DNA of 64,000 bases, from contig SCQH01000082.1 in NCBI GenBank assembly GCA_004321925.1, positions 1 to 64,000 of the forward strand. Direction: 5' to 3'. The stretch is from Nitrospirota bacterium. Lineage in GTDB: Bacteria > Nitrospirota > Thermodesulfovibrionia > Thermodesulfovibrionales > UBA6898. How positions within the stretch are numbered: position 1 is the stretch's first letter; every line of letters starts with the position of its first letter. The translations under genes were made by a program, and so were the position numbers. Below are positions 1-64,000 of the stretch, in pieces. The notes under the pieces are model-generated. The model was not told the origin of the DNA, ran no database searches, and was given only the letters and a program-made list of their open reading frames with translations.

Positions 1-2
1 CG

Positions 3-2042
3 CCACCCAATCCCCTGCTCGCCCATCTCCCGGAGCGGGACCTTACCACACCCTCAGGAAAGAGACTGACCCTGGTGAACCCGGCCTATATGAACCGGCA
101 GGTCAATGAGCTCGGCGCCAGCGAAACCGGCATGATCACGCATATAACGAGCCTCCGGCCGCTCAGGCCCGAGAACAACCCGGATGCTTGGGAAACGGGG
201 GCATTGCAGGAATTCGAAAAGGGCACTCAGGAGGTCACCTCGTTCGAGAAGATCAACGGGAAAGACTATCTGAGGTTCATGCGGCCGCTCAGGACAGAGA
301 ACTCCTGCCTTGAGTGCCATGCAGGCCAGGGGTACCGGGCAGGGGACGTCCGGGGCGGGATCAGTGTCTCGATACCTTTGACCCGGCATCAGGCCTCGTT
401 CATCAGGTCGCTTCTCGACGAGATAAAGGTCTATGCCGTCATCTGGTTTGCCGGCGTGGCCTTCATCTTCATCGGATCGCAGCAGATAGTCAGGCAGACA
501 ACGGCGCTCAGGGGCCTCAACGAGACGCTCAGGGGGATACTGGACCACGCCCCTTTCGGCATCTATGTTGTTGAAGCGGACGGGAAGGTATCGTATGCGA
601 ACCCGGCGATGATCCGGATGTCAGGCAGCACCATTGAGCAGTTCATCAGCACCAACCTTCTTGAACTGCCTCCCTATCGGGAGAAAGGCATATCCGGCAT
701 GATAGAAAAGGGGCTCAGGGGAGAATACGCGGAGCTGAACGATGTCGAGTACACCTCATATTTCGGGGGAAAGACCACGTTCCGGAACTTCAGCTGCATC
801 CCGCTTGCCGGGGAGGGCAGGAAAAAGGCGCTGGTCATCGTTGAGGACATCACCGAGCGCAGGCATGCAGCTGAGGAGCAGAAGAAGCTCCAGGGGCAGC
901 TCCTGCAGGCGCAGAAGATAGAATCGATCGGCCGGCTGGCAGGCGGCGTTGCCCATGATTTCAACAATATCCTGTCCGCCATCATCGGATACAGTGAACT
1001 GGCCCTGCTGAAGCTCTCGGAGGAGAGCCCGGCCTGGGAGGAGATCGGACAGGTGAAGGCAGCAGGGGAAAGGGCAGCCTCGCTTACCCATCAGCTCCTG
1101 GCCTTCAGCCGCAAGCAGGTGCTTGAGATGAAGCCGGTCAACATAAACGATATCGTCGATAGTACGCTGAAGATGCTGAACCGGCTGATCAGGGAGGACA
1201 TCGTCTTTGAGCTGAAGCTGAAAAGACCGCTTCCCAATATCAGGGCCGACCGGCTCCAGATCGAGCAGGTCCTGATGAACCTTGTGGTCAATGCCGTGGA
1301 TGCCATGCCCGACGGGGGGAGCCTGATGATCGGGACGGATGAGGTGCTGCTCGATGAGGCCTATGCCCGCCAGCGCAGCGAGGTCAAGCCGGGGCCCTAC
1401 GTCATGTTCACCGTTACGGATACCGGCGCCGGAATGAGCAGGGAGGTCCAGGACCGGATATTCGAGCCGTTCTTCACGACCAAGGATTTCGGAAAAGGCA
1501 CCGGTCTCGGCCTTGCAATGGTCTATGGGATCGTCAAGCAGCATGGCGGGTATATCTATGTCTATAGTGAACCCGGCAAGGGGACTGCCTTCAAGGTCTA
1601 TATGCCTGTTGTCAGTGAGGATGTCCTCAGCGCCGGTGCAGCAGCGCCGGAGGGACCGATGAAACGGGGCAGCGAGACGGTCCTTGTCGTTGACGACGAC
1701 CCTTTCATCCGAAGGCTCATAGCCGACGTCCTCAGCCCGCTGGGGTATCAGGTGCTTGTGGCGGAAGGGGGGGAAGAGGCCCTGAGGACCAGCGAAGGCA
1801 GGACTGAGGTGATCGACCTGCTCCTGACGGACATCATCATGCCGAAGATGAACGGCAAGGTCATCAGCGAACTCATCTCTAAACGGCATCCAGAGGCAAA
1901 GACCATTTTCATGTCCGGCTACACGGACGACGTGATCGCACATCACGGCATGCTCGAACCCGGGCTTCATTTCATCCAGAAACCGATCATCCCGAGGACG
2001 CTTTCCGACAAGCTGAGAGAGGTTCTGGACCATCGGCCGTAA
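3..2042 (+). CDS. Hybrid sensor histidine kinase with heme-type N-terminal sensor (5' end outside window)
   Basis: The frame is open to the window edge, so the true start lies upstream; a GTG at 75 is only an internal codon. The N-terminal part resembles the Tll0287-like/DUF3365 sensor family and contains a CLECH heme c motif about 78 residues after that GTG. One membrane segment follows (about 118-136), then a PAS domain (about 150-260), a HisKA helix with the phospho-acceptor His in [11 protein letters not shown] (about residue 294), an HATPase domain with [13 protein letters not shown], and a C-terminal receiver with VVDDD and a probable phospho-Asp in LLTDIIMP. It probably senses redox state or a small ligand through heme and phosphorylates its own receiver. 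No partner response regulator lies downstream; iorA follows after 69 bp. Domain calls are strong, the ligand is unknown. Confidence 0.88.
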
Positions 2043-2111
2043 ACCAGTTTAGGGTTGAAAATTAAGGGTCTGTGTGATAATCTAAAAACTCCTGTTTTTC
2101 ACTGAACCACT

Positions 2112-3953
2112 ATGACAAAAAAGACGCATAATCCCGGAGAGAGAGTTCTGCTGTCAGGCAATGAGGCCATTGCCCTCGGGGCCTATGAGGCCGGGGTAAA
2201 GGTCGCCTCTGCCTATCCGGGCACGCCGTCAACCGAGATCCTCGAAAACCTCTGTCGCTATGAGGGGGTCTATGCCGAATGGGCGCCGAATGAGAAGGTG
2301 GCGCTCGAGGTCGCGCTTGGGGCCTCTTTTGCCGGCGCACGGTCCCTGGCGACCATGAAGCATGTCGGCCTTAATGTCGCGGCCGACCCGCTCTTTACCG
2401 CTGCCTATACCGGCGTCAAGGGCGGACTGGTCATCGTCACCGCCGACGACCCTGAGATGCACAGCTCTCAAAACGAGCAGGACAACCGCAACTATGCCTA
2501 TGCTGCCAAGGTTCCGATGCTTGAGCCATCGGATGCTGCGGAGGCAAAGGAGTTCATAAAACATGCCTACCGGATCAGCGAAGGGTTCGATACCCCTGTG
2601 CTGCTGCGCACCACGACCAGGGTGGCCCATGTCAAGGGTATGGTCGCCATGGGCGGGCTTGAGTCCTCTTCGGCAAAGCTGGGCATCGAAAAGATGCCCG
2701 AAAAGTTCGTCATGCTGCCGGCCCATGCCCGCAGACGCAGGGTCGAGCTCGAAAAGCGGCTGGCCGGCATGAAGGAATTCGCAGAGACCTTTCCTGAGAA
2801 CAGGACAGAATGGGGCGACAGGAAGAGGGGCTTCATCACCTCGGGCGTCTCCTATCTTTATGTCAGGGAGGCCTTCCCCGAAGCCTCTGTCCTTAAGCTC
2901 GGCATGGCCTATCCTTTCCCGGACAGGCTCATCAGGGAATTTGCCGCAGGGGTGGATGAGCTTTTCATTGTGGAAGAGCTAGACCCTTTTATCGAAAACC
3001 ATGTGAAGGCGCTTGGTCTTGCCTGTAAAGGCAAGGAACTCATACCTGCCATGGGAGAACTGAACTCCCACCTCGTAAGGAAGGCCATCACCGGCGAGGC
3101 GCCGCGCAGCCTGTTCGAACCGGTCCCCGTCCCGATGCGGCCGCCGAACCTCTGCCCGGGATGCCCCCACCGGGGCATTTTCCACGCGATCTCCAAACTG
3201 AAGGTCTTTGTGGCGGGGGATATAGGCTGCTACACCCTGGCGGCCCTCAAACCGCTTTCGGCCATGGACTCCTGTGTCTGCATGGGCGCAAGCATCGGCA
3301 CTGCCTTCGGCATGGAAAAGGCCCTCGGCAAAGAGAGCCTCGGCAAGATCGTGGCCGTCATCGGCGACTCCACCTTTATGCATTCCGGCATCACCGGCCT
3401 GATCGAGGTGGTCTATAACCGCGGCTTTTCGACCGTCGTGATCCTCGACAACCGGACCACCGGCATGACCGGGCACCAGCCCAACCCCTCGACCGGGATG
3501 ACGATCGGCGGAGAGATCAGCACGGTCGTCGATATAGAGGCCGTCTGCCGGGCGGTCGGTGTCAGGCATGTCGTGACGATCGATCCCCATGATATGGAGA
3601 ATGCCGAAAAGATACTGCGGCAGGAGATCGAAAGACCGGAGCCCTCGGTCATCATCACCAAGGCCCCCTGTGCACTCCTGCCGGAGATGAGGAAGCGGAA
3701 GGACAAAAAACTCTACCGGGTCATCGAAGAGAGATGCACCGGATGCAGGGCCTGCCTGAAGATCGGCTGCCCGGCGATCGAATGGGTGCCGCTCACCCCC
3801 GAAGAGGCCAGGAAACTCGGCTATAAAGATACGCAAAAAGGGCATTCCTCGATCAATGCAGCTCTGTGCGACGGCTGCGGCCAGTGTGTTGTGCTCTGCA
3901 AGTTCAAGGCGATCTCTGCGGCGGGTAAGGACGCGGGTAAAGACAATGGATAG
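2112..3953 (+). CDS. iorA: Indolepyruvate ferredoxin oxidoreductase, alpha subunit
   Basis: The 613-residue product has the usual length of IorA. IorAB oxidatively decarboxylates aryl pyruvates (indolepyruvate, phenylpyruvate) to aryl-acetyl-CoA and reduces ferredoxin. The N-terminal pyrimidine-binding domain begins with LLSGNEAIALGAYEAGV. The thiamine-diphosphate region carries GDIGCYTL and VIGDSTFMHSG (around residue 417). The C-terminus, from about residue 541, is a two-cluster ferredoxin with CTGCRACLKIGCP and CDGCGQCVVLCK. The gene overlaps iorB by 8 bp, which implies translational coupling. A phenylacetate-CoA ligase downstream supports an aryl-acid role. The family identification is secure; the preferred substrate is inferred. 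Confidence 0.95.
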   Translation: MTKKTHNPGERVLLSGNEAIALGAYEAGVKVASAYPGTPSTEILENLCRYEGVYAEWAPNEKVALEVALGASFAGARSLATMKHVGLNVAADPLFTAAYTGVKGGLVIVTADDPEMHSSQNEQDNRNYAYAAKVPMLEPSDAAEAKEFIKHAYRISEGFDTPVLLRTTTRVAHVKGMVAMGGLESSSAKLGIEKMPEKFVMLPAHARRRRVELEKRLAGMKEFAETFPENRTEWGDRKRGFITSGVSYLYVREAFPEASVLKLGMAYPFPDRLIREFAAGVDELFIVEELDPFIENHVKALGLACKGKELIPAMGELNSHLVRKAITGEAPRSLFEPVPVPMRPPNLCPGCPHRGIFHAISKLKVFVAGDIGCYTLAALKPLSAMDSCVCMGASIGTAFGMEKALGKESLGKIVAVIGDSTFMHSGITGLIEVVYNRGFSTVVILDNRTTGMTGHQPNPSTGMTIGGEISTVVDIEAVCRAVGVRHVVTIDPHDMENAEKILRQEIERPEPSVIITKAPCALLPEMRKRKDKKLYRVIEERCTGCRACLKIGCPAIEWVPLTPEEARKLGYKDTQKGHSSINAALCDGCGQCVVLCKFKAISAAGKDAGKDNG

Positions 3954-4548
3954 AACCATGAACCTCTTCCTCTGCGGTGTCGGCGGGCAGGGCATCCTTC
4001 TGGCAAGCGAGGTCATCTCCTCGGCCTGTATGCTCTCGGGCTACGACGTGAAACAGAGCGAGGTCCATGGCATGGCCCAGCGCGGCGGGTCGGTCATATC
4101 CCATATCCGCTTCGGCAATAAGGTCTATTCGCCGCTCATTGAACCGGGAGATGCGGACATCGTCGTCTCGTTCGAACTGCTTGAGGCCCTGCGCTATCTG
4201 CCCTACATGAACAAGGAGACAAAGGTCATCGTCAATACGCAGAAAATCCTGCCGTCTCCGGTGGCGACCGGCGCAGACACCTATCCGGCGGATGTGCTTG
4301 AGCAGCTTCAAAAGAGGGGACTGACCGTCTTTCCGGTCGATGCCTTCGGGATTGCCCGGCTGGCCGGTGAGACGAGGGCCGTCAATATGGTCCTGGTCGG
4401 CGGCCTTTCCCTGCTGCTGCCCCTGGAGGAGCAGGTATTTCTGCAGGTGCTGCAGGACCGCCTTCCCGGGAAGATCAGGGCGGTGAATACCGCCGCCTTT
4501 ATAAAGGGACGAGAGGAAATAAGCAAAAGATTATCGAGTAATTCATAA
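3946..4548 (+). CDS. iorB: Indolepyruvate ferredoxin oxidoreductase, beta subunit
   Basis: This 200-residue protein matches the gamma/beta domain of 2-oxoacid:ferredoxin oxidoreductases, with the glycine-rich start CGVGGQGILLASEVI and the internal motif SEVHGMAQRGGSV typical of IorB. It completes the IorAB heterodimer. I chose the ATG at 3946 because it overlaps the iorA stop; an ATG at 3958 (MNLFLCG) is also possible, and the frame stays open further upstream inside iorA. The next gene is about 140 bp away across a dispersed inverted repeat, so the ligase may be transcribed separately. Confidence 0.93.
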   Translation: MDRTMNLFLCGVGGQGILLASEVISSACMLSGYDVKQSEVHGMAQRGGSVISHIRFGNKVYSPLIEPGDADIVVSFELLEALRYLPYMNKETKVIVNTQKILPSPVATGADTYPADVLEQLQKRGLTVFPVDAFGIARLAGETRAVNMVLVGGLSLLLPLEEQVFLQVLQDRLPGKIRAVNTAAFIKGREEISKRLSSNS

Positions 4549-4561
4549 GGTGATGACGGGC

Positions 4562-4664
4562 TGTCATTCCCGGGCTTAAGCCCCTACTGTCGGCTTGTCG
4601 GGAATCTTTCTTTAAGAAGGATTGCGGATACCCAAACATCGGGCACAAGCAAGCCACAATGACA
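4562..4664. repeat. Imperfect dispersed inverted repeat, copy 1
   Basis: The gap between iorB and the ligase begins with tgtcatt and ends with aatgaca, with internal blocks such as cggcttgtcgggaatctttc. A related element lies at 25867-25958, sharing cattcc, ctact, cggcttg, ggaatct and aatgacaaaat. It looks like a small dispersed palindromic intergenic repeat. Copy 1 is more degenerate than copy 2. Confidence 0.6.
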
Positions 4665-4689
4665 AAATGGTGAGGTCAAGGAGAGAGTC

Positions 4690-5991
4690 ATGATATGGAA
4701 TGAGGAGTTTGAGACACTGCCGCGCGAGGCGCTGGAGGCCCTGCAGCTTAAGCGGCTGCAGCACCAGATCGAGCGGGTCTATGCCGCAGTCCCCTATTAC
4801 CGCAATAAGATGGAGGAGCAGGGGGTCAGGCCCTCCGACATCAAGACCCTCAGGGACATCAGCAGGCTCCCCTTCACCACCAAGGAAGACCTCAGGATCA
4901 ACTACCCGTTCGGCCTCTTTGCGGTGCCGTTCGAACAGGTCGTCAGGATCCATGCCTCCTCCGGGACGACCGGGAAGCCGACGGTCGTCGGGTACACGAA
5001 ACGCGATATTGATTCATGGGCCGAGCTGATGGCCAGAACGCTCTCTGCCGGGGGTGCCCACCAGGGGGACGTCGTTCATAATGCTTACGGGTACGGCCTC
5101 TTCACCGGGGGGCTCGGCGCCCATTACGGCGCTGAAAGGCTCGGGGCAGCGGTCATCCCCATCTCGGGAGGCAATTCGAAGAGACAGATCATGATCATGC
5201 AGGACTTCGGTTCGACGGTCCTCATGTGCACGCCGTCCTATGCCCTGAACCTTGCGGACGTGATGAAGGAGATGCAGGTCGAGCCTTCTTCCCTGAAGCT
5301 CAGGGTCGGCCTTTTCGGGGCAGAGCCCTGGAGTGAGAACATGCGGGAAGAGATCCAAAAGAGGCTGAACCTCAAGGCGATCGATATCTTCGGGCTGAGC
5401 GAGGTGATGGGCCCGGGGGTTGCCAGCGAATGCATCGAGGAACAGCACGGCCTGCATATCTTCGAGGATTATTTCATCCCCGAGATCGTGGACCCCAAGA
5501 CCATGGAGCCGATGCCGCTCGGTGAGCTCGGCGAGCTTGTCTTCACCACGCTTACCAAGGAGGCCTTCCCGGTCATCCGTTACCGGACAAAGGACCTTTC
5601 GAGGCTCATCGCCAAGCCCTGCTCCTGCGGCAGGACCTTCTACCGGATGGAGAGGATAACCGGCAGGACGGACGACATGCTGATCATCAGGGGCGTCAAT
5701 GTCTTCCCCTCTCAGATCGAACATGTGCTGATGAGCATCGAAGGGGTCGAGCCCCATTACCAGATCATTGTCGACCGCCAGGGGTCGCTCGATATCGTCG
5801 AAGTGCAGGTAGAGGTGAGCGAGAATATCTTCTCCGACGAGGTGAAGGTGCTCGAAAAACTGGGCAAGAGGATCGAACATGAGATCAAGGACCTGCTCGG
5901 GATCTCCTGCAGGGTGAAGCTGGTCGAGCCGAAGACCATCCAGCGGTCCGAGGGCAAGGCACAACGCGTGATCGACAAGAGGAAATTGTAG
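4690..5991 (+). CDS. paaK: Phenylacetate-CoA ligase (first copy)
   Basis: The 433-residue protein has the normal PaaK length and belongs to the ANL adenylating superfamily. The AMP-binding P-loop [16 protein letters not shown] lies near residues 87-103, followed by [29 protein letters not shown], the hinge region [22 protein letters not shown] and a C-terminal lysine region in [10 protein letters not shown]. It should activate phenylacetate or related aryl acids with ATP and CoA. Preceded by GAGAGTC at 4682-4688. A paralogue lies at 11143. Ligases of this type often sit next to iorAB, where they may act on the same aryl-acetyl-CoA pool. Substrate specificity cannot be read from the sequence. 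Confidence 0.93.
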
Positions 5992-6070
5992 GTAACCCCC
6001 CTCATTCCCCCCTTACCCTAAGAGGGGACGAAGGAACAGGGAATTGCATGGCATCGAAATGGAGGTTGTT

Positions 6071-6502
6071 ATGAAAGTTGAACAGATCTCGGTATTTCTC
6101 GAAAATAAGTCGGGCAGGCTGGCCGATGTGACGAACATCCTTGCCGCGGCAGGCATCAATATCAGGGCGCTTGCACTGGCCGATACGACCGATTTCGGGA
6201 TCCTCAGGCTCATCGTCAACGACAATGAAAAGGCCAAGAGTGTCCTGAAGGAGAACGGCTTTACGGTCGGCAAGACCGAGGTGATAGCGGTCGAGGTCTC
6301 GGACAGGCCGGGCGGCCTTGCGGCTATCCTCAATGTCATGAGGGATACTGCCATCAACGTGGAATACATGTATGCCTTTATCCAGAAGAGCGGTGAAAAT
6401 GCTATCATTATATTCCGGTTCGATGAACTCGAAAAAGCGATCGAGGTGCTCCGCTCGGCCGGAATCAGGATCCTGAGCGGTGAAGAGATCTATTCCATAT
6501 AG
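6071..6502 (+). CDS. Tandem ACT-domain protein
   Basis: A protein of 143 residues built from two ACT-like halves, beginning [20 protein letters not shown] and, in the second half, [18 protein letters not shown] domains bind amino acids and usually regulate enzymes. The start at 6071 has a GGAGG at 6061-6065; a TTG at 6044 and an ATG at 6059 are in frame but less well placed. Small ACT proteins of this kind commonly neighbour phenylacetate-CoA ligase and indolepyruvate oxidoreductase genes, as here. It may sense an aromatic or branched-chain amino acid for this operon; that is inference. Confidence 0.85.
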
Positions 6503-6548
6503 TAAACAGTCAAGAGCAGCTGAAACCACAAATCTGAAGGAGGTAGTA

Positions 6549-7712
6549 ATGAGATTCGGTAAGATTATGCTGTCAGTAGTTATGTCCGTGATGTTCGTAT
6601 CTCTGTTGTTTGTCACAGCGGGTGCTGCAGGCAAGGAGCCGATAAAGATCGGGGCCATACTCTCCGTCACCGGGCCCGCATCCTTCCTCGGGGAGCCTGA
6701 AAAGAACACCCTGGTGATGCTCCAGGACCAGATAAACAAGGCAGGCGGCATTCGCGGGGCGAACCTCCAGGTGATCATCGAGGACTCAAAGAGCGATGAG
6801 ACCCAGGCGGTCCTGGCAGCCAAGAAACTGCTCGAAAAGGACAACGTCGTTGCGATCGTCGGACCGTCAACGACCGGTGAGTCCATGGCCCTTGTGCCTA
6901 TCATGAATGCGGCAAAGACCCCGCTTGTCTCCTGTGCGGCAGGCGCCCCGATAACCAACCCCGTTTCGGAACGGGAATGGATCTTCAAGACTCCGCAGTA
7001 TGATACCAGCGCGGTCGAGGCGATCTATACCTATATGAAGAAACACGGCATCACCAAGGTCGGCATCATCACGATCGCCACCGGGTTCGGCGATGCCGGC
7101 AAAAAGGCACTGCATGAGATAGCCCCGAAGATGGGCATGACGATCGTTGCTGAAGAAAAATACGGGCCCAAGGATTCTGATATGACCACCCAGCTGACCA
7201 AGATCAAGGCTGCAGGGGCGCAGGCGGTCATCAACTGGTCTGTCGGACCCGGCCAGGTCGTTGTGACGAAGAACTGGCATGACCTCAAGATGGGGATCCC
7301 CCTCTATCAGAGCCACGGCTGGGGCAGCAAGAAGAATATCGAGCTTGCCGGCAAGGCTGCAGAGGGCGTTATAGCTCCTCTTGGAAGGCTCGTCGTCTGG
7401 GACAAACTGAGCGACAAGCACCCCCAGAAGGCCCTGCTGAAGAAGTTCGAGAGCGACTACAAGGCCTTATACAAGAGCGAACCGGGCACCTTCGGCGGTC
7501 ATGCCTATGACTCCCTGATGATGGTGGTTGAGGCGATAAAGAAGGTCGGCCCCGACAAAAAGAAGATCAGGGATTATTTGGAGACCGGTATCACGAAAAT
7601 GCCCGGCACGGGCGGCGTCTATACCATGTCTGCGAAGGACCACTGCGGGCTTGATGCGGGTGCCTTTGAGATGGTTGTCGTCAAGAACGGCGATTGGGAA
7701 ATCCTGAAATAA
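6549..7712 (+). CDS. livK: Branched-chain amino-acid ABC transporter, substrate-binding protein
   Basis: The 387-residue precursor begins with a signal peptide (MRFGKIMLSVVMSVMFVSLL, cleaved after about TAGAA) and continues with PIKIGAILSVTGPASFLGEP, typical of Leu/Ile/Val-binding type-I periplasmic proteins. The start at 6549 has AAGGAGG just upstream; the frame extends back to 6480 but without support. It should deliver a branched-chain or aromatic amino acid, amide or related ligand to the LivHMGF complex encoded next. A perfect 16-bp hairpin terminator follows, probably allowing more binding protein than permease. Confidence 0.92.
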   Translation: MRFGKIMLSVVMSVMFVSLLFVTAGAAGKEPIKIGAILSVTGPASFLGEPEKNTLVMLQDQINKAGGIRGANLQVIIEDSKSDETQAVLAAKKLLEKDNVVAIVGPSTTGESMALVPIMNAAKTPLVSCAAGAPITNPVSEREWIFKTPQYDTSAVEAIYTYMKKHGITKVGIITIATGFGDAGKKALHEIAPKMGMTIVAEEKYGPKDSDMTTQLTKIKAAGAQAVINWSVGPGQVVVTKNWHDLKMGIPLYQSHGWGSKKNIELAGKAAEGVIAPLGRLVVWDKLSDKHPQKALLKKFESDYKALYKSEPGTFGGHAYDSLMMVVEAIKKVGPDKKKIRDYLETGITKMPGTGGVYTMSAKDHCGLDAGAFEMVVVKNGDWEILK

Positions 7713-7727
7713 TCTGTTGCTGACCAG

Positions 7728-7778
7728 ATTCAGGAGTCAGGGCTGCTTGGAACCGGGCCCTGACTCCTGAATTTTTTT
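7728..7778 (+). terminator. Intercistronic terminator between livK and livH
   Basis: Perfect 16-bp arms (7728-7743 and 7757-7772, ATTCAGGAGTCAGGGC and its complement) with a 13-nt loop are followed by seven T. This is a strong intrinsic terminator. Placed between the binding protein and the permease, it probably acts as a partial terminator giving excess LivK. Confidence 0.9.
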
Positions 7779-7796
7779 GAGAGGAACGATAACGCC

Positions 7797-8684
7797 TTGT
7801 TCACGGTATTCTTACAGTTTCTTTTTTCAGGCCTGACCGTCGGGGCTGTCTATGCCCTGGTGGGTATGGGCTTTAATATCATCTACAACTCGACGTCGAT
7901 CATCAATATGGCGCAGGGGGAGTTCGTCGTGATCGGCGGCCTCTTCATGTGGTTCTTTTCCGAGACGGTGAAACTTCCCTTCTTTCTGTCGGCGATACTG
8001 ACGGTCCTCGCTGCCGGGTTCGTCGGCCTTCTCATGGAGCGGTTCACCATTAAACCTCTTAAATCCAATGACCTGCTTCTGATGATCATGGTCACGATAG
8101 CCGTCTCGATACTCATGCGGGGGCTCCTCATGTTCAAGTTCGGGAAAGACCCCTATTCCTATGCGCCCTTCACCGAAGGAGAACCGCTCAATATTGCCGG
8201 CGCGGTCATACAGCAGCAGACGCTCTGGGTGATCGGGATCACCGCCTGCTGCATTGTCCTGCTCTTTCTTTTTTTTAATAGAACGATGATGGGCAAGGCG
8301 ATGAGGGCCTGCGCCGTGGATACGACCGCTGCAAAGCTGGTCGGCATCAATGTCTCGCGGGTGGTGATGATCTCCTTTATCCTGAGCGCCATGGTCGGTG
8401 CGATCGGTGGTATTGCGATCACCCCGATATCCCTGATGGAATATGACAAGGGACCGATGCTTGCGGTCAAGGGGTTCTGCGCAGCCATCATGGGCGGCCT
8501 CGGACGGGGCAGGGGAGCGGTGATCGGCGGTTTTGCGATCGGCATCCTCGAATCCATGACCGCCGGATATATTCATTCAGGCATGAAGGATGCGGTGGCC
8601 CTTGTCATCATGCTCGCCATCCTGTTCTTCAGACCGGCCGGTCTTTTCGGCAGCGTTGCCATGTCAAAGCTCAGGAAATTCTGA
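7797..8684 (+). CDS. livH: Branched-chain amino-acid ABC transporter, permease
   Basis: A very hydrophobic 295-residue protein with the LivH signature features GLTVGAVYALVGMGFNIIY at the N-terminus and the EAA-like loop AVKGFCAAIMGGLGRGRGAVIGG near residue 225. About eight membrane segments are apparent. The only suitable start is a TTG at 7797, preceded by GAGAGGAACG; no ATG fits. It pairs with LivM to form the membrane channel of the importer. It ends 1 bp before the livM start codon. Confidence 0.92.
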   Translation: MFTVFLQFLFSGLTVGAVYALVGMGFNIIYNSTSIINMAQGEFVVIGGLFMWFFSETVKLPFFLSAILTVLAAGFVGLLMERFTIKPLKSNDLLLMIMVTIAVSILMRGLLMFKFGKDPYSYAPFTEGEPLNIAGAVIQQQTLWVIGITACCIVLLFLFFNRTMMGKAMRACAVDTTAAKLVGINVSRVVMISFILSAMVGAIGGIAITPISLMEYDKGPMLAVKGFCAAIMGGLGRGRGAVIGGFAIGILESMTAGYIHSGMKDAVALVIMLAILFFRPAGLFGSVAMSKLRKF

Positions 8685-8685
8685 T

Positions 8686-9636
8686 ATGGGCAGGGGCAAC
8701 AGCATAGCGCTTGTCCTGTTAGTGCTCGCCGTAGCAGGCCTGCCCTTTGTGACGACCGGAAGTTATACGCTGACGGTCGGGATCTTCTCGGGCATCAATG
8801 CCCTGGTCGCCATCGGGCTCTGTGTCCTCATGGGATCGGCCGGCCAGGTCTCTCTCGGCCAGGCAGGTTTCTACGGCATCGGCGCCTATGTGTCGTCCGT
8901 CCTGAGCATCAAGTTCGGACTTCCGGTGGCCCTGAGCATGATCGCTGCCATGGCAGTCGCCTCTGCAGCAGCAGCCCTGCTTGCTGTGCCTGCCCTGCGG
9001 CTCAAGGGGCATTACCTTGCCGTTGCCACGCTCGGTTTTGGAGAGATCATCAATGTGATCCTCAATGAGTGGGGGCCGGGAGGCCCTTCCGGGTTTGGCG
9101 ACATCCCGCATCTCAGCCTCTTTGGCTATACCCTGAGCTCCACGACGTCCAATTTCTATTTCATCTGGCTCTGCGTTGCCGCGGGCCTGGTCTTTTCCCT
9201 CAATATCCTGAACTCAATGACCGGCAGGTCCCTGCGGGCGATACACGGCAGCGAAACAGCGAGCATTGCGATGGGGCTTGATATCGTTGCGCTCAAGATC
9301 AAGGTCTTTGTCCTGAGCGCCATCTACGCGTCCCTGGCCGGTGCCCTGTATGCGCATTATGTCACCTTCATCAGCCCCAGCAGTTTTAATCTCTTTTACT
9401 CGGTACTGGCCCTGATGATGGTCGTGCTCGGCGGCATAACCAATGTCTGGGGCGGCGTTGTTGGCGCGGTCATCATTACGATCCTTCCTGAGCTGCTCAG
9501 AAAGTTCGAGGAGTTCGATGTGCTGGTCTATGGCCTGATCCTGACCCTATCGCTGCTCTTTCTGCGCAAAGGGCTGGTCCCCCTGCTTATCGAAAAGGCC
9601 GCGCGGCTCAAAGGCGGAACCGATGCTCGAGCTTAA
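8686..9636 (+). CDS. livM: Branched-chain amino-acid ABC transporter, permease
   Basis: A 316-residue polytopic membrane protein of the LivM family. It contains the conserved GLCVLMGSAGQVSLGQAGFY and a cytoplasmic loop with GRSLRAIHGSETASIAMG, matching the second permease subunit. The start at 8686 was chosen over an upstream in-frame start at 8590 because the earlier residues lie inside livH and do not look like a membrane protein. It overlaps livG by 14 bp, implying coupled translation. Confidence 0.92.
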   Translation: MGRGNSIALVLLVLAVAGLPFVTTGSYTLTVGIFSGINALVAIGLCVLMGSAGQVSLGQAGFYGIGAYVSSVLSIKFGLPVALSMIAAMAVASAAAALLAVPALRLKGHYLAVATLGFGEIINVILNEWGPGGPSGFGDIPHLSLFGYTLSSTTSNFYFIWLCVAAGLVFSLNILNSMTGRSLRAIHGSETASIAMGLDIVALKIKVFVLSAIYASLAGALYAHYVTFISPSSFNLFYSVLALMMVVLGGITNVWGGVVGAVIITILPELLRKFEEFDVLVYGLILTLSLLFLRKGLVPLLIEKAARLKGGTDARA

Positions 9637-10384
9637 AGGCATCTCAAAGGGGTTCGGCGGGGTGAAGGCCCTGAGCCTGGTCAGTCTCAGCGTGGAGGCC
9701 GGGAGCGTCAGCGCCCTGATCGGCCCCAACGGGGCAGGCAAAAGCACGCTCCTCAATGCGATAAGCGGCATCGATCCTCCGGACGAGGGCGAGGTGATCT
9801 TCAGCGGTGAACGGGTCAACAGGCTTTCGCCCATGGCCATTGCGCGCAGAGGCCTCTCAAGGACCTTCCAGCATCTGGAGCTCTTCGGGGAAATGACCGT
9901 TCTCGAAAACATCATGGTCGGCAGGAATGCCCGGACAAAGGCCGGCTTCCTGGCAGCAGGGCTGAGGCTTCCCTCCGGCCTGAGGGAGGAGCGCGAGAGC
10001 CTCAGCTCAAGCGAGGAGATCCTCGACTATATCAAACTTGGCCATCACCGGGACGACCTGGCGTCGAATCTCCCTATCGGCGAACAACGGGTGCTCGAGA
10101 TCGGCCGGGCCCTGGCCACTGGACCGAAACTGCTGCTGCTGGATGAGCCTGCCGCCGGCCTGAACATGCGGGAGACCCGGGACCTTGGCGAACTCATCAA
10201 GAGGATACGGACCGAAAAGGGGATCACGATCCTGCTGGTCGAGCATGACATGGACCTGGTGATGAGGATCAGCGACGCGATCACGGTCCTGAACTTCGGA
10301 GAGGTGATCGCGCGGGGCACCCCCCTTGAGATACAAAAGGACCCTCTGGTGATAGCCGCCTATCTGGGCGATGAGGCGGCCTAG
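9623..10384 (+). CDS. livG: Branched-chain amino-acid ABC transporter, ATP-binding protein
   Basis: A 253-residue ABC ATPase of normal LivG length. Walker A is GPNGAGKST (near residue 34), followed by the LivG-typical RTFQHLELFGEMTVLENIMVG, a signature region reading PIGEQRVLEIGRAL in place of the usual LSGGQ, and Walker B LLLLDEPAAGLN. The C-terminal VIARGTPLEIQKDPLVIAAYLGDE is characteristic of LivG. It energises uptake with LivF. The stop is immediately followed by the livF ATG. Confidence 0.93.
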   Translation: MLELKGISKGFGGVKALSLVSLSVEAGSVSALIGPNGAGKSTLLNAISGIDPPDEGEVIFSGERVNRLSPMAIARRGLSRTFQHLELFGEMTVLENIMVGRNARTKAGFLAAGLRLPSGLREERESLSSSEEILDYIKLGHHRDDLASNLPIGEQRVLEIGRALATGPKLLLLDEPAAGLNMRETRDLGELIKRIRTEKGITILLVEHDMDLVMRISDAITVLNFGEVIARGTPLEIQKDPLVIAAYLGDEAA

Positions 10385-11125
10385 ATGCTGATACTGAAGA
10401 ACGTCGAGGTCTATTACGGCAAGATCCATGCGGTCAAGCATGTCTCCCTGCATGTCAGAAAGGGCGAGATCGTCGCCCTCATCGGGGCCAACGGGGCCGG
10501 GAAGACAACCCTGCTTTCGACCATATCCGGCCTTATCCGCTCAAGCAGCGGAAACATCCTCTACGAAGGCAGCGAGATCTCCGGTCGCAACCCCGACGCG
10601 ATCGTGAAGCTGGGGATATCCCATGTGCCTGAGGGAAGACATATCTTCAAGACGCTGAGCGTGGAGGACAACCTGCTGCTTGGCTCCTATCACCGGTATT
10701 CGTTCAGGAAAAGCGGTCCCGTAAAAAAAGATATGGAGAAGATGTACGCCATGTTCCCGATCCTCGCGAAGCGCAAAAAACAGCTGGCCGGCACTCTCTC
10801 CGGCGGAGAGCAGCAGATGCTGGCGATCGGGCGGGCGCTCATGGCAGAGCCCCGGTTGCTGATCCTTGACGAGCCGGGGACCGGACTGGCCCCGACGATC
10901 GCAAAGGAGATCTTCAGCCATATTGTGCGGCTGCGGGACGACCACGGACTGACCGTGCTGCTGGTTGAGCAGAATGCACGTAGTGCGCTCAAGATAGCCG
11001 ACAGCGGGTATGTTATCGAAACCGGAAGGATAATCCTTCAGGGGTCTGCAGAGGAACTGCTCTTAAACAGGGATGTACAGAGGGCGTATCTCGGAAGGGA
11101 CCTCGATACGGAATCACCACTATAA
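10385..11125 (+). CDS. livF: Branched-chain amino-acid ABC transporter, ATP-binding protein
   Basis: A 246-residue ABC ATPase beginning directly after the livG stop codon. Motifs are Walker [10 protein letters not shown], LivF-type [20 protein letters not shown], signature [17 protein letters not shown] and Walker [14 protein letters not shown]. The C-terminus [16 protein letters not shown] is typical of LivF. It completes the importer (LivKHMGF). The second phenylacetate-CoA ligase follows after 17 bp, so transport and activation appear to share one transcript. Confidence 0.93.
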
Positions 11126-11142
11126 GGGTCAAGGAGGACAAT

Positions 11143-12441
11143 ATGTACTGGGAACCTGATAAGGAATGTATGAGCAGGGTGGACATGGAGCAGCTCCAGC
11201 TGGAGAGGCTGCAGGCAACGCTCTCGCGTGTCTATATGAATGTCCCCTTCTACCGGAAGAAATTCGACGAGCTCGGCATCGACCCCGATAATTTCCGGTC
11301 CCTGGAGGACATTCAAAAGCTTCCCTTTACCCTGAAGAACGACCTGCGGGACAGCTACCCGTACGGCCTGTTTGCCGTTCCCCTGCGGGACGTGGTGCGG
11401 ATACATGCCTCCTCCGGCACCACCGGCATGTCGACCGTCGTCGGGTATACCCGCAACGACATCAAGACCTGGTCGAACCTGGTGGCCCGCGTGCTGACAG
11501 CCGCCGGGGTGACCAAGGACGACGTCGTCCAGATAGCCTTCGGCTACAGCCTCTTTACCGGCGGCTTCGGCCTCCACTACGGTGCAGAGCGCATCGGGGC
11601 CTCGGTCATCCCCATATCAAGCGGCAACACCGCCCGACAGATCAAGATCATGCAGGACTTCAGGACGACCGCGCTCGTCTGCACGCCGAGCTATGCGATG
11701 CATATTGCCGACACCATACAGGAGATGGGCATCAATACCAATTCGCTTTCGCTGAAGTACGGCCTCTTCGGCGCCGAGCCCTGGTCCGAGGAGATGCGGC
11801 AGGAGATACAGAGGAAGCTGAAGATCATCGCGACCGACAATTACGGACTGAGCGAGGTGATGGGCCCCGGTGTTGCCGGCGAATGCCTGGAACGCAACGG
11901 CCTGCATATCAACGAGGACCATTTCTATGCGGAGATCGTCAACCCCGAGACCCTGGTCCCTGTTGCCCCGGGTGAGACCGGCGAACTGGTGATCACTACC
12001 CTCACGAAGGAGGCCTTCCCGGTCATACGCTTCCGGACCCGGGACCTCACGCGGTTCATCCCCGAACCCTGCCCCTGCGGCAGAAAGACGATGAGGATGT
12101 CGCGGGTGATGGGCAGGACCGACGATATGCTGATCATCAAGGGGGTCAATGTCTTCCCGTCCCAGATCGAGGCGGTCCTCTTCGACATCGAGGGCACCGA
12201 GCCGCACTACCAGATCGTCATTGACCGCAAGGGGCCGATGGATGACGTGACCGTGCAGGTGGAGGTTTCCGAGTCGATATTCTTTGATGAGATGAAAAAG
12301 CAGAATGAACTGATGAAGCAGATCAAGAGCCGTCTTGCCTCTGAGCTCGGCATCGGCGTTGAGGTGAAGCTCGTTGAGAAAAAGACCCTTCAGCGCAGCG
12401 AGGGCAAGGCCCGAAGGGTCATCGACCTGCGGAAGCTGTAA
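11143..12441 (+). CDS. paaK: Phenylacetate-CoA ligase (second copy)
   Basis: A 432-residue paralogue of the product of the gene at 4690, with the same organisation: P-loop [16 protein letters not shown] (about residues 88-104), [29 protein letters not shown], hinge [21 protein letters not shown] and C-terminal [11 protein letters not shown] strong AAGGAGG precedes the ATG. Two ligases flanking one importer suggest two related aryl or acyl acids, or separate control. The exact substrates are unknown. Confidence 0.93.
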
Positions 12442-12509
12442 GAAAACCCTCATGGACTCCGGTCCTGATATACTAAGGGATCTACAAGTATGAAGAGATC
12501 AATAAACCT

Positions 12510-12640
12510 GAAATCCCTCCTAACCTCCCTTTGCCAAAGGGAGGCAAATCCCCCGTCCCAGGAATGGGGGAAGGGGTGTTCCCCTCTTTGGCAACCAAAA
12601 GTAGGTGCTTAAGCAAGAGGGGGAGGGGAGATTTTTTGAA
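12510..12640. repeat. Nested CCCTCC/TTTGCC palindromes
   Basis: A near-perfect palindrome (12524-12533 against 12535-12544, cctccctttg) sits inside a larger G/C-run element that ends aggggagatttttt. Internal pieces such as tcccccgtccc/aatggggg and ctctttggcaacc can also pair. This resembles the C-run/G-run palindromes dispersed in many bacterial genomes. It may terminate the preceding operon and separates the ligase from the diguanylate cyclase gene. Confidence 0.6.
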
Positions 12641-12685
12641 AAGATGTCCTCTTCCCTATGAACATATTCGTAATGGAGCCAGATC

Positions 12686-13663
12686 ATGAAAGATTTTATC
12701 CGGGAGTCTGAATTTCTCCAGACGCTGGTGGATGCGGTCCCTTCGCTGCTCTTCATCGTGGACCGGGATGTCAGGATCTTCCATTATAACCGTGCTGCCG
12801 CACAGCTTCTCGAAAAGGACCGGGAGACCGTCCTGATGAGCAAGGGCGGGGATGTGCTCCAGTGCCTGCATTCCTACGAATCTCCGGGAGGCTGCGGGGG
12901 GACTGAGGCCTGCTCAGGCTGTACCATACGGAACTCCGTGGGCGGGGCCTTTGTTGATCAGCAGACCGCCGGGGAGCCGACAGCCATGAAGATCCTCAGA
13001 AACGGGACCGTCGAGGACGTCATCTTCATGGTGACGACCGTCCCGCTGAACTATAAGGATGAGCGCTATGCCCTGCTCGTGCTGGACGACGTCACAAAGC
13101 AGAAGAAGACCGAAGAGGAGCTGCTCATGGTCAATAAGCTCCTTGAGCATCAGGCGGTCACGGACCCGCTGACCGGGATTTATAACCGGCTGAAGTTCGA
13201 CGAAATGCTGATGAACGAGATAAACAGGTCCAAGCGGCATAAGCTCCCCCTCTCCCTGGTCATGTTCGATATCGACCATTTCAAGAAGGTCAACGACACC
13301 TACGGTCATCATATCGGCGATGCCGTGCTGCAGCAGCTCACCTCTCATATTTCCCGGGGCATCAGAAAACATGACTGTTTTGCCCGCTGGGGGGGAGAGG
13401 AGTTCATGATCATGCTGACGCATAATACGCTGGAGGCGGCCATGCATTTTACCGAGCATATCCGGAAGGAGATCGAGGAATTACGGATCAGGGGTCTTCA
13501 GAAGATCACCTGCAGCTTCGGCGTGACACAGCTCAATGAGCAGGACGACATCTTCAGCTTTACAAAAAGGGCCGACGATGCCTTGTACAGGGCAAAATCC
13601 AGGGGCAGGAACCGTGTTGAGACCCTGACCGTTGACTGCGATCCGAAAAAGGGGGAGAAATAA
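12686..13663 (+). CDS. PAS-GGDEF diguanylate cyclase
   Basis: A soluble 325-residue protein: an N-terminal PAS-like domain (about 8-130), a short linker helix, and a GGDEF domain (about 155-318). The active site reads GGEEF (236-240), and an inhibitory RxxD site (R227-D230) is present five residues before it, so it should make c-di-GMP under product control. The PAS part holds several cysteines, including CGGTEACSGC near residues 71-80, which could bind a metal, a cluster or a redox signal. The stop codon lies directly before the ATG of the enoyl-CoA hydratase gene, so the two are probably co-translated. Confidence 0.9.
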   Translation: MKDFIRESEFLQTLVDAVPSLLFIVDRDVRIFHYNRAAAQLLEKDRETVLMSKGGDVLQCLHSYESPGGCGGTEACSGCTIRNSVGGAFVDQQTAGEPTAMKILRNGTVEDVIFMVTTVPLNYKDERYALLVLDDVTKQKKTEEELLMVNKLLEHQAVTDPLTGIYNRLKFDEMLMNEINRSKRHKLPLSLVMFDIDHFKKVNDTYGHHIGDAVLQQLTSHISRGIRKHDCFARWGGEEFMIMLTHNTLEAAMHFTEHIRKEIEELRIRGLQKITCSFGVTQLNEQDDIFSFTKRADDALYRAKSRGRNRVETLTVDCDPKKGEK

Positions 13664-14446
13664 ATGTCTGCAGGCAGCCTGTTGTACAGGGAAGAGCAGG
13701 GTATCGGGTATATCACATTGAACAGGCCTGAGGTCCTGAACGCCCTCAACAGGGACATGCTGAGCGGTCTGCTCAGTCTGCTTGGGGAGATCGGGACAGA
13801 CAGCAGTGTCCGCGGGATCATCATCACCGGGGCAGGGGAGAAGGCCTTTTCTGCTGGCGCCGACATCCAGTTCCTCACCGCAGCTTCAGCCCACGAGGTC
13901 CGGGACCTGGCCAGGCTTGCCATAGACGTCAATCATGCGATAGAGACCCTGGGGAAGGTGTCCGTGGCAGCCATCAACGGTTACGCCCTCGGAGGCGGAT
14001 TGGAACTGGCCGAGGCCTGCATGCTGAGGCTTGCGGTCCCTCAGGCACAGATGGGACACCCGGAGGTCCGCATCGGGGCGGTTGCCGGGTGGGGCGGGAC
14101 AACGAGGCTGCCGCGTCTCATCGGCAAGGGGCGTGCGGCCGAACTGCTTCTGACCGGCAGGCAGATCACTGCCCCCGAGGCAGAGCGCTTCGGGCTTGTC
14201 AATAAGGTTGTCCCCGGCACGGACCTGCTCGGGGAGGCAGAGGCCCTGCTCAGAGAGATCCTCTCCCAGGGGCCGGTGGCCGTGGCCCTGACCTGGGAGG
14301 CGGTCCATCGCGGATTGAATATGACCGCAGAAGAGTCGGCCCTCCTCGGCGCAGACTATTTCGGGCTGGCAGCCTCGACCGAAGACTTCAGGGAAGGCAC
14401 AAAGGCGTTCCTGAAGAAGGTCAAACCGTCATTTAAGGGCCGCTAA
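13664..14446 (+). CDS. Enoyl-CoA hydratase/isomerase family protein
   Basis: A 260-residue crotonase-family enzyme of normal length. The oxyanion-hole segment AFSAGADIQFL is present, and both catalytic glutamates of enoyl-CoA hydratase are conserved: one in GGGLELAEAC and one in GHPEVRIG, 20 residues apart as in the rat enzyme (E144/E164). It should hydrate a 2-enoyl-CoA. The start follows directly on the diguanylate cyclase stop. Together with the ligases and IorAB upstream it fits a pathway that converts amino-acid carbon to acyl-CoA and oxidises it. The exact substrate is not determined. Confidence 0.9.
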   Translation: MSAGSLLYREEQGIGYITLNRPEVLNALNRDMLSGLLSLLGEIGTDSSVRGIIITGAGEKAFSAGADIQFLTAASAHEVRDLARLAIDVNHAIETLGKVSVAAINGYALGGGLELAEACMLRLAVPQAQMGHPEVRIGAVAGWGGTTRLPRLIGKGRAAELLLTGRQITAPEAERFGLVNKVVPGTDLLGEAEALLREILSQGPVAVALTWEAVHRGLNMTAEESALLGADYFGLAASTEDFREGTKAFLKKVKPSFKGR

Positions 14447-14448
14447 GG

Positions 14449-14545
14449 TTAGAAGAAGGCGGGGCAGAATATTTTCGCTCATTCTCTCTGGTCCCGGTGT
14501 GATGCCGGGAAATCCGCTCAAATACACTCCCCAGCCTTCTTCTTA
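14449..14545. repeat. Inverted repeat downstream of enoyl-CoA hydratase
   Basis: The arms ttagaagaaggcgggg (14449-14464) and ccccagccttcttctta (14529-14545) pair almost perfectly. The loop holds a smaller hairpin (cccggtgtgatgccggg). It lies 3 bp after the stop codon of the preceding gene and probably acts as a terminator or marks the edge of a repeat element. Confidence 0.7.
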
Positions 14546-14555
14546 CAATTCTTAG

Positions 14556-14645
14556 TTTTTAATTCTTAATTCTTAATTCTTAATTCATGTAACACTGCGT
14601 GTTATTTCCACAATTCAAAATTAAGAATTCAAAATTCAAAATTAT
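14556..14645. repeat. AT-rich tandem aattctta repeats forming a long hairpin
   Basis: Three to four tandem copies of aattctta are followed, after an aacactgcgtgtt centre, by complementary aattcaaaattaagaattcaa-type repeats. The whole stretch can fold into one long AT-rich stem. No coding potential is apparent. Confidence 0.65.
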
Positions 14646-14659
14646 CTTTTTGCTTTTTG

Positions 14660-14892
14660 CGCGTCTCGCTTTTGCCTCGGGGCGTTGCCCCGGACCCCAG
14701 TCACCTTTCTTGACGGCCAAGAAACGTGACCCAAAGAAGGCCGCCCCGGCGGAAATTCCTTAACGGTCTGCTCGGTCGGTCTCGGTAAATTTTAGAAACT
14801 TGCCCCGTGAGGAAGAACGTCATTCCATATCCGGGGCTTCGGACAGTCTAAAATTCTTCACCCTCAACCTCGGTCGCAGACCTGGAATTTCC
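14660..14892. repeat. Nested GC-rich inverted repeats with coding-like remnant
   Basis: A chain of palindromes: ggggcgttgcccc, tttcttg/caagaaa, and a large imperfect pair whose outer arms are ggaaattcc (14751-14759) and ggaatttcc (14884-14892), with inner pairing acggtctgc/gcagacc, aattttaga/tctaaaatt and gccccg/cggggc. One frame reads VTFLDGQET, stop, PKEGRPGGNSLTVCSVG, a string I recall from similar intergenic repeats in other genomes (not checked). It is probably a mobile or structured repeat unit rather than a gene. The rest of 14447-15069 holds no supported gene. Confidence 0.55.
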
Positions 14893-14986
14893 TGATGGGG
14901 AAAGCACAGCCCACACCTAGAATTTAGAGCTATGAGCTATGAGCTTTTGTTGCTACTGTTGCTCAGTGCTTCCGTTGCTCTTTGTT

Positions 14987-15008
14987 GTCTTTGGGTATAG
15001 ACAAAGAC
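14987..15008. promoter_or_regulatory. Perfect 7-bp inverted repeat upstream of the 15070 gene
   Basis: GTCTTTG and CAAAGAC are separated by 8 bp, about 60 bp before the start of the helical-protein gene. This could be an operator or a small RNA hairpin; there is no T-run after it. Confidence 0.35.
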
Positions 15009-15069
15009 ATTTTAATGAAAGATAATAAGGTGTAGTCTAAAATTCTGCTAAAACAAAAGGAGGTTGTTT

Positions 15070-15510
15070 ATGGCACTTGCAAAGGCATCAGAACGGGACA
15101 AGAATCTGCTCACTCTGCTCAAACAATGGAAGGGACTGGAGGATATCACGATCAAAAGCTGTTCCTCGATCCTGAAGAAGTCCACTAATCCGATCATCCA
15201 GACCCTGACCAACGCCATCAGGAACGACTCGGAAAAGCACAAAGCGATCATCCAACTCGTCATCGACAGCATGACGAAGAAGGCTATCGTCCTCACCTCG
15301 GAGGACCTTGCCGACGTGGCCTCCCTGCTGGACAAGCATATCGGCATCGAGCAGAAGGCTATCGATATGGCGGAAGAGGCGATCGAACTCAGCAGGGATG
15401 CCATCGTGGTCCAGATGCTGAAGCTCATCCTCGAAGACGAAAAGAAACATAAGAAGATGGCCAAACAGATGAACGAACTGAAGTTCAGGATCACGGCCAA
15501 GATCACCTAG
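15070..15510 (+). CDS. Small all-helical, ferritin-like protein of unknown function
   Basis: The 146-residue protein has no signal peptide or membrane segment and appears entirely helical, with many Lys and Glu. Segments such as GIEQKAIDMAEEAIE and ILEDEKKHKKMAKQMNEL have the E-x6-E...ExxH-like spacing seen in ferritin-like four-helix bundles, but I cannot show a full di-iron site. The start at 15070 has AGGAGG six bases upstream. It is isolated between a repeat region and its own terminator, so it is probably a single-gene unit. Function not recognised. Confidence 0.75.
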   Translation: MALAKASERDKNLLTLLKQWKGLEDITIKSCSSILKKSTNPIIQTLTNAIRNDSEKHKAIIQLVIDSMTKKAIVLTSEDLADVASLLDKHIGIEQKAIDMAEEAIELSRDAIVVQMLKLILEDEKKHKKMAKQMNELKFRITAKIT

Positions 15511-15537
15511 CAGCGGCCTGAGATCCTTTGTTCCCGG

Positions 15538-15576
15538 AGAGCCCTGTGCTTTTGTCAGGCATGGGGCTCTCTTTTA
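15538..15576 (+). terminator. Intrinsic terminator of the helical-protein gene
   Basis: The arms agagccctgtgc and gcatggggctct pair with one bulge and are followed by cttttatt, 27 bp after the stop codon. Confidence 0.8.
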
Positions 15577-15745
15577 TTCTAACGCTCCAATGTGAGCCGA
15601 TAATATCCTTTACATTCCCCGGCCCATATTTTAAACTTATGAAGGGAATCAGCAGCGCACGGAATCATTGAATAATCAGACCTAACTGGCCAGACGGAAC
15701 AGAAGAATAAATAGCCGAACAAGTGCATGGACCTGACGGTTGGGC

Positions 15746-15781
15746 CTGTAACGGGCCGTGAATACGCACGGCCCGTTACAG
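15746..15781. repeat. Perfect 15-bp stem-loop
   Basis: CTGTAACGGGCCGTG (15746-15760) pairs perfectly with 15767-15781 across a 6-nt loop. It lies about 57 bp before the lipoprotein start and has no T-run. It may be a regulatory hairpin in the 5' leader or a repeat end marking the left edge of the AT-rich island. Confidence 0.6.
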
Positions 15782-15837
15782 ATCGCCCCGCAGGTTGTTG
15801 TGACGACAATAACAAACCAAAATCAACTGGAGGAAAG

Positions 15838-16383
15838 ATGAAGAAACTTTTGTTCTTGTTCTTATTGGTCGTACTGAGTGCATGTTCAACATTTAAAGTA
15901 GCAGAAATTGATCCCAAGACAGGATATTTCCCATCCGAAACAAAAGCGGACATTATTAAACATGATAAGTACGACCTCGATCCTATGAAATCTTTAGTGC
16001 TGGTTACTGCGGGCGCTTTTGTTGAAGGACAAGTGAAGAATATGAAATACTTCGATGAAATCATTAATCTTGGTGAGCTGCAATCAATAATTGTCAGAGA
16101 GGGCCTGCAGGATAAGGTTCCGTCTATTGCTGACAAGATCGGCGTTAATAAGGCATATACAAACTACAAACCTTTTTTATGGTTTCGGTATAACGTTAGA
16201 AAATCTGAAAGAGAAGCTTATGTTCAATTTATCTTGACCGATCCTAAGGACATGAAAGACATATTTATAGCTGAGAAACGTTTTGATCCTGTCTGGGGTA
16301 ACGATCAATCTACATGGTATCCCCTTTGCAATGCATTTATTGATTACGTCAGGGAGAATTCAAAAATATACAGAATGCCATAG
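15838..16383 (+). CDS. Putative lipoprotein of unknown function
   Basis: A 181-residue protein starting MKKLLFLFLLVVLSACSTFK, a clear lipoprotein signal with lipobox LSAC. The ATG at 15838 has AGGAGG-like AACTGGAGGAAAG directly upstream; the frame extends back to 15727 without support. The mature part is soluble, with aromatic-rich stretches (YTNYKPFLWFRYNV), and matches no family I recognise. Base composition is clearly more AT-rich than that of flanking core genes, as for the next four genes, which suggests horizontal acquisition. Confidence 0.8.
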   Translation: MKKLLFLFLLVVLSACSTFKVAEIDPKTGYFPSETKADIIKHDKYDLDPMKSLVLVTAGAFVEGQVKNMKYFDEIINLGELQSIIVREGLQDKVPSIADKIGVNKAYTNYKPFLWFRYNVRKSEREAYVQFILTDPKDMKDIFIAEKRFDPVWGNDQSTWYPLCNAFIDYVRENSKIYRMP

Positions 16384-16387
16384 CACT

Positions 16388-16406
16388 GCCTTCAACCAGA
16401 CGCGGA
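16388..16406. repeat. Direct repeat, copy 1 (left of vapBC)
   Basis: The 19-bp string gccttcaaccagacgcgga recurs at 17120-17138. Similarity decays but continues on the right (ccggggtgcattttc against ccggtatggttttc; tggccaaggcc against cggccaaggcc). The two copies bracket vapBC. Confidence 0.75.
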
Positions 16407-16490
16407 GTAACCGGGGTGCATTTTCAATGTCATTCCTTCGTGGCCGCACTGGCCAAGGCCAGCGGTCTGCAAAGGAGAACTTGATAAATA

Positions 16491-16528
16491 CATATGATAT
16501 ATACATAGTAATATGTATATATCATATT
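16491..16528. promoter_or_regulatory. AT-rich palindromic operator of vapBC
   Basis: The arms catatgatatatacat (16491-16506) and atgtatatatcatatt (16513-16528) pair at 15 of 16 positions and end 13 bp before the vapB start. Toxin-antitoxin operons are normally autorepressed by the antitoxin-toxin complex at such palindromes. Confidence 0.75.
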
Positions 16529-16541
16529 GATAGGAGAATTT

Positions 16542-16739
16542 ATGAAGACTACGCTCAACATAGAGGACAAATTACTTGACAGAGCATCAAAGTTGACGGG
16601 AATTAAGGAAAAAACATCACTCGTCAGGCTGGGGCTTGAAGCCCTTATCGCACGGGAAAGCAGCAAGAGACTTGCAAATCTCGGAGGGACTGAAAAGAAA
16701 TTAGGCGTGATACCCCGCAGAAGGTCGTCAGGCGCGTAA
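16542..16739 (+). CDS. vapB: VapB-type antitoxin
   Basis: A 65-residue protein that starts MKTTLNIEDKLLDRASKLTG, a short ribbon-helix-helix-like DNA-binding domain as in VapB/DUF2191 antitoxins, with a basic C-terminus that would contact the toxin. The ATG at 16542 has TAGGAGAATT upstream; the frame opens at 16527 inside the palindrome. The stop is 1 bp before the vapC start, as usual for TA pairs. It should neutralise VapC and repress the operon through the upstream palindrome. Confidence 0.88.
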   Translation: MKTTLNIEDKLLDRASKLTGIKEKTSLVRLGLEALIARESSKRLANLGGTEKKLGVIPRRRSSGA

Positions 16740-16740
16740 G

Positions 16741-17142
16741 ATGGTTCTTGTGGACACCTCGGTATGGGTCGATCATTTCCGGTCCGGCAACAGCGGACTT
16801 GCAAACCTATTGAATGAAGGCGATGTGGCTTGTCATCTGTTCATCGCCGGTGAACTCGCATGCGGTAATCTTTCAAACAGAACTGAGATCCTGTCTCTGT
16901 TGCGGGCGCTGCCTCTGGTAACCCATGCCGAACACGGGGAGGTACTACAATTTATCGAGAACTACAAACTAATGGGAAAAGGGTTGGGGTACGTTGATAT
17001 GCATTTGATCGCTTCGGCTGTTTTGTCTAAAGTCCCGATCTGGACACTCGACAAGAAACTCAAAGATGTTTCCTCAAGACTGGGGTTAGACTACCATCAA
17101 ACGACGGGCAGATATCGCCGCCTTCAACCAGACGCGGAATAA
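16741..17142 (+). CDS. vapC: VapC-type PIN-domain toxin (ribonuclease)
   Basis: A 133-residue PIN-domain protein. Acidic active-site residues are visible in MVLVDTSVWVDHF (first Asp), IAGELACGNL (Glu), GYVDMHLIASA and TLDKKL. VapC toxins are Mg-dependent endoribonucleases, often cutting tRNA. The last residues (RRLQPDAE) are encoded by the right-hand copy of the direct repeat, so the C-terminus may be an insertion or recombination junction. Confidence 0.9.
   Translation: MVLVDTSVWVDHFRSGNSGLANLLNEGDVACHLFIAGELACGNLSNRTEILSLLRALPLVTHAEHGEVLQFIENYKLMGKGLGYVDMHLIASAVLSKVPIWTLDKKLKDVSSRLGLDYHQTTGRYRRLQPDAE
17120..17138. repeat. Direct repeat, copy 2 (3' end of vapC)
   Basis: Second copy of gccttcaaccagacgcgga, overlapping the last codons of vapC. 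Copy 1 is at 16388-16406. Confidence 0.75.
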
Positions 17143-17227
17143 TTCCGGTATGGTTTTCGGCCAAGGCCTTTCCCGCATGGGTGACGCAGCTCGTCAGACA
17201 AATACAAATAATAGGAGGAAAACTGAA

Positions 17228-17524
17228 ATGAGAAAAATCAATTATCAGGATGTGCTGTTGAACGTTTGCGCTGTTCTCTTCACAATAGTCTATCCGGCCC
17301 TTGCTTTTGGCGGCCAAGTTGATGGAAATCGAGCTCCCCTGGCGAATTTATTTTTTACGTGGGGGCCCATAATAGTCATAGCAATAATTTGGATCTACTT
17401 TATGCGCAAGATGCGCTTTGGGAAGCAAGGCGATTATATCAAACGGGCAAATGACCATATGGATAAAGTTGAAGCGCTGCTTGAGAGAATTGCCGTTTCG
17501 GTTGAGAAAAATAACAAACCGTGA
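17228..17524 (+). CDS. Small two-helix membrane protein of unknown function
   Basis: A 98-residue protein with two hydrophobic segments (about 8-27 and 42-60, the second reading WGPIIVIAIIWIYFM) followed by a charged helical tail (DHMDKVEALLERIAVSVEK). The ATG at 17228 is preceded by AGGAGGAAAACTGAA. It has no recognisable family. The tail resembles a short coiled coil that could mediate oligomerisation. It lies in the AT-richer island and is followed 43 bp later by another small gene, probably on the same transcript. Confidence 0.72.
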   Translation: MRKINYQDVLLNVCAVLFTIVYPALAFGGQVDGNRAPLANLFFTWGPIIVIAIIWIYFMRKMRFGKQGDYIKRANDHMDKVEALLERIAVSVEKNNKP

Positions 17525-17567
17525 AGGCAGTGGCATTATAGAATAAATTGAACAGGGAGACAGAACC

Positions 17568-17801
17568 ATGACACCAGAACAAAAAATAGACAAGGCATTA
17601 ACTGACACAGCCATTTTGAGCCCTCTCATTGCCGCCTCTTTGCTGAACGCTGTTTATTCTTATCTGGCCTGGAAAAAGCCGATGGATTATGACGAGAAGA
17701 CCTATCAGGATGCCTTGCAGACGGTGACAAAAGACTGGAATTCCCTGACCCAGCAAATTCTGGCTACGGTTTCCCGCGCAGTTCCGAAGCAGGCCGGATG
17801 A
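17568..17801 (+). CDS. Small hypothetical protein
   Basis: A 77-residue protein with one moderately hydrophobic helix (ILSPLIAASLLNAVYSYLAW) and an amphipathic C-terminal half. CAGGGAGACAGAACC precedes the ATG. I do not recognise the family. It shares the lower GC content and spacing of the preceding small membrane-protein gene, so the two are probably an operon. Confidence 0.65.
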   Translation: MTPEQKIDKALTDTAILSPLIAASLLNAVYSYLAWKKPMDYDEKTYQDALQTVTKDWNSLTQQILATVSRAVPKQAG

Positions 17802-17840
17802 CGCTGGCCTAAGCTGTCTCTAACATGGTCAGGATACAAT

Positions 17841-17868
17841 AAAAAGGGCCGGGAGGTTACCCCGGCCC
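17841..17868 (-). terminator. Terminator of the RCC1-repeat lipoprotein gene
   Basis: gggccggg (17846-17853) pairs with cccggccc (17861-17868). Read on the minus strand the hairpin is followed by TTTTTATTG, an intrinsic terminator for the leftward gene. It also separates this gene from the convergent plus-strand island. Confidence 0.8.
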
Positions 17869-17899
17869 CGCATATGCCTATCTTAGAAAGAATGCTCTG

Positions 17900-19306
17900 T
17901 TACGGCAGGCTGATCTGGGCAGGCGCCAATCTCAGGGTCGTCGTTCCGTCCCCCAGCTGGCCGTTGGTATTATTGCCCCATGTCCAGACCGTGCCATCAT
18001 TTTTGAGGGCAACGGAATGGGTAGTCCCGGCTGCAGCGGTAATAACGCCTGTCACCCCGGTGATCTGCACGGGCGACAATTTTTGAGTCGTGGTGCCGTC
18101 GCCCAGCTGACCCGTGACATTATTGCCCCATGCCCAGACCGTGCCGTCACTTTTAAGGGCCAGTGTGTGAGTGTCACCCGGCATAATGGCGATCACCTTC
18201 TGGAACGAACCGATCTGTACCGGACTGTTCTGCTGGTTCGTGGTACCGATCCCCAACTGGCCGTGGCTGTTATTGCCCCATGCCCAGACCGAAATGTCCG
18301 TAAGGTCATTTTTCAGTACAAAGGAAGTGCCATTCCCGGCAGCCACGCCGACAATGTTGATCATATTCCCAACCTGAACAGGGGTAAAGTTCCTATTCGT
18401 GTTGCCGATGCCGAGCTGGCCATTGGTATTATTCCCCCATGTCCAGACAGTCCCGTCGCTCCTGAGGGCAACCGTGTGATCAACGCCTGCGGAAATAGCG
18501 GTCACATTGATTATGTCGGGCACCTGTACCGGTACTACGTTAGCCGTTGTGGTGCCGAGGCCCAGCTGGCCGTTGGCATTGTTGCCCCAGACCCAGACAG
18601 TCCCGTCGTTCCTGAGGGCCACAGAGAAGTCATTCCCTGCAGCAACCGCTATAAAGCTTGTCAGGTTGGGCACCTGCACCGGGATAAGGCTCTGGTTGGT
18701 GTTGCCTGTCCCGAGCTGGCCATTGGTATTGTTGCCCCAGGCCCAGACCGTGCCATCGTTCTTGAGGGCCAGGCTGTGCGTTTCAGATGCTGAAACAGCT
18801 GTCATGTTTGCCAGTCCAACGACCGTAAGAGGGATGCCGCTCTGGGCAGTGCTGCCAATCCCGAGCTGGCCGTTGCCGTTATTTCCCCATGAGAGGACCG
18901 TGCTGTCGCTCTTGAGGGCCAGGTTATGGCTCTTTGCAGCCAGCCTCCCGGAATTCGTGGTGCTGAAATTAAAGCCTATGGCATCCAGGCCGTCGAGAAA
19001 GACCTTCCGGAAAGGGGGGCTGAAGAAAGTAAATCCGGTCGGCGAGGGAGTTACCTGATAGATCCCCCTCGGCACGTCGCTGAATTTATAATTGCCGTCA
19101 GCATCGGTAACGGTAACCAGGGCAGCATCACCCGAAAGGGTAACGGTCAAACCTGCAAGGGGTGAGCCTCCGGAGGTGATCTTGCCCGATATGATGTACT
19201 TCCGCTCGCTGCCGCAACCGGAAAGCATCATCAGAACAACACCCAACAGGACTGCCAGGACTGCCGTAACGAATCTGCTGCGCTTCATCTCTCCGTAATT
19301 TGTCAT
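17900..19306 (-). CDS. RCC1-repeat lipoprotein
   Basis: The 468-residue precursor has a lipoprotein signal (AVLAVLLGVVLMMLSGCGSE). A carboxypeptidase-regulatory-like beta domain follows (about 38-115, starting YIISGKITSGGSPLAGLTVTL), then seven RCC1-type repeats of about 50 residues, each with a WGNNxNGQLGxGT core and VALKNDGTVWxWG. Such repeats form a seven-bladed propeller. It is probably anchored at the cell surface or outer membrane as a binding scaffold. The start at 19306 has AGGAG nine bases upstream; an ATG seven codons later is possible. Partners and ligand are unknown. Confidence 0.85.
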   Translation of the reverse strand: MTNYGEMKRSRFVTAVLAVLLGVVLMMLSGCGSERKYIISGKITSGGSPLAGLTVTLSGDAALVTVTDADGNYKFSDVPRGIYQVTPSPTGFTFFSPPFRKVFLDGLDAIGFNFSTTNSGRLAAKSHNLALKSDSTVLSWGNNGNGQLGIGSTAQSGIPLTVVGLANMTAVSASETHSLALKNDGTVWAWGNNTNGQLGTGNTNQSLIPVQVPNLTSFIAVAAGNDFSVALRNDGTVWVWGNNANGQLGLGTTTANVVPVQVPDIINVTAISAGVDHTVALRSDGTVWTWGNNTNGQLGIGNTNRNFTPVQVGNMINIVGVAAGNGTSFVLKNDLTDISVWAWGNNSHGQLGIGTTNQQNSPVQIGSFQKVIAIMPGDTHTLALKSDGTVWAWGNNVTGQLGDGTTTQKLSPVQITGVTGVITAAAGTTHSVALKNDGTVWTWGNNTNGQLGDGTTTLRLAPAQISLP

Positions 19307-19411
19307 GGTATAGTCTCCTGATAATTTGCTTTGCCATTAGTATGGAAAAAGTTTGTCCATGTTAATGTCTTACTATGATACAGACATGGCCAAAATTTGT
19401 CCAACACCTCC

Positions 19412-21310
19412 CTACGGCGGCTTTGGTATCGATTCCAGAAGCTCCCAGCGTTCATAGCCTGCGGAGATCTCTTCCTCAAGCTCCTGTATCCGCGCCTTTG
19501 CCTCCGGTATCCTGCTTCCGTCCTGCCGGTAGAACTCAGGGTCGGCAAGCATGTCGTAAAGCCGGGTGCGTTCAGCCTCCAGGGCCTCGATCAGTGGGGG
19601 CAGCGCGTCGAGTTCTTTTCGCTCCTTGAAGGTCAGGACGCGCGGACGTGCCGGCTGTTTTGAGCGGGCTTTTTCCGGTCTTGCGGCCTCTTTGGCCCTG
19701 ACCGGCTGCGGCTTCGGCTCGTCGCGCTGGCGCAGCCAGTCGTCGTAGCCTCCGACGTATTCCGCGAGCCTTCCGTCACCTTCAAAGACTATGGTGCTGG
19801 TGACGATGTTGTTGAGGAATTCCCGGTCATGGCTCACGAGAAAGACCGTGCCCGTGTAGTCTATGAGCATCTCCTCCAGCAGTTCCAGGGTGTCGGCGTC
19901 GAGGTCGTTCGTCGGTTCATCCAGCACCAGCACATTTGAGGGCTTCGTAAAGAGCTTTGCCAGAAGGGCCCGGTTGCGCTCACCCCCCGAGAGGACCCTG
20001 ACCGGCAGGCGGGCCCGTTCAGGCGGGAAGAGGAAATCCCCGAGATAGCCGATTATATGGCGTGACCGTCCGTTGACCGTTACACTGTCGTATCCGTCAC
20101 CGACATTCTCGGCGACAGATCTGTTGTCATCGAGCTGCTCCCGCTGCTGGTCGAAGTAGATGACCTCAAGACGGGTCCCCAGTCGCACCGAGCCCGTGGA
20201 AGGTTCTGTCTCGCCCAGGAGTATCCTGAGCAGCGAGGTCTTGCCTGCACCGTTGGGTCCGATGATGCCGATCTTGTCCCCGCGCATGACAACCGTTGAA
20301 AAATCGCGGATCAGCGGACGGCCTTCGTAGCTCTGACCGATCCCTGTTGCCTCAAGCACCAGCCTGCCTGACCTTTCCGCCTCGTTTATGTTCATCACGG
20401 CGCTGCCGGTCTGCTCGCGGCGTGCGAGGCGCTCGGATCTCAGCTTCTTCAAGGCCCTTACACGGCCCTCGTTGCGGGTGCGCCGGGCCTTGATGCCCTG
20501 CCGGATCCAGGCCTCTTCCTGGGAGAGCTTCTTGTCGAAGAGGGCGCTCTGCGTGGCCTCCGCATCCAGCTCTGCCTGTCTTCTTGCCAGATAGGTCTCA
20601 TAATCGCCGGGCCAGTCAGTGATCCGCCCCCGGTCGAGTTCGAGGATACGGCTGGCGAGGGCCCGGAGAAACCTGCGGTCGTGGGTTATAAAGAGCAGGC
20701 TGCCGCGGAATCCGGTCAGGAATTCCTCGAGCCACCCGATCGACTCGATGTCAAGATGGTTCGTCGGTTCATCAAGAAGAAGCAGGTCAGGCTCGCTCAC
20801 GAGGGCACGTGCCAGCAGCACCCTTCTTTTATATCCGCCGGAAAGTTCGGCAAAAGAGGCGTCGGGGTCCAGTCTCAGGCGCGAAAGGATGTCATCGATC
20901 CGGTGAGAGGTCTGCCAGCCGCCTGCAGACTCGATGGCATGCTGCAGCCTCTGCAGCTCTGCCATGCCCGATGCGTCTTCCGCAAGACCGGGGCGGCTGC
21001 TGAGGGCATGGTATTCAGAGAGCAGTCTGAACATGCCGAGCTCGGCAGAGACAACAGCAAAGACGGTCCCGGAAAGGTCGCGGGGGACTTCCTGCTCAAG
21101 ATAGGCGATCCTCGCCCCGCGCTGGCGGATGACCTCTCCCGAGTCAGGCGTTATCGTTCCGCTGATGATCTTCAGGAGGCTGGATTTGCCGGCACCGTTC
21201 CTGCCGACGAGGCAGACCCGTTCCCCCTGTCCGATATGCAGCGTAACCCCGGCGAGCAGTTCAGGGCCGCCGAACGCAAGCCTCACTTCCTGCAGACTCA
21301 GCAGGGCCAT
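19412..21310 (-). CDS. uup: ABC-F family ATPase (Uup-like)
   Basis: A 632-residue soluble protein with two ABC ATPase domains and no membrane part. The first has Walker A GRNGAGKSS, signature LSGGYKRRVLLARAL and Walker B LLLLDEPTNHLD; the second has GPNGAGKTS, LSGGERNRALLAKL and VLVLDEPTNDLD. A charged linker lies between them, and a basic, helical C-terminal domain (about 540-632) matches the Uup coiled coil. ABC-F proteins act on the ribosome or, for Uup, also on branched DNA. It lies 39 bp downstream of the GIY-YIG gene on the same strand. Confidence 0.9.
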   Translation of the reverse strand: MALLSLQEVRLAFGGPELLAGVTLHIGQGERVCLVGRNGAGKSSLLKIISGTITPDSGEVIRQRGARIAYLEQEVPRDLSGTVFAVVSAELGMFRLLSEYHALSSRPGLAEDASGMAELQRLQHAIESAGGWQTSHRIDDILSRLRLDPDASFAELSGGYKRRVLLARALVSEPDLLLLDEPTNHLDIESIGWLEEFLTGFRGSLLFITHDRRFLRALASRILELDRGRITDWPGDYETYLARRQAELDAEATQSALFDKKLSQEEAWIRQGIKARRTRNEGRVRALKKLRSERLARREQTGSAVMNINEAERSGRLVLEATGIGQSYEGRPLIRDFSTVVMRGDKIGIIGPNGAGKTSLLRILLGETEPSTGSVRLGTRLEVIYFDQQREQLDDNRSVAENVGDGYDSVTVNGRSRHIIGYLGDFLFPPERARLPVRVLSGGERNRALLAKLFTKPSNVLVLDEPTNDLDADTLELLEEMLIDYTGTVFLVSHDREFLNNIVTSTIVFEGDGRLAEYVGGYDDWLRQRDEPKPQPVRAKEAARPEKARSKQPARPRVLTFKERKELDALPPLIEALEAERTRLYDMLADPEFYRQDGSRIPEAKARIQELEEEISAGYERWELLESIPKPP

Positions 21311-21349
21311 ATTTCACCCAGGGTTAAAAGGCCGGACAGGAGCACGGGG

Positions 21350-21628
21350 TCAGGGTCTCTGCCCGATGCTAAGTTCAAGGACCTCGATCTTTTTTCTTCG
21401 GGGAAGTCTTTTCAGCTCATACTCAAGCCTGCGGGCCTCCCCGGCATCCTTGCAGGATATGGTCTTCAGGAGCTCAAAGGGTTTCCATGACCTGACATAT
21501 TTACTCCCCTTACCCTGCTCATGCTGCTGTAACCTTTTTTCAAGGTCGGTGGTCATGCCGATATACAGGGAAGCATTGCGGCATTGAAGCACATAGACAC
21601 ACGGACCCTTAACGGACCTTGGCGTCAT
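21350..21628 (-). CDS. GIY-YIG domain protein
   Basis: A 92-residue protein that is essentially one GIY-YIG nuclease domain of the YhbQ/UPF0213 type: CVYVLQCRNASLYIGMTTDL, then KRLQQHEQGKGSKYVRSWKP and a C-terminal Arg/Glu helix (EARRLEYELKRLPRRKK). The conserved Tyr, Arg and Glu of the family are present, so it may have endonuclease activity, though the physiological role of this group is not settled. I placed the start at the ATG at 21628; a TTG at 21649 is also in frame. Neither has a good ribosome-binding site. Confidence 0.85.
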   Translation of the reverse strand: MTPRSVKGPCVYVLQCRNASLYIGMTTDLEKRLQQHEQGKGSKYVRSWKPFELLKTISCKDAGEARRLEYELKRLPRRKKIEVLELSIGQRP

Positions 21629-21765
21629 TGCGGCGCCGGGCCGGAACAATAGGTAATAATGTGCATCACCTATAATACACCATGACCGGGACTATTCACA
21701 TGGCTGCGGACCGTGGGATCCACGGGAGGGGGCCTGATATTTATACCCGCATAAGAAATTTTTTT

Positions 21766-21794
21766 TTGTCAAATGATCAAAATAGTGGTAAAAT
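21766..21794 (+). promoter_or_regulatory. Sigma-70-type promoter for the Vgb-like gene
   Basis: TTGTCA (21766-21771) and TAAAAT (21789-21794) are separated by 17 bp and each matches five of six consensus bases. The expected transcript start is near 21801, about 34 bp before the ATG. Confidence 0.6.
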
Positions 21795-21834
21795 CCTATA
21801 TATTTTTTCCATCTCTATCACTTCGGAGGATACT

Positions 21835-22911
21835 ATGCTGCTTAAGAGAAGACTGCCGGTCCTTTTTGCCTGTTTCATTTTCCTGTTCTGTATGTTTGCA
21901 CCACTTCACGCAGGTGCGGCGATCACAGAATATAATGTCCCGACGGCCGGCAGTTTCCCTGTTGCGATCGTTGCCGGACCTGACGGCAACCTCTGGTTCA
22001 CCGAGGCTTCAGGCAACAAGATCGGCATGATCACTACCGATGGGGTCATAACCGAATTCCCGATCCCGACGGTCAACAGCAGACCGACCCGGATAACCCT
22101 CGGCCCTGACGGGAACCTCTGGTTTGCAGAGAACCTCGGCAACAAGATAGGCCGTATCACTCCTGCCGGGGTTATCGACGAATTCGTCATCCCGACGGCC
22201 AACAGCAGGCCGGTCGGCATTCATGCCGGTTCTGACGGGAACATCTGGTTTGCCGAATTCAACGGCAACAAGATAGGCCGGATCACCATGGCCGGCGCCA
22301 TAACCGAGTTCCCGCTTCCCGTGCCTGGGAGCGAACCTGCAGGCCTTACCGCCGGACCTGACGGGAACCTCTGGTTCACCGAGGACAGTGGCAACAGTAT
22401 CGGCATGATCACTACGGCAGGCGCCATAAGCGAGTTCCCTATCCCGACCGCCGGCGCGCAACCCACCAGGATCGTTGCCGGCCCTGACGGGAACCTCTGG
22501 TTCTCAGAGACGAGCGGCAACAAGATCGGGAGGATCACCACGGCAGGCGCCATAACCGAGTTCCCTATCCCGACCTTCGGGAGTCTGACGAACGACATTA
22601 CCGTAGGCCCTGACGGTAACCTCTGGTTCACCGAGGTCGTAGGCAATAAAATAGGACAGATCACGCTGACAGGGGTCATCACGGAGTTTCCGCTGCCGGC
22701 AGGGCCCGGGAACCCCAGCGGCATTACCTTAGGCCCTGACGGTAACCTCTGGTTCACCGAACAGAGCGGCAATCAGATAGCGAAACTGTCTTTGGCATTG
22801 GGGGGATCCGGCGTGGTGGTCCCGACGATGTCCGAGTGGGGCATGATCATCTTCATGGGCCTTGCAGGGCTCGGGTCTCTTTACTTTTTGAAAAGAAGGC
22901 AGGCAGTCTAA
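21835..22911 (+). CDS. Secreted Vgb-like beta-propeller with IPTL-CTERM sorting signal
   Basis: The 358-residue precursor starts with a signal peptide (MLLKRRLPVLFACFIFLFCM, cleavage near HAGAA). Seven 42-residue repeats follow, each with xGPDGNLWFTExxGNKIG, the pattern of virginiamycin B lyase (Vgb)-type propellers. The C-terminus (VPTMSEWGMIIFMGLAGLG, then a KRR end) is an IPTL-CTERM tail: a sorting motif, one membrane helix and a basic stop. This points to exosortase-type processing and surface display rather than antibiotic lysis. AGGA lies just before the ATG at 21835. No sorting enzyme is in the window. Confidence 0.88.
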   Translation: MLLKRRLPVLFACFIFLFCMFAPLHAGAAITEYNVPTAGSFPVAIVAGPDGNLWFTEASGNKIGMITTDGVITEFPIPTVNSRPTRITLGPDGNLWFAENLGNKIGRITPAGVIDEFVIPTANSRPVGIHAGSDGNIWFAEFNGNKIGRITMAGAITEFPLPVPGSEPAGLTAGPDGNLWFTEDSGNSIGMITTAGAISEFPIPTAGAQPTRIVAGPDGNLWFSETSGNKIGRITTAGAITEFPIPTFGSLTNDITVGPDGNLWFTEVVGNKIGQITLTGVITEFPLPAGPGNPSGITLGPDGNLWFTEQSGNQIAKLSLALGGSGVVVPTMSEWGMIIFMGLAGLGSLYFLKRRQAV

Positions 22912-22950
22912 AGAACCTGTCTACTAATCTCAGAAAAACAGAGGAGGGAT

Positions 22951-23052
22951 ATGATGGGCAAGGAAAAGGACAAAAAGAAGGCGAGTGAGAAGAAAAAGCC
23001 GGAGCATACCCTTAAGGAAAAAAGAAAGCTGAAGAAGGAAAAGGGTAAGTAG
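22951..23052 (+). CDS. 33-residue lysine-rich protein
   Basis: A small ORF with a strong GAGGAGGG ribosome-binding site. The product starts MMGKEKDKKKASEKKKPEH and ends KEKRKLKKEKGK; about half of its residues are Lys. It is followed within about 25 bp by a strong terminator, so it looks like a genuine short gene. Similar very basic mini-proteins occur in other genomes as I recall, without a known role; nucleic-acid or ribosome binding is plausible only from charge. Confidence 0.6.
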   Translation: MMGKEKDKKKASEKKKPEHTLKEKRKLKKEKGK

Positions 23053-23076
23053 AACCGGCGCTGAAGCGGTTCACGG

Positions 23077-23115
23077 AAAAAAGAAGGGCGGTCAATACGA
23101 CCGCCCTTCTTTTTT
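23077..23115. terminator. Bidirectional intrinsic terminator
   Basis: Perfect 17-bp arms (aaaaaagaagggcggtc, 23077-23093, against 23099-23115) with a 5-nt loop, having A-runs on the left and T-runs on the right. It can end both the small plus-strand gene and the convergent protease gene on the minus strand. Confidence 0.9.
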
Positions 23116-23138
23116 TATCTAATTACAGCCTCGTATCC

Positions 23139-25409
23139 TTACCATTTGCCGGGAACCGGCACGACTCCTGTCAGGCCGACCCCGAAGACACCGAACTGGT
23201 CTGTCGGTTCTCCGTTCCAGTTCCAGCTGCGGTTCTTGTCGAGATACCAGAGACCGTTCTGATAGACCCCGATCTCTGCGATCCCGTCCGCATTCCAGTC
23301 GCCGACCACAGGCACCTCTCCGGTCAGGCCTACCCCGAATACGCCCATCTTGTCTGTGGGCTCACCGTCCCACTGCCAGTTGTTGTTCAGGTCCAGATAC
23401 CAGATGCCGTCCATGTAAACGCCTATCTTGGTTATCCCGTCACCGGTCCAGTCACCCACGACCGGCACTTCTCCGGTCAGGCCTATCCCGAATGAGCCCA
23501 TCTTGTCTGTAGGCTCACCGTCCCACTGCCAGTTGTTGTTCAGGTCCAGATACCAGGTGCCGTCCATATAAACGCCTATCTTGGTTATCCCGTCACCGGT
23601 CCAGTCGCCGACCACGGGGATGGCCCCGGTGAGGCCGACGCCGAAGACGCCCCTCTTGTCGGTCGGTTCACCGTCCCACTGCCAGGAGCGGTTCATGTCC
23701 AGGTACCAGATGCCGTCAATGAACACGCCGATCTTGGTCTTCCTGTCCCCGGTCCAGTCACCGACCACAGGGACGGCCCCGGTGAGGCCGACACCGAATA
23801 TCCCGAGGGTGTCTGAAGGAGCGCCGTTCCATGCCCAGCTCTGGTTCGAATCCAGGTACCAGGTCCCCTGGTCGAATATGCCGATCTTTTCGGATGGTTC
23901 GGTGAAGGCCTTAACACAGACGTTTGCGAATGCAACTGCTGTCGTCAGATCTGTCCAACTCGAACCTGCACTGCTGATGAAGCTCTGACCTGCCGCAGCC
24001 GTTGCCGCGGTGCTGTAATTGGTGACAGGCCGCTCCATTGGTATCGGCCAGTTATAGCCGGGGGTTGTGAGTTTCACAACGACCGAGAACCTCTGGCCGG
24101 CTGTGATCGGGACAAGAGAGCCGAGGCTGACCGTGTGGTAGCCGGGAGTTGCTAGAGTGCCTGTCGTGGTATTGCCGAGAGAGCCGCTCCTTGGCGCGCC
24201 TGCCGAGACATTCGAATAGACATATATTTCATATGCTGAATTTGGAGAGGCAGTATAGAAACTGACTGCAGAGACCTGCTCAGTTGCAGCCGCGGTAAAG
24301 ATATTCGCAAACCAGGCAGTAGTGCTTCCATAACCATAGCCTGCATTTGCGGTCCAGCCGAGCGGGTCATACTGGTAAATGCGGCTGTAGTTGGCCGGGG
24401 ATTCGGCAGTATGAAAGACATGGTTCCGGTCGTAGCCCAACTTGGTATCATAATAGGAGATATAGAAGTACCCGCCATTGACGCCCCAGGTCGTTCCCCA
24501 GCTGTTCCTTATGATGAAAGCCCCATTCCCTGTTGCAGCAGGGGAAAAACTGGATGAAGGGAAGGTATCATCCCAGCCGACTATCGCCACTGCGTGATCA
24601 GACTGGTTTGCTCCGGTGTAGTTATACGTGGTGCAGGTGCTGCTGTAGCATGCCCCTGTAGGGTAGAGGTTATTTGGGCCCACAAAAGCGGAGGCATAAT
24701 AGGAGGTCATGACAGCGCCGTAATCCATGACCGCCTGCTTGATGTTGGTGTTGTCGGTAGAATTTGCCCTGGCAGGAATAAAGATGACGTCCTGCACATG
24801 CCGCTGCACTGTCAGGCCGCTGGGAGAGATGTTAGACCCGATATTATAGGGGTCGTCCGTCTCGTTAATGGCGCCGCTCCAGCGTGCGAGATATGCGGTG
24901 GACATGTCACCGTTGCCGCCTGAGCAGTGACCAAAATCAAAGCCATGGGTATTTTTCAGGTTGTTCTCCGAGAAGTTCCAGGTCTCTTTTGTAAGAAGGC
25001 CCGATTCGAGAGAGCCCATGGTCGCAAAGGCCCAGCAGTCCCCGCAGCTGGACTGATTCTTCACGGGCGAAAGCTTGCCAAGGGTGCGCAGGTCGTAACT
25101 GGCCGGCGGCACGCCGAGTATCTGAAACGGGGAGTCGGTCATGGCTGACTGAAATATCTGCTGACCTGTCAGGTGGGAGAGATCGACCGGCGGAGGTATA
25201 TAACCTGTCGCAAATTCACCATCTGCCTTCAGCAGCCGAACCCCGACATCCTGCTGGGACTGGATGAAATCCTGAAATGCAGGATTGACCGGCGCAAGCT
25301 GGATCGTCTCATCCGCAAAGACAGACGGAACAAAGAGTACGCTGCAGAGTAACAAGAGAGATAGAACGGCTATCTTAGGGAAGGACCTGGCCAGGCTTGA
25401 CTCGATCAT
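23139..25409 (-). CDS. Secreted papain-like cysteine protease with five C-terminal 51-residue repeats
   Basis: The 756-residue precursor has a signal peptide (cleavage near VFADE) and a C1 papain-family domain. The catalytic Cys is C125 in NQSSCGDCWAFATMGS, the His is in SDHAVAIVGWDD and the Asn in IIRNSWGTTWGVNGG, so the enzyme should be active. After a beta-rich linker the last 250 or so residues are five tandem 51-residue repeats of the type KIGVYxDGxWYLDxNxxWxW, continuing DGEPTDK...GVGLTGEVPVVGDW. The same repeats end the NHL protein at 61528. It is probably released or held at the cell surface. An AT-rich promoter region lies upstream. Confidence 0.9.
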   Translation of the reverse strand: MIESSLARSFPKIAVLSLLLLCSVLFVPSVFADETIQLAPVNPAFQDFIQSQQDVGVRLLKADGEFATGYIPPPVDLSHLTGQQIFQSAMTDSPFQILGVPPASYDLRTLGKLSPVKNQSSCGDCWAFATMGSLESGLLTKETWNFSENNLKNTHGFDFGHCSGGNGDMSTAYLARWSGAINETDDPYNIGSNISPSGLTVQRHVQDVIFIPARANSTDNTNIKQAVMDYGAVMTSYYASAFVGPNNLYPTGACYSSTCTTYNYTGANQSDHAVAIVGWDDTFPSSSFSPAATGNGAFIIRNSWGTTWGVNGGYFYISYYDTKLGYDRNHVFHTAESPANYSRIYQYDPLGWTANAGYGYGSTTAWFANIFTAAATEQVSAVSFYTASPNSAYEIYVYSNVSAGAPRSGSLGNTTTGTLATPGYHTVSLGSLVPITAGQRFSVVVKLTTPGYNWPIPMERPVTNYSTAATAAAGQSFISSAGSSWTDLTTAVAFANVCVKAFTEPSEKIGIFDQGTWYLDSNQSWAWNGAPSDTLGIFGVGLTGAVPVVGDWTGDRKTKIGVFIDGIWYLDMNRSWQWDGEPTDKRGVFGVGLTGAIPVVGDWTGDGITKIGVYMDGTWYLDLNNNWQWDGEPTDKMGSFGIGLTGEVPVVGDWTGDGITKIGVYMDGIWYLDLNNNWQWDGEPTDKMGVFGVGLTGEVPVVGDWNADGIAEIGVYQNGLWYLDKNRSWNWNGEPTDQFGVFGVGLTGVVPVPGKW

Positions 25410-26100
25410 GGAGATCTCCTTTTTACTTGCCCGGCTTCCGGGCAGAAGAGTGGTTAAGTGTTATTTATTAAATTAATATATATTTATTATGCTTAGTGCC
25501 CTATTTATTGTCAATGCCCTCAATTTGAACATCCTTCTACTCCCATGATACCTGAAACAGCTTCATTATAATAGATGCAAATAATGCGCCAGGGCAGTCC
25601 TTTGCCTGACTGCCCTCTATTCATATCATGCCTCCAAATAGATCAAATAAAACCGTTGGTTATCACGGTCAGTTCCGGCTGCGGTCTCTTTTTTCAGGTC
25701 TGGTCCGGGGCAGGCATTGACAACCGATGTCATACAATACAGAAAATGACACATGTAAATAAATCTCTCCTAAGCACTCCAGTGGATCATAACGCCCCCA
25801 TCCCCTGCCTCGTGGCACCTACTGTTGGCGCTTATCTTAATTAGCACGCAATCAATTAGTTTAACTTTGTCATTCCGGCGGCTCCGTCCAGCCTACTTTC
25901 GGCTTGCCCGGAATCTCTCCGAAAACAAAGAAAGATTCCGGACAAGCCGGAATGACAAAATAGCCGGAAATGTGTCCATTAGTAAGTGTTTTATGGCATG
26001 GTCTCCTTGGCAACGCTTTTTTCTTTTATTAGCGGCTCTGACGGTCTATAATGTCTTCACGGACATTATCCGGAATCTGTTATTTAGAGGGACATACTAT
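25410..26100. other. Intergenic region with AT-rich promoter zone and dispersed repeat
   Basis: The part next to 25409 is AT-rich (attaaattaatatatatttatt) and probably holds the protease promoter. A palindromic element occupies 25867-25958. Open frames here (for example 25575-25844) have no codon bias, ribosome-binding site or recognisable product, so I see no gene until the one at 26101. Confidence 0.55.
25867..25958. repeat. Dispersed inverted repeat, copy 2
   Basis: Perfect 13-bp ends (ttgtcattccggc, 25867-25879, against 25946-25958) with further internal pairing (gcccggaatct/agattccggac). It is related to the element at 4562-4664. Size and structure suit a non-autonomous, MITE-like or REP-like element. 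Confidence 0.7.
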
Positions 26101-26322
26101 ATGACGAACAATGATATCTTAAAGAAACTCAGGATCGCGCTGGAGCTTAAAGACACTGACATCATCGATATCCTTAAGCTTGCAGAGTTTGAGATCACCA
26201 AGGCTGAGCTTTCGGCCCTCTTCAGGAGCGAGGACCATAGAAATTATAAGGAGTGCGGGGACCAGATACTGAGGAAGTTCCTCAATGGCCTCATTATCCG
26301 CAACAGGGGCAAAAGGTCATGA
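26101..26322 (+). CDS. Half-length DUF1456 (YehS-like) protein
   Basis: A 73-residue protein starting MTNNDILKKLRIALELKDTD and containing KAELSALFRSEDHRNYKECG and FLNGLIIRNRGK, the pattern of one DUF1456 repeat. As I recall, family members such as YehS carry two such repeats (about 150 residues), so this is a single-repeat version or the remains of a longer gene. The ATG at 26101 has AGAGGGACATACT upstream. The frame opens much further back (25825) but that part runs through the dispersed repeat and is not convincing. Function unknown. Confidence 0.7.
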   Translation: MTNNDILKKLRIALELKDTDIIDILKLAEFEITKAELSALFRSEDHRNYKECGDQILRKFLNGLIIRNRGKRS

Positions 26323-26343
26323 GCTTTAATGACAGAGGGGACC

Positions 26344-26685
26344 ATGCCTGACGAAAAGACGAAACTGGTCTATTCCACCGATACCCCGCTCCCCCGAAAG
26401 GAAAAGCCTGCCGGGAAGCCTGGTGGCCCTGCGCTGAGGCCTGCTGAGCAGCGGGTGATCGTCCGCCTCGACCGCAAGCAGAGGGGCGGTAAGTCGGTCA
26501 CGGTGATCGAGGGCCTCCAGCTCCCGGAACAAGAGCGGGAGGCGCTGCTGAAGAAACTGAAGGCAGGCCTCGGTACCGGCGGTACGATCAGGGCTTCCGT
26601 TTTCGAGATCCAGGGCGACCATTGTGGTGCTCTCATCTCCAGCCTGACAGAGATGGGCTACCGGCCGAAGCGCTCTGGCGGGTGA
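26344..26685 (+). CDS. yciH: SUI1/YciH-type translation initiation factor-like protein
   Basis: A 113-residue protein whose C-terminal 75 residues form an SUI1/eIF1 domain: VIVRLDRKQRGGKSVTVIEG, then KAGLGTGGTIRASVFEIQGD and a final LTEMGYRPKRSGG. The N-terminus is a charged flexible tail. Bacterial YciH proteins may affect start-site fidelity or stress translation. The ATG at 26344 follows AGAGGGGACC; an ATG at 26329 is in frame. It sits just upstream of the cold-shock gene, but the csp promoter lies between them. Confidence 0.88.
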   Translation: MPDEKTKLVYSTDTPLPRKEKPAGKPGGPALRPAEQRVIVRLDRKQRGGKSVTVIEGLQLPEQEREALLKKLKAGLGTGGTIRASVFEIQGDHCGALISSLTEMGYRPKRSGG

Positions 26686-26730
26686 GGAGAGGGGCCGCAA
26701 CGACTATTTTTAGCAGCCTGCAGATTTACC

Positions 26731-26759
26731 TTGACTTATTGTCCGGCAGCTGTTATTAT
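26731..26759 (+). promoter_or_regulatory. Sigma-70-type promoter of the cold-shock gene
   Basis: TTGACT (26731-26736) and TATTAT (26754-26759) are spaced by 17 bp, each one mismatch from consensus. Transcription would start near 26766, giving a leader of about 115 nt before the cold-shock ATG. Confidence 0.65.
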
Positions 26760-26794
26760 TCAAACAGGATTTTAGAAGTTTTTGCTGCTTACAC

Positions 26795-26830
26795 AACCAC
26801 AAAGACTTTTCGACTTTGTGGTTTTTTTTA
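26795..26830 (+). terminator. Terminator-like hairpin inside the cold-shock 5' leader
   Basis: aaccacaaag (26795-26804) pairs perfectly with ctttgtggtt (26814-26823) and runs into eight T. It lies between the predicted promoter and the start codon, so it would either end read-through from the SUI1 gene or act as an attenuator for the cold-shock gene. Confidence 0.7.
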
Positions 26831-26881
26831 TGTGTCGAGGCCTTCTGAGATTTGAGTTTATAGAAAAGGAGGTAAAACAAC

Positions 26882-27082
26882 ATGGCGAATGGAACAGTAA
26901 AGTGGTTCAACGACTCAAAGGGTTTTGGCTTTATCACAAGCGAAGACGGCGGGGATGTTTTTGTACACCACACTTCGATCCAGGGCAACGGCTTTAAGAG
27001 TCTTGCCGAGGGTGATTCAGTCAGCTTTGATACCGAAAAGGGACCGAAAGGCCCCAAGGCTATCAACGTAACAAAACTGTAA
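26882..27082 (+). CDS. csp: Cold-shock protein (CspA family)
   Basis: A 66-residue cold-shock domain protein of standard length. The RNA-binding motifs [20 protein letters not shown] (RNP1 and RNP2) and the C-terminal [13 protein letters not shown] are intact. It should bind single-stranded RNA or DNA and act as an RNA chaperone or antiterminator. A strong AAAGGAGG precedes the start. The leader holds a terminator-like hairpin and the gene has its own downstream terminator, so it is monocistronic. Confidence 0.96.
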
Positions 27083-27090
27083 TTGACCTG

Positions 27091-27128
27091 AAAAGCCCCT
27101 CTGCTTCGGCAGGGGGGCTTTTTTTTTG
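27091..27128 (+). terminator. Terminator of the cold-shock gene
   Basis: aaaagcccctctgc, a ttcg loop and gcaggggggctttt form a stable hairpin followed by a T-run, starting 8 bp after the stop codon. Confidence 0.9.
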
Positions 27129-27155
27129 TCTTTTTTAGTGACCGGGGGAGATCTC

Positions 27156-28292
27156 TCAGGTGGACGATGCTGTCTTGCGCAGCGTAAGCACTGCCGTGAC
27201 GATCAAGCCGGTTGCCGCTGCGATCTCCTCAGCGGTATTGTCCTTGCCGACGCTCAGGCGCACGGACGAGAGGGCCTCTTCATCAGAAAGGCCCATCTTT
27301 TTGAGCACTCCGGAGGGGCTGCATGCCCCGGAATGGCAGGCAGACCCGGCAGAGAAGGCCACCTGATCCTTCAGATGCTCGACCAGTTCCTGCGCCCTGA
27401 TGCCGGGGATCCTGAGGCTCAGTGTATTGGGGAGTCTCAAAGCCTTTTCCGCATTGACCGTTATATCAGGCAGTGCTGACCTCAGGCCGGCATAAAGGAG
27501 GTCTCTCAGGCCGCCCGTATGCGAGACCCTGAGCTTCATGTCCCGGACTGCTATCTCGCTGGCCTTCCCGATGCCGGCGATCCCTGCCACATTTTCGGTC
27601 CCCGGCCTCATGCCCTGTTCGTGGCCTGCACCGTAGAGGATCGGTCTGAGCTGGACGCCCTGGCGTACATACAGCGCGCCAATGCCTTTGGGGCCGTAAA
27701 ATTTATGAGAGACGATAGTGGCCAGGTCAGCAGAGCTGCCGACAGAAAAAGGGGCCTTGCCGATCGTCTGCGCCGCATCCGTATGAAATATTATCCCGCG
27801 CTCCCGGCAGATCTTCCCGATCTCCTCAACCGGCTGGATCGCTCCGGTCTCGTTGTTCGAATGCATGACCGAGACCAGGAAGGTATCTTTTCGCAGGGCC
27901 TTGACCAGGTCCCCGGTCAGGACCCGTCCATCAGCATCGACATGCGCCTCCGAGACCATGAACCCGAGCCCCTCGAGATATCTGCAGGCCTGTGAGACAG
28001 AAGGATGCTCAATGGCCGAGATAAGGATATGCCCCTTTTTCATGGCCAGGGCAGTGCCGATCAGGGCAAGGTTGTTCGACTCGGTCCCCCCTGAGGTGAA
28101 AAAGATCTCGGAGGGACTGCAGCCGATAAGCCCGGCGACGCGCAGCCGGTTCTGTTCGATCGCCTCTTTGACCCTTCTTCCCGGCAGGTGACTGCTTGAG
28201 GGGTTGCCCATATCCCTCCTGAGAGATGCAAAGACGGCATCAGAGACCTCGGGGTCAACCGGGGTCGTTGCATTATTATCGAGATAGATCAT
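27156..28292 (-). CDS. nifS: Cysteine desulfurase (NifS/IscS family)
   Basis: A 378-residue class V aminotransferase-fold enzyme. The N-terminus MIYLDNNATTPVDPEV is typical; the PLP lysine is in VSHKFYGPKG; the His that binds PLP is in HTDAAQTIGK; the catalytic loop is SAGSACHSGACS with the persulfide Cys. It takes sulfur from cysteine for Fe-S cluster or thio-cofactor synthesis. It is the last gene of the minus-strand core block, 12 bp after rapZ. No iscU or mnmA is adjacent, so its partner is unknown. Confidence 0.94.
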   Translation of the reverse strand: MIYLDNNATTPVDPEVSDAVFASLRRDMGNPSSSHLPGRRVKEAIEQNRLRVAGLIGCSPSEIFFTSGGTESNNLALIGTALAMKKGHILISAIEHPSVSQACRYLEGLGFMVSEAHVDADGRVLTGDLVKALRKDTFLVSVMHSNNETGAIQPVEEIGKICRERGIIFHTDAAQTIGKAPFSVGSSADLATIVSHKFYGPKGIGALYVRQGVQLRPILYGAGHEQGMRPGTENVAGIAGIGKASEIAVRDMKLRVSHTGGLRDLLYAGLRSALPDITVNAEKALRLPNTLSLRIPGIRAQELVEHLKDQVAFSAGSACHSGACSPSGVLKKMGLSDEEALSSVRLSVGKDNTAEEIAAATGLIVTAVLTLRKTASST

Positions 28293-28304
28293 CAGGCAGG
28301 GTCC

Positions 28305-29201
28305 TCAGGAGATGTCCCGGTGGACGACATTCAGTTCCAGGCCGGACCTCCGCAGGAGCGCCGCGGTCTTTTCGACGATCGCCGGGGAGCGGTGCTTGCC
28401 CCCGGTGCAGCCGAAGCCGACGGTGAGGTAGGATTTGCCCTCCCGTATATACAGGGGGATCAGAAAGTCCAGGAGGCCGGTGATCTTCTTCATGAATTCC
28501 TTTGTCTCGCGGTGTGTGAAGACAAAGTCTGAAACGCGTTTGTCCCTGCCGTTGAGGTCCCTGAGCCCGGGGATGAAAAAGGGATTCGGCAGGAAGCGCA
28601 CGTCAAAGACCAGGTCTGCATTCTGAGGGGCGCCGTACTTGAACCCGAAGGACATGAGCGTCAGCGAGATGTCGGTCATTGCCTTGCGTGACTGATAGAA
28701 GGAGGAGATCAGCCGCCGCAGTTCGTGGGGGGATAGGGATGTCGTGTCAATGATCCGGTCAGCGAGTCTGCGCAACAGGGCAAGGCTCTTTTGCTCGGCC
28801 GAGATGGCCGTTTCGATGCTGCCGCCCAGCGGGTGGGGCCTGCGGCTCTCCCTGAAACGCCTGACCAGGACGTCCGGCTCAGCCTCCAGAAAGATTATCT
28901 CTATCGGGTAGCGGTTCCTGAGCCGTGTGATGATCCGGTCGATGCCGGGCAGGGAAGCCCTGTCGCGGATGTCGATGCCGATCGCAATATCCCGTCCGGC
29001 GAGGTTCTTCGAGGTGCGTGTCAGGAGCGCCCCGATAAGCGGCACCGGCAGGTTGTCGACACAGAAGAAGTTCAGGTCCTCCACTGCCCGCAGGGCGACC
29101 GTCTTGCCCGACCCCGAAAGGCCGGTGATAAAGATGACGCGGGGAGGTCGTCCTGCCTCCCCGCTCCCTTTAGCCCGTGCAGCCGGAAGCTTCTTCTTCA
29201 C
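28305..29201 (-). CDS. rapZ: RNase adapter protein / nucleotide-binding protein RapZ
   Basis: A 298-residue P-loop protein with Walker A TGLSGSGKT, the conserved FFCVDNLPVPLI, and the C-terminal GFGCTGGKHRSPAIVEKTA of the RapZ/YvcJ family. The length is slightly above the usual 280-290 because of a basic N-terminal tail (KKKLPAARAKGSGEAGRP). In enteric bacteria RapZ controls glucosamine-6-phosphate synthase through small RNAs; other bacteria keep the protein without those RNAs. Its place after hpf and rpoN is the classic conserved gene order. Confidence 0.94.
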   Translation of the reverse strand: MKKKLPAARAKGSGEAGRPPRVIFITGLSGSGKTVALRAVEDLNFFCVDNLPVPLIGALLTRTSKNLAGRDIAIGIDIRDRASLPGIDRIITRLRNRYPIEIIFLEAEPDVLVRRFRESRRPHPLGGSIETAISAEQKSLALLRRLADRIIDTTSLSPHELRRLISSFYQSRKAMTDISLTLMSFGFKYGAPQNADLVFDVRFLPNPFFIPGLRDLNGRDKRVSDFVFTHRETKEFMKKITGLLDFLIPLYIREGKSYLTVGFGCTGGKHRSPAIVEKTAALLRRSGLELNVVHRDIS

Positions 29202-29222
29202 GAGTGGCTCTGGCCGGGGGTA

Positions 29223-29756
29223 TTACTTCACCGGTTCGATGAGCCCGAAATTCGCGTCCGTCCTCAGATAAATGACGTTGATGTCCCCGCTTTTGTCGTT
29301 GATGAAGACATAGAAGCTCTTGTCAAGAAGCTCCATCTGCATCGAGGCCTCATCGGGGCTCATCGGCTTGAGCTCAAAACGCTTGTTCTTGATGATCCTG
29401 CCGGTCTCTTTTTCGGGTGCGGTCTTTTCGGCTGCCTCTGCAACTGCCTTGGCCCCGCCGACCTTCCGGTGAGAGGAATGTTTTTCTTTATATTTCTTGA
29501 CCTGACGGTCGAGCTTTTCGGTCACCTCGTCTATGGCCGAATAGATCTCGTCCGTGACGCTTTCTGCCTGGATCAGGACGCCGTTGACCTTGATGAGCAC
29601 CTCGGCCTTATGCCGGTATTTCTTTTCGATGCTGAGCGTGACGACCGCCTCGGTAATATCATGCAGGTAGCGGTCGAATTTGCTGATCTTTTCCTCTGCA
29701 TAACTTCTTAATGCCGGTGTTACCTCAAGATGTCTTCCGTTGACTATGATGTTCAT
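29223..29756 (-). CDS. hpf: Ribosome hibernation-promoting factor, long form
   Basis: A 177-residue protein with the N-terminal HPF/YfiA fold (MNIIVNGRHLEVTPALRSYA, then VLIKVNGVLIQAESVTDEIY) and a C-terminal dimerisation domain (IKNKRFELKPMSPDEA, then FYVFINDKSGDINVIY), i.e. the long form that makes 100S ribosome dimers. It lies 48 bp after rpoN, preserving the usual rpoN-hpf order. A GGAGGAAG precedes the start. Expression is probably linked to starvation. Confidence 0.95.
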   Translation of the reverse strand: MNIIVNGRHLEVTPALRSYAEEKISKFDRYLHDITEAVVTLSIEKKYRHKAEVLIKVNGVLIQAESVTDEIYSAIDEVTEKLDRQVKKYKEKHSSHRKVGGAKAVAEAAEKTAPEKETGRIIKNKRFELKPMSPDEASMQMELLDKSFYVFINDKSGDINVIYLRTDANFGLIEPVK

Positions 29757-29804
29757 TGCTTCCTCCTTGGTAGTGTCTCTGTAATATGCTGCCTGGTGTA
29801 ATCG

Positions 29805-31244
29805 TTATCGTTTCCGCTGGCTCTGGGACGGTATCTTGAGCTCCTCGCGGTATTTTGCTATGGTCCTGCGCGCGATCGGTATGTTCTGGTCCTTCAGCAG
29901 GTCGACGATGCGCATGTCGCTGAGCGGTTTGGCGGCATCCTCCTCGGATATGATCTTCTTGACCATGTCCTTGACCGAGGTGGAGGATACCTCGCCGTTG
30001 TCGCCCTGTATGGCATTGCTGAAAAAGAACCTGAAGCTGAATATGCCGCTCGGGCAGGAAAGATATTTGTTGGAGGTTACCCTGCTGATGGTGCTCTCAT
30101 GCAGGTTGAGCTCAGAGGCGATGTCCTTCAGGTTCAGCGGGTGCAGGGAGTTGACCCCGTGGTCAAAAAAGTCCCTCTGGCGGGTAAGGATGGACTCCGA
30201 GACCCGGTAGATGGTCTTGTTCCTCTGGTCAAGGCTTTTCATGAGCCAGACCGCGGACCGCAGCTTGTCTTCGAGGTACTGACGGTCCTCCTTGGGGATG
30301 CTGCTTTTGAAGTTCAGCAGCTTCTGGTAGTAACTGTTGATCCTCAGTCTGGGCAGTCCCTCGTCGTTGAGGACGATCTGGTAGCCGCTGTCGGTCTTGA
30401 TGATGAAGACATCCGGCGTTATATAGTTCGTCGACGGGGGGGAAAAATTTCCACCCGGCTTCGGGTCAAGGCCTTCGATGATCCTGACCGCTGCCATGAC
30501 CTCCTCAAGCGGGACCGCATAGGTCTTGGCCAGCTGGCTGTATTTTCGCTTGCCGATGAGGTCGAGGTTGTTTAAGACGAGCAGGTCGACGAGTGTGCCT
30601 TCGAGGCTCAGGGCCTTCAGCTGAAGGTGGAGGCATTCCTTGATGTCCCGCGCCGCTATCCCGGGCGGATCGAAGCTCTGGACGAGCCTCACCGCCCTTT
30701 CGACCGTTCCGGGCTCCGACTGCGTGCTTTCGATCAGCTCCTCATTGGAGACCATGAGGTAGCCGCTTTCGTCGATATTGCCGATGATCGCCTCGGCTAC
30801 GCCCCTGACCGCCTCGGATTCGCGCGACAGCCTGAGCTGCCAGATCAGGTGGTCAAACAGGTCGGCAGCCGTGCTCAGGAAATATTCGAAGGACGGCTGG
30901 GTGACATTCCCCGGGGTGAAATACCCGAGGTCCCTGCCGTCATAGCTCCGCTCCTCGAAGTAGTCGTCGTTCGTCGTGCCCATTAACCGTTCAAGCGGGA
31001 CCTCCGCCTCGTCGCGCTCTTCGCCGATCTCTGCCGCTTCCCGCTCTTCAGGGGTGAAATCATCCGCCTCGGACGAGGAGATGTCCATGGCCTCTTCGAG
31101 GAATGGGTTCTCGACCAGTTCCTGGGTCAGGGCCTGCTGCAGCTCAAGCTGGGGCATCTGCAGGAGCTTGATCGCCATCTGCAGCTGCGGGGTGAGGACC
31201 AGCTTCTGGGAAAGCCTGAGCTCGAGGCGGCTCTCAAGTGCCAT
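29805..31244 (-). CDS. rpoN: RNA polymerase sigma-54 factor
   Basis: A 479-residue sigma-54. The Gln/Leu-rich activator-interaction region is at the start (LRLSQKLVLTPQLQMAIKLL), followed by an acidic stretch (about 52-85), the core-binding region, the helix-turn-helix (LNLHESTISRVTSNKYL) and the RpoN box ARRTIAKYRE about 20 residues from the end. It directs transcription from -24/-12 promoters with enhancer-binding ATPases. It overlaps the lptB stop by 1 bp. No enhancer-binding protein is encoded in this window. Confidence 0.96.
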   Translation of the reverse strand: MALESRLELRLSQKLVLTPQLQMAIKLLQMPQLELQQALTQELVENPFLEEAMDISSSEADDFTPEEREAAEIGEERDEAEVPLERLMGTTNDDYFEERSYDGRDLGYFTPGNVTQPSFEYFLSTAADLFDHLIWQLRLSRESEAVRGVAEAIIGNIDESGYLMVSNEELIESTQSEPGTVERAVRLVQSFDPPGIAARDIKECLHLQLKALSLEGTLVDLLVLNNLDLIGKRKYSQLAKTYAVPLEEVMAAVRIIEGLDPKPGGNFSPPSTNYITPDVFIIKTDSGYQIVLNDEGLPRLRINSYYQKLLNFKSSIPKEDRQYLEDKLRSAVWLMKSLDQRNKTIYRVSESILTRQRDFFDHGVNSLHPLNLKDIASELNLHESTISRVTSNKYLSCPSGIFSFRFFFSNAIQGDNGEVSSTSVKDMVKKIISEEDAAKPLSDMRIVDLLKDQNIPIARRTIAKYREELKIPSQSQRKR

Positions 31245-31966
31245 CAGAGTCTGAACTCCTCTCCAAGATAGACCTCTTTCACCTTCTGTGTGGCTATCAG
31301 CTTCTCCGGGGTCCCTTCTTCGAGTATCTCCCCGTTGTTTATGATATAGGCCCTGTCGGTGATCGAGAGGGTGTCCCTCACATTATGGTCGGTTATGATG
31401 ATCCCGAGACCCCTGGATTTCAGGTAGGTGAGCATCTTCTTCAGCTCGATGATCGCCAGGGGGTCGATCCCGGCAAAGGGCTCGTCAAAGAGCATAAAGG
31501 TCGGCTTGATGGCGAGGGCCCGTGCGATCTCGGTCCTCCTGCGCTCGCCCCCGGAGAGGCGAAAGCTGTCCCTCTTTGAGAATTCCTGGAGGTTGAACTC
31601 CTGGAGGAGCCGGCTGACCTCTGACTCTATCTCGTCCCGGGAGAGTCCCTTGATCTCGAGCACTGCCCTGAGGTTGTCTTCGACCGAAAGCTTTCTGAAT
31701 ATCGAGGATTCCTGCGGCAGGTAGCTGATGCCGAGGCTGGCCCTTTTGTACATCGGGAGCTGGCTGATGTCCTGGTCGTCGAGGTAGATCCTGCCCGAAT
31801 CGGGCTTGACCAGGCCGAGGATGCTGTAAAAGGTGGTGGTCTTTCCGGCGCCGTTGGGGCCGAGCAGGCCGACGATCTCGCCCTTGGTCACATACAGGTC
31901 GATGTTCCTGATGACCACCTTCTTGCTGTAGCTCTTGGAAAGCCCCTCGACCTTCAGGAGGTCCAT
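31244..31966 (-). CDS. lptB: LPS export ABC transporter ATP-binding protein
   Basis: A 240-residue ABC ATPase with Walker A GPNGAGKTT, signature RLSGGERRRTEIARAL, Walker B MLFDEPFAGIDP and the LptB-typical GIGIIITDHNVRDTL region (as GLGIIITDHNVRDTL). It powers lipopolysaccharide extraction with LptFG and bridges through LptC and LptA, encoded immediately upstream. It overlaps lptA and rpoN by single bases, so translation is tightly coupled. lptF/lptG are not in the window. Confidence 0.96.
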   Translation of the reverse strand: MDLLKVEGLSKSYSKKVVIRNIDLYVTKGEIVGLLGPNGAGKTTTFYSILGLVKPDSGRIYLDDQDISQLPMYKRASLGISYLPQESSIFRKLSVEDNLRAVLEIKGLSRDEIESEVSRLLQEFNLQEFSKRDSFRLSGGERRRTEIARALAIKPTFMLFDEPFAGIDPLAIIELKKMLTYLKSRGLGIIITDHNVRDTLSITDRAYIINNGEILEEGTPEKLIATQKVKEVYLGEEFRL

Positions 31967-32436
31967 TATTTGTCCTTCCTGTTCTTGAGAAAGACCCTGC
32001 TGTTTTCGATGCTCGAGCGGTCTTCCTTGATGAAATAGGTCATCAAACTTCCGGTGACGACATTCTCTCCGTCAATGGCCTTCGGCTCACCGGTAAAGAC
32101 GACCTTCTCGCCGTCGGCATAATAGGTCGCGTTCTGGGAAGTGATGGCCCTTGTCTCCTTGAACATCCGGACATTGCCGCTGGCCTCGATCTTCGTCACA
32201 TCCCCGCTGCCTTCCTTGTAGAAGATCAGCATCTTGTCCGCGGCCATGGTCATGTCTGAGGTCTTTGCGACCACATTCTTCTCAAAAAGGGCCGTATGCT
32301 CCTTGTTGTCGACCGAAAGCATCCCCGAGGTGACCGTGATCGGCCCCTTCATCTTCGGTTTCTCATCCGCGGCCCGGCAAAGGCCAGGGGAGAGAAGCAT
32401 AAAAAGGAGGCTAGTTATGAAAAGTCGCCGTGACAT
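31966..32436 (-). CDS. lptA: LPS transport periplasmic protein
   Basis: A 156-residue exported protein with signal peptide MSRRLFITSLLFMLLSPGLC (cleavage near CRAAD) and an OstA/LptA beta-jellyroll: ITVTSGMLSVDNKEHTALFE, ITSQNATYYADGEKVVFTG and GENVVTGSLMTYFI. It forms the periplasmic bridge carrying LPS to the outer membrane. The start overlaps the end of lptC by 26 bp. The presence of lptC-A-B indicates a true LPS-containing outer membrane. Confidence 0.92.
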   Translation of the reverse strand: MSRRLFITSLLFMLLSPGLCRAADEKPKMKGPITVTSGMLSVDNKEHTALFEKNVVAKTSDMTMAADKMLIFYKEGSGDVTKIEASGNVRMFKETRAITSQNATYYADGEKVVFTGEPKAIDGENVVTGSLMTYFIKEDRSSIENSRVFLKNRKDK

Positions 32437-32935
32437 CGTTCAATATCCTTACTTTCTGCTGGTTGTTATCAGCCTGAAGCCCGGTGCCGGTGAGCAGGAA
32501 CTTTTTCCCCTCGATCCGGACCTTGCTGTCTGTCGTTAATATCCCTGTTGTGTTCTCGAACTGCATATTCTCCGAGGTAATGGTATAATCCCGGTCCCGG
32601 GCAGTTATCGGGCCGCTGATGGTAAGTTTTTTTGAGGTCATGTCATAGGCCCCTTTGTCCGCATTTATTATGATGCCTCTGTCCTGGACCTTCACTTCAA
32701 TGTCCGACAATTCGGCCCTATCGCCGCTGCCCTGTATATCCGCCCGTTTCGCGGTCAGGATCCAGTCCTTTTTGCCGCCTTTCTTATGAACTATGGTCAC
32801 GCCTTCAAGAAAAGACTCGCTCTGCTGAATTTTCGGCACCTTTGCCTTTTCGTCTTTAACTATAAGAAAATACAGGGAGAAAAGCACTATCGTGAGAAAC
32901 AGAAGCCAGCCTTTCTTCATAAAAAATTCTATCAT
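32411..32935 (-). CDS. lptC: LPS export system protein LptC
   Basis: A protein of about 174 residues with one N-terminal membrane anchor (GWLLFLTIVLFSLYFLIV) and an LptC jellyroll (FLEGVTIVHKKGGKKDWILT, then LSDIEVKVQDRGIIINADKG). LptC receives LPS from LptBFG and hands it to LptA. The start is uncertain: ATG at 32935 (MIEFFMKKG), ATG at 32920 (MKKGWLL) and TTG at 32959 are all in frame and none has a clear ribosome-binding site. It lies just after aroE. Confidence 0.9.
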   Translation of the reverse strand: MIEFFMKKGWLLFLTIVLFSLYFLIVKDEKAKVPKIQQSESFLEGVTIVHKKGGKKDWILTAKRADIQGSGDRAELSDIEVKVQDRGIIINADKGAYDMTSKKLTISGPITARDRDYTITSENMQFENTTGILTTDSKVRIEGKKFLLTGTGLQADNNQQKVRILNDVTATFHN

Positions 32936-32972
32936 ATGCCGGCTATTTAGTAAAGGCAAATAGTATGCCAGA

Positions 32973-33800
32973 TCAATTTCCCATGCCCCTGAGGAGCCCG
33001 TTTTTCATGACCGCCACAGGCGCTTCGACGGAAGTCCAGAGCTCAAAGGCAAGCACTCCCTGGTAGAGGAGCATCCCGAGGCCGTCGAGGGTACGGCAGC
33101 CCCGTTTCTCCGCTGCCTCAAGCAGCCTTGTTCTTTTGTAGATGAGGTCGCAGACCACCTGCTGGGGCCGCAGCATGCCGGCATCAAAAGGGAGCGGATC
33201 ATCCTGCTTCAGCCCCAGGGAGGTTGCATTGATGATGATGTCATACTGGCCCAGATCCCCCGGGGTGTCCGTTGCCGCGACATGCGGCCTGATGGCCGAG
33301 AGGTCAGAGGCCAGGGACTCTGCTTTTGCCCTGCTTCGGTTATAGATGGTCAGACTGCCTGCCTTTTCACCGAGGTAATAGCATATGGCGCGCGCTGCTC
33401 CGCCGGCGCCGGTGACCAGCACTTTTTTCCCGGGCAGGTCGATCCTGTTCTCGGCCAGCGAACGCATGAAGCCCCTGCCGTCCGTGTTATGGCCGAAGAG
33501 CCTTCCCCCGGAATTTACTATCGTATTGACCGCGCCGATGAAGCGGGCCTCCTCGCTGACCTGGTCGAGAAAGGGGATGACCGTCTCCTTATGAGGCACG
33601 GTTATGCTGACCCCGGCCATCGAGAGGGCTCTGATGCCGTCGACCGCCTTCCCGAGATGCTCAGGACGGACAAGGAAGGGGAGGTAACAGTAGTCGAGCC
33701 CCAGGTGTTCGAAGGCGGCGTTATGCATTGCCGGGGACAGGGTATGTTCGACCGGGTATCCGAAGATGCCGGTTATCTTTGTTCTGCCGGTAATGGTCAT
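32973..33800 (-). CDS. aroE: Shikimate dehydrogenase (NADP+)
   Basis: A 275-residue AroE of normal length. The substrate-binding region has GYPVEHTLSPAMHNAAFEHL, the catalytic Lys is in ITVPHKETV, the Asp in GHNTDGRGF, and the NADP-binding Rossmann loop is VTGAGGAARAICYYL with the basic NRSRAKA. It reduces 3-dehydroshikimate in aromatic amino-acid synthesis. Its position ahead of lptC suggests one transcript from aroE to nifS. Confidence 0.96.
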   Translation of the reverse strand: MTITGRTKITGIFGYPVEHTLSPAMHNAAFEHLGLDYCYLPFLVRPEHLGKAVDGIRALSMAGVSITVPHKETVIPFLDQVSEEARFIGAVNTIVNSGGRLFGHNTDGRGFMRSLAENRIDLPGKKVLVTGAGGAARAICYYLGEKAGSLTIYNRSRAKAESLASDLSAIRPHVAATDTPGDLGQYDIIINATSLGLKQDDPLPFDAGMLRPQQVVCDLIYKRTRLLEAAEKRGCRTLDGLGMLLYQGVLAFELWTSVEAPVAVMKNGLLRGMGN

Positions 33801-33879
33801 GGTTGCATGTCTAAGAACAGGACCTGAGGGTGCGGTCGATATCGGTGGACATGGACCGCACCCTCAGGCTCAGCCTGTC

Positions 33880-34314
33880 TTAGAGTTCTTTTGCCTCTGC
33901 AAGGGCAAGCTCGATCCTCGCGACCAGCAGTTTGCGGTAATATTTATTGATCTTGACCAGGTTCTTACTGACGACCGCCTTATGCAGATCGCCCTCGATC
34001 TCGGCGATATCGAGCCGCATGTAATAATCGAGTGTCTCGTGCATATGGGCCAGCACGATCATGCCGGTGAGGACCGGGTGGTTGTTCGTGATATTTGCAT
34101 CCCTGAAGCGGGTCCCGTGTTCGAGTTCGACCTCAAGCCCGGCCCGGAACTGTTCAGGATCGATCTTCAGTCCGCCGGTGTCGATCTGTTTGAGGATGAC
34201 CTTTGCCTCTTTCAGGCTGACCTTCGGGTCCTTCAGCTTCGTCCAGTCGCTCAGCTTCAGTTCTTTGCATACCCGTTTAACTTCTTCCCTGGTCACATAT
34301 TCAGGTAATTTCAT
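33880..34314 (-). CDS. Conserved hypothetical protein (DUF5661-like)
   Basis: A 144-residue cytoplasmic, helical protein starting MKLPEYVTREEVKRVCKELK. The central stretch RAGLEVELEHGTRFRDANIT, then HPVLTGMIVLAHMHETLDYY, resembles the DUF5661 family as I recall it; the conserved His, Glu and Asp residues hint at metal binding. GGAGG lies six bases upstream of the ATG at 34314; the upstream extension to 34362 is not supported. It lies between cdaZ and aroE with an 80-bp gap to aroE. Function unknown. Confidence 0.75.
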   Translation of the reverse strand: MKLPEYVTREEVKRVCKELKLSDWTKLKDPKVSLKEAKVILKQIDTGGLKIDPEQFRAGLEVELEHGTRFRDANITNNHPVLTGMIVLAHMHETLDYYMRLDIAEIEGDLHKAVVSKNLVKINKYYRKLLVARIELALAEAKEL

Positions 34315-34385
34315 CGTTCCTCCGTTTGGTGCGGCATCTGCATGACAGCGGCAGCCTGCCATGACCTGTAGTATAGCTGATTCTC

Positions 34386-35279
34386 TCAGACAAGTCTTCT
34401 GCTGATCAGCGGCTCGAGCGTGGCCGCTATCCTGCCTTTATCGAAGATCGTCACCTTTCCGGTGCTCTCAGAGACCACGACCGCGACCGCCTCTGTTTTG
34501 CGCGTCATACCGGCTGCCGAGCGGTGGCGTGAGCCCAGTCCCCGCAACTGCTTGGCAGAGGCCCTCTCCGCATCGAGGTTGCGTCCTGCCGCCTCGACAA
34601 TGCCGCTGCCCGAGATGATGATGGCCCCGTCGAGCTGGGCCAGTTCCTTGATGCTCTCGACGACCTCGGGCCGGGTTATCGAGCGTTCTTTTGCCGGATA
34701 TCCCTTGAAGGGGTTAAAGACAAGCTGGTGAGACGTCTTCATCACGGCCTCCTCATCACCGATGACAAAGGTGGTGCCGACCGATTTCCCTTCCCTCCCG
34801 AGGGCGCCGATATCAAGTGCAATATCGATGACGGCCGTAATGACCGGGAAGGCCCTGTTGTTGATCAGGTCATCCACCCTGAACGGGAATTCCTCGCTCC
34901 AGGAATGGGCAAGGTCGTGGATGGTGATGGTGTCCAGATGCTTCTTCCCTGAGGGGCCGAGCACGCAGATGACCTTGCTCTCAATAGTGATAAAGCCCTG
35001 AAGGACCCCCTGGAGAAAGGCGTATTTTATCCGGGAGAAGCGCGTCTGGTTGCCTGACCAGCTCCTGATGACCTGCGCCGGTCTTCCCCCTGCCTCAAGG
35101 ATGGCAACGGGAAGCTGCTGCGGGACCACCAGGACGATCGAAGGGTCTCCGGCAGCCTTTGTCCTGAGGAACCACCGGCATTCAGCGGCAGAGTCCAGGA
35201 ACAGAAAAAGCCTCTCGCTCCCTGTTTCCCGTGCCAGCGACAGCGCATGGCTGATTATCGTCAGTCTGTGGTCTTTCAT
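34386..35279 (-). CDS. Diadenylate cyclase, CdaZ/DacZ-type
   Basis: A 297-residue soluble protein. The C-terminal DisA_N (DAC) domain has both catalytic motifs, DGA (217-219, in AQLDGAIIISGSG) and RHR (251-253, in LRGLGSRHRSAAGMT), so it should condense two ATP to c-di-AMP. The N-terminal 130 or so residues (LSLARETGSERLFLFLDSAA, then VLVVPQQLP) resemble the pyruvate-kinase C-terminal-like domain found in archaeal DacZ/CdaZ, not the membrane helices of CdaA or the helix-hairpin domains of DisA. It is first in the minus-strand block, divergent from dinG by 56 bp. Confidence 0.85.
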   Translation of the reverse strand: MKDHRLTIISHALSLARETGSERLFLFLDSAAECRWFLRTKAAGDPSIVLVVPQQLPVAILEAGGRPAQVIRSWSGNQTRFSRIKYAFLQGVLQGFITIESKVICVLGPSGKKHLDTITIHDLAHSWSEEFPFRVDDLINNRAFPVITAVIDIALDIGALGREGKSVGTTFVIGDEEAVMKTSHQLVFNPFKGYPAKERSITRPEVVESIKELAQLDGAIIISGSGIVEAAGRNLDAERASAKQLRGLGSRHRSAAGMTRKTEAVAVVVSESTGKVTIFDKGRIAATLEPLISRRLV

Positions 35280-35335
35280 ATGCTTATCCCTAGTATACTA
35301 CACATTTTTTTTCATGAGATGTATTACATTAAGAG

Positions 35336-37234
35336 ATGCCGGAGCATGCCAACGACGAAGCGGTTCAGCAGGGGAACCTTGCTCATGAAGCAGAGCTTTT
35401 CCTGAATGAGACCGTCCTGCCGGCCCTGCCCGAACATGAGGTGAGGGCCTCGCAGACGGCCATGATGGCGGCCTGTTCCGGGACGATTCGGGACGGCGGC
35501 ATCCTGCTGGCCGAATCAGGCACCGGCACCGGCAAGACCTTTGCCTATCTCATCCCCCTGATACTCTCGGGCCGGAAGGCCATTATCACGACCCGCACGA
35601 AAAATCTGCAGGAGCAGCTGGTCTCGAAGGACCTGGCCTTTTTATCAACCCTCAGGCAGTTCAGCTATGCCATTGCCAAGGGCCGCAGCAATTATCTCTG
35701 CCTGCGGCGGTTGAGGGCATTCAGTCCGCAGAACGAGGATGAGGATATGACCCTGAAGGCCCTTCGGGCATGGTCAGAGGAGACTGAATCAGGCGACCTC
35801 GGGGAGTTGAGGGAGAGACGCTCACCGCTCCTCGACAGGGTCTGCTCTGACGGGGACGCCTGCAAAAAGATGAACTGCGGTTTCTACCGGGAATGCCACT
35901 ATTTCAGAGCGCGCAGGAAGTGGGAGCTGTCGCAGATCATCGTGGCCAACCATGCCCTGCTTGCCGTCAATGCGATGATGACCGAGGAGTCTGCGATACT
36001 CCCCCAGGCAGAGGTCCTGGTGGTGGATGAAGGGCATGCCCTCGACAACGCGCTCTCCGACCAGATCGGCATCAATCTTTCACGCCAGAGGGCAGAGAGC
36101 CTTCTGAACCGGTTCCTCAGGCTCGACGAACGGGGGGCCTATAAGGGCCTGCTCTCGAGGACTCCGAGCCTCTTCGGGCCGGTCGAGGCGCTCAGGGAGT
36201 CTTTGGGCCTCCTCTGGAACAGGGTGGCCCAGGCATATAAGAACAGGACAATGATACAGGACCTCTCTGTCATGGAGGCCCACCTGCTTGAGAATGCCGA
36301 GGCGATACGCAGCCTTGCCGGCGCTATAAAGGCCTCTGCCCTCGGGCTTTTCGAGGAGGACGAGGAGCTCGAGATGGCCGGGGCGCTCGCAAAACTGGCC
36401 GCCTTTGCCGATGAGATGGAGCTGTATACGCAGGCGAGGGCAGGGTACGTCCGGTGGGCCGAGATCGAGGAACGAAAGGTCAGCCTCAGGATGGCCCCGG
36501 TCTATCCGAAGGAGTTTGTGAAGGACAATATCCTCCCCGGGTACCGGTCGCTCATTCTTACATCGGCGACGCTTTCGGTCTGCGGGGATTTCAGTCTGAT
36601 CCAGACCGTCCTGGGGCTCGAAGAGGCGGCGCGCCTCTCGCTGCCGTCGCCGTTTGACATGCGGCAGCAGGTCTCTGTCAGGGTGAGCAGGGGCATCAAC
36701 CTGAGGGAGGACGAAGGGGCCGCGATGAAGCTTGCAGCGGTTATCACGGCGGAGGCCGAAAAAGCGGACGGGGGGATGCTTGTCCTCTTCACCTCCCGGG
36801 CCAGCATGAACAGGACCTGGGACCTGGCCTCCGGGAGGCTGCAGGAGCTGGGGGTCTGCCCCATGCTGCAGGGGGATATCCCCAACAGGGCCATGCTTGA
36901 AGCCATGCGGGAGAGCACCAACAGCGTCATATTCGGTCTGGACTCTTTCTGGGAGGGGGTCGATGTGAAGGGGGATGCCCTGAAATGCCTGATCATCGCG
37001 AAACTGCCCTTTGAGGTCCCGACCGAGCCGATGGTCCTTGCGCGGATGGAAGAGATCCGGAGGTCCGGAGGAAACCCTTTTAATGACTATTCCCTGCCCC
37101 GGGCCATCCTGAAGTTCAAACAGGGCTTCGGCAGGCTGATACGCTCGGCCCAGGACACGGGCAGGGTGGTCATCTGCGACGACCGGATCGAGACAAAGCA
37201 GTACGGCCGGAAGTTCATGGAGAGCATCTACTGA
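35336..37234 (+). CDS. dinG: DinG/XPD-family ATP-dependent DNA helicase
   Basis: A 632-residue superfamily-2 helicase. Walker A is in AESGTGTGKTFAYL (about residues 59-70), motif Ia in TRTKNLQEQL, an Fe-S-type cysteine set in CLRRLRAF and CSDGDACKKMNCGFYRECHY (about 120-190), the DEGH box in VVDEGHALDN, and motif VI in KQGFGRLIRSAQDTGRVVI near the C-terminus. DinG-type enzymes unwind 5'-3', resolve R-loops and G-quadruplexes. It is shorter than E. coli DinG and close to the YoaA/bacterial XPD group. The start was taken as ATG 35336. Confidence 0.9.
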   Translation: MPEHANDEAVQQGNLAHEAELFLNETVLPALPEHEVRASQTAMMAACSGTIRDGGILLAESGTGTGKTFAYLIPLILSGRKAIITTRTKNLQEQLVSKDLAFLSTLRQFSYAIAKGRSNYLCLRRLRAFSPQNEDEDMTLKALRAWSEETESGDLGELRERRSPLLDRVCSDGDACKKMNCGFYRECHYFRARRKWELSQIIVANHALLAVNAMMTEESAILPQAEVLVVDEGHALDNALSDQIGINLSRQRAESLLNRFLRLDERGAYKGLLSRTPSLFGPVEALRESLGLLWNRVAQAYKNRTMIQDLSVMEAHLLENAEAIRSLAGAIKASALGLFEEDEELEMAGALAKLAAFADEMELYTQARAGYVRWAEIEERKVSLRMAPVYPKEFVKDNILPGYRSLILTSATLSVCGDFSLIQTVLGLEEAARLSLPSPFDMRQQVSVRVSRGINLREDEGAAMKLAAVITAEAEKADGGMLVLFTSRASMNRTWDLASGRLQELGVCPMLQGDIPNRAMLEAMRESTNSVIFGLDSFWEGVDVKGDALKCLIIAKLPFEVPTEPMVLARMEEIRRSGGNPFNDYSLPRAILKFKQGFGRLIRSAQDTGRVVICDDRIETKQYGRKFMESIY

Positions 37235-37483
37235 TACCCGGCAGCCGTCTCCCGGTCCTTTCGAACCTGCAGGGCGGTTATGTGGTATACTACCAGTGAG
37301 ATATACAGCCCCTCATGCATTCTTTAATGAATGATCCCACTATGCTTCCATTAGCGGCTACACTCTCTTTCAGACACAGGGTCCCCATTCTATAAGTCCG
37401 CATGCCGTTTTTTCACGGGACCACATAACCATTTTTCATAAGCGCTCAGCCGTCAGCACTCGTCTGTCAACGGGAGATGCACT
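37235..37483. other. Intergenic region before the glucan synthase gene
   Basis: This stretch holds an 11-bp perfect inverted repeat with a long spacer (ggttatgtggt at 37276-37286, accacataacc at 37420-37430). I see no gene or clear promoter hexamers. The two arms could form a long-range operator or leader structure for ndvB. Confidence 0.45.
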
Positions 37484-40400
37484 ATGCGAGGCCATCGACA
37501 GATCAGGCATTGCGCACCCATAGTTCCGGGGATACAATATCAATGTAAGGAGCCCTCAATAGTGAAGAAGAGCAGCAAGACCATTCTCGGAAGTCTGCCG
37601 CATCTGCGTGCGGGCCTCCGCGGGACCGACCTGGCAGCAAAGTGCGCCGTCTATGAGCCACCACTGCGCGCGGAACTTTTCAGCAGCGACCAGATGGAGC
37701 AGCATGGCAGGACCCTGGCCGGCTTGCACAGACTGAGCCCGGAATATCTCCCGGATAAACTTCTGGCGCGGCTGGCAGAAAACGAAGGCATTCTGACCGG
37801 GACACGCCGCCTGCTGATGGAGGCGCTGACGACCGACCGGAAGATCACGCCTGCAGGCGACTGGCTGCTCGATAACTTTTACCTGATCGAAGAACAGATA
37901 CGCACGGCCAGGAGACATCTGCCGGAGGGATACAGCCGGGAGCTGCCCCGTCTGCGGGACGGTCTGTCCGCTGGACTTCCTCGGGTGTACGACATTGCCC
38001 TGGAGACGATATCCCACAGCGACGGCCGGATAGATCCGCAGGGTCTCAGCAGGTTCGTTGCGGCCTACCAGACAGTCACCTCCCTGAAGCTCGGAGAATT
38101 GTGGGCCATCCCGATCATGCTGCGGCTCGCGCTGATCGAGAACCTCCGGAGGGTCGGGGCCCGGATCGCCGCCGACCGGCTCGACCGCAACCAGGCCGAT
38201 CACTGGGCCGACCGGATCACCGAAATGGCCGTGAAGGACCCCAAGAGCCTGATACTGGTCATCGCGGACATGGCGCGTTCGAATCCGCCGCTGAAGGGCG
38301 CGTTCGTTGCGGAATTTGCCCACCGGCTCCAGGGACAGGGGCCTGCCCTGGCAATGCCGCTCACCTGGCTCGAACAGCGGCTTTCAGAATGCAGCCTGAC
38401 GATCGACCATCTCGTCCAGTCGGAGAACCAGCAGCAGGCGGCCGACCAGGTCTCGATGAGCAACAGCATCGGCAGTCTCCGGTTCCTCGGTACGATGGAC
38501 TGGCGCGAGTTCGTCGAGACAATGAGCATCGTCGAGCAGACCCTGCGTGAGGACCCGGCAGGTGTATACGGCAGTATGGATTTTGCCACCCGCGACCGCT
38601 ACCGCCATGTGGTGGAAAGGCTCTCCAAGAACGGCCGCCTGCCTGAAAGCGACGTGGCGGCCGAAGCGGTGCGGCTTGCGGCCGGAAGCAGGGAGAAAAA
38701 AGAGGCTGACCGGGGCGGAGATATCCGCAAGGCCCATGTCGGCTACTACCTGATCGATAAGGGTCTGCCGCAGCTCGAAGAGCTGGCAGGCCTGCGCCTG
38801 TCTGTCTTCGGGTCCCTTCGTAAGATGAGTTCACGCTTCCCCCTGCTCCTTTATCTGGGCCCTGTCACGCTCCTGACGGCGCTCTTCACCGGCGGGTTGC
38901 TTGCGAAGGCGCATGAAGACGGCTTGCCCGGCTGGCTGCTTATGACGACCGGTATCCTCTCAGTCATCTGTACAAGTCAGCTGGCGGTTGCGCTCGTGAA
39001 TTGGCTTGCCACCCTGCTGGTCAGTCCGAAGCCTCTGCCCCGGATGGACTTCTCCAAGGGCATTCCCCGCGAAGCGCGTACCCTCACCATCGTCCCGACC
39101 ATGCTCACGGGCAGCCAGGGCATCGAGGACCTGATCGAGGCCCTGGAGGTCAGGTTCCTGGCAAATCGCGACGAGAACCTGCTGTTCGGGTTGCTGACCG
39201 ATCTGCGGGATGCGTCAGAGGAAACCCTGCCGGAGGACGGACCGCTTCTGCTGCTTGCGAGTCAGAGGATAGAAGAACTGAATGAAAAGTACGGCAGTGC
39301 AGAAGGTGATCTCTTCTTCCTTTTTCACCGGCCGCGGAGATGGAATGCACGGGAGAGGGTCTGGATGGGTTACGAGCGCAAGAGGGGCAAGCTTGCGGAC
39401 CTGAATGCCTTATTGCGCGGCGCTGCTGAAGGCCGCTTTTCGCTCATAGTCGGTGATACCGGCATCTTGTCAGGCGTTAGGTACGTGATCACCCTGGACA
39501 CGGACACCCAACTGCCTCGCGATTCGGCGCGGCAGTTCGTGGGGGCCATGGCGCACCCGCTGAACCGGCCGCTCTACGACGAGGACAGACAGCGCGTCGT
39601 CGCCGGGTACGGCATCCTTCAGCCGCGTGTCGGGGTGAGCCTGCCCGGCACGAACCGCTCGCGGTATGCGCGCATATACGGGAGCGATCCCGGCATCGAT
39701 CCTTACACGCGTGCGGTCTCGGATGTCTACCAGGACCTCTTCGGTGAAGGTTCTTTTATCGGCAAGGGGATCTATGAGGTCGACGCCTTCGAGCGGGCGC
39801 TGGCCGGACGTTTTCCGGAGAACCGGATCCTCAGCCACGACCTTATCGAGGGGTGCTACGGCCGCGCAGGACTTTTAAGCGACGTCATGGTATACGAGGA
39901 GTATCCCTTCCGCTATAGTGATGATGTGAGCCGCCGGCACCGCTGGATCCGCGGGGACTGGCAGCTTCTGCGCTGGCTGTTTCCCGGAGTCCCGGGCCCT
40001 GACGGGCGGCGCCTGAAGAACCCTCTTTCCCTGCTCTCCCGCTGGAAGCTCTTCGACAACCTCCGGCGCAGCCTCGTGCCGGCGGCCCTGACGCTTCTCC
40101 TGCTGCTGGGCTGGACGGTCATGTCATCGCCCTGGTTCTGGACCAGTGCGGCTCTGGGGATCATTCTTATTCCCTCTCTGATGACCTCTGCCCTGGACCT
40201 GCTGAGGAAGCCTGACGACCTGCTTTTCGGGCAGCACCTTGCCGGCGTCGGCCGCTCCTTCGCCAGGCATTTTGTGCAGGTTCTCCTGGGGCTTGCCTGT
40301 CTTCCGTATGAGGCGTTCTTCAGCCTGGATGCGGTCCTGCGTACTGCATGGAGAATGCTGATCAGCCGGAAGCGGCTCCTTGAGTGGAGTCCGTCAGGCG

Positions 40401-43400
40401 ATCCGGACCGGAAGGGCCGCAGTTCACGCATGGGTGGTCTCTCCGAAGCTTTCCGGACGATGTGGTTCGCCCCTTTTCTTACCGCGGCGGCGGTGACCTG
40501 TCTGGCGCTGTTCTATCCAGCTGCCCTGGCAGCTGCACTGCCCATATTGATCCTCTGGTTTGCCTCGCCCGTAATTGCGTGGCTGATCAGCCGACCGCTG
40601 GCCCGCATCGAGGCGCGGCTCATGCCTGAGCAGACCGTCTTCCTCCAGAGGCTTTCCCGAAAGACCTGGGCCTTCTTTGAGACCTTTGTCGGTCCCCAGG
40701 AACATTGGCTGCCGCCCGACAATTATCAGGAGGAGCCCGCAGCTGTCATTGCTCACCGCACGTCCCCGACCAATATGGGACTGGCGCTGCTGGCGAATCT
40801 GTCCGCCCATGACTTCGGCTATATTTCGACACAGCAGCTCATCGAACGTACGGCGAATACCCTCTCCACGATGGAGTCTTTGGAGCGCTACCGGGGCCAC
40901 TTCTATAACTGGTATGACACGCAGTCTCTGAAACCTTTGCCGCCCAAATACGTTTCGACCGTGGACAGCGGGAACCTTGCAGCCCATCTGCTTACGCTGC
41001 GGCAGGGGCTTCTGGCTCTCCCCGCTCAGAATATTCTCGGTCCGCGGGTCTTTGACGGGCTCCGCGACACACTCGGGCTTTTGCAGGATGCCGTGGCAGA
41101 CGCGGGAATTGAAGCAGATGTCCCGGCCCTGCTTGCAGAAGTCCGGAAAGAACTGGGATCCGCATGCACGACCCGACCGGCTTCGCCTGCGGCGGCCCGG
41201 CTTGTCCTTGAGCAGCTCTCAGGGCATGCCGGGGAGGCGCTTTCCAGGATCTGTGGTCCGGATGACGGCCCTGAGGACCAGCCGGAGAACCAGGCAGTAT
41301 GGTGGGCGCGCGCCTTTGCCGGACAATGCCGGGCAATGCTCGATGAGCTGACGCTCTTCGCCCTGCCGGAGTTTAGCGGCCTGGAGGAGATCCCGACGCT
41401 CCGCGAACTGGCACTCAGCGGGGACGATTCGGCCGCATGGAGGATGACGGCCATCGAAAAGCTCGTGATGCTCTGCGGCGAACTCAGCCGGATGGATTAC
41501 GACTTCCTGTTCGACAAGGCCAGTCATCTGCTGGTCATCGGCTACAACGTCGACAGCCGGAGGCGCGACACGAGCTACTACGACCTGCTGGCCTCTGAGG
41601 CGAGGCTCTGCAGTTTCGTCGCGATCGCCCAGGGACAACTGCCGCAGGAGAGCTGGTTCGCCCTGGGGCGGCTGCTGACGAATGCCGGCGGGGAGCCGAT
41701 CCTTGTTTCCTGGAGCGGTTCGATGTTCGAATATCTCATGCCGATGCTGGTAATGCCGACGTACGAACGCACGCTGCTCGATGAGACCTGCAAGGCCGCG
41801 GTTGCCAGGCAGATCGAGTATGGGAGAAAGCGCGGGGTGGCCTGGGGCATTTCGGAATCCGGCTACAACACGATCGACGCCCAGCACAACTACCAGTACC
41901 GCGCCTTCGGCGTACCCGGTCTCGGGCTCAAACGCGGCCTTGCGGACGACCTGGTCATTGCACCTTATGCCTCGGCGCTCGCGCTGATGGTGGCGCCCGA
42001 GGAGGCCTGCCAAAACCTGCAGCGGCTCGCTGGGGAAGGGGCCGAAGGGAAATACGGTTTCTATGAGGCGGTCGATCATACGCCTTCGCGTCTGCCGCGC
42101 CGGCAGTCGAGCGCCGTGGTCCGGTCCTTTATGGCCCATCACCAGGGCATGAGCTTTCTCTCCCTGGCCTACCTGCTTTTGGACCGTCCGATGCAGAAAC
42201 GTTTTGAGGCGGACCCTCTGTTCCAGGCAACCACGCTGCTGCTCCAGGAGCGTGTGCCGAGGGCCACGGGCTTCTATTCGCAGACCGCCGACAATGCAGA
42301 AGCACATACGTCTTCCACCGGGGCGGAGACCTCGGTGCGCTCATTTAAGGGTCCGGACTCGCCGTTTCCGCAGGTGCAGCTGCTCTCCAACGGCCGGTAT
42401 CACGTGATGATCACGAATGCCGGCGGCGGCTACAGCCGATGGAAGGAGACGGCGGTCACACGCTGGGGCGAAGACAGCACCCGCGACAGCGCCGGAACGT
42501 TCTGTTATATCCGTGAGACGGCAGGCGGGGAGTTCTGGTCGGCGGCATTTCAGCCGACGCTCAAACGCCCGAAGAAATATGAGGCAATATTCTCCGAAGG
42601 CCGGGCGGAGTTTCGCCGCCGGGACCTTGACTTCGAAACACATACCGAGATCGCTGTTTCTCCCGAGGATGATATCGAGCTGCGCCGGGTCACGATCACC
42701 AACCGCGGCCGGACACGCAGGGAGATTGAGGTCACGAGTTACGCGGAGGTCGTCCTTGCGCCTTCAGCTTCGGACGCGCTGCATCCGGCATTCAGCAACC
42801 TTTTCGTCCAGACGGAGATCATCGGGCAGCGGCAGGCCATCCTCTGCACCCGCCGCCCCCGCTCCATCGAGGAACCCTCGCCATGGATGTTCCACCTGAT
42901 GGCCGTCCACGGGGCGGAACCCGGCGAAGTGTCCTATGAGACCGACCGCATGCGGTTCATCGGCCGCGGAAGGACCGTTGCCGACCCCCAGGCCCTCAGT
43001 TTGCCCGCCGGTTCAGAGAACATGACCAGGCCTGAGGAGCTCTCCGGCGGAGAGGGTTCGGTGCTCGATCCGATCGTTTCCATACGGTATCGCATGGTCC
43101 TCGAGCCGGAAGGCTCGGCAACAATAAATATTGTGACCGGTATCGGTGAGGACCGGGACATCTGCATGGGCCTCGTGGAGAAATACCAGGACAGGCATCT
43201 CGCCGACCGCGTCTTCGAACTTGCCTGGACACACAGCCAGGTGCTCCTGCGGCAGATCAACGCTACCGAGGCCGATGCACAGCTCTATGGCCGCCTTGCC
43301 GGCCCGGTGATCTACGCCAATGCTTCGCTGCGCGCCGATCCGGGCATTATCAGCGCAAACCGCCGCGGGCAATCGGGCCTGTGGGGCTACTCCATCTCCG

Positions 43401-46249
43401 GCGACCTCCCGATCGTGCTGCTGCAGATAGGGGACCCCGCCAACCTCGACCTGGTGCGCCAGCTCGTGCAGGCCCATGCATACTGGCGTCTCAAAGGACT
43501 GGCAGTGGACCTCCTGATCTGGAACGAAGACCATGCCGGTTACCGGCAGCTTCTGCAGGAGCAGATCATGGGCCTCATAGCCGCGGGCGTCGAAGCGAAT
43601 GTGACCGAACGGCCCGGAGGCATCTTCGTAAGGCCGGTGGACCAGATGTCGGCCGAGGACCGTGTCCTGCTCCAGACGGTCAGCCGCGTCATAATCACCG
43701 ACAGCCTTGGCCCGCTTGAGGACCAGATCGACCGCCGCAGTATTGCGCCGCTCGCAGTCCCGCGTCTTGCTCCGACCCGGAGCCTGCGCGCCGGGCCTGT
43801 GACCGCAGTTGCCCTGCCGCGCCGCGACCTGATGTTCTTCAACGGACTCGGAGGCTTTACCCCCGATGGCCGCGAGTACATCATCACGACCACGCACGAA
43901 CAGGTGACCCCGGCGCCCTGGGTCAATGTGCTTGCCAACCCCTTTTTCGGGACGGTCATTTCGGAGAGCGGAGCTGCCTACACCTGGAGCGAGAATGCCC
44001 ACGAGTTCCGGCTTACCCCCTGGTATAACGACCCGGTGAGCGATCCCAGCGGAGAGGCCCTATACCTCCGCGATGAAGAGAGCGGCCTTTTCTGGTCACC
44101 TTCTCCGCTGCCCTGCCGGGGTTCGATGCATTACGTCAGCCGCCACGGATTCGGTTACAGCGTCTTTGAACATACGGAAGACGGCATCAGATCGGAGATG
44201 TGGGTCTATGTTGCAATAGATGCCCCGGTCAAGCTGACGGTCTTAAAGCTGAAGAACGAATCGGGCCGGTCCCGCAGGCTCTCTGCCACGGGGTTCGTGG
44301 AATGGGTGCTGGGAGACCTCAGGTCAAAGACGGCGATGCATGTCAGCACCGAGATCGACCCAAAGACCGGCGCCCTTTTCGGCCGGAACCCGTACAACAC
44401 GGAGTTCTCCGGCCGGACCGCCTTCTTCGATACGGACGATGCGGCCCGCACGGTCAGCGGCGACCGGACAGAGTTCCTTGGCCGCAACGGCCAGCTTCGA
44501 AGCCCGGCTGCGATGCGCAGTAGCCGGCTTTCCGGCAGGGTAGGGGTCGGGCTCGATCCCTGCGGTGCCATCCAGGTCCCCTTTGATCTGGCAGACGGGC
44601 AGGAGCGTGAGATCATCTTCAGGCTCGGCGTCGGGCAGGATGCACCCGATGCCGGTAAGCTGGTGCGCCGCTTCCGCGGACCGGCCGCAGCCCGCACAGC
44701 TCTCGAAAAGGTCTGGCAGTACTGGGGCAGGACCCTCGGCGCAGTGCAGGTGGAAACGCCGGACCAATCGGTCAATGTACTGGCCAATGGCTGGCTTGTA
44801 TACCAGACGCTCGCCTGCCGTCTCTGGGCGCGCAGCGGATTCTACCAGTCGGGCGGGGCCTTCGGCTTCCGCGACCAACTGCAGGACGTGATGGCCCTGA
44901 TCCATGCTGAGCCGGCGCTTGCGCGCGCTCAGCTCCTGCTTTGCGCGGCGCGTCAGTTCAGAGAGGGAGATGTCCAGCATTGGTGGCATCCCCCCTCAGG
45001 CCGCGGCGTGCGTACACACTGTTCGGACGACCTTCTCTGGCTGCCCCTGGCCGTCTGCCGCTATGTGCAGATCACCGGTGACACGGGGGTGCTGGATGAA
45101 CCGGTGAGCTTTATCGAGGGCCGTCCGCTAAATAAGGATGAGGACTCATATTACGATCTTCCGGGCCGTTCCGGCGAGACGGCCACCCTGTATGAACATT
45201 GTGTGCGGGCGATCCTGAACAGCCTCACCCCAGGCGCGCACGGTCTGCCGCTCATCGGCTCTGGTGACTGGAACGACGGGATGAACCTTGTCGGCGGACA
45301 GGGCAAAGGCGAAAGCATCTGGCTTGGGTTCTTCCTGTATGAAGTGCTCATGCGGTTTGCGAAGCTTGCCCATATTCATGAAGACCTGCCCTTTGCTGAA
45401 CGCTGCCGGAGAGAGGCGGATGAACTGCAGCAGCATATCGAGCAGAGCGGCTGGGACGGAGGATGGTACCTCCGCGCCTATTTCGACGATGGTTCGCCGC
45501 TGGGCTCTGCCGTCAATGCCGAATGCCGGATCGATTCGATAGCGCAGAGCTGGTCTGTCCTGTCGGGGGCCGGGGATGTTCTGCGCTCACGGACAGCAAT
45601 GGACGCCCTGGACAGGCACCTCGTCCGGCGTGACCATAATCTTGTCCAGCTCCTGGACCCGCCTTTTGACAGATCGGACCTGAACCCCGGGTATATCAAG
45701 GGATACGTCCCGGGGGTAAGGGAGAATGGCGGGCAATATACCCATGCAGCGGTCTGGGCGGCGATGGCCTTCGCTGCGTTGGGCGACGGCCGCCGTGCCT
45801 GGGAACTGCTGACGATGATCAACCCGGTGAATCATGCAAGTTCTCCGGAAGCGGTAGCGACCTACAAGGTGGAACCCTATGTTGCTGCAGCCGACGTCTA
45901 TGCGGTCCCGCCGCATATTGGCCGCGGGGGATGGACCTGGTACACGGGCTCGGCCGGCTGGATGTACCGGCTTATCCTTGAATCACTCCTTGGGCTCAGG
46001 CTTGATGTGGACAGACTGCATTTCACGCCCTGCCTCCCTGCGGATTGGGGGTCGTTTAAGCTGCATTACCGCTACCGGGAGACGTTCTATCATATATCTG
46101 TCAGGCAGGTCACCGGTCCCGGAGCGGACGGCAGCAGTGTGGCGGGCGTGACCGTCGACGGCGTCGAGCAGCCCGACAAGGCAATTTCCCTTGTCGACGA
46201 CCGGCAGGAACATGCGGTTGAGGTGAGAATACAGGCTGCAGGTGCGTAA
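37484..46249 (+). CDS. ndvB: Cyclic beta-1,2-glucan synthase (NdvB/ChvB type)
   Basis: A giant protein of 2921 residues, slightly longer than rhizobial NdvB. It has a cytosolic N-terminal region, then membrane segments (for example LYLGPVTLLTALFTGGLL near 455), a GT84 glycosyltransferase domain with YVITLDTDTQLPRDSARQFV (about 655-680), more membrane helices (about 860-1040), a glycoamylase-like domain (SESGYNTIDAQHNYQYRAFG near 1455) and a C-terminal GH94 phosphorylase-like region with GSGDWNDGMNLV (about 2590). It should initiate, elongate and cyclise beta-1,2-glucan. ATG 37484 and GTG 37562 both have ribosome-binding sites. No NdvA exporter is nearby. Confidence 0.93.
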   Translation: MRGHRQIRHCAPIVPGIQYQCKEPSIVKKSSKTILGSLPHLRAGLRGTDLAAKCAVYEPPLRAELFSSDQMEQHGRTLAGLHRLSPEYLPDKLLARLAENEGILTGTRRLLMEALTTDRKITPAGDWLLDNFYLIEEQIRTARRHLPEGYSRELPRLRDGLSAGLPRVYDIALETISHSDGRIDPQGLSRFVAAYQTVTSLKLGELWAIPIMLRLALIENLRRVGARIAADRLDRNQADHWADRITEMAVKDPKSLILVIADMARSNPPLKGAFVAEFAHRLQGQGPALAMPLTWLEQRLSECSLTIDHLVQSENQQQAADQVSMSNSIGSLRFLGTMDWREFVETMSIVEQTLREDPAGVYGSMDFATRDRYRHVVERLSKNGRLPESDVAAEAVRLAAGSREKKEADRGGDIRKAHVGYYLIDKGLPQLEELAGLRLSVFGSLRKMSSRFPLLLYLGPVTLLTALFTGGLLAKAHEDGLPGWLLMTTGILSVICTSQLAVALVNWLATLLVSPKPLPRMDFSKGIPREARTLTIVPTMLTGSQGIEDLIEALEVRFLANRDENLLFGLLTDLRDASEETLPEDGPLLLLASQRIEELNEKYGSAEGDLFFLFHRPRRWNARERVWMGYERKRGKLADLNALLRGAAEGRFSLIVGDTGILSGVRYVITLDTDTQLPRDSARQFVGAMAHPLNRPLYDEDRQRVVAGYGILQPRVGVSLPGTNRSRYARIYGSDPGIDPYTRAVSDVYQDLFGEGSFIGKGIYEVDAFERALAGRFPENRILSHDLIEGCYGRAGLLSDVMVYEEYPFRYSDDVSRRHRWIRGDWQLLRWLFPGVPGPDGRRLKNPLSLLSRWKLFDNLRRSLVPAALTLLLLLGWTVMSSPWFWTSAALGIILIPSLMTSALDLLRKPDDLLFGQHLAGVGRSFARHFVQVLLGLACLPYEAFFSLDAVLRTAWRMLISRKRLLEWSPSGDPDRKGRSSRMGGLSEAFRTMWFAPFLTAAAVTCLALFYPAALAAALPILILWFASPVIAWLISRPLARIEARLMPEQTVFLQRLSRKTWAFFETFVGPQEHWLPPDNYQEEPAAVIAHRTSPTNMGLALLANLSAHDFGYISTQQLIERTANTLSTMESLERYRGHFYNWYDTQSLKPLPPKYVSTVDSGNLAAHLLTLRQGLLALPAQNILGPRVFDGLRDTLGLLQDAVADAGIEADVPALLAEVRKELGSACTTRPASPAAARLVLEQLSGHAGEALSRICGPDDGPEDQPENQAVWWARAFAGQCRAMLDELTLFALPEFSGLEEIPTLRELALSGDDSAAWRMTAIEKLVMLCGELSRMDYDFLFDKASHLLVIGYNVDSRRRDTSYYDLLASEARLCSFVAIAQGQLPQESWFALGRLLTNAGGEPILVSWSGSMFEYLMPMLVMPTYERTLLDETCKAAVARQIEYGRKRGVAWGISESGYNTIDAQHNYQYRAFGVPGLGLKRGLADDLVIAPYASALALMVAPEEACQNLQRLAGEGAEGKYGFYEAVDHTPSRLPRRQSSAVVRSFMAHHQGMSFLSLAYLLLDRPMQKRFEADPLFQATTLLLQERVPRATGFYSQTADNAEAHTSSTGAETSVRSFKGPDSPFPQVQLLSNGRYHVMITNAGGGYSRWKETAVTRWGEDSTRDSAGTFCYIRETAGGEFWSAAFQPTLKRPKKYEAIFSEGRAEFRRRDLDFETHTEIAVSPEDDIELRRVTITNRGRTRREIEVTSYAEVVLAPSASDALHPAFSNLFVQTEIIGQRQAILCTRRPRSIEEPSPWMFHLMAVHGAEPGEVSYETDRMRFIGRGRTVADPQALSLPAGSENMTRPEELSGGEGSVLDPIVSIRYRMVLEPEGSATINIVTGIGEDRDICMGLVEKYQDRHLADRVFELAWTHSQVLLRQINATEADAQLYGRLAGPVIYANASLRADPGIISANRRGQSGLWGYSISGDLPIVLLQIGDPANLDLVRQLVQAHAYWRLKGLAVDLLIWNEDHAGYRQLLQEQIMGLIAAGVEANVTERPGGIFVRPVDQMSAEDRVLLQTVSRVIITDSLGPLEDQIDRRSIAPLAVPRLAPTRSLRAGPVTAVALPRRDLMFFNGLGGFTPDGREYIITTTHEQVTPAPWVNVLANPFFGTVISESGAAYTWSENAHEFRLTPWYNDPVSDPSGEALYLRDEESGLFWSPSPLPCRGSMHYVSRHGFGYSVFEHTEDGIRSEMWVYVAIDAPVKLTVLKLKNESGRSRRLSATGFVEWVLGDLRSKTAMHVSTEIDPKTGALFGRNPYNTEFSGRTAFFDTDDAARTVSGDRTEFLGRNGQLRSPAAMRSSRLSGRVGVGLDPCGAIQVPFDLADGQEREIIFRLGVGQDAPDAGKLVRRFRGPAAARTALEKVWQYWGRTLGAVQVETPDQSVNVLANGWLVYQTLACRLWARSGFYQSGGAFGFRDQLQDVMALIHAEPALARAQLLLCAARQFREGDVQHWWHPPSGRGVRTHCSDDLLWLPLAVCRYVQITGDTGVLDEPVSFIEGRPLNKDEDSYYDLPGRSGETATLYEHCVRAILNSLTPGAHGLPLIGSGDWNDGMNLVGGQGKGESIWLGFFLYEVLMRFAKLAHIHEDLPFAERCRREADELQQHIEQSGWDGGWYLRAYFDDGSPLGSAVNAECRIDSIAQSWSVLSGAGDVLRSRTAMDALDRHLVRRDHNLVQLLDPPFDRSDLNPGYIKGYVPGVRENGGQYTHAAVWAAMAFAALGDGRRAWELLTMINPVNHASSPEAVATYKVEPYVAAADVYAVPPHIGRGGWTWYTGSAGWMYRLILESLLGLRLDVDRLHFTPCLPADWGSFKLHYRYRETFYHISVRQVTGPGADGSSVAGVTVDGVEQPDKAISLVDDRQEHAVEVRIQAAGA

Positions 46250-46409
46250 AACCTCGGCGATGCCGGCTAAGTATCGTGCACAGCCCTTTGTCAAGCATAT
46301 CACTTCAGGATGATATTGCCGTGAGACAAGGGGGGAATGTCATGACATGATGGAGAAGTTTGCACCGAAGATATTAATATAATAGACCAGTGTGAATCGA
46401 GAGAACCAT

Positions 46410-47711
46410 ATGAGAATTTTACTTATTAATCCAAAAAGGGTAGGGCGGGGACAGGCCTCCGTGCGCTATATGAATGCGACACCCCTTGCCTTGCCGATCC
46501 TGAAAGCACTCACACCCGGGGATATCGAGGTCAGGATCGTTGATGAAAATCACAGTCCTATCCCGTATGATGAGCAGTGGGACCTCGTCGGCATCACGGT
46601 GATGATGCATGTATCGCCCTCTGCGATCTTGATCGCCAAGATGTTTCGTTCACGGGGAATAAAGGTGGCCTTCGGCGGGTTTTATCCGACATTGAACTAT
46701 GCTGACGTCAGAGAACACGTCGATTCTGTCATCGCAGGCGAGGCAGAGCATGTATGGCCTGAGGTGCTCAGCGATCTGCGCCTCCATCAGCTGAAACCTT
46801 ATTATAAGGCTGAGCAGCTTATCGACCTCAAGGATATTCCTTTCATAAAAAAGGAAATATTCTCGGAAAAGGACGAATTTTATCATATCGAAACAACGCG
46901 GGGCTGTCCCTATAACTGTGATTTCTGCGCTGTTACGAACTTTTACGGGGCAAAGTTCCGGCACAGACCGATAGACCATGTCGTACGTCAGATCCGGGAA
47001 CTGAAGGGCAAGGCATTCTTTTTTGTTGACGACAATATCATGGGCGAGCCCGCCTATGCCCGCGAACTGTTCCGGGCAATGATCCCCCTGAAGATCAAGT
47101 GGAGCGGTCAGTTCTCGCTCAATCATGCTGCAAACCACGAGGTCATGAGCCTGGCAGCCGAAAGCGGATGCCAGTTCCTGTTTACCGGCATCGAATCCCT
47201 GAGCCAGGACAATCTTCAGGCAGTCGACAAGAAATGGGCGAAGTCTGAAAAATTTGCAGACTGGATCAGGATGACGCACGATGTCGGTATAGGAGTTTAC
47301 GGTTCCTTTATGTTCGGTTTCGAAGGTGATGACAAGGACGTTTTTCAGCGGACCCTGGATTTTTGTGAGGATAATGAGATCGAGCTCGCATTGTTTTCAG
47401 CCCTGTTCCCCATGTGGGGATCGAAATTATATCAGCAGCTTCAGGCTGAGGGCCGCATCTTTGAAACCGATGTCACAAGGTTTAACGGGCAGTATTCGAC
47501 CTTTCACCCGAAGAACATGACCTCTGAAGAGCTGGATACCGGCCTGCGCTGGTTATGGAATACCTTTTATTCCAAACCCAGCATCAAAAAGCGCTTATCA
47601 AGCCTGATGCAGAACCGGCCTCCCGGAAAGGATGAGAACGGGCTCCCGAACACAACTGAGGTTTTGATGGGCCTCAATATAGCGTTCAAAGTTGCCGTGG
47701 AAGATTTTTGA
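46410..47711 (+). CDS. B12-binding-domain radical SAM protein
   Basis: A 433-residue protein with an N-terminal cobalamin-binding-like domain (MRILLINPKRVGRGQ, then LVGITVMMHVSPSAILIAKM and KVAFGGFYPTLN) and a radical SAM domain with the cluster motif CPYNCDFC (CxxxCxxC) in ETTRGCPYNCDFCAVTNFYG, plus ffvDDNIMG and GFEGDD motifs. Such enzymes methylate or rearrange unactivated carbons, often in lipids, hopanoids or natural products. The ATG at 46410 follows GAGAGAACC; a GTG at 46392 is in frame. Its stop overlaps the TTG of the next gene, so the two probably act together. Substrate unknown. Confidence 0.88.
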   Translation: MRILLINPKRVGRGQASVRYMNATPLALPILKALTPGDIEVRIVDENHSPIPYDEQWDLVGITVMMHVSPSAILIAKMFRSRGIKVAFGGFYPTLNYADVREHVDSVIAGEAEHVWPEVLSDLRLHQLKPYYKAEQLIDLKDIPFIKKEIFSEKDEFYHIETTRGCPYNCDFCAVTNFYGAKFRHRPIDHVVRQIRELKGKAFFFVDDNIMGEPAYARELFRAMIPLKIKWSGQFSLNHAANHEVMSLAAESGCQFLFTGIESLSQDNLQAVDKKWAKSEKFADWIRMTHDVGIGVYGSFMFGFEGDDKDVFQRTLDFCEDNEIELALFSALFPMWGSKLYQQLQAEGRIFETDVTRFNGQYSTFHPKNMTSEELDTGLRWLWNTFYSKPSIKKRLSSLMQNRPPGKDENGLPNTTEVLMGLNIAFKVAVEDF

Positions 47712-48694
47712 TATACGGTAACGCTCAGGAAAGGCATAAGACCGGGAACCTCTTGAAAGTCTTCCTGCTCTTTGCCGCAGCTGCGGTCCTTTTTTCTGCC
47801 GGTCCCGCTTCAGCAGCGGACGGGCCTAAACAGGCTGAAGACCTCCTGCTTGACGCCTATCACCGGAACATGAGCAGGCTGGAGAAGAACAGTTTCGGGC
47901 TTCCCCTTTTTCTGGACTCCTCCGAGCAGGGCGGCAGGGTGAAAGTGGATGTCTGCGGAATATTCGACCATCCCTTTGAGGATGTCCTCAAACTGCTCAG
48001 GGTCCCGGCGAACTGGTGTGATATTGTATCTCTCCATCCGAATGTCAAGGCCTGCACGTACGGAGAACTGCCCAATGAATGGCTGCTGACCTTTTATATA
48101 GGCCGCAAAACCTATCAGCCGCCGGAGGCAGCACATCAGGTCATATACCGCTACCACAAGGTGGAACAGCGACTGGGATATCTGGATGTTGTCCTGAGCG
48201 CAGGGGCCGGACCTTTCGGCACAAAGGACCACCGGATGAGGTTCGAGGCCCTGCCGCTGGAGGGGGAAAAAAGTTTTGTCTGCGTCAGTTATGCTTACAG
48301 CGGCGGGGTCAGCCTTCGTCTGGCGGAGAAGGTCTATTTTGCCACACTGGGGCTCGGCAAGGAAGGGTTCACCGTGACCGGAACAGACAGGCGCGGAAAC
48401 CCCGTTTATATCGGCGGCGCCCGCGGCGCGCTTGAGCGCAACGCGGTCAGGTACTATCTTGCCCTTCAGTCCTTTATGGATGCGCTGCAGTACCCCGAAG
48501 AGATCCGTTTCAGCAGGAGGACCGCACAGTGGTACGATCTGACAGACCGCTACCGGAGACAGCTTTTTGAGATGGAAAAGAAAGACTACCTGAAATTCAA
48601 GGCAGAGGAGCATAAGAACCAGGGGCTGCTGCAATGGCATGTCGCGCCGGGTCTCCGGCAGGCGCCTGAGCAGCTCAGACATTCAGGCAACTGA
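47708..48694 (+). CDS. Exported protein of unknown function, START-like
   Basis: A protein of 328 residues from TTG 47708, or 313 from TTG 47753, which gives a clean signal peptide (MKVFLLFAAAAVLFSAG, cleavage near ASAAD). The mature part contains VDVCGIFDHPFEDVLKLLRV and NWCDIVSLHPNVKAC, which recall the start of START/polyketide-cyclase-like lipid-binding folds; that is a weak resemblance. Its start overlaps the stop of the radical SAM gene (TTGA), and mlaE follows 74 bp later. The context suggests a lipid-related periplasmic role. I cannot assign a family with confidence. Confidence 0.75.
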   Translation: MIYGNAQERHKTGNLLKVFLLFAAAAVLFSAGPASAADGPKQAEDLLLDAYHRNMSRLEKNSFGLPLFLDSSEQGGRVKVDVCGIFDHPFEDVLKLLRVPANWCDIVSLHPNVKACTYGELPNEWLLTFYIGRKTYQPPEAAHQVIYRYHKVEQRLGYLDVVLSAGAGPFGTKDHRMRFEALPLEGEKSFVCVSYAYSGGVSLRLAEKVYFATLGLGKEGFTVTGTDRRGNPVYIGGARGALERNAVRYYLALQSFMDALQYPEEIRFSRRTAQWYDLTDRYRRQLFEMEKKDYLKFKAEEHKNQGLLQWHVAPGLRQAPEQLRHSGN

Positions 48695-48768
48695 TCTGCC
48701 GGTACCACCCCGCCCCTGACGGCCCGAATATTGTGGAAACAACCGAAAAGTGGTAAAGTTTTAAGCAA

Positions 48769-49578
48769 ATGGAGTCAACGGCAAAAGATAATTTTTTTCT
48801 GCCTTTTTTTCATGCCATCGGCAAAAAGGTGTTGCATATCATTAACAGCCTCGGCGCGGCAGCCATCTTCTTCGTGCTTTCCTTTCTGAAGATCTTTCGC
48901 GCCAGGCAGTTCCGGGAGATCGTCCAGCAGGTCTTCTATATCGGGGCCAAGTCCTCGACGATCGTTCTGCTCGTCGGTCTCTTCACCGGCATGGTCCTGG
49001 GCCTGCAGCTTTACTACACCCTGGTAAAATTCGGGTCGCAGGGTGTGCTCGGTTCCGTTGTTGCCCTGACCCTCATCCGGGAGCTGGGCCCTGTACTTAC
49101 GGCCATCATGATCACTGCGCGGGCCGGCTCTGCAATGACCGCCGAGATCGGGAACCTCCGCATCTCAGAGCAGGTCGACGCGCTGTATACCATGCGCATC
49201 GACCCGCAGCGCTATCTTATCAGTCCCCGGATCGCGGCCTCGATCATCAGTTTCCCGCTGCTGACCGCCTTCTTTGATCTGATAGGCATACTCGGCGGAT
49301 ATCTCACCGGCGTTGTGCTCCTCGGGGTCGATAAGGGGGCCTACTTTTACCGCATCCGCGAGTATGTGGATATGGTCGACATCAGAGGAGGGTTCATCAA
49401 GTCGCTCGTCTTCGCCCTGCTCGTGGCGACGATCTGCTGTTTTCAGGGGTATTTCACCCACCTTCGCACCGACAGCTACGGTGCAAAGAGCGTCAGCCTC
49501 TCGACCACGTCGGCAGTCGTATACTCCTGTGTAACGATACTCATCTCAGACTATGTCGTTACCGCATTCCTCATGTAG
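48769..49578 (+). CDS. mlaE: Phospholipid ABC transporter permease MlaE
   Basis: A 269-residue membrane protein of the MlaE/YrbE family. Typical segments are VLLVGLFTGMVLGLQLYYTL, LGPVLTAIMITARAGSAMTA EIG-type region, and SPRIAASIISFPLLTAFFDL. About five to six membrane helices. It is the inner-membrane permease of the MlaFEDB complex that moves phospholipids between the membranes. It begins the operon mlaE-F-D-C-A; mlaB is not present. Confidence 0.95.
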   Translation: MESTAKDNFFLPFFHAIGKKVLHIINSLGAAAIFFVLSFLKIFRARQFREIVQQVFYIGAKSSTIVLLVGLFTGMVLGLQLYYTLVKFGSQGVLGSVVALTLIRELGPVLTAIMITARAGSAMTAEIGNLRISEQVDALYTMRIDPQRYLISPRIAASIISFPLLTAFFDLIGILGGYLTGVVLLGVDKGAYFYRIREYVDMVDIRGGFIKSLVFALLVATICCFQGYFTHLRTDSYGAKSVSLSTTSAVVYSCVTILISDYVVTAFLM

Positions 49579-49586
49579 GGCCATCC

Positions 49587-50834
49587 ATGGAAACGCCGCT
49601 GATAGAATTCAGGGAGGTCACTAAGCGCTTCGACGAGAAAACGGTCCTCGACAAGGCAGACCTCCTGATCTACGAAAATCAGATCACGACGATAATCGGC
49701 AAGAGCGGCAGCGGCAAAAGTGTTCTCATTAAGCATATCATCGGCCTTCTCACCCCTGACGAAGGGAGCATACTCTTCAGGGGAAAGCCTGTCAAGGATA
49801 TGCAGAAGAAGGAATGGGAGGGATACCGGAGCCAGATCAGCTATATGTTCCAGAATAACGCCCTCTTTGATTCCATGACGGTCTTTGAAAATATAGCCCT
49901 TCCGCTCAGGCAGACGACGAAGCTCAGGAAAAAAGAGATCGAACGTAAGGTGATGTCCCGGCTTGAGCAGATGGAACTGGCGGATGCTGCCGGAAAGTAC
50001 CCGGCAGAGCTCTCAGGCGGCATGCAGAAACGGGTGGCCCTGGCCCGGGCGCTGGTAACAGACCCTGCCATTGTGCTCTTTGACGAGCCGACGACGAGCC
50101 AGGACCCGATACGCAGAAACACTATCCTGAGCATGATCGCCCATTACCGCAAGCAGTTCGGCTTTACGGCCATCCTGATCAGCCACGACATTCCCGATGT
50201 CTTCTTCATCTCGGACCGCATACTCCTCCTCTGGGAGGGGAAGATCGGTTTTCACGGTACCTATGAGGAGCTGACACGGCTCAAACATCCCATGATCGAT
50301 GAATTTCTCCAGAGTATCGAAGGCCTCAGGGACGAACTCACCGGATTGCTCTCCAAAGAGATGTTCAGGTCCCGGTATGCCCTCTCTTTAGGAGGCGGAC
50401 AGGCTGACACCACGTTTACGGCCGTTATCTTCATCGCCGGGGTCGATCACAGTGTTGATCTGCCGCGGCCCCAGGCCGGCATAGAGGTCCTCAAGGTCCT
50501 TGGAGAGCAGGTCAATAATTATTTCGGTCCATTGGGGGGCTTTTCCGCCCGCCACAGCAGGGACAAGATCCTCACGATCCTGCCCCGCATAAGTCCGCAG
50601 GAGGCGGGCCAGCTGGTCCAGGATATCTCCCAGGGCCTGAGCAAGGTCCTGCCAGGGATGGAGTCGCTCACGCCGGGCCGGATAGCGGCAGACGAGTGCT
50701 TCTGGCTGTCGGTCTCAGCGGGCATCGCAGAGGCCACCTCTGCCGAAGATATCGACGAGATCATGCTGAGGGCCGAGACAAATCAGAAGGTCATGGTAAA
50801 ATTCCAGTGCGGCAGGGAGGGTGTAACGCAATGA
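49587..50834 (+). CDS. mlaF: Phospholipid ABC transporter ATPase MlaF fused to a degenerate GGDEF-like domain
   Basis: A 415-residue protein, about 150 longer than usual MlaF. Residues 1-245 are a normal MlaF ATPase: Walker A GKSGSGKSV (about 37-45), signature LSGGMQKRVALARALV, Walker B IVLFDEPTTSQDP, switch His in LISHDIPDV. From about 250 the chain reads LTGLLSKEMFRSRYA, then AVIFIAGVDHSVDLP, then FSARHSRDKILTILPR where GGDEF domains have their active loop, and WLSVSAGIAEATS with LRAETNQKV at the end. This follows the GGDEF fold pattern with the active-site motif lost. It overlaps mlaD by ATGA. Confidence 0.9.
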   Translation: METPLIEFREVTKRFDEKTVLDKADLLIYENQITTIIGKSGSGKSVLIKHIIGLLTPDEGSILFRGKPVKDMQKKEWEGYRSQISYMFQNNALFDSMTVFENIALPLRQTTKLRKKEIERKVMSRLEQMELADAAGKYPAELSGGMQKRVALARALVTDPAIVLFDEPTTSQDPIRRNTILSMIAHYRKQFGFTAILISHDIPDVFFISDRILLLWEGKIGFHGTYEELTRLKHPMIDEFLQSIEGLRDELTGLLSKEMFRSRYALSLGGGQADTTFTAVIFIAGVDHSVDLPRPQAGIEVLKVLGEQVNNYFGPLGGFSARHSRDKILTILPRISPQEAGQLVQDISQGLSKVLPGMESLTPGRIAADECFWLSVSAGIAEATSAEDIDEIMLRAETNQKVMVKFQCGREGVTQ

Positions 50835-51313
50835 AGAAATATTCGCTCGAAACAGGTGTCGGCATCTTTATGGTCATCGGCCTCCTCTGTGTCGGATACA
50901 TGACGGTAAAGCTCGGGAAGGTCTCCCTCTTCGGGGACGATCATTATTCTCTGTATGCCCGCTTTGGGTCTGTCTCAGGGCTGCGGGTCGGCAACCCGGT
51001 CGAGATTGGCGGCATAGAGGTCGGTCGGGTGGAGCAGCTGACCATAGACCAGGAAAAACAGGCGGCCCTGGTCCAGCTGAAGATCAGAAAAGATGTCCGG
51101 GTGTACGACGACGCCATTGCCTCTATCAAGACAGCCGGTCTCATCGGGGACAAGTACATCAAGATCGAGCCGGGAGGGGCCGGCGAGATACTGAAGCCGG
51201 GAGGGAGCATCACCGAGACCGCCTCCCCGGTCGATGTCGAAGACATGATCAGCAAATATGTCTTCGGGGATGTCGGCAAGAACGGCAAGAACAGCAAAAA
51301 GGAGGAAAAATGA
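50831..51313 (+). CDS. mlaD: Phospholipid transport MCE-domain protein MlaD
   Basis: A 160-residue protein with one N-terminal membrane anchor (TGVGIFMVIGLLCVGYMTV) and a single MCE domain (YARFGSVSGLRVGNPVEIGG, then GLIGDKYIKIEPGG). MlaD forms the hexameric ring on the periplasmic side of MlaFE. The ATG at 50831 overlaps the mlaF stop; a longer frame from 50696 lies inside mlaF and is not real. The C-terminus (GKNGKNSKKEEK) is a charged tail. mlaC overlaps by four bases. Confidence 0.95.
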   Translation: MKKYSLETGVGIFMVIGLLCVGYMTVKLGKVSLFGDDHYSLYARFGSVSGLRVGNPVEIGGIEVGRVEQLTIDQEKQAALVQLKIRKDVRVYDDAIASIKTAGLIGDKYIKIEPGGAGEILKPGGSITETASPVDVEDMISKYVFGDVGKNGKNSKKEEK

Positions 51314-51942
51314 GCATGCTGAAGACGGTAATGCCGAAGAGATATATAGCTGGCGGACTTTTGATGCTCGGTCTTCTGCTTCCGGTCATTGTCTCTGCGG
51401 GCCTGCCGCTGGATACGGTAAAGGGCCATGCGGACCGGGTGCTGGAGGTTTTGCGGGACCCGTCCCTCAGGCCTGAAACAGCCCGGAAACTCAGGAAGGA
51501 GAAGGTCCGCGCGATCGCCGGGGCCATGTTCGATTTTACGGAACTCTCCCGGAGGACCCTGGCCCAGAACTGGAAGAATCTGAATCCCGACCAGCAGCAG
51601 GAATTTGTCAGGCTCTACACCTCTCTCCTTGAAGACACATACGCCGACAAGATCCTTTCCTATACGGATGAAAAGATCGTCTTCGGTAAAGAGGTCAGTC
51701 TGACCGAAAAGACGGTCGAGGTCCAGAGTGCAGTGCTGAGAAGGACCGCGGAGATCCCGATCTACTACAGGGTGATACTGAAGGATGGTTCCTGGAAGGT
51801 CTACGATGTTGTCATCGAAGGGGTCAGTCTGACAAATAACTACCGCTCTCAGTTCAGGGAGATCCTCATGAACAAACCTCCGGAGTCTCTGCTTGAGACC
51901 CTCAGAAAAAAGGTCTCAAAGGCCGAGCAGGGCGTAAAATGA
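51310..51942 (+). CDS. mlaC: Periplasmic phospholipid carrier MlaC
   Basis: A 210-residue protein of the MlaC/Ttg2D family with an N-terminal signal segment (YIAGGLLMLGLLLPVIVSAG) and the conserved FDFTELSRRTLAQNWKNL, FVRLYTSLLEDTYADKIL and VIEGVSLTNNYRSQFREI. It shuttles phospholipid between MlaA in the outer membrane and MlaFED. AAGGAGGAAAA precedes the ATG, which overlaps the mlaD stop. The next gene, mlaA, also overlaps. Confidence 0.95.
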   Translation: MSMLKTVMPKRYIAGGLLMLGLLLPVIVSAGLPLDTVKGHADRVLEVLRDPSLRPETARKLRKEKVRAIAGAMFDFTELSRRTLAQNWKNLNPDQQQEFVRLYTSLLEDTYADKILSYTDEKIVFGKEVSLTEKTVEVQSAVLRRTAEIPIYYRVILKDGSWKVYDVVIEGVSLTNNYRSQFREILMNKPPESLLETLRKKVSKAEQGVK

Positions 51943-51959
51943 GAAGGAGGACTGATGTC

Positions 51960-52760
51960 ATGAAAACTCCACTGCTTGTGATGGCCGCTGCACTCCTGTC
52001 GCTCAGCCTTGTCTCCCTCTGCCCTGCAGCTCCCGCTGCAGAAGAGGCCGCGCTTGCGCCCGCAGCGGCTGCAGAGGCAGTGAAGGCGACGGACAATGGA
52101 TCCCCCGGCAGCGGTGAGCCGGACGGGGAAGAGGGACCGGTCATTGCTGACCCCTTTGGCCCGACGAACAGGCTGATGTTCGAGCTCAATGACAGTCTTT
52201 ATTTCCGGCTGTTTGAGCCGGTCACCCGGGCTTACGCCCGGATCCCTGAGGACATCAGGATCGTTGTCAGTAATATTTATGACAACCTCAATGCCCCGGG
52301 CAGGGCGCTGAACAACCTGATGCAGCTCAGGCTCAAAGGGGCCGGGAATGAACTCCTGAGGTTCCTTCTGAATTCCTTTGTCGGTGTCGGCGGCATGGGC
52401 GATGCTGCCAGGGACGCCTTCGGCATTAAGAAACAGGAGGCTGATTTCGGCCAGACCCTGGGCCGCTATGGCATAGACCACGGGTTTTACCTGGTATGGC
52501 CGGTCCTGGGTCCCTCCTCTCTGCGCGATTCGGTTGGCCTTGTGGGGGACCGCTTCATGTACCCCCTGACCTATGTTTCCAGCTCTGACCTGACCTTCTG
52601 GCAGGCCGCAGGGCTGTATGCACACGAAAAGGTGAATGATACCTCATTCAAGCCCGGGGATTATGAGTCTTTCAAGGAAGCGGCCATCGACCCTTATGTC
52701 TCGATGCGTGACGCCTTTGTCCAGAACCGGAAGAAGAAGGTGGATGAATCAAAACAGTAA
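51960..52760 (+). CDS. mlaA: Outer-membrane phospholipid transport lipoprotein-like MlaA
   Basis: A 266-residue MlaA/VacJ-family protein. The signal peptide is MKTPLLVMAAALLSLSLVSL followed by an Ala-rich stretch; I see no clear lipobox Cys right after it (LVSLCPAAP is a weak candidate). Conserved segments are DPFGPTNRLMFELNDSLYF, NAPGRALNNLMQLRLKGAGN, DFGQTLGRYGIDHGFYLVWP and VGDRFMYPLTYV. The ATG at 51960 has AGGAGG nine bases upstream; ATG 51939 overlaps mlaC. It completes an all-in-one Mla operon in which mlaA is linked to mlaEFDC. Confidence 0.93.
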   Translation: MKTPLLVMAAALLSLSLVSLCPAAPAAEEAALAPAAAAEAVKATDNGSPGSGEPDGEEGPVIADPFGPTNRLMFELNDSLYFRLFEPVTRAYARIPEDIRIVVSNIYDNLNAPGRALNNLMQLRLKGAGNELLRFLLNSFVGVGGMGDAARDAFGIKKQEADFGQTLGRYGIDHGFYLVWPVLGPSSLRDSVGLVGDRFMYPLTYVSSSDLTFWQAAGLYAHEKVNDTSFKPGDYESFKEAAIDPYVSMRDAFVQNRKKKVDESKQ

Positions 52761-52808
52761 CAAGGTTGCCCTGTTAGAAGCCCTTTGACCTTCTGACGGG
52801 GAAGGCGA

Positions 52809-54470
52809 TCATCGCGGAGGCTGCTGCACCGCACCGTTATAAAAGACCTCGCAACTGCCGCCCCTGAGAAAGCGTTTTGCCTTTCTGAAGAGATCGGAGA
52901 TCGGGCCGGCAAGGGATTCGACCGCGCTCACCGCTCCGATCTCGGGACTGCCGAAGGGACCGCTTATCTTTTGTTTGAATTTAGCGCAGCCCTTCGCATC
53001 GAGAAGCGCCACGATGACATTGTCATACCTTTCGCCGACAAAATCGAGACTGCCCTTAAGGGCTATGCGGTTGTGCTTCGTCGCAAGGGCGCAGTCCACG
53101 GCCTCCGCAACACCTCCTTTGATCTTCCATTGGGAGATGAACTGCGTGATGGCGCCCAGCCCTCCCCGGGTCTGGTTGTAAACGTCCCCATAGCGGTATC
53201 CCTTGAGCGCAACAGTGCTGAGCGGACCGGCAATGAAGAAAGCGCCGAGGTCGACGAGAGTGAACTTCTGGCTCGATTCAAAGGAGGAGAGGACCTTGTC
53301 GAGGTCCATCGTATGCATGACGAGGTTGTCACCCCTGAGAGAAAAAATTCCGTCCATGCCGTTTATCACTTTGTGGTCTCTTTTTTCCCTTATCAGAAGG
53401 GAAGTATAGAGATCTCCCTTGCCGCCGATGACCTTTTTTGTTCCGAAGGACTCCTGAAGTTTTGCAAAGTCCAGCCCCAGTACCTTCATATTGATCTTAT
53501 ACTCAACCCCGGTTTCCGGCTTCTCCATGGTGATATCACCCTCAGCCTTTGCGCCGAAGATATCCATGGTCAGGGTTGTGAGAGAGATCACCCCCTTCTC
53601 TGCCTTTATCGGGCTCCTGACGTTATCGATCCCGAAGGCCCCTTTGCGTATCTCTCTGCATCCCAGGGTCCCGGTGAATGAAAGGCTCTTTGCGCCTTTA
53701 CCTGAAATATCCCGCACCGCAAGGTCCCTGATGGCCAGATCGATATCTTTCAATCCGGTCTTTTCACCCGTCTTCCCGCCGCTGTAGACGAGGGACCCGA
53801 TGGTAAGAGGTTCAAAGCTGTATATCCCTCTGACCGCCTTCACTGTGGCCCTGAGCTTCTCTATCCTGCTGTCTTTCTGCAACACCTCCCTGCAATCGAA
53901 GCTTCCGGTGAAGGAGGCGCTTTTTACGATGTCTCCGAATGCCGAGAAGTCCCTGACCGTCAGATTGAGGTCCCTTAACTCGGTCTTTTCTCCTGTCTTT
54001 CTGTCCAGATAGACCAAGACTCCCCTGGACAGTCTGAGATCACTCAATCTGAAGGCTGCTCCGGGTCCCTCCGCAGCTTTTTTTTGTTCAAGGCTCTCAT
54101 AGTTGTAGATACCATTGACTTCTTTCACGATGGAAAAGGAAGGTTTGACGAGCTCGCATCTCGTGATCTTGAGCTGCTTTTTCAGAAGAGGACCCAACTC
54201 AGCGTCAAGATTGAGGCTTTCGAGGGAAAGAACTTCGACCCCCTTATTGGTGACGCGGATATCCTTTGCCAATATGCCGAAGGGAAAGATAGAGAGACCC
54301 ATCTTTCCCTTGATCCTGACCTCAAGATCGATCGCCCCGGAGGCGGCTGCCTCGATGCGGGGACGGTAAGAATTAATATCGAAGGAGAGGATAAAGACGA
54401 CCGCTGCAAGAACGAGGGCTGCGCCGCCGCCGGCAAGAATAACAAGGACTTTTTTCTCTGTCGCATTCAT
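52809..54470 (-). CDS. AsmA-family protein
   Basis: A 553-residue protein with an N-terminal membrane anchor (LVILAGGGAALVLAAVVFIL) directly followed by the AsmA-typical FDINSYRPRIEAAAS and IKGKMGLSIFPFGILAKDI. The rest is a long beta-rich periplasmic domain, with the C-terminal AsmA_2-like region IKGGVAEAVDCALATKHNRI. AsmA-like proteins are implicated in lipid movement to the outer membrane, which fits the convergent Mla operon. It is monocistronic, convergent with mlaA across a 48-bp gap. Confidence 0.88.
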   Translation of the reverse strand: MNATEKKVLVILAGGGAALVLAAVVFILSFDINSYRPRIEAAASGAIDLEVRIKGKMGLSIFPFGILAKDIRVTNKGVEVLSLESLNLDAELGPLLKKQLKITRCELVKPSFSIVKEVNGIYNYESLEQKKAAEGPGAAFRLSDLRLSRGVLVYLDRKTGEKTELRDLNLTVRDFSAFGDIVKSASFTGSFDCREVLQKDSRIEKLRATVKAVRGIYSFEPLTIGSLVYSGGKTGEKTGLKDIDLAIRDLAVRDISGKGAKSLSFTGTLGCREIRKGAFGIDNVRSPIKAEKGVISLTTLTMDIFGAKAEGDITMEKPETGVEYKINMKVLGLDFAKLQESFGTKKVIGGKGDLYTSLLIREKRDHKVINGMDGIFSLRGDNLVMHTMDLDKVLSSFESSQKFTLVDLGAFFIAGPLSTVALKGYRYGDVYNQTRGGLGAITQFISQWKIKGGVAEAVDCALATKHNRIALKGSLDFVGERYDNVIVALLDAKGCAKFKQKISGPFGSPEIGAVSAVESLAGPISDLFRKAKRFLRGGSCEVFYNGAVQQPPR

Positions 54471-54651
54471 GAGAAGAGTATCAGACTATTTTGCCAGAAA
54501 AATTCTTGCCTTGCCTGAACATGTGAGTCTCCATTCAATATATAAATCCTGATTTAAAGTATCACAGAAGTGCGCACGCGTCAAACGACGTGAAAGGCAT
54601 CAGAAATGACAGGTGAAGAGACATTTACTTTTATGTAAGATAATCCTGATA

Positions 54652-54680
54652 TTGAAGCCCGCCTGAAACTAGGTTACAAT
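54652..54680 (+). promoter_or_regulatory. Sigma-70-type promoter for the Lmo0937-like gene
   Basis: TTGAAG (54652-54657) and TACAAT (54675-54680) are spaced by 17 bp; the start codon is about 47 bp downstream of the expected transcript start. The rest of 54471-54733 holds no recognisable gene. Confidence 0.5.
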
Positions 54681-54733
54681 TTAAGCAATTACACGGGCAA
54701 ATTGAACTCTTAATTGCCGGAAGGGAAGAATAA

Positions 54734-54883
54734 ATGCTTTGGACGATTTTTGCGATACTTGTTATACTCTGGCTATTGGGGCTGGTGAGCGGCAACACGA
54801 TTGGCGGATTCATTCATATACTGATGGTTGTCGCAATCGGTGTTGTGTTGATCAGGATCATTCAGGGGCGCAAACCGTTCTGA
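54734..54883 (+). CDS. Lmo0937-family small membrane protein (DUF5670-like)
   Basis: A 49-residue protein with two hydrophobic helices: MLWTIFAILVILWLLGLVSG and IGGFIHILMVVAIGVVLIRI, ending RIIQGRKPF. This is the exact layout of the lmo0937/DUF5670 group, short proteins common in bacteria and often stress-induced. GGAAGGGAAGAATAA precedes the ATG. It is followed by the RNB-domain gene about 100 bp later. Function not established. Confidence 0.85.
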   Translation: MLWTIFAILVILWLLGLVSGNTIGGFIHILMVVAIGVVLIRIIQGRKPF

Positions 54884-54983
54884 TGGGATATATCACTTGT
54901 TAAGGAAAAGAGCCCGCTGCAGGTATGTCTTGCTGCTATTGTAAATACGTAATGATCAAGTGAGAAATAAGGAAGGCAGGCAA

Positions 54984-56486
54984 ATGCATAATGATGATAA
55001 GCAGCACCGTGCTGTCTTACAGAAGATCGCTCGCCGGGCGATGCTTCAGAGGGGACTGCTTCCCGACTTTTCAAATGAAGTGCTCGCTGAGCTTGACAGT
55101 ATCCGGGCCCCTGCATCGGCAGAGGGTGGGCAGGTCCGTGACCTGAGGGACCTGCTCTGGGCGTCGATCGATAACGATGATTCCCGCGACCTGGACCAGC
55201 TCACCGTTGCCGAGACAATGCCCGGGGACAGGGTAACGATACGTGTTGCCGTGGCCGACGTGGACGCGCTCGTCAAAAACGGTTCGGCAATTGACGAACA
55301 TGCCCGTCATAATACCACCTCCGTATATACCGGCGCCAGGATATTCCCGATGCTCCCTGAAAAGCTTTCGACTGACCTCACCTCCCTTAATTTCAGTGAG
55401 GACCGGATGGCGGTCGTCGCCGAAATGGTGATCGGGCCGGACGGAGCCGTGGAGAATTCCGATATCTACAGGGCGGTTGTCCGCAACCATGCAAAGCTCG
55501 CCTATAACAATGTTGCGGCATGGCTGGAGGGCAATGGAGATCTGCCCGAGGCAGCAGCAGCCTTAAAAGGATTGCAGGAGAACCTGCGCCTGCAGGACCG
55601 TGTAGCGCAGAGCATGAAGAACCTCAGGCATGTTCACGGGGCCCTGAGCTTTGAGACCCTCGAGGCAAGGCCGGTATTTGACGGGGATGAGATCCGTGAC
55701 CTTGAAGTCGATAAAAGGAACCGGGCAAAGGAGATCATCGAGGATTTCATGATAGGGGCGAACGGCGTGACCGCCCGGTATCTGGCGTCAAAAAAATTCC
55801 CTTCCATCCGCCGTATCGTGCGCACTCCGAAACGGTGGGAGCGGATCGTCGAGCTGGCCGACGAACATGGGACCAAACTCCCCCATACGCCTGACCCCAA
55901 GGCCCTGGAGGATTTCCTGACCAGGGCGAAGGCGGCCGATCCGGTCGGGTTCCCGGACCTCTCCCTCGCGGTGATCAAACTTATGGGGGCCGGCGAATAC
56001 GTTGCGGAACTTCCGGGAGAGACTGCCCCGGGACATTTCGGTCTTGCGGTCAGGGACTACACCCATTCCACCGCCCCTAACCGGCGGTACCCGGACCTGA
56101 TCACCCAACGCCTCCTGAAGGCCGCAATAGAGGGAAGTCCGCTCCCCTACCGCAATGAGGAGCTTGAGATCCTGGCAAAACACTGCACCGAAGAAGAAGA
56201 CGCAGCAAACAAGGTCGAACGCCAGGTCAGGAAATCCGCTGCGGCAATGCTGCTGGAACACAGGATCGGGGAAGAGTTCGATGCCATTGTCACCGGCGCT
56301 GCAGATAAAGGCACCTGGGCCAGGCTTCTGACGATCCCTATTGAAGGAAGAGTGGCCCGGGGTTTCGAGGGGCTTGATGTCGGCAACCGGATACGGCTGC
56401 AGCTGATATCCGTGGACGTTGACCGGGGATACATCGATTTCAGGAAGATCGGCCCGTCAGGACAGAAAGGGTCAAGGCAGGCATGA
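54984..56486 (+). CDS. RNB-domain exoribonuclease (RNase II/R family)
   Basis: A 500-residue protein with an RNB catalytic domain: DDSRDLDQLTVAETMPGDRV (acidic metal-binding Asp cluster), then VADVDALVKNGSAIDEHARH, YTGARIFPMLPEKLSTDLTS, a middle domain, and FGLAVRDYTHSTAPNRRYPD in the C-terminal half. A short S1-like end (ARGFEGLDVGNRIRLQLISV) follows. It is shorter than RNase R and lacks clear N-terminal cold-shock domains, like the compact RNB proteins of several lineages. It should degrade RNA 3'-5'. ATG 54984 has AAGGAAGG upstream; GTG 54960 is in frame. Confidence 0.9.
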   Translation: MHNDDKQHRAVLQKIARRAMLQRGLLPDFSNEVLAELDSIRAPASAEGGQVRDLRDLLWASIDNDDSRDLDQLTVAETMPGDRVTIRVAVADVDALVKNGSAIDEHARHNTTSVYTGARIFPMLPEKLSTDLTSLNFSEDRMAVVAEMVIGPDGAVENSDIYRAVVRNHAKLAYNNVAAWLEGNGDLPEAAAALKGLQENLRLQDRVAQSMKNLRHVHGALSFETLEARPVFDGDEIRDLEVDKRNRAKEIIEDFMIGANGVTARYLASKKFPSIRRIVRTPKRWERIVELADEHGTKLPHTPDPKALEDFLTRAKAADPVGFPDLSLAVIKLMGAGEYVAELPGETAPGHFGLAVRDYTHSTAPNRRYPDLITQRLLKAAIEGSPLPYRNEELEILAKHCTEEEDAANKVERQVRKSAAAMLLEHRIGEEFDAIVTGAADKGTWARLLTIPIEGRVARGFEGLDVGNRIRLQLISVDVDRGYIDFRKIGPSGQKGSRQA

Positions 56487-56489
56487 AGC

Positions 56490-58370
56490 ATGGCTGAAGA
56501 GAAGAAAGGCAATATAGGCGGTGTCCCTGATCTCTTCTGGAGGTATGTCACAGCCCTTGCCCTCGCTTTAGTGGTCGTATTCCTCTGGAACAGTTATTTT
56601 AATGTCAGCCCGCCTGTCCGTTACACGATTAACTACTCGCAGTTCATGGAGCAGCTTAATGCCGGGACCGTCAAATCCGTTTCGATAAAGAAGCTGCTGG
56701 TCAGCGGGGAACTGAATAAAGAGATCAGTATGCAGTTCCCCGGGGAAAAGAAACCCTCTCCCGTGAAATTATTCCAGACCGTCCTGCCTGCTTTCCAGGG
56801 CGAGGGGCTCCTGGCCCAGCTGGAGGAAAAAAATGTGGTCATCACCATCGAGTCCTCTGAACAGGGATTCTTCTGGCAGGTCCTGATCGGGGTCCTGCCC
56901 TGGGTGCTGATCATCGGGGTCTGGGTCCTGATCATGAGGAGGAGCCAGCAGATACAGGGAGGCCCGGGCGGGCTCTTTACGTTCGGGGCGAGCAAGGCCA
57001 AACTCTTCGATATGAAGAAACCGGGCGTGACGTTTAAAGACGTGGCCGGGATGGAGAATGTAAAGATGGAGCTGAGGGAGACGATCGAATTCCTGAAGGA
57101 CCCGTCCCGGTTCGAGAAGCTCGGGGCAAAGGTCCCCAAGGGGGTGCTTCTTATCGGGCCTCCGGGAACGGGCAAGACCCTCCTTGCGCGCGCAGCAGCA
57201 GGGGAGGCCGGTGTGCCTTTTTACAGCATCAGCGCCTCCGAGTTCATTGAGATGTTCGTAGGGGTCGGCGCCTCGCGCGTCAGGGACATGTTCAAAAAGG
57301 CAAAGGATTCCCATCCGAGCATCATCTTTATCGATGAGATCGATGCGGTAGGCCGTACCCGGGGGACAGGGCTTGGAGGCGGTCATGATGAACGGGAGCA
57401 GACCCTGAACCAGCTTTTGAGTGAAATGGACGGATTCGACCCCCATGAAGAGGTGATCGTGATAGCTGCTACCAACAGGCCGGATGTGCTCGACCCGGCA
57501 CTTTTGAGGCCGGGCAGGTTCGACCGGCATATTGTGATCGACAGGCCGGCCTGGAAAGAGCGCAAGGCGATCCTTGAGATCCATGCCAGGGGCAAGAAGC
57601 TTGCGGACAATGTCGATTTCGAGACACTGGCGAGGGGCACCCCGGGCATGACCGGCGCCGACCTCGAAAATCTCGCTAACGAGGCCGCGCTCGTTGCCCT
57701 GAGAAAGAACAAAGAAAAGATAGACATGCAGGATTTTGAGGAGGCCGAAGATATCCTCCTTATGGGGGCAGTGAGAGAAGAGACGATAAGCGACGCGGAA
57801 AAGAGGATAACGGCATATCATGAGGCAGGGCATACCCTTGTGGCCTGGGAGCTTCCCGGCACCGACCCGATCTATAAGGTCAGCATCATCCCGCGAGGCA
57901 TGGCGATGGGGGTCACCCAGCTCCTTCCGGAAGAGGACAGGCATTATTATCCGCGCACCTATCTCATGAACAAATTGAGTGTTGCCCTTGCCGGGAGGGT
58001 TGCGGAAAAGCTCGTCTTTAACGACGTCAGCAGCGGCGCGCAGAACGACCTGAAAGAGGCGACGTCCCTGGCCGAAAAGATGGTGGCGCAGTGGGGTATG
58101 AGCGACAGGGTCGGGCCGATCAACCTTGGACGGGGAGAAGAACATCCGTTCCTGGGCAGGGAGCTGTCTCTCCCAAAGCGCTACAGCGAGGAGATGGCCT
58201 GGCTGATGGACCAGGAGATCCAGAAGATCATCATCGATGCGGAGTCAAAGGCGACCGAGATACTGTCAGGGAAAAGGCATGCCCTCGACGCCCTTGCCGG
58301 GGCCCTGATAAAGGATGAGATGCTGGTGCGGTCCGATGTGGAGCGGATAATACAGGATTCCGGTCTGTAA
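56490..58370 (+). CDS. ftsH: ATP-dependent zinc metalloprotease FtsH
   Basis: A 626-residue FtsH. Two membrane helices flank a periplasmic loop (about 18-35 and 128-150). The AAA+ domain has Walker [11 protein letters not shown] (about 221-230), pore motif in [16 protein letters not shown], Walker [16 protein letters not shown] and the second region of homology [19 protein letters not shown]. The zinc site is HEAGH (444-448). It degrades membrane and regulatory proteins. It lies 3 bp after the RNB gene, so the two are co-transcribed. Confidence 0.97.
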
Positions 58371-58514
58371 GGTAATGCCTACATCGGGCAGGGAATCATT
58401 TTACAGGTCAGTGCCTGTTTAACTGATTTTATTAACAGGCCACCGGCGGCTATAATAATGGGTAAGAATCATTTTTATGAAAATAAATTAACGGAAGCAA
58501 AGGAGATTTGTAAG

Positions 58515-58604
58515 ATGTCGTCCAGCTTGACTTTTTGTTCTGAACTTACAATACTTTCAGTAATGTCCAAGTCTGTTGACATCGGTGTGGAGAATGTACG
58601 ATAA
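58515..58604 (+). CDS. Possible 29-residue ORF in the oxidase leader region
   Basis: A short ORF with AGGAG nine bases before its ATG. The product starts MSSSLTFCSELTILSVMSKS. It has no recognisable motif and overlaps the best candidate promoter, so it is listed only as a possibility, for example a leader peptide or a chance frame. Confidence 0.25.
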   Translation: MSSSLTFCSELTILSVMSKSVDIGVENVR

Positions 58605-58605
58605 T
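58576..58605 (+). promoter_or_regulatory. Sigma-70-type promoter of the multicopper oxidase operon
   Basis: TTGACA (58576-58581, exact consensus) and GATAAT (58600-58605, one mismatch) are spaced by 18 bp. Transcription would start near 58612, about 68 bp before the first oxidase ATG. Confidence 0.6.
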
Positions 58606-58679
58606 TAAATTGTATTAATTATAGTTTGTACTGTGTTTTTTATATCAATTTCTAATTACTCTTTTACGGGAGGTTATTT

Positions 58680-60095
58680 ATGGAGCGACGAGATTTTCTG
58701 AAGTACAGCGCGGGCAGTTTGGCGGCCCTTGTTGTGGGGAGCGAGATGCCCTGGCTTATGGAAAGCAATGCCTATGCTGCATTCCAGACGCCGACTCTCA
58801 ACTTCACCATTACCGATGCGATGAAGGAGATGGTGACCCATAACCCGTTCAACGACGCGCGATGTTACTTCTGGATCTATAAGAGCAACACACCCAACCT
58901 GCTGCCCGAATGCCCGGGGCCGACGATCTTTACGACAGAGGGTGACATTGTCACGATCACCCTGACCAATAACCTGGATGAGCCGCATTCCCTGTATATC
59001 CCCGGTATTTTCAGCAGCGGACCTATTGCCCCGCTTGCCACGAAGACCTTCAGGTTCAGGGCCCTCAGGGCAGGTACCTATCTCTATTACGATAACCTTA
59101 ATGCACCGGTGAACCGGGTGATGGGACTGCATGGTTGCATGATCGTCATGCCGAGGGCCACACATCCGGGGCATAAATTCACCCCGTACGCTGCGCCGTC
59201 TCCGGCAGTCCAGAAACTGTTCGATGACTTCGGCACTTCTGCACACTTTCCCGGTCTCTCCTGGGAACAGGGTGACCCGGCAACCGATACACCGGCCTTC
59301 CGCCAGTATGTCTGGCTATGTCATCAGGCAAGCCCCATCCTTTTTGCCGAGGTGGGCAACTTCACAGCAGGACTGGACTATCCGGCAGCCCAGTTCGCCA
59401 ACTTGTTCAACAACGATCCGTATGTTGATACATTCAATACAGGGATCATGAACCGTAAGCCACATTTTTTCACGATCAGCGGCCAGTCAGGCCACTTTGC
59501 GCATAATAACCCGTTCCTCTGTCCGAACAACCGTGTCGGGGAACCGGTCATCATCCGGGTCCTGAACGCCGGGCTCCAGGCTCATTCGATGCATATCCAT
59601 GCCAATCATGTCTTTACGACGTCGATAAACGGCGTTGTCCAGGAAAACCCGCTCTGGGTGGATACCATGACCCTGTATCCCCTGGATGTTTGGGACTGGA
59701 CCGTGCCGTATATCAGGCCGCCGGATATCCCGAATATCAGGGGGATCGGCAAGGCGGACACCCCGCTTACCTCGATTACCAACCCGGGCATCCCCGGCTC
59801 CGTACCTCACCCGGTCTGGCCGCCGACAGAGGAATTAAATACATTCCTGCCTCCTGTCGGGACACTTTCGGGTGGTTTGACAGGCATCGACATATCGTGC
59901 CAGCTGTCGCCGATGTGTTACCCGATGCATGACCATTCCGAGCATTCCCAGGGTGCACAGGGCGGCAATTACAACTGCGGTCTGATCTCGGGGATCAACT
60001 TTACCGGAGACCGCAACACGGCCGGAGGGGTTACGACCTTTCCGAATGTGCCGACCGTCCATGGACCTGACGGCACAGGGCCGGCAGCGGGCTAG
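58680..60095 (+). CDS. Tat-exported multicopper oxidase-like protein, C-terminal copper motifs only
   Basis: A 471-residue precursor with a Tat signal (MERRDFLKYSAGSLAALVVG). Cupredoxin-like domains follow. In the N-terminal domain the usual HxH motifs are missing: PHSLYIPG stands near residue 103 and GTYLYYDNLNAP near 140. The C-terminal domain keeps HSMHIHANH (302-310) and CYPMHDHSEHSQGAQGGNY (413 onward), motifs I recall from OmpB/MofA-type large oxidases. The usual type-1 Cys between the two His of HCH is replaced by Asp (HDH), though C413 is close. GGGAGG precedes the ATG. The next gene supplies the complementary N-terminal motifs. Confidence 0.85.
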   Translation: MERRDFLKYSAGSLAALVVGSEMPWLMESNAYAAFQTPTLNFTITDAMKEMVTHNPFNDARCYFWIYKSNTPNLLPECPGPTIFTTEGDIVTITLTNNLDEPHSLYIPGIFSSGPIAPLATKTFRFRALRAGTYLYYDNLNAPVNRVMGLHGCMIVMPRATHPGHKFTPYAAPSPAVQKLFDDFGTSAHFPGLSWEQGDPATDTPAFRQYVWLCHQASPILFAEVGNFTAGLDYPAAQFANLFNNDPYVDTFNTGIMNRKPHFFTISGQSGHFAHNNPFLCPNNRVGEPVIIRVLNAGLQAHSMHIHANHVFTTSINGVVQENPLWVDTMTLYPLDVWDWTVPYIRPPDIPNIRGIGKADTPLTSITNPGIPGSVPHPVWPPTEELNTFLPPVGTLSGGLTGIDISCQLSPMCYPMHDHSEHSQGAQGGNYNCGLISGINFTGDRNTAGGVTTFPNVPTVHGPDGTGPAAG

Positions 60096-60162
60096 GGCAC
60101 GAGGCATTTATTATGATGAACATAGAGCAACTCCTCACTGCTAAGGAGAAAGGAGATATAAC

Positions 60163-61512
60163 ATGTCAGTAGCATCCCCAGCACATATAATACCCCGCAG
60201 GTCAGTGGTTGGTGAGGAGGGCGAGTGGTGCAAGATGTTCGATCCGCCCACGGCCAGCCCTGCCACCTGCGAACTGGTTGCCCCGACCAACCCGGTTCCG
60301 GCCTTTGTCGCGGCAACCGTTCCCGGTGCAACGAATACCATCCCCTTTACTATCAGACGCGGCCTCATGAAGACGACCAGGATCGATATGTGGGACGGCA
60401 ACAGGGTGGACTTCTTTACATTCGATGACCCCGACATCGCCTCGACGAACGGGGGAGTATGGCCCGCCCCGACAATCCGGATGGTGCGCGGCTCAATCTT
60501 TCATTGCCAGGTCGCTGCAGGAGGGCCTCCTCCCCATACCATCCACTGGCACGGACAGGAACCGACGCCCATGAATGATGGTGTGGGCCACTGTTCCATG
60601 GAGATAGGCTCATACACCTATCAATTACAGCCTAACTTTATCGGCAGTTATTTCTACCACTGCCACAGGAACACGATGCAGCATTTTGAGTTCGGCCTCT
60701 ACGGCTTTACCATAGTTGAGCCCCCTGACGCGTATGCCCAGCAGAATCCGGCATTGCCCAATTATGCCGGCGGTTATCCGCGCCGCACAGCGGCCAATCT
60801 CATCAACTTCCCGCAGTTCCCGGGCTATGTGCCGGGCGACCCTGTCCATGGAGTGGCAGGTCCTGGCGGCCTGAACGGACTGCCCGGACAGCCCGCGCTT
60901 GACCCTCATGCCTATACGGTCCCTTATGATGTTGAGGCCCTCTGGGTGCTCGACGACCGCGATTCGGTCTGGGCTGCGAATATGAAAAACGCCAGGGCCA
61001 CGTTCCCGGCACACGGTCTGGTGCAGCCCGGGGTCGACGACCAGTTCTTCAAGGGCGATTTCCATGACTTTAACCCGGATTACTTTTTCGTGACCGGGGT
61101 TCCCTTTCCTGGCCCTGTCGGGAGCACGGTCCCCTGTGCATCGAACGTGGTTGTTCCGGCGGAACTCAACAGCGGCGTGGTCGGGATGCAGGTCCCGGTG
61201 AACGCCCTGAGGAACCAGACCATTCTGATCAGGGTCCTCTGTGCAGCGTATGTCTTTATCAGGGTCACGTTCCCGGTCGACGTCGTTGTCATTGCCTATG
61301 ACGGCAGGGCGCTTGGGGTGCCTCCTTTTAATCAGTACAACCATGCCTTCCTGGTGCCTGCCGGGACGCCGATGGACCTCAGTACTGCCCGGCGCTTTGA
61401 TGTGCTGATGAGGTCTTCCTCGACGGTCAGTTCTTTTGCGAGTGTGCAGTTCAGACATAACAGGAACAATGCGCTCCTGTTCACTGGCCAGATCCCTATA
61501 AATATTGCTTAA
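60163..61512 (+). CDS. Multicopper oxidase-like protein, N-terminal copper motifs only
   Basis: A 449-residue protein without a signal peptide (MSVASPAHIIPRRSVVGEEG). Residues 75-190 are a cupredoxin domain with HTIHWHG (125-131) and YHCHRNTMQHFEFGLYG (165-181), which give HxH, HCH and a type-1 style Cys-His set. The C-terminal domain keeps the fold pattern (RNQTILIRVLCAAYVFIRVT) but no His-rich copper motifs. AAGGAG precedes the ATG. It follows the first oxidase by 67 bp. Lacking its own signal, it may be exported with the Tat-dependent partner, or its true start may differ. Confidence 0.85.
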   Translation: MSVASPAHIIPRRSVVGEEGEWCKMFDPPTASPATCELVAPTNPVPAFVAATVPGATNTIPFTIRRGLMKTTRIDMWDGNRVDFFTFDDPDIASTNGGVWPAPTIRMVRGSIFHCQVAAGGPPPHTIHWHGQEPTPMNDGVGHCSMEIGSYTYQLQPNFIGSYFYHCHRNTMQHFEFGLYGFTIVEPPDAYAQQNPALPNYAGGYPRRTAANLINFPQFPGYVPGDPVHGVAGPGGLNGLPGQPALDPHAYTVPYDVEALWVLDDRDSVWAANMKNARATFPAHGLVQPGVDDQFFKGDFHDFNPDYFFVTGVPFPGPVGSTVPCASNVVVPAELNSGVVGMQVPVNALRNQTILIRVLCAAYVFIRVTFPVDVVVIAYDGRALGVPPFNQYNHAFLVPAGTPMDLSTARRFDVLMRSSSTVSSFASVQFRHNRNNALLFTGQIPINIA

Positions 61513-61527
61513 GGAGGGGCGAGGAAA

Positions 61528-63237
61528 ATGAAAAATAGAATGATGCTCTTTAAAATAATACCGGCAATTGCGATAGTGCTTTGTCTGACTGCCGGTCAGT
61601 CATGGGCGGCTGCCAGCTATCTCTACTCCGATGAATGGGGCACCCCCGGCGCGGCCAACAGCCAGTTCAGTCTCCCTTCCGGTGCTGCCGTTGATGCGGG
61701 AGGGAACATTTATGTAGCGGATGAAGGCAACAACCGGATCCAGAAGTTCGGACCGGCCGGTACCTTTACCACAAGCTACTCACCAGGGCTCGGCAGCGCC
61801 AACGGCCAGTTCAATGGTCCCCGGGGTATTGCTGTTGATGCGGCCGGAAATGTTTATGTCACTGATTTTCATAATAACCGCGTTCAGAAGTTCAACAATA
61901 ATTTTCAGTTTCAGCTTGCCTTCGGGTCGGCAGGGCAGGCCGCCGGTCAGTTCACCGGCCCGTCCGGTATTGCCCTGGATTCTCTGGGGAACATCTATGT
62001 AACGGACTCCATCAATGACCGGGTCCAGAAGTTCGACAGCTCCGGCGCGTTCTTAATACAATGGGGGAGCAACGGCCCGGCTGACGGCCAGTTCTTTGAG
62101 CCGCAGGGCATTGCCGTCGATGTCTTCGGCAGTGTCTATGTGGTCGATACCTTTAACGACAGGATACAGAAGTTCGACAGCAATGGCGTGTTCCTCGGCA
62201 AGTGGGGGATACAGGGCAGCGCCAATGCAGAGTTCTTTGCCCCGGTCGGTCTCGCACTGGATGCGGCCGGTAATCTGTATGTGACCGATGCAGGGAATCT
62301 CAGGGTCCAGAAATTTACGGGTGGCGGGACCTTTTTCACCACCTGGGGCGCATTCGGACAGCTTGCGGGTGAGTTCATAGCACCGTCAGGGATCGCGGTC
62401 AGCTCAACCGGCTCTGTATATGCGGCTGATACCCTTGACACCAATGTGCAGATATTTGGTCCGTCAGTCCCCTTTGTTGCCGCTCCCAAGGCCGGGGTTT
62501 ATATCGACGGCCTCTGGTATCTGGATAAGAACGGCAATGGGGCATGGGACGGAAGCCCTGCAGACCTTTTATTCAGCTTTGGAGGAGGCATTGTCGGAGC
62601 GATTCCGGTGACCGGTGACTGGGACGCAAGCGGGAGAACTGAGGTCGGGATATATGATAACGGCTCCTGGTATCTGGACAATAACGGAAACGGCATCTGG
62701 GAAGGCGCCCCAACAGACATTTTTTATAGCTTTGGAGGAGGCCTGACCGGAGCGGTCCCGGTAACCGGAGACTGGGACGGAGATGGGAAGACAGAGATCG
62801 GGATATATGCGGACGGCCTCTGGTATCTCGACAGGAACGGCAACGGTCAATGGGAAGGCTCAGGGGCAGACCTGTTTTACAGTTTTGGAGGAGGCCTGAC
62901 CGGAGCGGTCCCGGTGGTTGGAGACTGGAACGGAGACGGGACAGACGAGATAGGGCTCTATCTTGACGGGACGTGGTATCTCGATGTGAACGGGAATGGC
63001 GCGTGGGATGGCGAGCCGGTTGACCGGATAGAAAGTTTCGGCGGCGGCCTCACCGGCGCTGTGCCGGTTGCAGGCGGCTGGAGCCAGGACGGTGTTACTG
63101 AGATAGGTGTTTATTTTGGCGGTTCCTGGTATCTGGATTTCAGTGCCAGCGGCGCATGGGACGGCACGACCTTCGATCAATTCTACATCTATGGAGTGGG
63201 TCTGACAGGTGCGGTCCCGGTAACGGGCAACTGGTAA
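61528..63237 (+). CDS. Secreted NHL-repeat protein with five C-terminal 51-residue repeats
   Basis: A 569-residue precursor with signal peptide (cleavage near QSWAAA). Residues 30-310 hold six NHL repeats of about 47 residues (NIYVADEGNNRIQKF pattern), which form a six-bladed propeller. From about 315 to the end are five 51-residue repeats (EIGIYxDGxWYLDxNGNGxW, then FGGGLTGAVPVxGDW), the same type and number as in the protease at 23139. AAGGAGG lies before the ATG, only 15 bp after the oxidase gene, so all three are one operon. A surface scaffold for the oxidases is a reasonable inference. Confidence 0.88.
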   Translation: MKNRMMLFKIIPAIAIVLCLTAGQSWAAASYLYSDEWGTPGAANSQFSLPSGAAVDAGGNIYVADEGNNRIQKFGPAGTFTTSYSPGLGSANGQFNGPRGIAVDAAGNVYVTDFHNNRVQKFNNNFQFQLAFGSAGQAAGQFTGPSGIALDSLGNIYVTDSINDRVQKFDSSGAFLIQWGSNGPADGQFFEPQGIAVDVFGSVYVVDTFNDRIQKFDSNGVFLGKWGIQGSANAEFFAPVGLALDAAGNLYVTDAGNLRVQKFTGGGTFFTTWGAFGQLAGEFIAPSGIAVSSTGSVYAADTLDTNVQIFGPSVPFVAAPKAGVYIDGLWYLDKNGNGAWDGSPADLLFSFGGGIVGAIPVTGDWDASGRTEVGIYDNGSWYLDNNGNGIWEGAPTDIFYSFGGGLTGAVPVTGDWDGDGKTEIGIYADGLWYLDRNGNGQWEGSGADLFYSFGGGLTGAVPVVGDWNGDGTDEIGLYLDGTWYLDVNGNGAWDGEPVDRIESFGGGLTGAVPVAGGWSQDGVTEIGVYFGGSWYLDFSASGAWDGTTFDQFYIYGVGLTGAVPVTGNW

Positions 63238-63269
63238 TACTGAACTAATCGTTATAACAGGCAGTAAAG

Positions 63270-63311
63270 AAAATAAAGGGTGCGCGGTCTTCGCCGCGTA
63301 CCCTTTATTTT
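63270..63311 (+). terminator. Terminator of the oxidase operon
   Basis: aaaataaaggg tgcgcgg pairs with ccgcgta ccctttatttt across a tcttcg loop (63270-63287 against 63294-63311), with a T-rich end. It closes the operon after the NHL gene. Confidence 0.85.
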
Positions 63312-63412
63312 GCTCCCCCATCGTTTTTTTCAGTAATTTATAGCATTCATGTATAAAAATTGGTAGCATTCATTCATACATTTCGGTTGCTCTATAAAGG
63401 AGGAAGATTAAT

Positions 63413-63466
63413 ATGATCCTGATCAAATATATAGCTGAGGCATGCATTCAGAGTGGTGCGGCATGA
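63413..63466 (+). CDS. 17-codon leader ORF coupled to the SCO-like gene
   Basis: An ATG with a very strong AAAGGAGGAAGATTAAT site opens a 17-codon ORF (MILIKYIAEACIQSGAA) whose TGA overlaps the ATG of the next gene (ATGA at 63463-63466). The downstream gene has no good ribosome-binding site of its own, so its translation probably depends on this leader. The peptide has no recognisable motif. Confidence 0.55.
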   Translation: MILIKYIAEACIQSGAA

Positions 63467-64000
63467 ATGGTATTAAGCTTATTCTCCTGTTTGCGTTGAT
63501 TATGACCTCTTTCGTGGTTCCTCCATGCTCCCAGGCTGCATCCCCGCAAAAAGTGCCGGCAGAGAAGGGCTCTTTTGTCAGGACGACCGCGACAGGACAG
63601 TTTTCAGTCTCCCTGACGGTCAGCGTCGGGGAACTCTCGGTCGGACCGAACAGTATCGATCTTGTCATCCGCGACAGCCAGAACAGGAAGGTGACCGGGG
63701 CGGAGGTCTCGGTCACACCCTGGATACCTGCCGGAGGCCACGGGGTATGGGAAAGGCCTGTAGTGACTGACAGAGGCGGCGGCAATTACCATGCCGAGAA
63801 TGTCGTCATCGCCAGAAGCGGGCAATGGGACCTCAGGATCATGATAAAAAAGGGAAGCGATAGCGGCGTGGCCGTATTTCCCTTCTTCGTAGGCCCGGGC
63901 GGCAGAACAGGCAAAGTGGAAGCCGGGAAGCCTGCGGCGAAATATCCGAGGACCATGGAGTATTACAAGGTCCCGAACGTGACGCTGATAAACCAGGACG
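63463..64000 (+). CDS. Exported FixH/YtkA-like plus SCO1-like protein (3' end outside window)
   Basis: The frame is open to the window edge (179 codons seen). The signal peptide is MNGIKLILLFALIMTSFVVP with cleavage near SQAAS. Residues 35-145 look like a YtkA/FixH-type beta domain (FSVSLTVSVGELSVGPNSID, then GGNYHAENVVIARSGQWDLR). The last visible part, YYKVPNVTLINQD, resembles the beginning of an SCO1/SenC thioredoxin-fold domain, which handles copper for cytochrome oxidase or other cuproenzymes. The domain call rests on a few residues because the CxxxC site lies beyond the window. Its place after two copper oxidases fits a copper-delivery role. Confidence 0.6.
   Translation, partial: MNGIKLILLFALIMTSFVVPPCSQAASPQKVPAEKGSFVRTTATGQFSVSLTVSVGELSVGPNSIDLVIRDSQNRKVTGAEVSVTPWIPAGGHGVWERPVVTDRGGGNYHAENVVIARSGQWDLRIMIKKGSDSGVAVFPFFVGPGGRTGKVEAGKPAAKYPRTMEYYKVPNVTLINQD

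Follow-up and report, generated by a model that had tools for sequence, protein, structure and literature searches.

Two adjacent genes in the 64,000-nucleotide stretch of DNA analysed here (the window) encode two proteins, A and B, that together probably make up one multicopper oxidase: they are paralogues with complementary losses of copper sites, and B would be exported along with A. We put the probability of this reading at about 0.82. A centre shared by the two proteins is strongly suggested by their sequences and moderately by predicted docking. A/B is probably a real, conserved heteromeric two-domain multicopper oxidase, and probably an undescribed one.

The features of the pair and of its neighbours are listed in Table 1. 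A preliminary description of the window had reported both open reading frames, a Tat signal on A with none on B, and four histidine motifs divided between the two proteins, and the sequence bears out each of these points. Domain 1 of A is free of HxH motifs and its C-terminal half carries HSMHIHANH and YPMHDHSEHSQ; B carries HTIHWHG and YHCHRNTMQHFEFGLYG in its N-terminal half and no histidine motif in its C-terminal half. HxH motifs were found at A H305, A H417, B H128 and B H166 and nowhere else in A or B. Both proteins match Pfam Cu-oxidase_3, with 54.8 bits for A and 45.5 bits for B against a cut-off of 21. The reading frame of A starts with MERRDFLK, which includes the Tat motif RRDFLK. 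Because the stop-to-stop frame of B spans only 455 aa and nothing in its N-terminus, MSVASPAHIIPRRSVVGEEGEW, resembles a signal, a longer start of B that bears a signal is impossible.

Table 1. Features of the A/B pair and the downstream genes in the window.
Feature	Position	Strand	Remark
Protein A (471 aa), two-domain cupredoxin	58680..60095	+	would give the non-T1 half of the trinuclear centre
A, Tat signal peptide (RRDFLK)	58680..58781	+	R3, R4 and K8 invariant in 13 relatives
A, domain 1, copper-less	58785..59195	+	HSLYIP for HxxHxH, YDN for HCH; from the A1-to-B1 profile alignment
A, domain 2 motif HSMHIHANH (H302-H310)	59583..59609	+	H305, H307 and H310 invariant
A, domain 2 motif YPMHDHSEHSQ	59919..59951	+	H417 and H419 invariant; Asp where the T1 Cys would be
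Protein B (449 aa), two-domain cupredoxin, no signal peptide	60163..61512	+	predicted T1 site and other half of the trinuclear centre
B, domain 1 motif HTIHWHG	60535..60555	+	H125 predicted T1 ligand; H128 and H130 predicted trinuclear ligands
B, domain 1 motif YHCHRNTMQHFEFGLYG	60655..60705	+	H166, C167, H168 and H174; axial position is Leu179
B, domain 2, facing HSMHIH of A	61249..61275	+	VFIRVTFP, no His, copper-less
Secreted NHL beta-propeller with FG-GAP-like repeats	61528..63237	+	15 bp past B
YtkA + SCO1/SenC protein, 329 aa	63442..64000	+	cut by the window end; the gene runs on to contig base 64431

The division of ligands was compared across 41 aligned A/B pairs, obtained from profile searches with A and B and from fetched loci. 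Residues H305, H307, H310, H417 and H419 of A and H125, H128, H130, H166, C167, H168 and H174 of B are identical in all 41. These include the eight predicted histidines of the trinuclear centre, four from A and four from B, which are invariant in the 41 adjacent pairs, and this invariance implies that the split of the motifs is not due to chance. Every pair has two HxH motifs in A and two in B, rather than all four in one chain as in type C two-domain oxidases. An A with the ligand set of B, or a B with that of A, does not occur in any of the 41 pairs; nor does a homologue with the full motif set, which would have spoken against the preliminary description. Two plasmid pairs in the alphaproteobacterium Indioceanicola show the same division. 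The claim that two proteins hold complementary halves of one trinuclear centre is therefore sustained, with the halves invariant and encoded side by side. Since the division is the same in every complete pair examined, the enzyme is most likely active only in the form of a mixed A/B complex.

The positions that lack copper ligands also follow a pattern. At the copper positions of A domain 1, the histidines are mostly replaced by A, F or Y and by P, and H-C-H by Y-D-N/P; in domain 2 of B, IRVTFP-like residues stand in place of HSMHIH. At the position of the T1 cysteine, A domain 2 mostly has D or S, with Cys in 5 of the 41 pairs, and no T1 histidine follows it. The T1 ligands thus lie in domain 1 (H125, C167 and H174 of B) and not in domain 2, as is the case in type C oxidases. 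The axial T1 position of B is occupied by Leu in 31 pairs and by Met in 10. In a laccase, the L499M mutant had a potential 140 mV lower (PMC4220974), and by analogy the Leu of B suggests a high-potential T1 site.

Judged by their sequences, A and B are paralogues over both domains. Their alignment extends across 236 columns (hhalign probability 99.2, E 1.3e-19) and pairs Y106/P108 of A with H128/H130 of B, YDN of A with HCH of B, and IRVTFP of B with HSMHIH of A. In a tree that included single-chain two-domain oxidases, A forms one clade and B another, with supports of 94 and 80, respectively. The inner branching of the two clades is parallel, and the pairwise distances of A and B have a correlation of 0.94, a value reached by none of 2000 permutations; from this we conclude that the split is old and that A and B have been inherited together. 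The nearest solved structures for both proteins are the type C two-domain laccases 2zwn (mgLAC) and 3g5w (Nitrosomonas blue copper oxidase). In 2zwn, the profile of A matches both domains, and the Foldseek TMt against 2zwn is 0.70. Like these oxidases, A and B have two cupredoxin domains per chain, and by sequence the ligand layout is that of the type C group: domain 1 has the T1 copper and the spacing HCH-x5-H, domain 2 contains HDH, and a trinuclear centre, predicted in the case of A/B, lies between two chains. However, the known type C members are homotrimers with every motif in each chain, whereas A and B have each lost the half that the other keeps. In two-domain oxidases the trinuclear site is shared by two protomers (PMC13151041), which explains how the halves can be parted.

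We propose that the ancestor was a type C two-domain oxidase in which the T1 site lay in domain 1, while domain 1 of one subunit and domain 2 of its neighbour formed the trinuclear centre. After duplication, the domain 1 copper site would have disappeared from copy A and the domain 2 site from copy B; as these losses are complementary, an active site would form only in a mixed A/B assembly. Domain 1 of B would hold the T1 copper by H125, C167 and H174, with Leu179 as the non-coordinating residue, and would provide H128, H130, H166 and H168 to the trinuclear centre, to which domain 2 of A would add H305, H307, H417 and H419. Electrons may enter at the T1 site of B, from where the HCH motif would conduct them to O2 at the boundary between A and B. 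The substrate may be a metal ion or a c-type cytochrome as redox partner; the copper-bound centre, the export and the stoichiometry of A/B are likewise proposed here from indirect evidence. In a ring of three two-domain subunits, one place is left over, and neither A nor B put there would yield a second active site.

If this is true, A/B would be, to our knowledge, the first case of a multicopper oxidase in which two different gene products form the trinuclear centre. No described heteromeric multicopper oxidase was found in the text of the open-access literature. PDB entry 9cck, which has two chain types, was considered as a possible precedent; its listing describes an oxidase of Nitrosopumilus to which a C-terminal cupredoxin domain has been added, and no paper on this entry was found. 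In two-domain oxidases the centre lies between subunits, so that after duplication, complementary losses can tie two copies together as a single enzyme; A/B, if true, would be a clean natural case of this. It also bears on the evolution of six-domain oxidases with one remaining centre.

The structure of the complex was predicted with AF2 on the Citrifermentans pair L017, a relative about 55-60% identical to the window pair, in which A and B lie in one frame and are parted by the TAA stop of A. This stop was read as Ser as a modelling device, and no read-through is claimed. The input consisted of the joined pair, 9 other joined rows and 54 separate rows. The joined A/B model has a pTM of 0.90 and a mean pLDDT of 86.7; for two spatially unrelated proteins the pTM should lie near 0.5. 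The linker is disordered (pLDDT about 31). When A domain 2 and B domain 1 were modelled alone, the pTM was 0.76, even though A2 accounts for just about 55% of the chain, and 65 residues had a pLDDT below 50. The prediction, of moderate confidence, is that these two domains touch. In Foldseek, both models span A and B onto consecutive domains of factor V, MnxG and ceruloplasmin, with TMq of 0.36-0.42, compared to 0.26 for a single two-domain chain and 0.20 for a single domain; the overall deviations are large, about 8-26 A, and the matches support the arrangement and not the detail. Such a match is as expected if B domain 1 comes after A domain 2 round the cupredoxin ring. The heterodimer prediction called for in the preliminary description thus has A docking on B in this relative, and the idea of an active centre at the subunit interface gains support from the complementary conserved ligands together with this predicted docking.

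For export, an RRxF-type motif is present in A in 37 of the 39 Tat-type pairs, the remaining two being cut at contig ends, and no signal was found in B in any of the 39. The B of several relatives (Geobacteraceae) carries CarboxypepD_reg domains, a type seen on secreted proteins. A Tat signal on one partner only is also the arrangement of the hitchhiker complexes HybOC and PaoABC (PMC4273604), although these are a hydrogenase and an aldehyde oxidoreductase, unlike A/B. By this analogy, the simplest reading is that B leaves by hitchhiking on the Tat signal of A. B would most likely fold with A in the cytoplasm and be carried out with it, and copper loading would take place outside, with the SCO1-like protein as candidate chaperone.

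From Table 1, B is followed by the NHL propeller and the YtkA + SCO1/SenC gene; next comes, in the same direction, a MofC-like protein combining cytochrome c and Peripla_BP_6, with one haem motif. Clusters of ompB/mofA likewise contain SCO1/SenC and a MofC-like cytochrome with a periplasmic binding protein (PMC5566968). A MauG/CCP-type dihaem cytochrome is encoded nearby in at least 9 relatives. RND efflux genes (AcrB family, CusA-like by eye) lie near A/B pairs at L104, L108, L109, L018, L021 and L120, hinting at a copper-related role. The gene context favours metal or electron-transfer chemistry, and in Nitrospirota and Geobacteraceae the operon would tie the enzyme to the redox reactions of metals or to extracellular electron transfer.

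Accessory copper genes nearby would also be found if A and B had no centre in common, that is, if B, as a homo-oligomer, were a T1-copper electron carrier and A a protein of its own that binds copper or acts as a chaperone, with only the operon shared. Each chain by itself indeed lacks a full trinuclear set, and A lacks a T1 site. But two independent proteins would hardly keep exactly eight trinuclear histidines, four apiece, in all 41 pairs, with the losses complementary at homologous positions and A2 predicted to dock on B1, and we consider this explanation unlikely.

The preliminary description had taken the pair for a two-gene version of a large OmpB/MofA-type oxidase, so that A and B would be the halves of a six-domain OmpB/MofA/MnxG-type enzyme. 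The operon partners agree with this, as does the alignment of the A/B models to six-domain proteins, and a trinuclear centre between neighbouring domain pairs, predicted for A/B, is common to both. However, OmpB/MofA/MnxG are single chains of more than 1200 aa with the T1 copper in the domain ahead of the centre (T1 in domain 2, centre between domains 2 and 3; PMC3600357), whereas A and B, at 471 and 449 aa, have two domains each and four cupredoxin domains in total. Large OmpB/MofA-like oxidases are encoded at L111:1-4832, L055:1-3762 and L011:7864-12945, the last in the genome of the window. In these proteins the T1 half comes first (HLHQH/HCHFYPHFAQGMW) and HIH/HDH after it, the reverse of A then B, which places the T1 copper in the other half. 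The profiles of A and B have no match to the OmpB-like proteins in hmmsearch at E 10, and BLAST gives E 0.009 or worse. At L111 and L055 the OmpB-like gene adjoins an intact A/B pair, so the two coexist, and the paralogy of A and B to each other over both domains also speaks against a split chain. Of the proposed likeness, the operon part (SCO1 and the MofC-like cytochrome) holds, but the ligand layout and the profiles do not follow it, and the nearest solved structures are the type C 2zwn and 3g5w. We find a split OmpB/MofA oxidase very improbable. A nitrite-reductase-like enzyme built from two proteins, with a T2 site instead of a trinuclear centre, is scarcely credible: copper nitrite reductases are among the PDB matches of A domain 1 and have the trimer fold in common, but they have three histidines at the interface against eight invariant ones in four HxH motifs here, and the best matches of A and B are two-domain laccases.

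The gene order also speaks for a mixed A/B oxidase. A scan of species genomes with B gave ten loci, in all of which an A-like gene lies immediately upstream of B; they come from Nitrospirota, Geomonas, Citrifermentans, Desulfuromonadales, Syntrophobacteraceae and other delta-type MAGs. B adjoins A at every locus that has a full-length A and sufficient contig, and in all Tat-type loci A comes first. A has B after it on the same strand apart from a few explained exceptions: contig ends at L060 and L083, and L082, where the solitary A is a 301-aa remnant without domain 2 and without B. At L105 a shortened B resumes past a frame break. The genome of the window has three pairs: the window pair, L010, which is Tat-type and shorter, and L009, which is Sec-type and reversed and is the only locus among the 41 with B before A. 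Single-gene fusions of A and B, a further check put forward in the preliminary description, did not turn up in any locus from the genome samples scanned. In G252, a frame of 941 aa that covers B was rejected as a fusion; A and B occupy separate ORFs there, each in its own reading frame, and the long frame runs open across A by chance. In genome G402 (L102-L106), five A genes are each partnered by a B, one of which has a frame break. The plasmid-borne pair L140:3679-5918 of Indioceanicola profundi is annotated in RefSeq as a 'hypothetical protein' (A, WP_162937815.1) and a 'multicopper oxidase domain-containing protein' (B). Our reading suggests that such proteins now annotated 'hypothetical' are essential oxidase subunits.

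A second, Sec-exported family was found in the phylum of the window, with thirteen B-A loci in which the ligand division is the same as in the Tat-type pairs. In 12 of the 13 a third gene, C, follows (L009:11482-15814, L122-L127, L129, L130, L132, L133 and L135). Across its two domains C shows homology to A (E 2e-54), but it has no HxH at the copper positions. At L135 all three genes lie in frame. B, A and C would be three two-domain subunits, with C completing a six-domain ring that has one centre; in the operon of the window, no gene for a third subunit was found. We lean towards a widespread, obligately heteromeric class, with Tat A+B and Sec B+A+C forms, that arose by duplication and complementary loss of copper sites. 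If true, it is a possible stepping stone from homotrimeric two-domain to single-chain six-domain oxidases. Sideroxydans lithotrophicus ES-1 has three tandem multicopper oxidase genes beside mofC-like and SCO1 genes, and a shared active site was not analysed in that report (PMC5566968); our guess is that the three are Sec-type B, A and copper-free C. The C subunit often has C-terminal FG-GAP-like or Ig-type repeats. Those on the L009 C subunit resemble the C-terminal repeats of the NHL propeller in the window (WYLDxNGNGxWDG...PVTGDWxGDGxTxIGIY), and may represent a shared surface module.
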